Under the pieces are notes generated by a model. The model was not told where the DNA came from. It saw only the letters and a program-made list of their open reading frames with translations, and ran no database searches. 34,385 nt of DNA, from NCBI GenBank assembly GCA_903919075.1, contig CAIXGR010000016.1, positions 1-34,385 on the forward strand. Direction: 5' to 3'. The translations under genes and the position numbers were made by a program. This document shows positions 1 through 34,385 of this stretch, piece after piece; the stretch's first letter is position 1; each line of letters opens with the position of its first letter. This DNA comes from an uncultured Bacteroidota bacterium. Its GTDB lineage: Bacteria; Bacteroidota; Bacteroidia; Chitinophagales; LD1.

Positions 1-1
1 A

Positions 2-355
2 AATGTGGAATATTACTATCAGCTTAATCAAAAGGATTTGAACGGAAATATTACTCCTTCCAATGTAGTTTCAGCCATGCTTAATACTGGCGGCAATTTT
101 GCAATAAGCAATTTTATGCCGAACCCTACTAAGGATGCTTCGAAACTGATTATCTCAACATCAACAGCGCAAAGGATAAATATTAAATTTTTTGATTTAT
201 TAGGAAGGGAAGTGTCGAATGGCAATTACAATCTTACAGGTGGAGAAAATTCGCTGAATTTTGATATTCAGAATATGAGCGATGCTACTTATGCCGCTGT
301 TATTACAACAGCTAATGGTGTTTACTCGAAGAAACTGGTGGTTGCCAAGAACTAG
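2..355 (+). CDS. C-terminal end of a T9SS-exported protein (5' truncated)
   Basis: The frame is open from the window edge, so only about the last 117 residues of a longer protein are visible; the GTG at 5 is not its start. The visible part opens with a short stretch (EYYYQLNQKDLNGN) like the end of the fibronectin-like domain that often precedes Bacteroidota sorting tails. It continues into a typical type A T9SS C-terminal domain: the PNPTKD motif, a FFDLLGREV strand, a YAAVITTANG strand and a KKLVVAKN end. Such tails direct export across the outer membrane and attachment to the cell surface. The job of the missing N-terminal part cannot be told. The frame and family of the tail are clear. 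Confidence 0.85.
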   Translation, partial: NVEYYYQLNQKDLNGNITPSNVVSAMLNTGGNFAISNFMPNPTKDASKLIISTSTAQRINIKFFDLLGREVSNGNYNLTGGENSLNFDIQNMSDATYAAVITTANGVYSKKLVVAKN

Positions 356-486
356 CCAGTAGGTATTACGAAAGCATTAGTGCTACCCAAAACAATATCC
401 AAATTAGTATAGAGATTAATTTCATGCGAATAATTTAGTGTGAAAAATCTAAATATATATACGCAGAAATACGCCGCAGAGTTATA

Positions 487-1236
487 TCAGGCGGGCTTTG
501 TATCAGGTTTGCGGTAACTTGTAAAAAAGTGATTCCATTGTATTTTCAGCACTCCAAAAATGCCTTCTTTAATAATGTTGCGGCTCATTTTCGAAACACC
601 CTCAACGCGCTCGGTAAAAATGATGGGCACTTCTTTAATTTTAAAACCTAACTTTTTAGTGGCAAATTTCATTTCGATTTGGAAGGCATAACCGACACAT
701 CGGATTTTACTAAGGTCGATAGTTTCCAGCACCTTTCGTTTATAGCAAACAAAACCGGCAGTGGTATCGCTAATGCCAATAAAGGTTACCAGGTTAACGT
801 AGTATGAAGCAATCTTGGAAATCAATATGCGATTATGCGGCCAGTTAACAAAACCACCACCGGGAATATAGCGCGAACCGATTGCCAGGTCGAAACCATC
901 TTCGGCACATGCTTTATATAAACGCAAAAGGTCATCAGGGTTATGACTAAAGTCGCAATCCATTTCGAAAATGTAGCCGTAATCTTTTTTAAGCGCCCAG
1001 TTGAAACCTGCAATATAGGCAGTACCGAGGCCCTGCTTTCCGCTTCGTTCAATTAAAAAAAGCTTGTTGGGGAAATCGGCTTGAAGTTCTTTTATTTTTT
1101 GGGCAGTTCCATCGGGCGAACCGTCATCTATAATTAGCAAATCAAAGCTTTTGGGCAATGAAAATACTTTGCGCACCATTTTTTCAATGTTGCCAATTTC
1201 GTTGTAAGTAGGAATGATAATAATGCTATCGCTCAA
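487..1236 (-). CDS. Glycosyltransferase family 2, polyprenol monophosphomannose synthase type
   Basis: This is a 249-residue GT-A fold glycosyltransferase resembling dolichol-phosphate mannosyltransferase (DPM1). Enzymes of this group move a sugar from a nucleotide donor to a polyprenyl phosphate on the cytoplasmic face of the membrane. The N-terminal IIPTYNE strand, the DDGSPDG loop, EMDCDFSH carrying the metal-binding DxD, and GSRYIPGG are all present. There are no C-terminal membrane helices, as in the soluble DPM1 class. The frame begins with TTG at 1236; no ATG is visible nearby upstream, so the start is uncertain. The next gene upstream on the same strand begins 77 bases away and may be co-transcribed. 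The exact donor sugar cannot be read from the sequence. Confidence 0.85.
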   Translation of the reverse strand: MSDSIIIIPTYNEIGNIEKMVRKVFSLPKSFDLLIIDDGSPDGTAQKIKELQADFPNKLFLIERSGKQGLGTAYIAGFNWALKKDYGYIFEMDCDFSHNPDDLLRLYKACAEDGFDLAIGSRYIPGGGFVNWPHNRILISKIASYYVNLVTFIGISDTTAGFVCYKRKVLETIDLSKIRCVGYAFQIEMKFATKKLGFKIKEVPIIFTERVEGVSKMSRNIIKEGIFGVLKIQWNHFFTSYRKPDTKPA

Positions 1237-1313
1237 AAGATTGCTTATAGGGTTACTGTAAAAGCGGGTAAAAGTAGTTTTTACAGGCTTTTATTAAAAG
1301 TCTTTTTGAATTT

Positions 1314-2117
1314 TTAGTTTTTTTTCAGTTTTTCCTTTATTTCGGTAAGCTTTTGCTTGGTATGTTGGGCAAAATCGCCCTGCATCATCCAATTATAATA
1401 GCCAGGGTCGGTGCGCAAAACTTCTTCAACAGGCCTTCCTTTATACTTTCCGAAGTTAAAACAGGGTTTCCCACTAATGAAAACGAATCTTCTGCCGCTA
1501 TCAATAAAGCGTTCTTCATTGCTAAGATCATGCAGAAATTTCACATCGCCTTTTAAATCAGCAGCATAGCGCTCTAATTGCGACATGAAAACTTCGTAAG
1601 TCGCCAACGTATCAGCCTCAGCGCTGTGGGCATTTTCTAATACTTTATTGCAGTAAAACATATAAGCCGCTTCTAAAGTGCGTTTTTCGAAATGGGTGTA
1701 AATGCGGTGCACATCAATAAGCGACCTGTCATCAATACTAAAGCTAAGGCCTACGCGTATAAATTCTTCGAGCAACATGGGCACATCAAACCTGTTTGAG
1801 CTAAAGCCTGCCAGATCGGCGGGGTTAAGCAGGTCGAAAATTTCCTGTGCTACTTGCTTAAAGGTTGGCGCGGTAATTACATCTTCATCGTAAATACCGT
1901 GTATTTTTGATGACTCGATGGGTATAGGGATGGTAGGGTTTAGGCGGTAAGTTTTGCTTGTTTTGCTGCCATCAACATTAACGCGTAGTATGCTTATTTC
2001 AACAATTCTATCTTTTACAAAATCTACACCTGTAGTTTCGAGGTCGAAAAAGGCGAGTGGGCGTGTTAAAGTAAGTTTTGAAGCAGCTTTATTAAAAAGG
2101 TCGAGTTGGTTTTCCAT
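1314..2117 (-). CDS. DEDDh 3'-5' exonuclease (DnaQ/Exo X-like) with C-terminal DUF3820-type domain
   Basis: A 267-residue protein. Residues about 20-190 form an RNase T / DNA polymerase III epsilon-like exonuclease domain: FFDLETTG gives the first Asp and Glu, GFSSNRFDVPML the second conserved Asp, and AHSAEADT the His and Asp of the DEDDh set. The C-terminal 50 residues contain FNFGKYKGRPVEEV and YYNWMMQGDF, the pattern of the small DUF3820 domain often fused to such exonucleases. It probably trims single-stranded 3' ends in DNA repair. It is unlikely to be the replicative proofreading subunit itself because of the extra domain. The start is ATG at 2117. Confidence 0.88.
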   Translation of the reverse strand: MENQLDLFNKAASKLTLTRPLAFFDLETTGVDFVKDRIVEISILRVNVDGSKTSKTYRLNPTIPIPIESSKIHGIYDEDVITAPTFKQVAQEIFDLLNPADLAGFSSNRFDVPMLLEEFIRVGLSFSIDDRSLIDVHRIYTHFEKRTLEAAYMFYCNKVLENAHSAEADTLATYEVFMSQLERYAADLKGDVKFLHDLSNEERFIDSGRRFVFISGKPCFNFGKYKGRPVEEVLRTDPGYYNWMMQGDFAQHTKQKLTEIKEKLKKN

Positions 2118-2222
2118 TTAATTGGTTTATTCTTTCATCATTTAACAATTGCTAATATGGAATGCAAGTAACAGGTTTTTCGTTAGAAATTGTATTGTGG
2201 GGCTTATTTACGGTTTCACGGC

Positions 2223-2290
2223 TACCAGCACCCTCTGGCTCCCTTCCCGATAAAATCGGGATGAGACAAAAGGGAGAACCGCTCCCCGCG
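2223..2290. repeat. Intergenic palindromic repeat, family A copy 1
   Basis: A compound hairpin lies in the gap between the exonuclease and mpl. The inner stem is CCCGAT/ATCGGG (2246-2251 with 2255-2260) and the outer stem CTCCCTT/AAGGGAG (2239-2245 with 2270-2276). The ends read TACC...CCCTCT and CCCCGCG. The same ends and order recur at 10157-10198 inside btuB, so this is a dispersed repeat rather than a chance hairpin. The copy here holds an extra inner palindrome of about 24 bases. Confidence 0.7.
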
Positions 2291-2315
2291 ACTTTCATAT
2301 AATATTATCAGGTTG

Positions 2316-3674
2316 TCATTTTAAAATTTCCTTAGCTAATGCTTCAACATCCATACCTGAAAAATTTCCTGAACTCATCATCAACAGGTTTTTGTCTTGC
2401 CAAGTTTGAGAAAGTAAAAAGTTAAGTAAAGCACCTTTATTAGTAAAGATATTGAGGTGCTCGTTTTTAAATGAATCTTTTACAAAACCCTCATCAATTA
2501 CCGGCATTTTTTTGTGCTCGAAAGTTTCGCGGTCGTAAAATACTACCGGTATGTCGGCTTCATCCATGCTGCCTGCGTATTGTTCTAAAAAATCTTTATT
2601 CAAACTGCTGAACGTGTGAAGCTCCATTAAAGCCACTAATTTACTATTAGTAAATTGCTGCTTTACTGCGTGAACAGTAGCCTTTAGTTTAGACGGCGAA
2701 TGGGCGAAATCTTTATAAATAGTTGTATGATTGTTTTTGCCAACTAATTGGAGCCGGTTAGCTGCGCCTTCAAAGGTTGCAATAGCGCGGTAGAAGTCTT
2801 CATCTAACACTCCAATTTCATTACATATATTTTTTGCTCCTGATATGTTTTGCAGGTTGTGTTCGCCAAATACTTTAAGTGCTATTTCGCCAAAGTCGGT
2901 TTGTAAATAGGTGGTTCCGTTTCGCATTACATTTTGATGGGTGTTATAAGGCCGCGTGCGCACCTTGGCATCGTAATGATTGAAGATTCTTCTTAATTCT
3001 TCATCGTCTTCAAACCAGGTAAGAAACCCCCATTCTTGTACGCTGTTTGCAAATTTCTCAAACTGCTCTACATATCCTTCGTACTCTGGAAAAACATTAA
3101 TGTGGTCCCACGCAACACCGGTTATTAAAGCAGTGTTGGGTTTATAAAACATAAATTTAGGTTCGCTGTGAATGGGAGAGGCCAGGTATTCATCGCCCTC
3201 GAGAATAATTATTGGGGCATCTTCAGTTATCTTAACACTGGTATCAAAGCCTTTTACTTTGGCACCAACCATGTAATCGAAATTGAAATTGTTTTCTTTA
3301 AGCACATGCATCACCATTGAAGTGATAGTGGTTTTACCATGGCTGCCAGCAATAACAACGCGATGCTTGTTTTTCGAAACCTCGTATAAATATTCAGGAA
3401 AGGAATAGATTTTAAGCCCCAACTGCTGAGCCTTAATCAATTCGGGGTTGTCAATCCGGGCGTGCATACCTAATATAACTGCATCAATATCAGCAGTAAT
3501 GTTTTCGGCAAAAAAGCCTATTTGAGTAGGCATAATGCCTTCTTTTTCCAAACTTGTTCTAGCAGGATCAATAATCTTATCGTCGGAGCCTGTAACAACA
3601 TGGCCTTTGCGCCGTAAAACAATGGCAAGATTATGCATAACAGCGCCCCCAATAGCTATAAAGTGTATTCTCAT
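2316..3674 (-). CDS. mpl: UDP-N-acetylmuramate:L-alanyl-gamma-D-glutamyl-meso-diaminopimelate ligase
   Basis: A 452-residue Mur ligase of the Mpl branch, which attaches recycled murein tripeptide to UDP-MurNAc in the cytoplasm. The N-terminal nucleotide-binding segment reads MRIHFIAIGGAVMHNLA, where Mpl has MHN in place of the usual MurC residues. The ATP loop GSHGKTT is at residues 110-116. The central domain has ILEGDEYLAS and ALITGVAWDHINVFP; the C-terminal domain has YKDFAHSPSKLKAT. Length and domain order match the family. The start is ATG at 3674 after a non-coding stretch. It is not part of the B12 operon, from which it is separated by two plus-strand genes. Confidence 0.93.
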   Translation of the reverse strand: MRIHFIAIGGAVMHNLAIVLRRKGHVVTGSDDKIIDPARTSLEKEGIMPTQIGFFAENITADIDAVILGMHARIDNPELIKAQQLGLKIYSFPEYLYEVSKNKHRVVIAGSHGKTTITSMVMHVLKENNFNFDYMVGAKVKGFDTSVKITEDAPIIILEGDEYLASPIHSEPKFMFYKPNTALITGVAWDHINVFPEYEGYVEQFEKFANSVQEWGFLTWFEDDEELRRIFNHYDAKVRTRPYNTHQNVMRNGTTYLQTDFGEIALKVFGEHNLQNISGAKNICNEIGVLDEDFYRAIATFEGAANRLQLVGKNNHTTIYKDFAHSPSKLKATVHAVKQQFTNSKLVALMELHTFSSLNKDFLEQYAGSMDEADIPVVFYDRETFEHKKMPVIDEGFVKDSFKNEHLNIFTNKGALLNFLLSQTWQDKNLLMMSSGNFSGMDVEALAKEILK

Positions 3675-3837
3675 ATTTTAGACGTTCTTTAGTTTGTCAA
3701 CAAACATGCATTATAAGTGTTATATTGGATAAAATATACCATTTCGATTAATTTTATATCTATGCAATAGGTTTTGGCCTTTTGATGTGGCAAAATATTT
3801 AGTATAAATTCACGTTCAATTTTAAAAATAAATTAGT

Positions 3838-3972
3838 ATGAAAAGTACCATGCAGAAAATTATTATTGCAATAGTAGCCGTAGGGTTCATTTTAGGTGTT
3901 TCATCGTGCGATAAACACACTTGCCCTACATATTCTAAAGCTAATACAACGCAAGTAGGAGTAAAGGCCTGA
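3838..3972 (+). CDS. Very small lipoprotein (44 aa)
   Basis: A 44-codon frame begins with ATG at 3838. It encodes a hydrophobic N-terminal segment (about residues 6-20) followed by the lipobox-like GVSSC, so Cys24 would be lipidated. The mature peptide would be only about 21 residues: CDKHTCPTYSKA, then a short polar end. The CPTYSKA motif resembles tiny Bacteroidota lipoproteins with a CPAY/CPTY core that I recall without a known function. It stands alone between mpl (divergent) and the Cdd1-like gene. Coding is likely because of the well-formed signal and lipobox, but the frame is short. Confidence 0.6.
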   Translation: MKSTMQKIIIAIVAVGFILGVSSCDKHTCPTYSKANTTQVGVKA

Positions 3973-4076
3973 TAAGCTGGTTTAACCCCAGTAATTATTT
4001 GTTGTAAGGAAAATATACTTCTTTACTCATAAGGCTTTTTTATAGAAGAGCTGTAATACTATTTAGGCCAATCTTT

Positions 4077-4343
4077 ATGACTAAGTCCTCTTTGACAACT
4101 GATGTTAAGCATAAAGAAGCCATAAAAGAACTTACCCAAATCCCCGGAGTTGGTAAATCTATTGCCAACGATTTAATGCAAATAGGCATTAGACGAATAG
4201 CCGACCTTAAAAATACAAATCCCGAAAAACTTTATCATCAATCTAATGCCCATTGTGGGGTAGTGCAAGACCCTTGCCTGCTTTATGTTTTTAGATGCGC
4301 GGTTTACTTTGCTTCGAATGAAAAGCATGAACCGGAAAATTGA
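4077..4343 (+). CDS. Helix-hairpin-helix protein of the Cdd1 ('pathogenicity locus') family
   Basis: An 88-residue protein. Residues about 15-50 form a helix-hairpin-helix: LTQIPGVGKSIANDLMQIG is the hairpin, followed by IADLKNTNPEKLY. The C-terminal half (GVVQDPCLLYVFRCAVYFAS) matches the conserved end of the Cdd1 family. HhH motifs usually bind the DNA backbone without sequence preference; the cellular role of this family is not known to me. The gene is convergent with btuD, whose stop codon lies 28 bases away. The start is ATG at 4077. Confidence 0.82.
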   Translation: MTKSSLTTDVKHKEAIKELTQIPGVGKSIANDLMQIGIRRIADLKNTNPEKLYHQSNAHCGVVQDPCLLYVFRCAVYFASNEKHEPEN

Positions 4344-4371
4344 AGTGGTGGAATTGGAAGAATAAATAAAT

Positions 4372-5091
4372 CTAAGATTCTACAAATAAGTTACTCATCA
4401 CCTCATCTCTGTAGTTACCATCGCGGTTGATTTCAATAAATTTTTTCTCTTCGCTCATTATCCAGAATTTGTTGCAATATTTTAAGCATGATTCAATATC
4501 ATGAGTGGAGCAAATGATAATTTTTTTCATTTCGGTGCTAATGGAGCTTAGGAGGTCTAGTATTTCTTTTTTATTTCTAAAATCTAAAAAAGCTGTTGGT
4601 TCATCTAATATCATTACCGGTGTTTGCTGGCACAGCGCGCGGGCAATGGTGGCTTTTTGTTTTTCGCCATCGCTTAGTTGATTGAATAATCGGTTTTGTA
4701 GTTTGTCAATCTTCATAATAAAAAGCACCTTCTCTATTTCTTCCATATCGGTTGCTGAAAGATTGCCCAACCAATTAGAATACGGCGAGCGGCCAAGTGC
4801 AATGAAATTTTTAACGGTTATGTTGTCGATAAAAATTTTTTCGGTGAGCACTACGCTAATAAGCTTGGCTCTTTCTGGAGCAGGAAGTGCGTCAATAGAT
4901 TTCCCATCCAATTCAATTTTCCCATCCAATTTTTTCTGCAAACCAGAAATGGTTCGCAACAATGTAGATTTACCAATTCCATTTACACCTAGCAAAGCCA
5001 CCATATCGCCACCGGTGGCCGAAAAGTTAATGGACGAAAAGACAATTTGTTTTTCGTTATACCCTATGCTTATATTTTCTCCATTTAGCAT
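4372..5091 (-). CDS. btuD: Cobalamin ABC transporter ATP-binding protein
   Basis: A 239-residue ABC ATPase of the FecE/BtuD type and the last gene of the B12 operon. Walker A is GVNGIGKST (residues 35-43), the signature is LSDGEKQKATIARAL, Walker B is PVMILDEPTAFLD, and the switch His is in ICSTHD. It would power inner-membrane import by the BtuC homolog encoded 3 bases upstream. Sequence alone cannot separate B12 from siderophore or heme ATPases; assignment to cobalamin rests on the riboswitch and on BtuG/BtuH-like genes in the same operon. Confidence 0.88.
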   Translation of the reverse strand: MLNGENISIGYNEKQIVFSSINFSATGGDMVALLGVNGIGKSTLLRTISGLQKKLDGKIELDGKSIDALPAPERAKLISVVLTEKIFIDNITVKNFIALGRSPYSNWLGNLSATDMEEIEKVLFIMKIDKLQNRLFNQLSDGEKQKATIARALCQQTPVMILDEPTAFLDFRNKKEILDLLSSISTEMKKIIICSTHDIESCLKYCNKFWIMSEEKKFIEINRDGNYRDEVMSNLFVES

Positions 5092-5094
5092 GGG

Positions 5095-6120
5095 TTATAT
5101 TTTTCGTTGTTTTAAAATAATCCAAACAACAACCGGTGCGCCAAGTAATGAGGTAATAGCATTAACTGGTAATACATAATTAGAGCCCGGCGCGGATGCA
5201 AGGATATTACAGAGGCAGCATATAATGGCGCCCGTAACTGCGCATGCTGGTGTTAAAATTTTATGATCGGCTGTTTTAAATATGGAACGTGCAACATGTG
5301 GCACAGCCAGCCCTACAAAGCCAATTGGCCCGCAAAAGGCAGTAATGCTACCTGCTAATATGCTGGTGCAAAGAACAGTCATAATTTTTGCCGTGCGGAT
5401 ATTAAGCCCTGAACTGGTGGCATAAGTATCGCCCAGAAGCATAAGGTTAAGAGGTTTTGAAAGAAAAAAGGAGAGGAGTGCAGCTACAATTACTATAATA
5501 GCTAAATAAACAACCTGTACATTATCAACATACTTGAAACTGCCGAAGGTCCAAAGCACATAATTTTTGAGGGCTTCGTTGCTTGAGAAGGATTGGAGTA
5601 TTTCTATTAACGCTATGATTCCTCCACCAATCATTAAGCCAATTATAAGAATAGCAACAACGTCATTCAATTTGAAAGATATAATGAAATTAATTAGGAA
5701 AATTAATACCGCACCGCATGAAGCCGCCAGTATAATACCCCACCCGCTTAGTAAATGCACATCGGGTGAAATACCAAAGGCTGAAGCTGCAAGAATGTAT
5801 ATTGCTACACCAAGGCCCGCCCCGGCACTAATGCCTAATACATAAGGGTCGGCTACCGGATTTCGGAAGAGGGTTTGCATTTGTAATCCGCTTATAGATA
5901 AACCGGCACCGGCCAAAAGGGCCGCCAGTGCGCCAGGCAATCGAGATTCAAGGATGATGTTTTGCCAGGTTTCGTTGGTTGCGGTTTTTTGTGTTAGGAT
6001 GGCAATAACATCTTGAAAAGGAATTTTTACTGAGCCCAATAACAACTGCAAAAAGAAAGCAAGCACCAGTATGACTGAGAGCGAAATAAAAAGAATGGTA
6101 TTTCTGCTATTCAAGTTCAT
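5095..6120 (-). CDS. btuC: Cobalamin ABC transporter permease
   Basis: A 341-residue FecCD/BtuC family permease with about ten hydrophobic segments. Family motifs visible are RLPGALAALLAGAGLSISG near residue 60, the NPVADPYVLGIS loop, and FCGPIGFVGLAVPHVAR near residue 265, the region that contacts the ATPase. It forms the inner-membrane channel with BtuD and receives substrate from BtuF. Only one base separates it from the btuF stop, so the genes are co-transcribed and perhaps translationally coupled. The start is ATG at 6120. Confidence 0.9.
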   Translation of the reverse strand: MNLNSRNTILFISLSVILVLAFFLQLLLGSVKIPFQDVIAILTQKTATNETWQNIILESRLPGALAALLAGAGLSISGLQMQTLFRNPVADPYVLGISAGAGLGVAIYILAASAFGISPDVHLLSGWGIILAASCGAVLIFLINFIISFKLNDVVAILIIGLMIGGGIIALIEILQSFSSNEALKNYVLWTFGSFKYVDNVQVVYLAIIVIVAALLSFFLSKPLNLMLLGDTYATSSGLNIRTAKIMTVLCTSILAGSITAFCGPIGFVGLAVPHVARSIFKTADHKILTPACAVTGAIICCLCNILASAPGSNYVLPVNAITSLLGAPVVVWIILKQRKI

Positions 6121-6121
6121 A

Positions 6122-7288
6122 TCACTTCAACTTTTGATAATAATATAACTGATGGCCCTTTAAAAGATTGGGATGCAAAATAAAAATAAGATCGGCTAAT
6201 ATTTTATCTGGGTTAACTACACCTGATTCCCAAAAATCGAAACCGCCTGCTTGAGTGTTGCGCAAATTGTTATTGTATACCTCGCCAGTTTTGAACGCTT
6301 TGAAAAAAGCATTTTTTTTATCGGCACCTTTTATTTCGGCAAGCGATGTAGCAAAGCCGGTGTTAAGCCATAAATCTGCGTTAGCAGCTTTATTATATAC
6401 AGCTTCGTAATCTAAATTTAAATTCAGGCCATTGTTCTGTTTGGCATCTTTCCATAAAAAATATCCACCGGCATCTGTAATTAATTTCGCCATGTAATTT
6501 TCGCCGGTAGGCATGTACCATATTTCTTTAAAAGGAAGATTACTTAACACGCTGGGGTGAGTGTCGACAGCTTTGGCCTGCTGCTTTAATTGCAAATAGT
6601 TTTTTTCAATTTCATTAAATATACTATCGGCTTTTATTTCGCAATTATAAAAAATTGCAATAAATTTTACCCACTCAGCCCGTGCCAACGGGTCCTGCTC
6701 TTTATATTCAAGGTTAAGCACTTGCTTCACGTGAAGTGTGTTTAATTTTTGTTTCATTTTATCGCCACCATCATAACTACCGGATGTGGTAACAAAGGAA
6801 GGATGCAGTTCAACTAATTTTTCATAGTTCAATTCCTGGTTGCCAATGTTAGCAATAGCCTTTTGTTTTACGCGTTCTATTACTTCTTTATTATATATCA
6901 GGGGGACATTGGTTACAGCTGCTATGCTATCAGTCAATCCTAATCTGTCCATTTCGGCAATATGGGTGGTTGAGATACATACTACTTTTTGTACAGGTGT
7001 TTCTATAACTACGGCATCATTAAATCCTGGAGGAATTGAATCTCCTTTTGGGATGAGAAGATACCGGGCGATAATTTTAGATGAATCATTTAAGTCTTTT
7101 ACTGATGCTACCGTAAACCCTTTGTAATGTTCAACCGAAAAGCCTTTTGCATATTTAATGTGTAGCTGCGAAATTTTTTGATATTGAGAGCTTCCTATAG
7201 TTTCTTTTACTTTAGTTGTACGATTACATGCAGGCAAGCATAGCAGGCAAGCTATAGCTATAAAAATGTATGTGGTGAATTTATTCAT
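6122..7288 (-). CDS. btuF: Cobalamin-binding periplasmic lipoprotein of the ABC importer
   Basis: A 388-residue class III (BtuF/FhuD type) substrate-binding protein. The N-terminus has a hydrophobic stretch and the lipobox LLCLPAC (Cys21). Two alpha/beta lobes follow; the segments KVVCISTTHIAEMDRLGL, YEKLVELHPSFVTTSG and KEIWYMPTGENYMAKLITDA are typical of the family. It would hand cobalamin from the TonB receptor to BtuCD in the periplasm. The gene overlaps the end of the BtuG-like gene by 8 bases. It is longer than E. coli BtuF, as lipoprotein forms in Bacteroidota often are. Metal-chelate specificity is inferred from context. Confidence 0.85.
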   Translation of the reverse strand: MNKFTTYIFIAIACLLCLPACNRTTKVKETIGSSQYQKISQLHIKYAKGFSVEHYKGFTVASVKDLNDSSKIIARYLLIPKGDSIPPGFNDAVVIETPVQKVVCISTTHIAEMDRLGLTDSIAAVTNVPLIYNKEVIERVKQKAIANIGNQELNYEKLVELHPSFVTTSGSYDGGDKMKQKLNTLHVKQVLNLEYKEQDPLARAEWVKFIAIFYNCEIKADSIFNEIEKNYLQLKQQAKAVDTHPSVLSNLPFKEIWYMPTGENYMAKLITDAGGYFLWKDAKQNNGLNLNLDYEAVYNKAANADLWLNTGFATSLAEIKGADKKNAFFKAFKTGEVYNNNLRNTQAGGFDFWESGVVNPDKILADLIFILHPNLLKGHQLYYYQKLK

Positions 7289-8339
7289 TGCTGAAAATAA
7301 AATTGCCTGAAATAATGCCTGCCGTAAAGGAACTTAATAGGTTGCCGTTTTTATCGTACCGGTAAATTCTTGATGGTTGAACATAATCAAGGGCATCTGA
7401 TACATATATATCTTCACTTACCGGTTCAATATTCAGACCGTAAAAATTTCTGCCATTGTTACTAATGAATGAGACGGAAGGTGGAATAGTATCGTCGATT
7501 GAAATCCGTTCAATATCCGTATCAAAAAAATATAGTTTGTTTCGATTACCATTTATGCAGAGGCTTGAAGGATGATGGCCGGCAGCGAAGTTGATGTTTT
7601 TATTCAAGCTAAAATCTGGATTCAGACATTTGATACTTGCAGTTATTGAGTGTGCTGTATCTTCATCAATTGCCAGCCAAAGCCTGTTTTGATTGTCCTT
7701 TGCAATTCCGTTTATATTGCTGCCAGTAAATGAATAACGCTGCGCGAAGGTATTATCAGCAGTGTTAATGGTTGCTATACTGCATGTATTTGCCGGATTA
7801 GATAATAGGTTTCTTTCCTCAATTACCACATAATTGCCAAGCGTTACCATATGTTCCGTCCATTTCGACATTTGAGTTATTTCTTTTACCACGGTTCCAT
7901 TTTTATAATTTATGATGTGTAGTTTGCCTGCATACAAATCTGTTACATATGCCACGCTATCATTAACCGGTTGAAAATACCTTGGCGAAGAATTGGGAAT
8001 AATTATAGTTTTTATGTGAGTAAAGGATGGAATCTTGACTACCACAATTTTTTGAGAATTGTTTACTACGATAAAACCTGTGGAATCTTTTATATACATT
8101 GATTGTATTACATCGCCTAACTTAAAATTGTTGATGTTTTGGAAGAGATTATTTGTTACTTCATTATTAGCAGGATTATAAAATGAGATATCTCCGTTTC
8201 CATTTGCATAGCCCCCTTCGTTAGTGATATATACGCCTGGTGCAGCTGGTGCTGTAATGTTGGGATTGTTCTTTTTACACGAGTTTATAAAAAGCAGTGA
8301 GATAAAGAAAGCGGCAATTGGCAAAATTTTGTTTTCCAT
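7281..8339 (-). CDS. btuG: BtuG-like surface beta-propeller lipoprotein (DUF5074/YncE-like)
   Basis: A 352-residue protein with a signal sequence ending in the lipobox LLFINSC (Cys21), then repeated short beta-rich blocks typical of a YncE-like propeller: PGVYITNEGGYANGNGDISF, MYIKDSTGFIVVNNSQKIVV, VNDSVAYVTDLYAGKLHIIN, GIAKDNQNRLWLAID. The start overlaps the btuB stop by one base (TAATG). In gut Bacteroides, BtuG is a propeller lipoprotein on the cell surface that captures B12 and sits on BtuB. The fold, lipid anchor, position next to btuB and riboswitch control all agree with that role. Residue-level B12 contacts cannot be checked by eye, so the name is an inference from architecture. Confidence 0.75.
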   Translation of the reverse strand: MENKILPIAAFFISLLFINSCKKNNPNITAPAAPGVYITNEGGYANGNGDISFYNPANNEVTNNLFQNINNFKLGDVIQSMYIKDSTGFIVVNNSQKIVVVKIPSFTHIKTIIIPNSSPRYFQPVNDSVAYVTDLYAGKLHIINYKNGTVVKEITQMSKWTEHMVTLGNYVVIEERNLLSNPANTCSIATINTADNTFAQRYSFTGSNINGIAKDNQNRLWLAIDEDTAHSITASIKCLNPDFSLNKNINFAAGHHPSSLCINGNRNKLYFFDTDIERISIDDTIPPSVSFISNNGRNFYGLNIEPVSEDIYVSDALDYVQPSRIYRYDKNGNLLSSFTAGIISGNFIFSNE

Positions 8340-10240
8340 TATTTTGAGAATTTAAATCTCACGGTTCCTTCAAAATTTCTTCCGGGCATGGGGCGCTGAA
8401 CGTATGCCTGATATTGCTTATTGCTTAAATTGTTAGCCCGAAGAGATAGTCCTAATTCTACTGTTTTAAATACAAACTCTTTACCAATCTCGATATTGGA
8501 AATAAAGTAGCCGCTTAAAGATTGAGAATTATCGGTGGTTACATAAACCAGTCCGGTATATGTATTTACTGAGCGAATATAAAAACGTCGATACGCAAAT
8601 TGCATTCCCGCCGTAACGTTGTGATAAGGTAAATAAATTAGTTGCTTTCCCATTGATTGATCGGTGGGGGAGAGAGCATCAAGATTTGTAGTTTTGGTAA
8701 AAGTATATGAGGCATTAAAATGAAAAGTAAACTTTCGTGGGTTATCATCAATTGCATTGGTGAAATGAACACTAGCTTCTATGCCGCGTGAGAAAACACG
8801 CTTTAAGTTTTCAGCCTGCCAAATGTTGCCTGCCGGTGTCCATTGAATCCAGTTTTGAGCATAGATGTAAAAGTTTGAAACAGATACTTCTGCAATTTTT
8901 TTCCATGAATATTTGGCCTGTATTTCTTCGTTTAAAGATTTTTCTTCTTTTAAATTAAGGTTGCCACCCGGCACCCAATAGAGGTCGTTGAGAGTTGGGA
9001 AACGAAAGTTACGTGAAGCCATGATGCTGGCTGAGAAATGATGTTCATGCTTTAGTTTCGGTGAATAAGTAATGGAACCCTCCGGTGCGAATGCTGAAAG
9101 ATTATTATCCACCAAATCTTCTCTGAAGCCAGCATGGAAAATGAATATTTCTCGAAAGTAATAATCTCCGTAGCATCGTATGCCTTCTACATTTCTTGCT
9201 TTGTTGGAGCCATAATCCTTAATATTCGCTTGCTCGTGTTCGTAATTTACCTCGCCGTTTAGTGCCAGGTTGAAAGCAAACATATAAGAAACATTGAATT
9301 TGTTTCGTGATGCATAAGTTGTGCTTATCTCATCCAGCAACGCATTGGGGTCTTTGTAGCGCAAATAATCTTTCATCCACGCTGTTGTGAATTTGAGTTT
9401 TACGCCGTGGAAATTTCCTTTCCAATCCATCATTGCACGAATGGAATAATCATCCTGAGTTTGTGCACTGGTTGATTGGCTCATTAGTGGCGCTAATTGC
9501 CTGTTGACATTGGTAAACCAGCCGTAAAAATTTAGCTGCTGGTTGGCATTAATTTTAGCGTTGAATTGTTGCAAAACAGAAAGTTGCTTTACTGTTGCAT
9601 TGGTTTGATAAACTACAGGATTCCCTTCAGCGTAATTGTTGACATAAGGAAAATTATTTAAGCTGGTCAGATAAACAAATTTAGTGGAGCCTGAAAATTT
9701 TCCTTTTGCATATTGGGCATCTAATGCAGTATTGTATGTAGCAAAACTGCTGGCGCGAAATAAAACACCGATAGAGAATCCGCTATCGCGTTTTATTTCG
9801 TTATTCAAACGTAATATTCCACCTATGTTACCCTGATAACCGGTGCGCACTAATTGCAATTCATCTTGCGTAGCAATTAAAAATTGTGAAATATCTTGTT
9901 GGCCCAGAGAGGGGGAATTGAGGCGTATGCCGTTCCATTCTATAGAGGTTTGTTCGGCTGATGTGCCGCAAAACGATAAGGTTGCCAACCCACCGTTACC
10001 ATAGTTTTTTACGTGAACCGAAGAAAATTCGCTCAGTGCATCGCTTAGCCTTTCGCCTTGTCTGTATTTTAAATCGGTGAAAGGAGAGGTGTTGCTAACG
10101 TTATTTGTAAGGTGTTCGGTTTTTACAACTTCATTTAAGGCGATAGTATCTTTTCCTACCTTGCCCTCTAATTCCCCAAAAGGGGAACTGCCCCCGCGCA
10201 GGAAAGTGAAAAGTAAGATAAATACTAATGTCGTTTTCAT
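8339..10240 (-). CDS. btuB: TonB-dependent outer-membrane cobalamin receptor
   Basis: A 633-residue receptor. After the signal sequence, residues about 35-165 form the plug domain: DTIALNEVV is a TonB-box-like segment, RQGERLSDALSEFSSVHVKN and GGLATLSFCGTSAEQTSIEW are plug motifs, and QLVRTGYQGNIGGILRLNN ends it. The rest consists of alternating aromatic-rich beta strands of a barrel. The gene overlaps the preceding gene in ATGA and the following one in TAATG. The N-terminus is odd: residues about 15-27 (RGGSSPFGELEGK) are encoded by a dispersed palindromic repeat, which lies just where signal cleavage should occur. Cobalamin specificity comes from the upstream riboswitch and neighbours. Confidence 0.88.
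   Translation of the reverse strand: MKTTLVFILLFTFLRGGSSPFGELEGKVGKDTIALNEVVKTEHLTNNVSNTSPFTDLKYRQGERLSDALSEFSSVHVKNYGNGGLATLSFCGTSAEQTSIEWNGIRLNSPSLGQQDISQFLIATQDELQLVRTGYQGNIGGILRLNNEIKRDSGFSIGVLFRASSFATYNTALDAQYAKGKFSGSTKFVYLTSLNNFPYVNNYAEGNPVVYQTNATVKQLSVLQQFNAKINANQQLNFYGWFTNVNRQLAPLMSQSTSAQTQDDYSIRAMMDWKGNFHGVKLKFTTAWMKDYLRYKDPNALLDEISTTYASRNKFNVSYMFAFNLALNGEVNYEHEQANIKDYGSNKARNVEGIRCYGDYYFREIFIFHAGFREDLVDNNLSAFAPEGSITYSPKLKHEHHFSASIMASRNFRFPTLNDLYWVPGGNLNLKEEKSLNEEIQAKYSWKKIAEVSVSNFYIYAQNWIQWTPAGNIWQAENLKRVFSRGIEASVHFTNAIDDNPRKFTFHFNASYTFTKTTNLDALSPTDQSMGKQLIYLPYHNVTAGMQFAYRRFYIRSVNTYTGLVYVTTDNSQSLSGYFISNIEIGKEFVFKTVELGLSLRANNLSNKQYQAYVQRPMPGRNFEGTVRFKFSK
10157..10198. repeat. Palindromic repeat, family A copy 2, inside the btuB coding sequence
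   Basis: The core hairpin is TTCCCC-AAAA-GGGGAA (10172-10187). Ends and order (TACC, CCCTCT, TCCC, AAAAGGG, CCCCGCG) match the intergenic copy at 2223-2290, which has an extra inner palindrome. The frame of btuB reads straight through it. Confidence 0.7.
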
Positions 10241-11256
10241 TCAACAATTAATTTTAAATTGAAGTTTGTGTTTACTGCAGTTGCATTGATAAAATATATT
10301 CCGGGACTTAATGAAGATGTATTGATACTTATAGAATTATTTGAATGTAATGCTATCTCTTTCCCTTGTTTTACTACCCTGCCACTTAAATCATAAGCCA
10401 CTACATTGTTTAACCGGTTATCTGATTCTATAAAAACTGTGTTGCCTTGTTTTACCGGATTGGGATAAATCACAGTCTTTGTATCTGAAATATTGCTTAT
10501 TGCGTTTGGGGCTTTTGCATTTATAACACCAACTGCATCAAGATCGAAGCCACCCGAGGGGAAAGCTGTTGGCCAGGGGTCGTTAATTATATTACCTTTT
10601 GAATCGTAGGTGGCGTATAACGGATTAATACTTCCTACTACATCAATAATGCGCAAATGAGTAACGTTATTAATATCCAATCCAACTGAATCTGCGAGTT
10701 CTTCCAAATCGAAAGGAGTGCCGTAGTTGGCTTTATACTTGCCGGCCAAGTTGTTTATTTGTCCGCCATCTATTGGTATAAATGACGCTATTTGCATACT
10801 GTCCTGAACATGTGATTCGGATGGAAAGCGGAAAAAGTGAATACCGTCGGAACTTACTTCAACAAAACCTAATTCCAGAAAGGCGAGGTTGGAATCATTG
10901 GTCATAAAACCATTTTCGAATATGGCAAAATCAAATCCCTCGCCATTATAAATTGCATTATTAAATGTAACTGTTGCTATACCGCCATCGCCAAGGCTAA
11001 CAACGCTTCCATCCGGTGCACCCATAGCACTTGTATCTGCCCCAGCACTTGCATAACCTAGCGATGAATTGGCTATATTAATAAAGCCACGCTGAACAAT
11101 ACAACCCGTTGCCCATTCGGTAAAGGCCGATGAATCGGCAGGCATTGCGGTGCTACCCGGTAGGCCCGCTACCGGTTCAAATTGCGATTGTGCAGTATTA
11201 AAGAAAAGCAACACCGCAACTGCCTGAAAGAAAAATTTTCTGGCGAAGCAAAACAT
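10237..11256 (-). CDS. T9SS-sorted surface protein of the B12 operon
   Basis: About 339 residues. Start chosen at ATG 11256 rather than TTG 11265 because a strong signal peptide (FFFQAVAVLLFFNTAQSQ) follows at once. The main domain (to about residue 245) is beta-rich with GAPDGSVVSLGDGGIATVTF, GEGFDFAIFENGF, LELGFVEVSSDGIHFFRFP, VTHLRIIDVVGSI and FPSGGFDLDAVGVIN. Proteins of this look occur in Bacteroidota surface loci, but I do not know a proven function. The last 75 residues are a type A T9SS tail (VIYPNPVKQGN, VAYDLSGRVVKQG, LSPGIYFINA). It lies between the BtuH-like gene and btuB and ends in an ATGA overlap with btuB, so a role in surface B12 capture is a reasonable inference. Confidence 0.8.
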   Translation of the reverse strand: MFCFARKFFFQAVAVLLFFNTAQSQFEPVAGLPGSTAMPADSSAFTEWATGCIVQRGFINIANSSLGYASAGADTSAMGAPDGSVVSLGDGGIATVTFNNAIYNGEGFDFAIFENGFMTNDSNLAFLELGFVEVSSDGIHFFRFPSESHVQDSMQIASFIPIDGGQINNLAGKYKANYGTPFDLEELADSVGLDINNVTHLRIIDVVGSINPLYATYDSKGNIINDPWPTAFPSGGFDLDAVGVINAKAPNAISNISDTKTVIYPNPVKQGNTVFIESDNRLNNVVAYDLSGRVVKQGKEIALHSNNSISINTSSLSPGIYFINATAVNTNFNLKLIVE

Positions 11257-11267
11257 ACTGAACAAGT

Positions 11268-12512
11268 TTACTGTTTAGTAATTTTCGCAATGGTTGAGCC
11301 TTCTGCCGAAATTAATTTGATTAGATATGTCCCAGCAGCAAGGCTGCAAGCATTTATCTCAGTATTAGTTTCAACAGGATTGCATGATACCTCTTTTATT
11401 AAGCGCCCTTCTAAATCATACATTCTAATTTCTTTGGTGCCCGATTTATGAGATATGAAAAATGAATTGCTGAACGGGTTTGGATAGATTCTATTTTCGA
11501 ATGAAGCAATTGCACTGACACCTGTTAATCCGGTAACGTTTATTGCTATTTGTGCCGTGTCGCATTGGTTGTCAATATCGCAAACACTGTATGTAATTAT
11601 ATCTTGTGCCACAACCCCTATAGTAGGTATGTACCAAATGTTATTGGCCGAATCAACTAAAGCCGAAGCGCCATCAATGGTTGGGCCGTTAATCAGATGC
11701 ACGGTAAGAAGAACATTGAAAGAATCAACAGTGTAATTGCTGATTACATTGATAAGTGTGTCTTGTTCGTAATTAATAGTTATCGAGCCATCAGACACCA
11801 CGGGTGCCGGATTTGAGCGATCGGCAGTTGTAAAATTATCGATACAGAAATATGCGGGGGTGTTCATTCCATATTGGCTATTATCGGTTGATGACAAATG
11901 GAAAATAATGCTATCTGCATTGCCTAAGGTACTTAAGTTAACCCACTGCCAGGTTTTTAGTATGTAGTTTTGTGTAGTATCTGCAAACCTGAAATCAGCT
12001 AAATAAAAATCTACTGAATCATTTTTGAGAACGCCGTTATACCATGCTTTGGCTGTAAGTTTAAGCCAATCGTTCGGGCCGAATTTTTTTGCAAAAGCAT
12101 CACCATTCAACATGCTTAAATAATCGAGGGTGGCGTTGGTTACATAAAAGCCTGCCGCCATTCCACCGGTGGCAGTGCCGGTAAGATAAATTTTCGCATT
12201 ACCATATTCGTCAGCAACTGCATAATTCCCGGAACCACCGTAACCTGCGGCTGTAATAGCGCTATATTGATTGCCGTAACCGGGTGTAGTGCTATCGCTC
12301 ATGTTTGAATATGAAAAGCCGCTCCATGCCTGGTAGGTGGTATCATAAGAATTAGCGAAACGGGCATTTCCACTATTAAAGCCACCGGATAAATCTGACC
12401 CGTTCCAAAAAGTATCTGGCACCAGTGCAAGGTTTTCGAAAGTGGCAACGGTTTGTGCCTGTGATAAGAAAGCGATAAAAATCGCTGCAAAAATCAGGTT
12501 GATTTTTTTCAT
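11268..12512 (-). CDS. BtuH-like DUF4465 surface protein with T9SS tail
   Basis: The first gene of the B12 operon, 414 residues. A signal peptide (to about residue 19) is followed by a DUF4465-type domain (about 20-230): PDTFWNGSDLSGGFNSGNA, WSGFSYSNMSD, TPGYGNQYSAITAAGYGGSG, AGFYVTNATLDYLSMLNGDA, FAKKFGPNDWLKLTAKAW and CIDNFTTAD. Next comes an Ig-like linker (about 235-330) and a type A T9SS sorting domain (RIYPNPFSNSFFIS, MYDLEGRLIKEV, AGTYLIKLI). From memory, the B12-binding surface protein BtuH of gut Bacteroides belongs to this domain family. Here the protein is not a lipoprotein but T9SS-exported. The start ATG at 12512 lies about 110 bases after the riboswitch. B12 binding is inferred. 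Confidence 0.82.
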   Translation of the reverse strand: MKKINLIFAAIFIAFLSQAQTVATFENLALVPDTFWNGSDLSGGFNSGNARFANSYDTTYQAWSGFSYSNMSDSTTPGYGNQYSAITAAGYGGSGNYAVADEYGNAKIYLTGTATGGMAAGFYVTNATLDYLSMLNGDAFAKKFGPNDWLKLTAKAWYNGVLKNDSVDFYLADFRFADTTQNYILKTWQWVNLSTLGNADSIIFHLSSTDNSQYGMNTPAYFCIDNFTTADRSNPAPVVSDGSITINYEQDTLINVISNYTVDSFNVLLTVHLINGPTIDGASALVDSANNIWYIPTIGVVAQDIITYSVCDIDNQCDTAQIAINVTGLTGVSAIASFENRIYPNPFSNSFFISHKSGTKEIRMYDLEGRLIKEVSCNPVETNTEINACSLAAGTYLIKLISAEGSTIAKITKQ

Positions 12513-12622
12513 GAATTCAATTTTTTTAATGTTTGAAAAAATCGCCCCGAAAATGAAAGAAGGAAAAGAAACGGAATTAAGTTTCGATTCACGGCTTTTC
12601 TTCCCGAAAGCTTGAAAATTAT

Positions 12623-12820
12623 TTGTAAAGGCAGGTCTTCTGGTTTTCCCGATTCTTGTATCCTTCCCATCTGGCGAATGCCGGACAGTGGATGATGTAT
12701 TTACAAGAATTCATCCCGCAATTAAGCGGAACGGGATTACAGCAGCGGGTACTACTCCTGAATTTCACAGGATTCCCTATTAAGGCTATTCATTTTAACA
12801 TGAATAACGCCACCTTTAAC
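12623..12820 (-). promoter_or_regulatory. Cobalamin riboswitch (B12 element)
   Basis: Read on the minus strand, the conserved core appears in order. P1 5' side is GTTAAAGG near 12820; a hairpin GCGTTATTCA/TGAATAGC follows; then AATAGGGAAT, GTGAAATTCAGGA, the hallmark GTACCCGCTGCTGTAAT, CCACTG, GGGAAGG, and the B12 box AACCAGAAGACCTGCC with CCTTTAC closing P1 at about 12624. It sits in the leader of the seven-gene B12 operon and should lower expression when adenosylcobalamin or a related cobalamin is plentiful. I see no strong intrinsic terminator between it and the first ATG, so control may be at translation initiation or by an unseen structure. Confidence 0.92.
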
Positions 12821-12824
12821 TATG

Positions 12825-12857
12825 CAAAGGAAATTATTTATTTTCAACCGCCAAAAA
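12825..12857 (-). promoter_or_regulatory. Candidate Bacteroidota promoter of the B12 operon
   Basis: On the minus strand, TTTTTG (12852-12857) lies 19 bases before TTCCTTTG (12825-12832). This is close to the Bacteroidota primary-sigma pattern of TTG and TAnnTTTG with about 19-21 bases between; the -7 box has one mismatch. The expected transcript start, a few bases further, coincides with the first base of the riboswitch P1 stem, which supports the call. Confidence 0.5.
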
Positions 12858-12897
12858 TGTAGCCAATAATAATTTTTAAACTTGGCGTTAAATAGAA

Positions 12898-13209
12898 ATG
12901 AGAAAGTACTTATTTGTTTTTTGTGTAGTTGTTTTAGTAGCTATAGCTGGCTGTAAGAAAGTTTGTTATCAGTGTACCCAATACTGTGCTTATTGTGTTA
13001 ATACCAACGATTCATCCGTTGCTTATAAAGTTTGTGCAACCAACGGGCAGGGAAATGCACACGTTAATGCTGTTTTAACCGCTTATCAGGATTCGGGGTA
13101 TGTGTGCAATTTGCTAAGCCAGCAAACTGATATTTGCGATACCAAAAATGGGATTGATAAAGCCATAACCTATTTTGAGCAAGAGAATTATTATTGTAAT
13201 GCAAAATAA
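12898..13209 (+). CDS. Small cysteine-rich lipoprotein, unknown function
   Basis: A 103-residue protein. The signal is MRKYLFVFCVVVLVAIAGC, with lipobox AIAGC (Cys19). The mature part is rich in cysteine (CYQCTQYCAYC near the start, and single cysteines near residues 46, 70, 79 and 101), suggesting disulfides or metal binding outside the cytoplasm. I do not recognise the family. It is divergent from the B12 operon, and its start lies 78 bases from the riboswitch edge. No link to B12 or sterols can be shown. Confidence 0.75.
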   Translation: MRKYLFVFCVVVLVAIAGCKKVCYQCTQYCAYCVNTNDSSVAYKVCATNGQGNAHVNAVLTAYQDSGYVCNLLSQQTDICDTKNGIDKAITYFEQENYYCNAK

Positions 13210-13276
13210 TGTTAGTGTTGCCAGGTTTGTTTGGCCCTTATACACTCTAACTCCCTAAAGGCTAAACCACTGTTTT

Positions 13277-14659
13277 TTAAAATACGAATCCGGCTATCTT
13301 AAAAACTGTTCGGGTTGTAACGCTCGGATTTTCGTTCATTACAAGAGGGCTTACAATATTTACCGCTGATTTGAGCATTCTATACGAACGCCCTATTTTT
13401 GAAGGGGTAGGGAAGGGTTTTATAATATTGCCTATACCAAAAAAGGCTACTGCAAAAAAATGTTTCAGCAATAAATCAACATCACGAGTGTTGGCAGATA
13501 AAATAGATACCGGTTCGTTGGCATACAAGCCGCCGCGTTGCATGTAACCATAGCACGCTACTTTTAAATCTTCATTTTTCATTACACCGTATAGTGCATC
13601 GGCTAAAATATTAATTGTTGCATTTTGTTTGTGGCGCGATTGGTAAAACTCTTTTACCGTGTCATCTATTACCGCAACATTTTTGAATGGATAAATATTG
13701 ATGAGCTTGTCTCCCAAATTTTTAATATCGGTGAAAGCCGCTGTCATGCCTCCACCGGTTAAGGGGTGGCGCATGTTTAATGAATCGCCAATTAATGCAG
13801 CACCGGGTTTGAATATAGGGGTGGCTGGTATTAGGTGATTTGGCATTACTTTAAATTTACCTTCTTCCACTGCTGCTTTAAATGAGGGAAGAATTTGCGG
13901 CGGCATTTGCGGCGCGATGGTATTGTTCAGGTAGTCTAATAACTCTGGCGACTTGCGTGGTGCCTCGGGCGAAGGAAAGTCTATTAGAATACGTGTTTCA
14001 GTAGTGGAGATAGGATAAACTAAGCAAGGCGACGGTTTAGCAACAATTACATGGCCAAAGTTTTTGTAGGGTAGGTCGCAATTTTTAAGTACCATGCCTA
14101 AAAAATAGCTGCTTACCTTTTTTACGTTTTTTGAAAGTCCTTCGCGGAAAATTGAAAACATGCCGTCGGAAACAAGGGTAAGGCTGGCTTCAACTATTCT
14201 TTCATCATCATCTTTTTTAGCTATATATTTTACACCGGTTACTCTTCCGTTTGCTTCAACTAACTCTGTTGCGCTTCCTTCGAAAACAGTTACATTGGGT
14301 AGGTTAAGAATGTATTCGCGGATTCTTTGAAGAAACTTGCCATTACGAAAACCCCGACCGGTGAGCAATTTTCCATTTGCAGTTGGATATGAAATTTTGA
14401 AATTCCCATCATTCATAAAAAGCCCGTAGCCTTCCACCGGTTGTGCATCGAATCCTTCCAGCACAGCTTCCAATCCCATTTCTTGTAGTTTTATTACGCC
14501 ACCGGGTTGTAATAATTCGCCGATGATGCGTTCCTGCTCGGCAAGGCTTTTTTCTATTACGGCTACATTTAATCCGTTTTTACCTAAGTATGCGGCTAAA
14601 ACGCCACCGGCTACTCCGGCACCTATAATACATACATCAAATTTTTTTGTTACGCTCAT
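13277..14659 (-). CDS. sqmo: Squalene monooxygenase (squalene epoxidase)
   Basis: A 460-residue FAD-dependent monooxygenase of the eukaryotic squalene epoxidase type, converting squalene to (S)-2,3-oxidosqualene with O2. The FAD-binding GAGVAG is at residues 13-18 and the Glu after the second strand lies in VAVIEKSL. The segment RIIGELLQPGGVIKLQEMGL and DAQPVEGYGLFMNDG are squalene-epoxidase hallmarks. The DG motif LVSDGMFS is near residue 165, and the second FAD motif IGDSLNMRHPLTGGGMT at 290-306 is nearly as in animals and fungi. The N-terminal anchor helix of animal enzymes is absent, but hydrophobic C-terminal segments like the eukaryotic membrane-associated ones remain (from about residue 396). 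It is 151 bases downstream of squalene synthase, same strand. Start ATG 14659. Confidence 0.93.
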   Translation of the reverse strand: MSVTKKFDVCIIGAGVAGGVLAAYLGKNGLNVAVIEKSLAEQERIIGELLQPGGVIKLQEMGLEAVLEGFDAQPVEGYGLFMNDGNFKISYPTANGKLLTGRGFRNGKFLQRIREYILNLPNVTVFEGSATELVEANGRVTGVKYIAKKDDDERIVEASLTLVSDGMFSIFREGLSKNVKKVSSYFLGMVLKNCDLPYKNFGHVIVAKPSPCLVYPISTTETRILIDFPSPEAPRKSPELLDYLNNTIAPQMPPQILPSFKAAVEEGKFKVMPNHLIPATPIFKPGAALIGDSLNMRHPLTGGGMTAAFTDIKNLGDKLINIYPFKNVAVIDDTVKEFYQSRHKQNATINILADALYGVMKNEDLKVACYGYMQRGGLYANEPVSILSANTRDVDLLLKHFFAVAFFGIGNIIKPFPTPSKIGRSYRMLKSAVNIVSPLVMNENPSVTTRTVFKIAGFVF

Positions 14660-14810
14660 TTCAATTTTTGCTTTTTTGTTCGCAGTTCCTCATGCTTAGT
14701 TAAATTAGCTAATTACAAATTGCAAGGCCCAAATATAAAGAACTATACACCCGTTTTAAAAACAGGCGATAACAGGGGAATAAAAAGGGGGAAATGAGTG
14801 GATGTTTGAA

Positions 14811-16007
14811 TTAGAACAATATTGTTTGTTCAATATTACTTTTTTTAGGAGGCGCAGTTTGATTATACTTTATATCATCTAAAGCCTCAGTAATTCTATT
14901 TAAGCGTTTTTTAGTAAGTGTGTAGTTAGGGTCGGCAGTGTTCAGCTTTTTACGGATGCCACTTGCAAATTTTTCCATCGATATCCTTACACTTTCCATA
15001 TCGTTGGTGTAAAGCATCAATTTTGCAGCTATACCTTTTCTTATTTTAACTACCTCGGTAAATACATCAGGGTTGTTGTAAATTTTTGCCAGCGTTGCCA
15101 TTGCCATTACCTGTGGTATAGCGCAAAAACGGAATATCTGTTTATCCTGAATCATGCTTAAATACTTCAAGCAGTATTCTGCCTGTTCAAGCGCATCAGT
15201 AACTAATTCATTGATACAAGCCAGCGATTCGGATGATGCAGGGCTTTTCTGCAATTCTTCAAGCCGCTCGGCGTATTTGCCCCAAATTTGTTTAGGCCAG
15301 AAGGTTCTGCTTAAACTTAAATCCTCGTAATAATCGCGAGCGATGTTGGTTTTTTGAAGCAGTAGGCCCATGCTGTTAGCCAGTTCGTATTCTTCTTTAA
15401 GTTGTGGTGATTCTAAGCCCGATGCTGAAAATAAAGAGGAGAGGCCTATTCCTACCAAACCTGCCACATAGTAACAGTAATCGTTATAATCTTCAAGGGT
15501 TACTATTTTGCGTTCGGCGTAATCGGCCATGCCGTTGCCCATTTTTTTGCAAATATCAGCTATAACCACCCGGTAACTTTCATCAAGTGCCAAATAAACG
15601 TTAATTACCTTATGGAAGTTCTCCAATAAAATGCGGTAATCATGTGCATCGCCAACGTTTTTAATATTCCAACCATTTTCGTTTAATTTTTGGTGAAAAT
15701 TGCGCAGAAGGGGAAGCCTGAGGGATGCATCATAATTCATATCATCTTCTACAGAATCTAAGCCCCTCAACACCAAATAAAATATGCAAACAGGGTCTTT
15801 TAACTGCTCGGGAAGTTGTTGAATAACAATGGCAAACGAACGAGATACCCGGTTAAGAGCGGCATAACAAAAATCGCGGTCGTTTAACTCGGTTGCAAGT
15901 TTATCAAGAGGCTGTTTATCATCTTGTATGGTGTTACTTAGCTTAATTTTAACCATAGCTAAAACTTCGGAGGGACGATGTGCAGATTTTAATAAGTCTG
16001 TAATCAT
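14811..16007 (-). CDS. sqs: Squalene synthase, eukaryotic (FDFT1/ERG9) type
   Basis: Joins two farnesyl diphosphates via presqualene diphosphate and reduces the product to squalene with NADPH. I chose ATG 16007 (398 residues) over TTG 16076 because the protein from there aligns with the start of the animal enzyme (HRPSEVLAMVKIKL against its HPEEFYNLVRFRI). With that numbering the first Asp-rich motif DSVEDD is at 84-89 and the second, DYYED, at 225-229. Other hallmarks are SRSFAIVIQQLP, CIFYLVLRGLD, YVAGLVGIGLSSLFSAS, ANSMGLLLQKTNIARDY and FCAIPQVMAMATLA. These match the one-protein eukaryotic class rather than the HpnC/HpnD/HpnE route common in bacteria. The C-terminal membrane anchor of animal and fungal forms is missing. 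Confidence 0.93.
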   Translation of the reverse strand: MITDLLKSAHRPSEVLAMVKIKLSNTIQDDKQPLDKLATELNDRDFCYAALNRVSRSFAIVIQQLPEQLKDPVCIFYLVLRGLDSVEDDMNYDASLRLPLLRNFHQKLNENGWNIKNVGDAHDYRILLENFHKVINVYLALDESYRVVIADICKKMGNGMADYAERKIVTLEDYNDYCYYVAGLVGIGLSSLFSASGLESPQLKEEYELANSMGLLLQKTNIARDYYEDLSLSRTFWPKQIWGKYAERLEELQKSPASSESLACINELVTDALEQAEYCLKYLSMIQDKQIFRFCAIPQVMAMATLAKIYNNPDVFTEVVKIRKGIAAKLMLYTNDMESVRISMEKFASGIRKKLNTADPNYTLTKKRLNRITEALDDIKYNQTAPPKKSNIEQTILF

Positions 16008-16180
16008 TTTTTGAAGTTTTTGTTTAAGGCGAATTTTAATAAAGCCAAAGTAATAACGAATTTCGCGCAAATACAATGCGCGGCTTTGGCAAAATTGTGT
16101 GCAAGATTAACAATAAAAACGGATATTTACTATAAATAGCTGATACTTATAATGTTAATAGAACAGAACCCCTTGGTTTA

Positions 16181-16188
16181 TAGGTTTG
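16181..16188 (+). promoter_or_regulatory. Candidate -7 box for the oxidosqualene cyclase gene
   Basis: TAGGTTTG matches the Bacteroidota TAnnTTTG element, 60 bases before the cyclase ATG in the 241-base divergent gap. The region about 20 bases upstream has only a weak TTG-like match (TGTTAA), so this is tentative. Confidence 0.3.
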
Positions 16189-16248
16189 AATTTGAACTTA
16201 ATATGTTGAAAATATTATCTTAGTTAACTGAATTTTAACCATAGCATT

Positions 16249-18507
16249 ATGGAATACTGGCAATATTGGAAGTGTGAAACAGACGACGTGGGAAGGCAGG
16301 TGTGGAGTTTTACCCCGCCTAAGGAATTTTCGGGTTATAGTGATAAGGATTGGGAAAGTGTCGAGGGGCAGAAATTTCTTACCCAAATGGGGGCTTCGTT
16401 TTTTAGTTTAAAAAATCAGGAAAACCCCAACAGTGCCGATAAGGTTTACCGTCAGCAAAAAGAAGTAACCCTTACCCCACAAAAGTTTAGCGATAAGGTA
16501 TTTGAGTCAGCATATAATGGCATACAGTATTACCAAACGCTACAGGCCGATTCAGGGCACTGGCCGGGCGATTATGGCGGGCCACTTTTTTTAACACCGG
16601 GCTTAATTATTGCAAGCTATGTTACCGGAGTTCCATTTCCGGCTCCTTATCGTGAATTGATTAAACAATACTTCTTGAATCATCAAAATGCCGACGGAGG
16701 TTGGGGCTTGCATATTGAAGCGCCATCAACCATGTTTGGAACAGTGTTGCAATATGTCGCCTTGCGCATATTGGGTATGAAGGCCGAAGATGCACCCGCA
16801 TTAAAAGCAAAAACCTGGATACACAATAACGGCGGTGCTACCGGTATACCATCATGGGGTAAATTTTACTTATCGGTATTGGGTGCGTACAATTGGGATG
16901 GAGTAAACTCATTAATACCCGAAATGTGGTTAGTGCCTCGGGCGTTACCGGTGCATCCGGGCCGGTATTGGTGCCACGCACGTATGGTTTATTTGCCTAT
17001 GGCATATTGCTACGGTAAAAAAGTGGTTGGCGAAATAACGCCATTAGTAAAAGAGCTACGCGAAGAACTATATACCGAAAGTTACGACAAAATTAACTGG
17101 AGCCAAGCGCGCAATAAATGCGCAGCAGCCGATTTGTATTATCCGCAATCGGGTGTATTGAAAGTATTCAACCGGTTGCTAAATGTATATGAAAAAGTTG
17201 CCATAAAAAGCCTGCGTAAAAAAGCCACCGATTTTATTTTAGAGTATGTTGATGCCGAAGACGACCACACCAAATTTATTGATATAGGCCCGGTTAACCA
17301 GGTTATCAATTCCATTTGCGTTTGGCACGCGTATGGTAAAGATTCGGTACAGTTTAAAAAGCATACCCAGCGCTGGTACGATTATTTGTGGCTGGCTGAA
17401 GATGGTATGAAAATGAACGGGTACAACGGTTCGCAACTTTGGGATACCGCATTTGCCACACAGGCAATAGTTGAAAACGGGTTTGAAAAGCATTTCCCGG
17501 AAGCGGTGAAGAAAGCTTTTAAGTATGTTGATGTTTCGCAGGTAAAGGTAGAGGTGCGCGACCATAAAAAGTTTTTCCGGCACGATTCGGTAGGAGGGTG
17601 GCCCTTTTCAAATGTCGACCACGGCTGGCCTATTACTGATTGTACGGCGGAGGGATTAAAAACTTCGTTATTGGTTTCAGAAGCCTCCAATTCAGAATTA
17701 AAAATAGCTGATGACCGGTTGAAGCAGGCGGCAGATTTAATCCTGTATTTCCAAAACAAAAACGGAGGTTGGGCTACTTACGAATTAACACGGGCACCGG
17801 AGTGGCTCGAGTTATTGAACCCTTCAGAAGTGTTCGGAAATATTATGATTGATTACTCTTACGTAGAGTGTTCATCGGCCTGCGTGCAAAGTTTAATACG
17901 CTTTAGCAAACATTACCCTGATTATAAAAAACAGGAAATTGAACAGGCAGTCCGTAAAGGCATAAGCTATATTATTTCGCAACAGCGCGATGATGGCTCA
18001 TGGTATGGTTCTTGGGCGGTTTGTTTTACATACGGCGGGTGGTTTGCGGTTGAGGCTTTAACAGCAGTGCTTGAAGCAGGAATGATGCGTGATAGCGAAG
18101 CCATGATTAAAAACGTTTTGGACAAGGCTGCTAAATTTTTGCTTTCGAAACAAAATGCCGATGGCGGTTGGGGCGAAAGCTTTCAAAGTTGTGTAGAAAA
18201 AAAATATGTGCAGAACGCGACATCGCAAATAGTAAATACTTCGTGGGCTATACTTTCGCTCATGGCTTTGAATTACCCCGATAAAACTGTTATTGAAAAA
18301 GCGGTTACGCTGTTGCAAAGCCGCCAATTTGAAAACGGCGATTTTCCTCAGGAGAATATTAGCGGGGTGTTTAATCATAATTGCTCTATTAGTTATACTG
18401 CTTATAGAAATGTGTTTCCTATTTGGGCTTTAGGTCGATATTGGAAGATGTATGGGGGTGGAGTGGCTGGTTCTATTGAAAAGAATGCTTTGAGCGAGTT
18501 AGCATGA
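16249..18507 (+). CDS. osc: Oxidosqualene cyclase, predicted cycloartenol synthase type
   Basis: A 752-residue triterpene cyclase acting on 2,3-oxidosqualene, usually membrane-bound by a hydrophobic patch. The catalytic motif is DCTAE (Asp464), not the DxDD of squalene-hopene cyclases. HPGRYWCHARMVYLPMAY around 236-253 and SYVECSSA around 537-544 are oxidosqualene cyclase signatures; Cys465 and Cys541 are the expected partners of the catalytic Asp. Several QW repeats are visible (near 147-153, 503-508, 579-590, 634-641). Residues steering the final deprotonation are Tyr392 (KMNGYNGSQ), His458 and Ile462 (HGWPITDCT), equal to Tyr410/His477/Ile481 of Arabidopsis cycloartenol synthase; lanosterol synthases carry Thr, Gln/Cys and Val there. 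His243 and Tyr511 match the other conserved active-site pair. Cycloartenol is therefore the predicted product; the family call is very secure, the product less so. Confidence 0.95.
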   Translation: MEYWQYWKCETDDVGRQVWSFTPPKEFSGYSDKDWESVEGQKFLTQMGASFFSLKNQENPNSADKVYRQQKEVTLTPQKFSDKVFESAYNGIQYYQTLQADSGHWPGDYGGPLFLTPGLIIASYVTGVPFPAPYRELIKQYFLNHQNADGGWGLHIEAPSTMFGTVLQYVALRILGMKAEDAPALKAKTWIHNNGGATGIPSWGKFYLSVLGAYNWDGVNSLIPEMWLVPRALPVHPGRYWCHARMVYLPMAYCYGKKVVGEITPLVKELREELYTESYDKINWSQARNKCAAADLYYPQSGVLKVFNRLLNVYEKVAIKSLRKKATDFILEYVDAEDDHTKFIDIGPVNQVINSICVWHAYGKDSVQFKKHTQRWYDYLWLAEDGMKMNGYNGSQLWDTAFATQAIVENGFEKHFPEAVKKAFKYVDVSQVKVEVRDHKKFFRHDSVGGWPFSNVDHGWPITDCTAEGLKTSLLVSEASNSELKIADDRLKQAADLILYFQNKNGGWATYELTRAPEWLELLNPSEVFGNIMIDYSYVECSSACVQSLIRFSKHYPDYKKQEIEQAVRKGISYIISQQRDDGSWYGSWAVCFTYGGWFAVEALTAVLEAGMMRDSEAMIKNVLDKAAKFLLSKQNADGGWGESFQSCVEKKYVQNATSQIVNTSWAILSLMALNYPDKTVIEKAVTLLQSRQFENGDFPQENISGVFNHNCSISYTAYRNVFPIWALGRYWKMYGGGVAGSIEKNALSELA

Positions 18508-18550
18508 AAACATTAGTATATGGCGTGTGTCAGTTTAGGAAGTAGTGTAA

Positions 18551-18844
18551 CTATTTTAATTTACGCTTATTGTAAATATAAAAAATAAAAAAAGATATAA
18601 TAAATACTATTATGTCTAAAATGTAGATTGCGGTAATCGGCTTCCATCTTTCAAAATCGTGTCCAAGTGCAAGGGTCGCAGTTACAATTCCCAATATGCC
18701 AAAGAACAGTCTCCATAACAAATTATAGCCGCAATCTGTACATCCGAAAAATCCCCAGATAAACCCGCTTATTGGAAAACAAATAACAAGGCTGTAAACA
18801 AGTGATTTAATAATTATTTCTCGCGGCAATTTATTTTCCTGCAT
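18551..18844 (-). CDS. Small three-helix membrane protein, unknown function
   Basis: A 97-residue protein with three predicted membrane segments (about residues 13-32, 41-60 and 70-90), a GCTDCGYN loop between the first two, and a basic C-terminus (YNKRKLK). I do not recognise a family. It is convergent with the cyclase gene, 43 bases from its stop. Nothing in the sequence ties it to sterols. The start is ATG at 18844. Confidence 0.65.
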   Translation of the reverse strand: MQENKLPREIIIKSLVYSLVICFPISGFIWGFFGCTDCGYNLLWRLFFGILGIVTATLALGHDFERWKPITAIYILDIIVFIISFFIFYIYNKRKLK

Positions 18845-19186
18845 ATGCCTTTTTATTATTTTTATTAGCTAGCGAATTTGTCACTTCCAATTTTACAGAC
18901 TAAAAGTAATCATAGATTTTTTATTAAAGCTGTCATATTCACAATAATTATTTTCAATTCGGCGTCGTTTTCTCAGCCGTTCTAAGTCCCATTTGAGCAT
19001 AGCGTCCTCGCTACGCTCCACTATGCATGTATACTCTCCCACATTAAATCCCTGCCTATCTTGTATTAATTCTGTAAATTCTCATTCACACAATTTGAGC
19101 AACCACGGGTTACAGGTTACACCTTAAAAACTATATATTTAATAATCAACATATTATATAGCAAAAGTGTAACCCCATGTAACCCA
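18845..19186. other. Non-coding gap with two inverted repeats
   Basis: No convincing gene. An imperfect hairpin lies at 18997-19026 (GCATAG/CTATGC arms enclosing an AGCG...CGCT pair). A longer inverted repeat is at 19107-19122 (GGGTTACAGGTTACAC) with 19167-19185 (GTGTAACCCCATGTAACCC), separated by an AT-rich loop and ending one base before the stop codon of the HTH gene. Each arm holds two GGTTACA-like units, so it could be a protein-binding array or a terminator for the HTH gene. Confidence 0.55.
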
Positions 19187-19597
19187 TTATCTAATGCCTA
19201 AATTTGAATGAACTTGCAGGTTATTACGTCTTATAACTTTACTGTTATGCCAGCTTTTCGAGGTTTCCAAAAATAACTTGGCTGCATTCAAATCGCCGCG
19301 CAGTGCGGCTTTTAATACTTGTGCAATTACAAGTTCAGTCATCACCTCAAAGCCGCTCATATCATTTTCATCAACCATCATTTCTGCGTAACCGCGCAAA
19401 TGTTTATGAACTGTTTTTCGGCTTATGCCTGTGGCTTTAGCAATAAGGCTTTTACTGGGCATAGCGCCAAACTCCGCAAGGTGCTGCGTTATAAAATTCG
19501 TTATGTCCTTATGGTTTTCCTCCCATTGCATCTCCCTTTTTCCTTTTCTGGTAGTAGCAATATCATCCGGGTTTTCTGTATGGTTTAAGCTTTTCAT
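19187..19597 (-). CDS. Helix-turn-helix protein, unknown role
   Basis: A 136-residue protein. A helix-turn-helix is visible at about residues 45-72 (MPSKSLIAKATGISRKTVHKH), preceded by a charged N-terminus (RKGKREMQWEENHKD). The C-terminal half (MTELVIAQVLKAALRGDLNAAKLFLETSKSW) looks helical and resembles the tail of small-terminase-like or phage/plasmid regulatory proteins, though not enough to name it. It stands alone with palindromic sequence on both sides, which may mark a remnant of a mobile element. The start is ATG at 19597. Confidence 0.65.
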   Translation of the reverse strand: MKSLNHTENPDDIATTRKGKREMQWEENHKDITNFITQHLAEFGAMPSKSLIAKATGISRKTVHKHLRGYAEMMVDENDMSGFEVMTELVIAQVLKAALRGDLNAAKLFLETSKSWHNSKVIRRNNLQVHSNLGIR

Positions 19598-19989
19598 AAT
19601 TGGTTAGGCAATTTAAACGCAGGTGCTTTTAATTAAACCTTAACCACGCGTGGTGCCATATTGCAAATATAACAAAACAAGCTAAATTTTATAAAATTGT
19701 TTTATTTTAGCAAAATCCCCGCCTTATTTTCAAGGAGGAGTGTACGCTTTTCGCGGGCGGGGTGGTTTAGCCCCTGCATTAACACACACAGAAAAACCAA
19801 AAAGGGCTTATGCTTTATCTTGATCGAATAAAAACCAGGCACAATAATTTCGCGCAGCCAATACTTTGTATTCCCTTCTCTACGCGCAGCGTGGAGAGGG
19901 GTGGCGAGCGAAGCGAGACGGGGTGAGGCATCGGGTCACATTACCTAAAACGTCAATTATAAAGCCAAGGAAATTCCTACATTTATCTC
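19598..19989. other. Non-coding gap with a repeat hairpin
   Basis: No gene is supported between the HTH gene and the next secreted protein. The gap holds the hairpin element listed at 19871-19940 and otherwise unremarkable sequence. A TACATTTA box lies 5 bases before the next ATG. Confidence 0.5.
19871..19940. repeat. Intergenic palindromic repeat, family B
   Basis: A 13-base stem (19873-19885 with 19889-19901) closes with G-T wobbles around the three-base loop GCA. It is followed by the GC-rich GCGAGCGAAGCGAG and GACGGGGTGAGGC. The composition differs from the surrounding AT-rich sequence, as in dispersed REP-like elements. Only one copy lies in this window, so repetition is inferred from the form. 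Confidence 0.5.
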
Positions 19990-20586
19990 ATGAAGAAATT
20001 TATCGCATTTTCAGTTTTACTAATGTCTTTACTGAATTTATCCGCTCAAAAACAAAAAGCCTCTTTCGAAATAGGCAGCAGGCAAATATTTTTTACGCTC
20101 GAAGAAAAAGGTGGTTCGGCAGATGATAAGGCGAAAATTATTTACGCTAAATTTTTAAACGATTCATCCTACGTATTTAAAAAGCCTGTTGCATGTTATA
20201 AGTACGATACTGCTACGCAAATAAACCCGGTTACGTTTGAAGAAGAAGCAAGTATTACTGTTGATAGCACCGGTACAACAAAATTTAATTTAGGTTCTGT
20301 TACAAAAGCAGATTTAAACCAGGCCGTTTCAAGTCAATTTGGATTAGACAAAAGTGGTTTTGATTTTAAATTGAAAACACTTGCCCTTTCTATATTAAGT
20401 AGCAAATGTGATTTGCTGAACATCGATTATGAAAACCCTGCAGATATTGACGCAGCATTAAAGAAAATTCAGGCCATGCCAGCAGGTTCGTTTGTTGTAA
20501 TTGCGAAACTGGATTTTGAGAACAGCGAGGCCAGAAGTATTTATGGTGAGTTTGAAAATATAGTGGTAATGAAAATTAAAGAATAG
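19990..20586 (+). CDS. Secreted or periplasmic protein, unknown function
   Basis: A 198-residue protein beginning with a clear signal peptide (MKKFIAFSVLLMSLLNLSAQ). The remainder is charged and mixed alpha/beta with no motif I recognise; SVTKADLNQAVSSQFGLDKS and a C-terminal FVVIAKLDFEN...IYGEFENIVVMKIKE stand out. No membrane segment and no T9SS tail, so it is probably periplasmic. It converges on the prenyl synthase gene, with 13 bases between the stops. The start is ATG at 19990. Confidence 0.75.
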   Translation: MKKFIAFSVLLMSLLNLSAQKQKASFEIGSRQIFFTLEEKGGSADDKAKIIYAKFLNDSSYVFKKPVACYKYDTATQINPVTFEEEASITVDSTGTTKFNLGSVTKADLNQAVSSQFGLDKSGFDFKLKTLALSILSSKCDLLNIDYENPADIDAALKKIQAMPAGSFVVIAKLDFENSEARSIYGEFENIVVMKIKE

Positions 20587-20599
20587 GAGAGATGGTATT

Positions 20600-21577
20600 T
20601 TAAAACTCCCGGTTATTAATCTTCTCAGCAAGTTCAAACAAAGGCTCTTTCAATTCTTTATCTATCGAAATATTCCGCAACGAATCTAGCGCCCCTAAAT
20701 AAAGTTCGTTCGACTTGTGGTTTGTTTGCTGGCGGGCACCGGTAACCTCGAAAAGATTTTTTGCAGCTGCAATTTTTTTCTCTTCGTCTTGCTCGGTTAA
20801 CAGCGCGGTAAATTGCTCTTTTTGTTCTTTGTTGGCGCTGTTCCATCCGGTAACGTACAGGTAGGTTTTTTTGTTCATTAATATATCGCCGCCAATGCGC
20901 TTACCCACCTTGGCCGCTTCCCCAAAAGAATCTAAGTAATCATCTTTTATTTGGAACGAAAGGCCAAGTTGTAAGCCGAACTCATAAATCAATTTCTGGT
21001 TTTCCTCGCTTGCTCCGGCAAGTATGGCACCCGCCTTAAGGCAACAGCCTAATAGTACCGAGGTTTTAAACTCAATCATTTTCAAATATTCCTCCTCGGT
21101 AACATCCATTCGTTTTTCGAAATCAATATCCATCTGCTGCCCTTCGAAAATTTCGATAGCTGTCTTATTAAATATGTCAAGCAATGCCGGAACGTATTGA
21201 GGAGAAACTTTGGTAAGAAACTTATAAGCATATGATAGCATGGCATCGCCGGCAAGTATGCCCGAATTAAGTCCGAACAAAGTATGCACCGTAGGGAATC
21301 CCCGACGAATGTCAGCCTTATCCATAATGTCATCATGCACCAGTGTAAAGTTGTGGAACACCTCCATGGCAAATGCCGGGTTCAATGCTTCTTCAACACT
21401 ACCGCCAAACATATCGCAGCACATTAATAACAGCAAAGGGCGAATACGCTTTCCTTTAATGCTCATAATATGGTTAACCGGGTTGTAAAGGCCCGATGGA
21501 GTAGTACGAAAATTATTAACTCCTGCTTTTGCCTCGAATTGAGTAAGAAGTTGCTGCTGGGTAAGCATAGTGCGCAT
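20600..21577 (-). CDS. Short-chain polyprenyl (farnesyl/geranylgeranyl) diphosphate synthase
   Basis: Trans-prenyltransferase of about 325 residues that condenses isopentenyl diphosphate with an allylic diphosphate. The first Asp-rich motif is LVHDDIMDKADIRRG and the second QIKDDYLDSFG; KGKRIRPLLLLMCCDMFGG and KTSVLLGCCLKAGAIL also fit. A Phe five residues before the first DDxxD is the position that limits chain length, so a C15 or C20 product is expected. The motif lacks the two-residue insertion typical of bacterial IspA. ATG 21577 is taken as the start; ATG 21568 and TTG 21595 are also in frame. It could supply farnesyl diphosphate for squalene synthase 4.6 kb away, but nearly all Bacteroidota have such a gene, so the neighbourhood may be coincidence. 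Confidence 0.88.
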   Translation of the reverse strand: MRTMLTQQQLLTQFEAKAGVNNFRTTPSGLYNPVNHIMSIKGKRIRPLLLLMCCDMFGGSVEEALNPAFAMEVFHNFTLVHDDIMDKADIRRGFPTVHTLFGLNSGILAGDAMLSYAYKFLTKVSPQYVPALLDIFNKTAIEIFEGQQMDIDFEKRMDVTEEEYLKMIEFKTSVLLGCCLKAGAILAGASEENQKLIYEFGLQLGLSFQIKDDYLDSFGEAAKVGKRIGGDILMNKKTYLYVTGWNSANKEQKEQFTALLTEQDEEKKIAAAKNLFEVTGARQQTNHKSNELYLGALDSLRNISIDKELKEPLFELAEKINNREF

Positions 21578-21697
21578 ATGTGTATTGCCTGTCAAAGTGG
21601 TTCAAAATATAGGGCAATGATAGGAAATTTTGAACAGTAGTAAAGGCATTCAGAATTGAAAATGAAAAAACACCTCACTAGCTGCACTTTTTAGTAG

Positions 21698-22147
21698 TTA
21701 AACCACTGCCTTAGGCACGGTAATAGCTGGCTGGCAGGTAACTTTTGATTTTATGGAATTTGAGATTAAACAGGCTGCTTCGGATTTAATGATAATCCTT
21801 TCTGCCCGCTCGCGGTCATGCTCATGCACAATTTCTAAAGCCGGAAAAAGTTGTACTTCAGTAATTAAATATTTGCCCTCTACCTGTTCTAATACTCCTT
21901 TGCTTTTTACTTCAAAGCTGGTAAATTCAAGCTTAGAGTTTTCGGCAATGGCCAAAAAAGTTGTCATCAGGCAGCTTGATACTGCAGCAGTAAATAAATG
22001 CTCGGGAGACCATATACCCTCTATGCCTTTTGGAAATTGAGGTGGTGTAGCTATTTCAACGCCCGATAGTAATTCGGGAGAGGTCATAAAGCCTTTGCGC
22101 TCTTTCAGCCACTTAATATCAACTTCATAGCTATGTATGGTACTCAT
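21698..22147 (-). CDS. OsmC/Ohr family protein
   Basis: A 149-residue protein of the OsmC-like fold. The family centre WSPEHLFTAAVSSCLMTTFLAIAE places the first redox Cys at 59, and the second lies in SEAACLISNSI (Cys126). These two cysteines reduce organic hydroperoxides in Ohr/OsmC enzymes. It lies upstream in transcription order from the prenyl synthase and downstream of the rhodanese gene, all on the same strand but with gaps of 78-120 bases. A run of ten G residues on its coding strand lies 36-46 bases before the ATG at 22147. Substrate unknown. Confidence 0.87.
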   Translation of the reverse strand: MSTIHSYEVDIKWLKERKGFMTSPELLSGVEIATPPQFPKGIEGIWSPEHLFTAAVSSCLMTTFLAIAENSKLEFTSFEVKSKGVLEQVEGKYLITEVQLFPALEIVHEHDRERAERIIIKSEAACLISNSIKSKVTCQPAITVPKAVV

Positions 22148-22183
22148 TATTTTTTGCGTTTAGCATCCATTATAAATTATTTG

Positions 22184-22193
22184 CCCCCCCCCC
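22184..22193. repeat. Homopolymer tract of ten C (plus strand)
   Basis: Ten consecutive C in the 78-base gap upstream of the OsmC-like gene. Such tracts are prone to slippage and may alter promoter spacing, or may reflect sequencing error. Confidence 0.7.
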
Positions 22194-22225
22194 ATCATGA
22201 TGTGGCTTGTTGCTCGTCAACGGCA

Positions 22226-22552
22226 TCAATTAGAATTCTTATTATCATACTTCCTTAAGCTTGTCCAGCTACCGGCATTATATACGTTGGTATAACCTTT
22301 CGATTCTAAAAGGCTTTTGGCCGATGAACTTCTCATACCACTTGCGCAGCAGGTTATTATCAATTGGTTTTTGCCTAGTTTTTTTAAGCTGCGTTCCAAC
22401 TGGTCAACAGGTATGTTCATGGCATTTTTTATATGCCCTTGTGCGAATTCAGCACCACTCCGTACATCAAGAATTACGGCCCCTTCACTGATTAACTTAC
22501 CGTAATCCGTTGTATCGGTGCCACCAAAAAGCTTTTTTAATGTTTCAATCAT
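22226..22552 (-). CDS. Single-domain rhodanese
   Basis: A 108-residue rhodanese-like protein. The domain runs from VILDVRSGAEFAQGHIKNAMNIP to the active-site loop CCASGMRSS, with the catalytic Cys at 69, and ends with YTNVYNAGSW. Such proteins carry sulfane sulfur as a cysteine persulfide in the cytoplasm or periplasm. No signal peptide is seen, so it is probably cytoplasmic. It is followed by an OsmC-like gene, a pairing that would fit thiol or sulfur stress handling. The start is ATG at 22552. Confidence 0.88.
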   Translation of the reverse strand: MIETLKKLFGGTDTTDYGKLISEGAVILDVRSGAEFAQGHIKNAMNIPVDQLERSLKKLGKNQLIITCCASGMRSSSAKSLLESKGYTNVYNAGSWTSLRKYDNKNSN

Positions 22553-22885
22553 GTTGCCAGTTTTTATGTTTATGCTTCTGCTATATCAATGGCAAAGAAA
22601 ACATACCTGATGCGGAAAACTTATAAGGTAGGTCAGGTTGCTGGATGATTTCAATCATTCAATCCAATTTTCGAGGGGGGCGGCCAGCTCTTAATTTTGT
22701 GGTTAATGCCCAGTTATGTTGCATTATTAGCCTAGATACAACCAATACTTTGTATGGTAAACTACAAATAGGACAACTATTAATTGTTTTAAGCGTAAAA
22801 CTTGAAAGGGTTAACTTTTTGTTAATGAAAAGCGCCCTTGTATGCGTGTTATAATTTTAAGTAAAACCGATAAGCCAGAGTAACA
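22553..22885. other. Divergent intergenic region
   Basis: No gene is supported. A perfect dyad TTAAC-TTTTT-GTTAA lies at 22811-22825, about 60 bases before the T9SS protein start, and could be an operator or part of the promoter. A G-rich run (GGGGGG) is at 22675-22680. Confidence 0.4.
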
Positions 22886-24706
22886 ATGAAGAAACTATTA
22901 CTTTTTTTAAGCGCAATCATTCCTTTATCGGCCTACTGTCAGTTCGAATTTCACAACCGAGGAAGCCAGGTTTATGCTCAAAAAGGGGCATTAATTGTAG
23001 TGCAGGGGGCATTTGTAAATGACAGCAGTATTGGGGCTGTAAAAAATGACGGAACTATTGAAGTACAGGGCGATTTTGTGAATTCAAATGGCGCCTCATT
23101 TACCGTTAATACCGATAACACATCTAAAGACCGTGCTGTAAAATTTACCGGTACCGGCACACAAGCTATTAAGGGTTTAATGAACACCGCAGGCACTGCC
23201 AGTTTTTATAATTTAGTGGTAGATAAAGCCACCTCTACTAGTTTGGTGCAAATGCAAGCCGATGCAACAATAGAAGGGTCGCTTGTATTTGGTACCTCTA
23301 CTATTACCTCTACTTATAACCCTAGCAATTTTTATACTAACAACAATCAGAAAGGACTATTCGCAACATATGTTGACACTAATGAATATGTACTTAATGT
23401 ATTAAATGGAAATGTAGATGCTATATCCGGTTATCCGGCTTTAGTAATGAGTGGGGCTCCATCAACCGGTTATATACTTACCAGTGGAATAAAGGGTAGC
23501 GGCAATGGTGGTTTGCAACGCAAAATATCTTCGGCTACCGATTATGATTATCCATTAGGCACAGTTGCGCACGGTTTTAATGCGGTCAAAATGAATTTCA
23601 CCACAATCCCATCAGGCGGTGGCCTTGTAAAAGGCAAATTTAACGATGGTAGCGATAACCCGAATGGCGCCATTGGTACTATAGGAATGGCATGTTTTGG
23701 TTGCACCACAAACAACCCGAATCCTGATAACACCGGCTATAACCGTTTTTTCGAATCTAATCCATGTAATAACGATGCAGCGCAATGGCTGGTTATTGAT
23801 AATGCTTCTATTAAAAATCACGGGTATTGGAGTTTTGCCACAAGCACAAATAACTATGGTTACCTATATTCAGTTGAAGCATTTCCAAACTCATTCTCAT
23901 TGTTAGGCAATATCAGCGATACATGGAGAACTTTGAGATACATTGCTCCATTCGGTTATAATCCTTCAGGAGCTTCTAATAACTGGAGTGCTTTTATTGA
24001 TAGTGTTACCAGCGTTGATGACCTGATGACCTATACCAAAAATACCGGCACATGCTATACTGGCAGTGGTATACCGGGCGGTTCGTATAATGGTTTTGGG
24101 CATTTGGCATTAGGTAAATCTATATCTAATAACGCCTTACCGGTAACCATGTTGTACTTAACTGCTAAAGCCGAAAAAGAATCCATAGTATTAGATTGGG
24201 CCACTGCGGTTGAAATTAACAACAGCGGTTTTGAAGTAGCACGAAGCACCGAAGGCACAAACTTTACTAAAATAGGATGGGTACCCGGCCACAACACTAC
24301 TACCGAAGAACAAGTGTATTCGTATACCGATAATGATGTATTGCCTAATGTAGTTTATTACTATCGTTTGCGCCAGGTTGATAACAACGGCCACAGCGAC
24401 CAATCGAAAGTAGTAAGCGCCGAAGTTACCGGTACCACAACATCATTCACCATTGGCGAATTAACGCCTAACCCTGCCGTTAATAATACCCGAATTGTTG
24501 CCAATAGCGTATCACAAGAGGAGATAAGCGCTAAGGTTTATATATACAATATGGAAGGCAAATTAATGATGAACCAGCTATACACCTTAAACCCAGGCCC
24601 AAACAACATTATGCTTGATTTGACAACACTTACCACCGGCAGCTACTCAGTAACAGTAAAAGCAGCCGGAAACTCGTACAGCAAAATATTGGTGGTTAAT
24701 AAATAG
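22886..24706 (+). CDS. Large T9SS-exported surface protein
   Basis: A 606-residue protein. A signal peptide (MKKLLLFLSAIIPLSAYCQ) is followed by a beta-helix-like N-terminal part with many short valine/glycine repeats (ALIVVQGAFVNDSSIGAVKN, DGTIEVQGDFVNSNGASF). The middle holds a GGLQRKISSATDYDYPLG segment. A fibronectin-like domain at about 420-515 contains LDWATAVEINNSGFEVARS and VVYYYRLRQVDNNG. The last 80 residues are a type A T9SS sorting domain (LTPNPAVNNTR, IYNMEGKLMMNQ, TGSYSVTVKA, SKILVVNK). It is likely displayed on or released from the cell surface; its ligand or substrate is unknown. The start is ATG at 22886. Confidence 0.85.
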   Translation: MKKLLLFLSAIIPLSAYCQFEFHNRGSQVYAQKGALIVVQGAFVNDSSIGAVKNDGTIEVQGDFVNSNGASFTVNTDNTSKDRAVKFTGTGTQAIKGLMNTAGTASFYNLVVDKATSTSLVQMQADATIEGSLVFGTSTITSTYNPSNFYTNNNQKGLFATYVDTNEYVLNVLNGNVDAISGYPALVMSGAPSTGYILTSGIKGSGNGGLQRKISSATDYDYPLGTVAHGFNAVKMNFTTIPSGGGLVKGKFNDGSDNPNGAIGTIGMACFGCTTNNPNPDNTGYNRFFESNPCNNDAAQWLVIDNASIKNHGYWSFATSTNNYGYLYSVEAFPNSFSLLGNISDTWRTLRYIAPFGYNPSGASNNWSAFIDSVTSVDDLMTYTKNTGTCYTGSGIPGGSYNGFGHLALGKSISNNALPVTMLYLTAKAEKESIVLDWATAVEINNSGFEVARSTEGTNFTKIGWVPGHNTTTEEQVYSYTDNDVLPNVVYYYRLRQVDNNGHSDQSKVVSAEVTGTTTSFTIGELTPNPAVNNTRIVANSVSQEEISAKVYIYNMEGKLMMNQLYTLNPGPNNIMLDLTTLTTGSYSVTVKAAGNSYSKILVVNK

Positions 24707-24732
24707 AGGTTTGGCGTAGGTTGAATAAAGCT

Positions 24733-25938
24733 TTAATCACCAGGTACAACTTCTGCATCTTGCTCACTTATAATATCAACATTTTTCTTTTTGTTTGATA
24801 TCATTAGGCCGAACATCATTATTAATGCGCTTAATATAATTACCTGAATTATTAAAGACCTGTTCACTAGTGCAATGCTATGCGCCGGTTCAATGGAGAG
24901 AAATAATAGAATGGTAATAAGCCCCCTCGGTGCTACAAATAGTAAAGGTTTTAGTGGAAGCATCGATAGCTTTAGCTGTAGTGCACGGAAAAAGAAGATG
25001 ACCATCACAATTAGGAAAGCCCAAAGAAGAGTTTCCGTATTTAAAATTTCTGATGTTTCAAGCAGGTAGCCAAACAACATGAAGAATAATGCCCGAACCA
25101 AAAATGCTGCTTCAAAAGTAAGTTCTTTAAATTTCTGAACTTCTCTGTTTAATATCTCAGGCCTGAATTTTTCAATCCATTTAAACCGCTTTAACTCATC
25201 AAGATTGCCGATAAATAAACCGAAAAGCAGAATAAAAATAAGAGCAGGCAAATGGTATATTTTCGAAACCTCATATATTAATATTACCAGCAACGTTATA
25301 GGAACAAACTTTACATGGTGGTCTATTTTGCTTAATAAAAACGAAAGCCCGATAGTAGCTACAAAAGAAACTACCAAAATAACCAGTAGCTGCAAGCCGA
25401 AATGCCCTAACGAATGAGTGTCAAGCGTATCGTTTAAAGCAATGAAATTGAAAAACAAAACCCCTATAATATCCGAAAAACTACTCTCGTAAATTACAAA
25501 CTCCTTATCCCGTAATGTAATATTTCTTACACTCGGAATAGCAATAGCACTGCTTATAACACAAAACGGTATTGCATTTATTAAACTGCTTTTAAATGGC
25601 GAAAGCCCCCATGCATGTAACACATAGGCAAATAAAAATGCCGTTGCGCCCATTGTAAATAAAACACCCAAAAAGGTTTTTCCAATTACTTTCCCTTTCG
25701 AGCTATTCAATTCAAGTTCTAATGAACCTTCAAGAACTATTAGAATAAGCCCTATGCTGCCTAACTCTGGAAGAATAGGAGAAAGGTCTGGTAGATTGAT
25801 GTGCAGTACGGTGGTGGCTTGTTTAACCGCCCACCCCGTAAGCAGCAAAAGTATTACCGATGGAATCTTGGTTTTTGACGAAGTAAGGTCAAAAACATAC
25901 GCGATTAACAGTAAAACACTTAAAGTTATTATAACCAT
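24733..25938 (-). CDS. Cation/proton antiporter (CPA family)
   Basis: A 401-residue inner-membrane protein with about eleven to thirteen hydrophobic segments. The motif YESSFSDIIG at residues 150-159 places an acidic residue (Asp156) where CPA1 Na+/H+ exchangers have the ion-binding ESLFND motif. VILLLLTGWAVKQ and LGSIGLILIVLEGSLEL are the usual N-terminal helices. It likely exchanges Na+ or K+ for H+. The C-terminus is short and polar (from NKKKNVDI), with no regulatory domain. It converges on the T9SS protein gene 26 bases away. The ion cannot be told from sequence. Confidence 0.82.
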   Translation of the reverse strand: MVIITLSVLLLIAYVFDLTSSKTKIPSVILLLLTGWAVKQATTVLHINLPDLSPILPELGSIGLILIVLEGSLELELNSSKGKVIGKTFLGVLFTMGATAFLFAYVLHAWGLSPFKSSLINAIPFCVISSAIAIPSVRNITLRDKEFVIYESSFSDIIGVLFFNFIALNDTLDTHSLGHFGLQLLVILVVSFVATIGLSFLLSKIDHHVKFVPITLLVILIYEVSKIYHLPALIFILLFGLFIGNLDELKRFKWIEKFRPEILNREVQKFKELTFEAAFLVRALFFMLFGYLLETSEILNTETLLWAFLIVMVIFFFRALQLKLSMLPLKPLLFVAPRGLITILLFLSIEPAHSIALVNRSLIIQVIILSALIMMFGLMISNKKKNVDIISEQDAEVVPGD

Positions 25939-25992
25939 TAATGGTAATAATAATCATATTAAGCCTTACTTTTAGCAGAGATTAGAAAGTAG

Positions 25993-26042
25993 GCACAAGA
26001 ATGCTAACCCGCAGGCTTGCGCTGCATTCTTGTGCAGTTAGC
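25993..26042. repeat. Palindromic element before the methyltransferase gene
   Basis: A perfect 12-base inverted repeat, GCACAAGAATGC (25993-26004) and GCATTCTTGTGC (26024-26035), with a 19-base loop. A second pair, GCTAAC (26003-26008) and GTTAGC (26037-26042), overlaps it, so two alternative hairpins can form. It resembles a dispersed REP-like unit. Confidence 0.65.
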
Positions 26043-26063
26043 TTATTTTCACTACATTATTTT

Positions 26064-26675
26064 ATGGGGTCATTAGATGAGTTAAGTATTCCAAACGTAA
26101 GCAATTGGAAGGTTTTAGATTTGGGATGCGGTATGCCTCCTCAATGTTGGTTATATTGGTATGGGAAATATAAATTTCACAGCTTTACCGGAATTGATAA
26201 AAACCTATTACCCGATACGCCATATAATTTGTCAAATTATAAAGAAAGTCAGGACTATAATGACTGGAAAAACGATGTAAAAAGTCAATGCAATATAGAG
26301 GGCGAAGAAGAATTTAGCAGGAGATTTCAGCTACAAGAAAAGCGGATAGAGGAATTTATCCAACAGGAAACTACATTAGATTTTGACTTGGTAATAATTC
26401 ATAATTCGCTTCAATTTCTTTTAAGGAACGATGCTGAAATTTTACTTAAGCAAATCTATGATAAATTGAAGCCCGGAGCTATCATATCGTTAATCATAAC
26501 CTCTCAACATTGGAAAAAAAGATACGGCTCTATAGTTGAATTTGTTTTGAGAGACGATGAGGTAAATAGATTTGTATCTCCCTTTACTCTTATCTTTCCC
26601 CCAAAAAAAATTTATGAAAACGACGAATATCTAATGCTTAAACTAAAAAAGGAAGAAGTGATTTCAGTTGTATAA
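26064..26675 (+). CDS. Class I SAM-dependent methyltransferase
   Basis: About 203 residues. Motif I is WKVLDLGCGMPP (residues 15-26), motif II FTGIDKN (41-47), and DFDLVIIHNSLQFLL fits motif IV, followed by LKPGAIISLII. These are the landmarks of the Rossmann-like methyltransferase fold; the substrate is unknown. ATG 26064 is preferred to ATG 26001 because the upstream 21 codons overlap the palindromic element at 25993-26042, giving an unlikely N-terminus. The protein is short for a stand-alone enzyme but all core motifs are present. Confidence 0.72.
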   Translation: MGSLDELSIPNVSNWKVLDLGCGMPPQCWLYWYGKYKFHSFTGIDKNLLPDTPYNLSNYKESQDYNDWKNDVKSQCNIEGEEEFSRRFQLQEKRIEEFIQQETTLDFDLVIIHNSLQFLLRNDAEILLKQIYDKLKPGAIISLIITSQHWKKRYGSIVEFVLRDDEVNRFVSPFTLIFPPKKIYENDEYLMLKLKKEEVISVV

Positions 26676-26685
26676 TACCCCAATT

Positions 26686-26728
26686 GTCCGCAGTCTGAAG
26701 CCAAGCGTGCGCACAGCCAACTACGGAC
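26686..26728. repeat. Imperfect inverted repeat downstream of the methyltransferase
   Basis: GTCCGCAGT (26686-26694) and ACTACGGAC (26720-26728) pair with one mismatch around a GC-rich loop that itself contains GTGCGCAC. It stands in an otherwise AT-rich gap and is probably another REP-like unit. Confidence 0.5.
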
Positions 26729-26746
26729 GTATCAGCATTAAACAAA

Positions 26747-26782
26747 AAAAGTCCAAACATCTCTGCTTGAACTTTTCTTTAA
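26747..26782 (+). terminator. Intrinsic terminator, probably bidirectional
   Basis: AAAAGTCCAA (26747-26756) pairs with TTGAACTTTT (26767-26776) apart from one wobble, around a ten-base loop, and is followed by CTTTAAATATATTTTT. On the other strand the stem is followed by a T run. It lies between the convergent methyltransferase and FGE-sulfatase-fold genes and would end both. Confidence 0.6.
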
Positions 26783-26799
26783 ATATATTTTTAGTCTAA

Positions 26800-27636
26800 T
26801 TAATCTCTTGCAAGGCGTATACCCACATCATCATCCTTAGCGTCCGATGGGTAACGGTCGCGGCAAATAGTGCGGCCCTGGTTTACTTCACTCCACCATG
26901 AACCACCACGCACTGCACGGTAAGCACCGGTGCGCGGGCCCACTGGGTTATCCGAAGGGCTGCTGGTATAATATTTTTCATCAAACCAATCCGAACACCA
27001 CTGAAACACGTTACCGCTCATATCATACAAACCAAGCTCATTAGGCTTCTTTTGGCCCACCGGGTGGCTTTGCTTGCTGCTATTCTTATCATACCAGGCA
27101 ACTTCATCCGGGTTATTGCTTCCCGAAAATTTATAGCCATGGCTTTTATTTCCTCCGCCTGCTGCATATTCCCATTCTGCTTCGGTAGGTAAGCGGTAAT
27201 TTCTACCGGTTATTTGGTTCAACTTATTAATAAACACCTGCGCATCGTACCAGCTTATGTTTTCAACCGGGCAATCAGCACACGCTTTCGAAAACCAAGG
27301 GGTTTTACCGGTTACGGCTTCCCATTCTTTTTGGGTTACATCATACTTGTTCAGGTAAAAACTGCTTATGCTTACTTTGTGGCTTGGTTTTTCCCAATAG
27401 TAGCAGGCGCTGTCTTGCTCATTAACGCAGCCCATCACAAAAGTACCGGCTGGTATATTTATCATGTTAGCTTCAATTTCCTGAATTACTTCCGTTGGCA
27501 CAGGTTTAACTTCGCCGGGCCTGGTAAGCGGCTTACTGGCGGTTTTAGCATCAGGTGCAGCATTGGGTGTTTTTACCTGTCCGAAAACGGAAACAGTAAA
27601 AAGCAATCCTAATATGGGTAGGTGAATTTTTTTCAT
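26800..27636 (-). CDS. Secreted FGE-sulfatase (SUMF1) domain protein, catalytic cysteines missing
   Basis: A 278-residue protein from ATG 27636, which is followed by a good signal peptide (KKIHLPILGLLFTVSVFGQ); the frame extends further upstream but without such a signal. The domain from about residue 58 shows MINIPAGTFVMG, FYLNKYDVTQKEWEAV, YRLPTEAEWEYAAGGG, GLYDMSGNVFQWCSDW and AYRAVRGGSWW, all typical of the formylglycine-generating enzyme fold. In true enzymes two copper-binding cysteines follow the RGGSW segment; here it reads RGGSWWSEVNQGRTICRDRY, so that pair is not conserved. It is therefore probably a binding or structural member. GldK/PorK of the T9SS share this fold, but the lack of a lipobox and of gld neighbours speaks against GldK. 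Confidence 0.85.
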   Translation of the reverse strand: MKKIHLPILGLLFTVSVFGQVKTPNAAPDAKTASKPLTRPGEVKPVPTEVIQEIEANMINIPAGTFVMGCVNEQDSACYYWEKPSHKVSISSFYLNKYDVTQKEWEAVTGKTPWFSKACADCPVENISWYDAQVFINKLNQITGRNYRLPTEAEWEYAAGGGNKSHGYKFSGSNNPDEVAWYDKNSSKQSHPVGQKKPNELGLYDMSGNVFQWCSDWFDEKYYTSSPSDNPVGPRTGAYRAVRGGSWWSEVNQGRTICRDRYPSDAKDDDVGIRLARD

Positions 27637-27761
27637 ATTAACAAATATATAGTTCAGGTGTGGTAATACAAAGAAATTGGGTTTAGGGTCAAGTTTTGTT
27701 TTGCACATAGTTAATTGGATAAGGTGCTTAAAAGGGCACTAATTATCTTGTTTAGTATTAA

Positions 27762-28172
27762 TCAGCTTTGCGTTTGCAATATATGCGGCTCAACTGGGGG
27801 TGTCATAGCCTTCTCATTTTCAGCTTTTCTTGTTTTCGGAAAATGTAGAATATAAAACATAGCTACAACAATAATGCCGGCACTAAAAAAAATCATAGCA
27901 TAAGGCCTAAGGCTGTCGCTGTAAAAAAACTCGCCAGTCATCCAGGTAGCATTGGCGCTAATCCACAAACAAACACCTATATTATGAAACAGGTCCGAAA
28001 TATTATGTCTCGATTTCCATGCTAAATGAATAGCTACTATTAATGTAGGTATAATCATTAACATGCCCGCCACCCTCCAACTTGCTACCCAACACGCATC
28101 TTTAACTAGCCACAATGCAATGTGCAAATTTTCATACTCCCGTATATTGTTGAATAAACCTTTCTTTTCCAT
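27762..28172 (-). CDS. Membrane protein, unknown function
   Basis: A 136-residue protein with three or four hydrophobic segments (about residues 34-52, 65-80 and 88-108 are clearest), an aromatic-rich first third (LWLVKDACWVASWRVAG) and a polar C-terminus. ICLWISANATWMTGEFF-like sequence with several Trp is typical of small membrane proteins seen in Bacteroidota, but I do not know a function. The start is ATG at 28172. Confidence 0.7.
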   Translation of the reverse strand: MEKKGLFNNIREYENLHIALWLVKDACWVASWRVAGMLMIIPTLIVAIHLAWKSRHNISDLFHNIGVCLWISANATWMTGEFFYSDSLRPYAMIFFSAGIIVVAMFYILHFPKTRKAENEKAMTPPVEPHILQTQS

Positions 28173-28619
28173 AAGTTAAAGGGGCAATATTTTTGATATT
28201 ATTTTTAAAGAATACGTTTTTAATGTAACTTGTTCTGTAAAGCATTTTATTGCTTTTTCAAATAAATTTCATCTTCTCAGTATTGTTTTACGGAAAGTTT
28301 CACAAACTGTTTGCTTTTTAGCATTGAAATAGTAAAAGAGTTTTTGTATACCCCTGATATTATAGATAATTACTGCTGTTTTTATTTCTTATACCTTTTA
28401 TAATACACCCGCCACCTTTACAGCAACATATTGAAAATCATTTTTATAAGTTAAGGCTGCTTACAAGCTTCAAGTTGTTCAATGGCACTTTTAAAAACAT
28501 ATATATACAAGCAGCCGCAAATAATTTACACGAATTGACAACTTATTTATACAGTTAGCGTAGAATGAAGGACTAAAAATCTTGTATCACAATTTTTATT
28601 CTAGAAATAAAGCCCAACT
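28173..28619. other. AT-rich divergent intergenic region
   Basis: 447 bases without a supported gene, RNA or repeat. It must hold the promoters of the two divergent genes; I could not place a convincing TTG/TAnnTTTG pair. Confidence 0.5.
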
Positions 28620-29261
28620 ATGGATCTTACAGCTAAAGAGGAAGCCGAGAAATTCCTGAACGATCCGGAAATAAATATATGGATTGACAAATACGATGAT
28701 GTATTTGCCGAGTACGATTCACGCCCGTTTGCACAACGTGCGCTTTCCGATGATTTTTTAAAAGGAGTTCGCAAAATGATAAGCGAAAAACCTATTGGCG
28801 CTATTGAGCTAAAATTTAATGTGCTGGGCGATGAAAGAAACCCCGATTCGGAAGTTGTAATCATTAATAAGCTTAATCAGCATTTTAAGAATATTGCGCA
28901 GTTATTAAAAGAAGAGGAGAAGCAAACACTGCATAAAGGTTATATGCTTATGTTGGCAGGCTTTGCGCTTATGATATTTCTTGTTTTCTTAGGCAATTTG
29001 GCTGCAAAAGCAGCATATATCAGCGGCATTTCTTCAATGCTTGAGCCGGTGGGTTGGTTTATGACCTGGACCGGTTTGGATAATGTTTTCCAAAATTCGC
29101 GTAAAAACAAATCTGCTCTCGATTTTCATTCAAGAATGGCTTATGCAGAAATCACTTTCTCAACACTCGAAACTGAAACACCCGAGTTAGATGCTAATAA
29201 TATTGCATCACGTCAAAAAGTAGCTATTCCGGTTGATAATAATAATTTAAGAGTAGCTTAG
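28620..29261 (+). CDS. Unknown protein with one or two membrane segments
   Basis: A 213-residue protein with a charged soluble N-terminal part of about 105 residues (AEKFLNDPEINIWIDKYDDV, RKMISEKPIGAIELKFNVLG), then a hydrophobic segment (LMLAGFALMIFLVFLGNLAA, about 113-132) and a second weaker one (ISSMLEPVGWFMTWTGL). The C-terminus is polar. The IELKFN and RMAYAEITFSTLE pieces suggest a beta-rich soluble domain. I do not recognise a family. The start is ATG at 28620. Confidence 0.72.
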   Translation: MDLTAKEEAEKFLNDPEINIWIDKYDDVFAEYDSRPFAQRALSDDFLKGVRKMISEKPIGAIELKFNVLGDERNPDSEVVIINKLNQHFKNIAQLLKEEEKQTLHKGYMLMLAGFALMIFLVFLGNLAAKAAYISGISSMLEPVGWFMTWTGLDNVFQNSRKNKSALDFHSRMAYAEITFSTLETETPELDANNIASRQKVAIPVDNNNLRVA

Positions 29262-29286
29262 GTTTTCGATAACAAGTCAATCTGGT

Positions 29287-29350
29287 AAAACCTTATAATC
29301 ATCTATCGCCGCAATGCGGAATGTAGAATAAATTATGAGGTTTTATTATA
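29287..29350 (+). terminator. Candidate terminator hairpin
   Basis: AAAACCTTATAAT (29287-29299) pairs with ATTATGAGGTTTT (29332-29344) with one wobble. An inner hairpin CCGC-AAT-GCGG (29309-29319) lies in the loop and ATTATAATATATT follows. It sits 26 bases after the preceding stop codon and well before the SprB-repeat gene, so it likely ends the upstream transcript. Confidence 0.5.
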
Positions 29351-29553
29351 ATATATTCTCACCCGGTTTTGTAAAGGTTACACAAAATTACCTGGCTTAT
29401 AAAGCGCTTACAATATGCTGATAATCAATTACTTGACTTTCTGTGTATTTAATCTCTTTCTATATGCAACCTTCACAAACAAAATGCGTAAAATAAATAT
29501 CAAACGAGTATAACAGCGGGAATTTGGATCTCAAGAAAATTGGAACCTTCGAT

Positions 29554-32500
29554 ATGAAAAGAAAATTACAAATAGTTGTGTTACTAACACTTCTTTTTGT
29601 TTCAACACCTTTGGTAAAGGCAGCAAATGCTTTTCCGGTGCTGGTAAGCCAAACCGGCCCTTGCCCTGGAGGCACTACCGGAAATATAAGTTTAACACCA
29701 ACCGGTGGCACTGCACCCTTCACATTTCATTGGAACGACGGTAGCCCATTGCAAAATCGTACAAATCTATCCACCGGAAATTACGCTGTTACTATTACTG
29801 ATAACACCGGTGCTATCGATACATTCTCGTTTAATATTTCGGTTCCCGCAGCATATCATTTTACTAAAAGCATTGTTAACGAAAAATGTGGTGGGCAAAA
29901 TATTGGTTCAGTTACATTTAATGTAACCGGTGCCACTGCTCCATATACTTTCTCGTGGAATAACGGCGATACAACTCAAAACCTGGCCCACCTTACCGCT
30001 GCCGTTTATTACGTTACCGTTACCGATGCACACGGTTGCTCAGCTATTGATTCAGCAAATGTAACCCAGCCGCCGGGCGTAGGAATTAATGCCAGTATTA
30101 CGAATGCTTCATGTGGTGCCAATAACGGTTCGGCAAGTTTAACGGTTCTATACGGCAACCCCGCTTATACTTATTTGTGGAATGATGGCGATACTGCTCA
30201 AAACAGAACAGGTCTCGCGGCCGGTACATACACTATAACCGTTACCGATTCTATAGGCTGCTCTGCTTCGGCTACCGAGGTAATCCCGCAATCGCCGGGT
30301 AGTATGAGTGTTAATTCAACTTCAACCCAGCCTTCATGTTTTGGAGGCAACAATGGTTCTATTAATATAACTTCTGTTGTAGGTAGTACCGGCCCCTTTT
30401 CTTATTTTTGGAATGACAGTACAACGTCGCCTAACAAAACAGGCCTCTTTGCAGGTTCATATACTGTAACAATTACCTCGGGTACCGGGTGCACAATTTC
30501 CTCCAGTTTTAATATATCTCAACCCACTCAAATTAATGTAACACTTACACCTATTTCGCTAACTTGCTACGGCAGTGCAAACGGAGGTATTACCACCTCA
30601 GTAAACGGTGGAACGCCAAGCTATCATTACAATTGGGGTGGTGGTATTACATCCCAAAACCGTATTAATCTGCCATCGGGTAATTATACCGTAACTGTTA
30701 CAGATAATAAAGGCTGTGCCGATACCGCCAGTGTATTTGTAGACCAGCCAACACAGGTCAATGTTAATGTTACTTCTACCGGCATAACTTGTGCTGGTGG
30801 GCCTTCAGGTTCAGTTACTGCAAACGCTTCAGGTGGTGCTGGTGGTTATAGCTACTGGTGGGGTGCGGGTGTTACTACACAAACCAAATCAAACGTTAAC
30901 GCAGGTACTTATACAGTAACAGTAACCGATGCAAACGGTTGCACCGCATCTGCAAGTGGTACGGTTGCCGCATACACACCGGTAAGCTTATCAAGTACAC
31001 AAGTAAATAATATATGTTACGGAACAAGCCTTGGTTCAATAAACTTAATCCCGAATAATGGCGCTGGTCCATTCTCATATATTTGGAATACCGGCGACAC
31101 TACAAAAAATATTGATTCGCTGGCTGCGGGGACTTACAGTGTTACAGTTACCGATGCCCATACATGCACCGCCTCAAAATCGGTTACCATTACCCAATCT
31201 TCTTTTCCAATAACAGTTAACTCAACTATTGCAGATGTTATTTGCCATGGAGATAGCAGCGGTGCTATTATTATTTCGCCTATCAACGGTAATCCCCCAT
31301 ATAATTATTTATGGAATGATGGCTCAACTTTTAAAACTCTCTCCAACCTGCCAATAGGTAATTATAGTTTAACTGTTACCGATAACTCGGGTTGCTCGGC
31401 GGGAATGACTTTTACTATTACCCAACCGCAGGCAATTACCATCAATCATACCGATAACAACATCACCTGTTTCGGAACGAATAATGGTAAAATACAATTA
31501 GGTGTTACCGGTGGTTATGCACCTTACACATATGCTTGGTCAGATGGACCTACTACACAAAACAGATCTAATCTTGCTGCTGGAACATATATTGTTACCG
31601 TTAGCGATCACTATGGCTGTAAGGCTGAAGATACTTCGGTTATTATTCAACCCGGAAAAGTTATTATTGACACCACCGTAACTAACGTAGACTGCTACGG
31701 AGCTAATACCGGTGCAGTAAATTTAGTAGTAAGCGGCGGAACAAGCCCTTATACTTATAATTGGGGCGGAGGAATTACAACACCAAACAGGCTTAATCTT
31801 ACTTCAGGAACTTATCATGTAACCGTAACCGATAATGCAGGATGCACTGCTACTAATTTAGCAATTGTAAGCCAGCCCTCGGCCCCGCTAAATATAACTT
31901 CAACAGTTATCAACGCAACTTGTAGCGGGGGTAATAATGGAGCGATTAATTTGAATGTAACTGGTGGCACTACACCATATAGTTTTAATTGGGGTGGGGG
32001 AGTTGTCTCTCAAAACTTAAGCAATCTTTCATCAGGAACTTATATTTTAAATGCAAGTGATAATGCCGGTTGTTTTGTTGTCGATACTTTCACGGTATCG
32101 CAGGCCACTACTTTAAATGTATCGGCTGTGGTGGTTAATGCCGGTTGTAATGGTGCTGCCGGTGGTAGTGTTACACTTACGGTAACAGGTGGTGCACCCA
32201 ATTATACATATGATTGGGGTGGGGGAATTACATCGCAAAACAGAACAAACTTAATTGCAGGAACATACACCGTAACCGTAACAGATAATGCAGGTTGTTC
32301 AAAAATAGTTTCTTCAACAGTAACCCAATCAGGTAGTATTTCTATATCATCTGTAGTTGCAAATGTAAATTGCTTTGGTGGCAATACCGGTAATATTAAT
32401 ATTACTGTAAGTGGCGGAACTTCACCTTATACATACAATTGGGGTGGAGGAATTACCTCGCAAAACAGAACTAACTTAGCTGCAGGAAGCTATTCAGTTA

Positions 32501-34385
32501 CTGTAACTGATAACATTGGCTGCACATTAAGCAATGCGTCAGCCGTTACTCAGCCAACTCAATTAAATGTAATTCCTGCTATTACTGATGTAACCTGCTC
32601 CGGCGGTAATAACGGAAGTATCCACTTGTCAGTTAACGGTGGTGCTCCTGCTTATACTTACAGCTGGACAGGCGGCATTACTTCGCAAAATCTTGATAGC
32701 CTTACAGCATCAGATTATATTGTTGCTATTACCGATGCCAATTCGTGTATTGTTGTTGATACTTTCACAGTTGGCGAACCCGGTATGCTTTCAGTGGGTT
32801 TAACACCGGTAAATATTGGCTGCAATGGCCAATCGTCTGGTAGTATTACTTCGCATGTAGCGGGTGGCACACCGGTGTATGCATATAACTGGAGCAATAA
32901 TTTTTCTTCGCCCAATTTAACTAATATCGATACCGGTTCATACAGCCTTACAGTTACCGATATTAATTTTTGCACTGCAATTGCCTCAGCTGTTATAACA
33001 CAGGCTGAGCCTTTAGTAATTTCATCCTCTGTAATAAATTCAACCTGCTATGGTTCAGCCCATGGGGCTATAAGCACTATTGTTTCGGGCGGTACCGGTA
33101 GCTATTATTATTTATGGAGCGATAGCAGCAGCAATCAAGATTTAATGAACATATCTGCCGGAAATTACATGGTAACGGTTAGCGATGATAACGCTTGCTC
33201 GGTATCGGCTTCAATACCTGTTACGCAGCCAGCGCCTATTGGGCTTAATTTTACTATAGATAATGTTTCGTGTGCTGGTGGCAATAATGGTTCAGTTTTA
33301 GCAACTGTTACCGGTGGTACGGGTAATTATACTTACGCATGGGCTAACGGTGCAACAACGGATAAGATTGATACACTTGCCGCCGGAGTTTATACAATAG
33401 TGGTTAAGGATTCGGCAAAATGTAGTGTTTCTGCTTCTGCAAATATTTCTGAGCCTGCCCAAATCATAATTAATGAAAACGTTGCTAACGTTTCTTGTGC
33501 CGCACCGAATAGTGGCTCAATTAATTTAAGTGTAACAGGCGGTGTGCCTGCATACTCATATGCATGGAATACCGGCGATAGCACTTCGGCAATAAACAAT
33601 CTTACAGTTAATACTTATGCGGTAACAGTAACCGATTCAAGTTTATGCACTGTCGCAACAAGTATAAATGTAGCGCAATCACCAGGCCTTTCTTTAAACG
33701 TTACATCTACTAATTATGAATGCGTCAACAAAAAAGGAACTATAAATATTAATATAAGTGGTGGTTCTGCTCCTTTTGTTTACAATTGGGCCGATGGTGC
33801 TAGTTCACAAAACAGAGCAGCTCGTGCCGTCGGAAATTATTTAGTAACAGTAACCGATGCAGGTTCATGTTCGGCTTCGGCAAGTGTTAGCATAAACCAG
33901 ATTGCAACGCTTATCTCGAATATTACAAAAATTGATGTTACGTGCTACGGAGGAAATAATGGTTCAGCACATGTGGATATAAACAATGGAGCGCCACCGT
34001 ATAGTATTTTATGGAGCAATGGAGCGGGCACAAAAGATATTTCTAATCTTGTTTCCGAAACGTATACTGTTGTTGTTACTGATATAAATAATTGTAATAC
34101 TTCAAATATTGCAGTTATTAACCAGCCTGAAAAGATTCAGTTGTCTGAAATTGCAGCCCCGGTTACTTGTTACGGAAATAACGATGGTGCAATAAGTGCT
34201 AATGTTACAGGCGGCACACCGGCTTATGTTTATCATTGGAACAATAATTCTGCTTCGCAAAATCTTTCAAATCTTCCAGCCGGTACCTATGCGCTTACCG
34301 TAACAGACTTGAGCAATTGTTCAGCTACTGCAAATAATATAGTTATTACCCAGCCAACACAAATTGTAGCTACTACTGATGTTAC
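29554..34385 (+). CDS. Giant SprB-repeat surface protein (3' truncated by the window)
   Basis: The frame from ATG 29554 stays open to the end of the window: 1610 codons with no stop. A signal peptide (KRKLQIVVLLTLLFVSTPLVKA) is followed by about 21 SprB-type repeats. Each is close to 75 residues and follows the plan C-x-G-x-NNG-x-I, GGTxPYTYxWxxG, QNRxxLxAGTYxVTVTDxxGC, then xxQP. The protein should be exported by the T9SS; its sorting tail, if present, lies beyond the window. SprB of Flavobacterium johnsoniae, which has such repeats, is a mobile gliding adhesin, but many non-gliding Bacteroidota also have repeat proteins of this kind, so adhesion is the safe inference. The Cys near each repeat start and the one after TD could form a disulfide per unit. 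Confidence 0.93.
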   Translation, partial: MKRKLQIVVLLTLLFVSTPLVKAANAFPVLVSQTGPCPGGTTGNISLTPTGGTAPFTFHWNDGSPLQNRTNLSTGNYAVTITDNTGAIDTFSFNISVPAAYHFTKSIVNEKCGGQNIGSVTFNVTGATAPYTFSWNNGDTTQNLAHLTAAVYYVTVTDAHGCSAIDSANVTQPPGVGINASITNASCGANNGSASLTVLYGNPAYTYLWNDGDTAQNRTGLAAGTYTITVTDSIGCSASATEVIPQSPGSMSVNSTSTQPSCFGGNNGSINITSVVGSTGPFSYFWNDSTTSPNKTGLFAGSYTVTITSGTGCTISSSFNISQPTQINVTLTPISLTCYGSANGGITTSVNGGTPSYHYNWGGGITSQNRINLPSGNYTVTVTDNKGCADTASVFVDQPTQVNVNVTSTGITCAGGPSGSVTANASGGAGGYSYWWGAGVTTQTKSNVNAGTYTVTVTDANGCTASASGTVAAYTPVSLSSTQVNNICYGTSLGSINLIPNNGAGPFSYIWNTGDTTKNIDSLAAGTYSVTVTDAHTCTASKSVTITQSSFPITVNSTIADVICHGDSSGAIIISPINGNPPYNYLWNDGSTFKTLSNLPIGNYSLTVTDNSGCSAGMTFTITQPQAITINHTDNNITCFGTNNGKIQLGVTGGYAPYTYAWSDGPTTQNRSNLAAGTYIVTVSDHYGCKAEDTSVIIQPGKVIIDTTVTNVDCYGANTGAVNLVVSGGTSPYTYNWGGGITTPNRLNLTSGTYHVTVTDNAGCTATNLAIVSQPSAPLNITSTVINATCSGGNNGAINLNVTGGTTPYSFNWGGGVVSQNLSNLSSGTYILNASDNAGCFVVDTFTVSQATTLNVSAVVVNAGCNGAAGGSVTLTVTGGAPNYTYDWGGGITSQNRTNLIAGTYTVTVTDNAGCSKIVSSTVTQSGSISISSVVANVNCFGGNTGNINITVSGGTSPYTYNWGGGITSQNRTNLAAGSYSVTVTDNIGCTLSNASAVTQPTQLNVIPAITDVTCSGGNNGSIHLSVNGGAPAYTYSWTGGITSQNLDSLTASDYIVAITDANSCIVVDTFTVGEPGMLSVGLTPVNIGCNGQSSGSITSHVAGGTPVYAYNWSNNFSSPNLTNIDTGSYSLTVTDINFCTAIASAVITQAEPLVISSSVINSTCYGSAHGAISTIVSGGTGSYYYLWSDSSSNQDLMNISAGNYMVTVSDDNACSVSASIPVTQPAPIGLNFTIDNVSCAGGNNGSVLATVTGGTGNYTYAWANGATTDKIDTLAAGVYTIVVKDSAKCSVSASANISEPAQIIINENVANVSCAAPNSGSINLSVTGGVPAYSYAWNTGDSTSAINNLTVNTYAVTVTDSSLCTVATSINVAQSPGLSLNVTSTNYECVNKKGTININISGGSAPFVYNWADGASSQNRAARAVGNYLVTVTDAGSCSASASVSINQIATLISNITKIDVTCYGGNNGSAHVDINNGAPPYSILWSNGAGTKDISNLVSETYTVVVTDINNCNTSNIAVINQPEKIQLSEIAAPVTCYGNNDGAISANVTGGTPAYVYHWNNNSASQNLSNLPAGTYALTVTDLSNCSATANNIVITQPTQIVATTDV
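29650..34385 (+). repeat. Tandem SprB repeats, period about 225 bp
   Basis: The YTYxW motif recurs near 29716, 29945, 30166, 30400, 30625, 30850, 31075, 31300, 31525, 31750, 31980, 32205, 32430, 32655, 32880, 33105, 33330, 33555, 33780, 34005 and 34230. Spacing hardly varies, though the DNA of the units is well diverged. A few units share a GGGGITSQNR variant (near 30625, 31750, 32205, 32430). Confidence 0.88.

Follow-up and report, generated by a model that had tools for sequence, protein, structure and literature searches.

Described bacterial oxidosqualene cyclases (Osc) are sorted by three residues into those that make cycloartenol and those that make lanosterol. In human numbering, Wei et al. 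(2016; PMC4919349) give Y381/H449/I453 for cycloartenol and T381, C449 or Q449, and V453 for lanosterol, in passages that also refer to an earlier comparison of three bacterial cyclases, for which position 453 alone held true. Among the bacteria tested there, V453 went with lanosterol and I453 with cycloartenol, and the passages concerned report no exceptions; the rule is correlative and covers few bacteria. Cycloartenol was found in the bacteroidete Fluviicola taffensis and in Methyloceanibacter caenitepidi, as the sole product type seen in each, and the tested methanotrophs made lanosterol-derived sterols (PMC4919349).

A second paper (2016; PMC5101207) gives five lanosterol-type patterns (T,C,V; T,Q,V; Y,Q,V; Y,H,V; Y,N,V), three of which carry Tyr, and Y,H,I as the cycloartenol type of F. 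taffensis and algae. The bacteria named with Y,H,I in its relevant section are F. taffensis and Stigmatella aurantiaca; 'Y,H,V' is once printed for the cycloartenol type, apparently as a slip. For Myxococcota, PMC12004948 (2025) predicts cycloartenol-type enzymes in Myxococcaceae, in a section that takes the cyclase as ancestral there. Neither a bacterial Y/H/I enzyme nor cycloartenol in a bacteroidete is new, and the locus described here adds an example.

The window, by which we mean the whole 34,385-nt stretch of DNA analyzed, has a GC content of 39% and is contig 16 in the genome of an uncultured Bacteroidota bacterium (3.53 Mb, 97 contigs, estimated 99.6% complete). It contains a cyclase gene with the following features:

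16249..18507, plus strand: oxidosqualene cyclase gene, intact open reading frame of 752 aa, identified by Pfam and by its match to human lanosterol synthase (LSS)
17422..17424, plus strand: codon of Tyr392, aligned with human T381
17620..17622, plus strand: codon of His458, aligned with human C449
17632..17634, plus strand: codon of Ile462, aligned with human V453, the position that tracks the product in bacteria by the rule of PMC4919349
17638..17652, plus strand: DCTAE motif, beginning with the codon (from 17638) of the catalytic Asp464, human D455

The encoded protein matches both halves of the triterpene cyclase family (PF13243, 196.7 bits; PF13249, 162 bits). In phmmer, human LSS (1w6k) scores 743.9 bits over residues 83-736, and the plant oxidosqualene cyclase TwOSC1 (8j5z) scores 585.5 bits; identity is about 48-50% to the human enzyme and, by structural alignment, 40% to TwOSC1. 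An AlphaFold2 model (mean pLDDT 90.6) superposes, as a predicted structure, on 1w6k with Z 50.7 and an rmsd of 2.0 Å over 688 residues. Sequence and modeled fold are those of a eukaryotic oxidosqualene cyclase, the catalytic motif at D464-C465 reads DCTAE, and the catalytic Asp is kept in all 87 bacterial rows of our alignment that cover the position. The matching Pfam models bear the name of squalene-hopene cyclase, as would be expected if a hopene enzyme had been mistaken for an oxidosqualene cyclase. We give that reading practically no weight: squalene-hopene cyclase reaches only ~140 bits compared to the 743.9 bits of human LSS, it has DVDD opposite the ITDC of the window's ITDCTAE, the predicted model fits it at Z 36.5 compared to 50.7, and a squalene epoxidase gene adjoins the cyclase.

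At 35 positions of human LSS taken to lie in or next to the cavity, 27 residues are identical in the window cyclase. These include Y98, H232, W192, W230, W387, F444, D455, C456, Y503, F521, C533, W577, W581, F696, Y704 and Y707 (human numbering). The eight differences, written human to window, are I338V, T381Y, C449H, I452P, V453I, S454T, S699N and S706A. Human LSS therefore shares the fold, DCTAE and most of these 35 positions with the window enzyme and differs from it in having T381/C449/V453 in place of Y/H/I.

An initial annotation had equated Tyr392, His458 and Ile462 with the active-site triad of Arabidopsis cycloartenol synthase and predicted cycloartenol as the product. The three residues are encoded, with D464, within 17420-17660 as it had said, and by phmmer they align with human T381, C449 and V453. 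The same pairings are found in an 89-row MAFFT alignment, and they sit in the conserved blocks GxNGSQxWDT and xGWxxxDCTAE; they are taken from these sequence alignments, not from superposition of the model. The protein has Ile at human 453, where a lanosterol synthase would have Val, together with Tyr and His at human 381 and 449, as in cycloartenol synthases. We take the Arabidopsis numbering to be Y410/H477/I481. It agrees with PMC6423090, which in the relevant passage names I481 and the D483 of DCTAE, spaced two residues apart like I462 and D464. Arabidopsis CAS1 thus resembles the window enzyme in its Y/H/I set (cycloartenol-type per PMC4919349); unlike it, CAS1 is eukaryotic, and the plant comparison made here is with TwOSC1 only.

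To place the triad among its relatives, we aligned 87 distinct relatives with the window cyclase and human LSS (89 rows; L018 ends before position 449). The rows are those nearest to the window rather than a sample of all bacterial cyclases: the named relatives are the best 80 of 352, the set is without myxobacteria, planctomycetes and cyanobacteria, and eukaryotes are represented by human LSS and TwOSC1 only. Y/H/I occurs in 33 rows (window included), Y/N/V in 24, Y/Q/V in 20, Y/H/V in 5, A/H/V in 4 and Y/Q/I in 1; the human enzyme is T/C/V. Presence in 33 of the 87 readable bacterial rows, window included, indicates that the Y/H/I set is inherited and not a product of chance. The Y/H/V rows are titled Crocinitomicaceae, Fluviicola, Taishania or Flavobacteriales. 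The single Y/Q/I enzyme (L098, 10001-12217) is from a Flavobacteriales metagenome-assembled genome (MAG), in a locus with an epoxidase-squalene synthase-cyclase layout; by analogy with plant mutants, it might make parkeol.

These counts refine the argument for cycloartenol. The description of lanosterol synthases as carrying Thr, Gln or Cys, and Val applies to animals and fungi only, since other lanosterol-type patterns carry Tyr. Y/H/I stands as evidence for cycloartenol through Ile462 (Ile is present in 34/87 bacterial rows), with support from His458; Tyr adds none because it is found in 84/88 bacterial rows, methanotroph cyclases of the Y/N/V and Y/Q/V kinds among them. What separates the cycloartenol from the lanosterol types is position 453 and, in part, 449. 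The predicted product is in this way backed by the rule at position 453, which fitted the bacteria tested in PMC4919349. We consider it likely, judging from homology and aligned residues, that the window gene encodes a genuine oxidosqualene cyclase of the cycloartenol-synthase type in a Bacteroidota genome, cycloartenol being its predicted product.

The mechanism and product proposed here draw on published relatives and general knowledge of the family; gene intactness, fold, aligned residues, neighborhood and tree were computed. Squalene synthase would supply squalene, and the neighboring epoxidase would convert it to 2,3-oxidosqualene. Asp464 would protonate the epoxide, and folding of the chain would yield the protosteryl cation, followed by the lanosteryl cation. 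This cation would be held by His458 together with Tyr392, and by the bulk of Ile462, so that the proton is lost from C-19, closing the 9,19-cyclopropane ring of cycloartenol, and not in the way that leads to lanosterol.

Other cavity positions can shift the product of a cyclase, and the V/I state does vary near F. taffensis: a Fluviicola sp. record (L089), 52% identical to the window, has V453. The window enzyme could accordingly be a mixed-product cyclase, forming cycloartenol together with substantial parkeol or lanosterol; changes at these positions of the plant enzyme reportedly give mixtures (mutants of the Matsuda laboratory), and at about 48-50% identity to human LSS other cavity positions could matter. 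We regard this as unlikely, given that the cycloartenol type is seen at each of the three positions and that F. taffensis and M. caenitepidi gave cycloartenol only in the results described in PMC4919349.

Methylococcales provide a second comparison. Their cyclases (44 rows within L047-L101, with methanotroph or methanotroph-symbiont titles and two gammaproteobacterial MAGs) belong to the same bacterial clade as the window enzyme, are 50-55% identical to it and in most loci have a squalene epoxidase gene close by. They differ in being Y/N/V (24) or Y/Q/V (20). The clade membership, the lanosterol type of these cyclases by residue 453 and the lanosterol-derived sterols of the tested methanotrophs (PMC4919349) could be taken to mean that the window enzyme is a lanosterol synthase in spite of its triad. 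That is highly improbable: all 44 rows combine V453 with N449 or Q449, unlike the window, and the relevant part of PMC4919349 reports no exception to the rule at 453 among the bacteria it tested. Two Methylothermaceae MAGs (L029, L031) have Y/H/I cyclases that lie apart from other Methylococcales in the tree; by sequence, they are possibly cycloartenol-type methanotrophs or binning errors.

The F. taffensis Osc (Fluta_3214) is like the window cyclase in coming from Bacteroidota, in its I453 (PMC4919349) and Y,H,I set (PMC5101207) and in having a squalene epoxidase in the genome. The records L089 and L084, with Fluviicola or Taishania titles, differ from the window, being 52% identical to it, with Y/H/V and another gene order. 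Judged by the Fluviicola-titled records, the F. taffensis enzyme is not a close relative of the window cyclase.

We built a quick tree of 88 rows (with TwOSC1 added and the incomplete L018 and L102 dropped) and a more careful one of 57 rows, from which the triad columns, TwOSC1 and 30 of the 44 methanotroph-clade rows were removed, and used only the forks common to both. With the exception of the four A/H/V rows, all bacterial rows group in one clade that excludes the human enzyme (98/97 in the careful tree, 99 in the quick tree). Within it, the window cyclase groups with three rows of the same genus (L004, L023 and L032; 100/99). Two nested clades contain V453, namely that of the methanotrophs (100/100; the careful tree has 14 of its rows) and a Crocinitomicaceae/Flavobacteriales clade (100/100) of five Y/H/V rows plus L086, which is Y/H/I. 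The remaining branches are all Y/H/I, except for the Y/Q/I row L098. The sister of the methanotroph clade is L045+L097 in the quick and careful trees and L030 in a third, unfinished run; the placement of L029+L031 shifts among trees, and the backbone of the Y/H/I branches, mostly unresolved, also varies from run to run.

Two placements in the tree are odd in their own right. L086, titled as a Glaciecola amylolytica complete genome, falls within the clade of Fluviicola/Taishania cyclases and shares their gene order, at a locus GC content of 37%; it is perhaps a mislabeled genome or a transfer. The cyclase of an Akkermansiaceae MAG (L097, 10001-12133; 66% GC locus) pairs with that of Chitinophagales L045 (100/99), by either inter-phylum transfer or a binning error.

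The careful tree requires at least four I/V changes, with the step to the human and A/H/V outgroups included. A single origin of V453, with the V rows and L086 held together, is rejected with p-AU 3.6e-5, an optimistic value because the groups were named after the tree was seen. This is the fairer of two tests; holding the 19 Y-x-V rows together gives p 5.0e-113 but forces out L086, which is nested among them. By parsimony, the spread of Y/H/I over most branches, with V453 in two nested clades, makes Y/H/I the ancestral state of this clade. We lean slightly toward the reading that in this bacterial clade, which is centered on Bacteroidota, Y/H/I is ancestral and gave rise to Val453 on two or more occasions: in Methylococcales along with a change of His449 to Asn or Gln, and in the Crocinitomicaceae/Flavobacteriales Y/H/V group, which has one Y/H/I member inside, without any change of His449. 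Both outgroups carry V, so V may have changed to I earlier, ahead of the clade's origin; the branches that join the outgroups are long. The Y/H/I-first reading runs opposite in direction to a suggested Y,H,V lanosterol-type bacterial ancestor discussed in a section of PMC5101207, though our tree contains none of the enzymes on which that suggestion was built (Gemmata, Methylococcus capsulatus, Stigmatella).

Whether plant-type specificity is ancestral or gained by transfer had also been raised by the initial annotation. Inside the bacterial clade, the tree supports Y/H/I as the older state; with two eukaryotic enzymes sampled, an old transfer from a eukaryote may still have founded the clade. 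If a cycloartenol synthase had been acquired recently from a plant or alga, a triad equal to that of plants would be explained, and this reading is thinly tested with human LSS and TwOSC1 as the eukaryotic sequences in the tree. Such a transfer is nonetheless very unlikely, as the window and its three same-genus rows lie inside the bacterial clade apart from the human enzyme, TwOSC1 also falls outside that clade (quick tree), identity is only 40% to TwOSC1 and 48% to human LSS by structural alignment, and the order of the epoxidase and squalene synthase genes is common to many Bacteroidota loci.

Three further genes of the window bear on the pathway:

13277..14659, minus strand: squalene epoxidase, 460 aa (PF08491, 278 bits; squalene monooxygenase structure 6c6n, 292.7 bits), predicted to supply oxidosqualene to the cyclase
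14811..16076, minus strand: squalene/phytoene synthase family protein (PF00494, 170.5 bits), 421 aa counted from the first listed TTG start, with a true start that may lie inside
20600..21595, minus strand: polyprenyl diphosphate synthase, 331 aa (PF00348, 248.1 bits), possibly for precursor supply

The epoxidase expected of a partner to such a cyclase is thus within the window, and it and the squalene synthase gene adjoin the cyclase gene and diverge from it. This layout (epoxidase and squalene synthase on the minus strand, cyclase on the plus strand) occurs in at least 17 of the 80 named loci, the best 80 of 352 relatives, and a polyprenyl diphosphate synthase homolog is on the cyclase locus in 17 of the same 80. 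Methylococcales loci differ, with the epoxidase downstream of the cyclase on the same strand in at least 41/80 named loci, every one of which is a record from a methanotroph or a methanotroph symbiont. The layout counts are lower bounds because contig ends cut some loci. Elsewhere in the window, genes neighboring the cyclase encode Por_Secre_tail domains, which, like the titles of the nearest named relatives, are consistent with Bacteroidota, and no tRNA was found. A cobalamin riboswitch (RF00174, 74.6 bits; 12613-12832, minus strand) precedes genes for a TonB-receptor plug, a periplasmic binding protein, a FecCD permease and an ABC ATPase, probably a vitamin B12 uptake operon.

The genome has one PF13249 cyclase-family match, one squalene epoxidase match, one ERG4/ERG24-type reductase homolog and eight FA_hydroxylase matches, and nothing in it matched P450. 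A search for sterol methyltransferase gave no match in this genome, nor did it match its own controls, and it is uninformative. With one cyclase, one epoxidase and no P450 found, the simplest end product would be the cyclase product itself, as for F. taffensis, in whose genome the epoxidase and cyclase are present and no later sterol genes were found according to the relevant part of PMC4919349. A C-14 demethylase would be a P450, and with none found in the genome the pathway probably ends in cycloartenol or a slightly modified derivative; later modification is possible given the reductase and FA_hydroxylase matches.

Among the 30 genomes of the window's family, 26 have P450 matches, the window's own not among them, and 26 have matches to ERG4/ERG24-type reductases, several of them without a cyclase match. 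We rejected these reductases as a sign of cycloartenol use because they also occur in cyclase-less genomes of the family. In a same-genus relative (L116, genome G010; 8583-11344), a P450 gene adjoins that of an ERG24-like reductase, which matches the delta-14 sterol reductase 4quv at 197.5 bits; by position, the same holds for L114 and L115. The best solved relatives of the L116 P450 (one of 65 listed) are LUTEIN DEFICIENT 5, carotene epsilon-monooxygenase and P450 BM3. We did not accept it as a C-14 demethylase, there being no CYP51 among the best 60 of its 437 matches.

The cyclase has a match at 1e-60 in 17/30 genomes of the family and in 25/298 of the order, the window's own included in each. 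In the phylum sample, matches were found in 5/395 genomes, the window's own and four of a distant type (33-34% identity). Patterns matched 25 stretches of viral contigs, none of which was a relative.

In one Bacteroidota order, a distant cyclase type with DCTAE is fused in one frame behind a squalene epoxidase-family FAD monooxygenase. The fusion type is present in 7/114 genomes of that order, six with a single frame (L128-L133, the same genes as in L020-L022) and the seventh with the halves at contig ends (L134, L135). Three measured frames span 1139-1153 aa, Pfam domains were checked in three, and the cyclase part is A/H/V in the four rows read. Judged by its reading frames, the gene appears to be a natural epoxidase-cyclase fusion; no such fusion was found in the literature among the matches listed.

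Taken together, the living Y/H/I, Y/Q/I, Y/H/V, Y/Q/V and Y/N/V cyclases would, by their aligned residues, form a single-step series between cycloartenol and lanosterol synthase. We found no survey of such a natural triad series among the open-licence papers listed. Single and double changes at I481 and H477 of Arabidopsis CAS1 reportedly shift the product from cycloartenol toward lanosterol or parkeol, and H477N I481V is said by Matsuda's group to give close to pure lanosterol. If these mutants behave as reported, the Y/N/V methanotroph enzymes would use the H477N I481V pair of changes, the Y/H/V rows would match the single I481V and L098 the single H477Q. With natural enzymes that are ~50-66% identical to the window enzyme, the order of changes could be tested beside the plant-enzyme mutants. 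Whether lanosterol or cycloartenol came first bears on the reading of steranes in old rocks and on where eukaryotes got their sterols, and the window enzyme is of value for where it falls, in a clade with natural intermediates.
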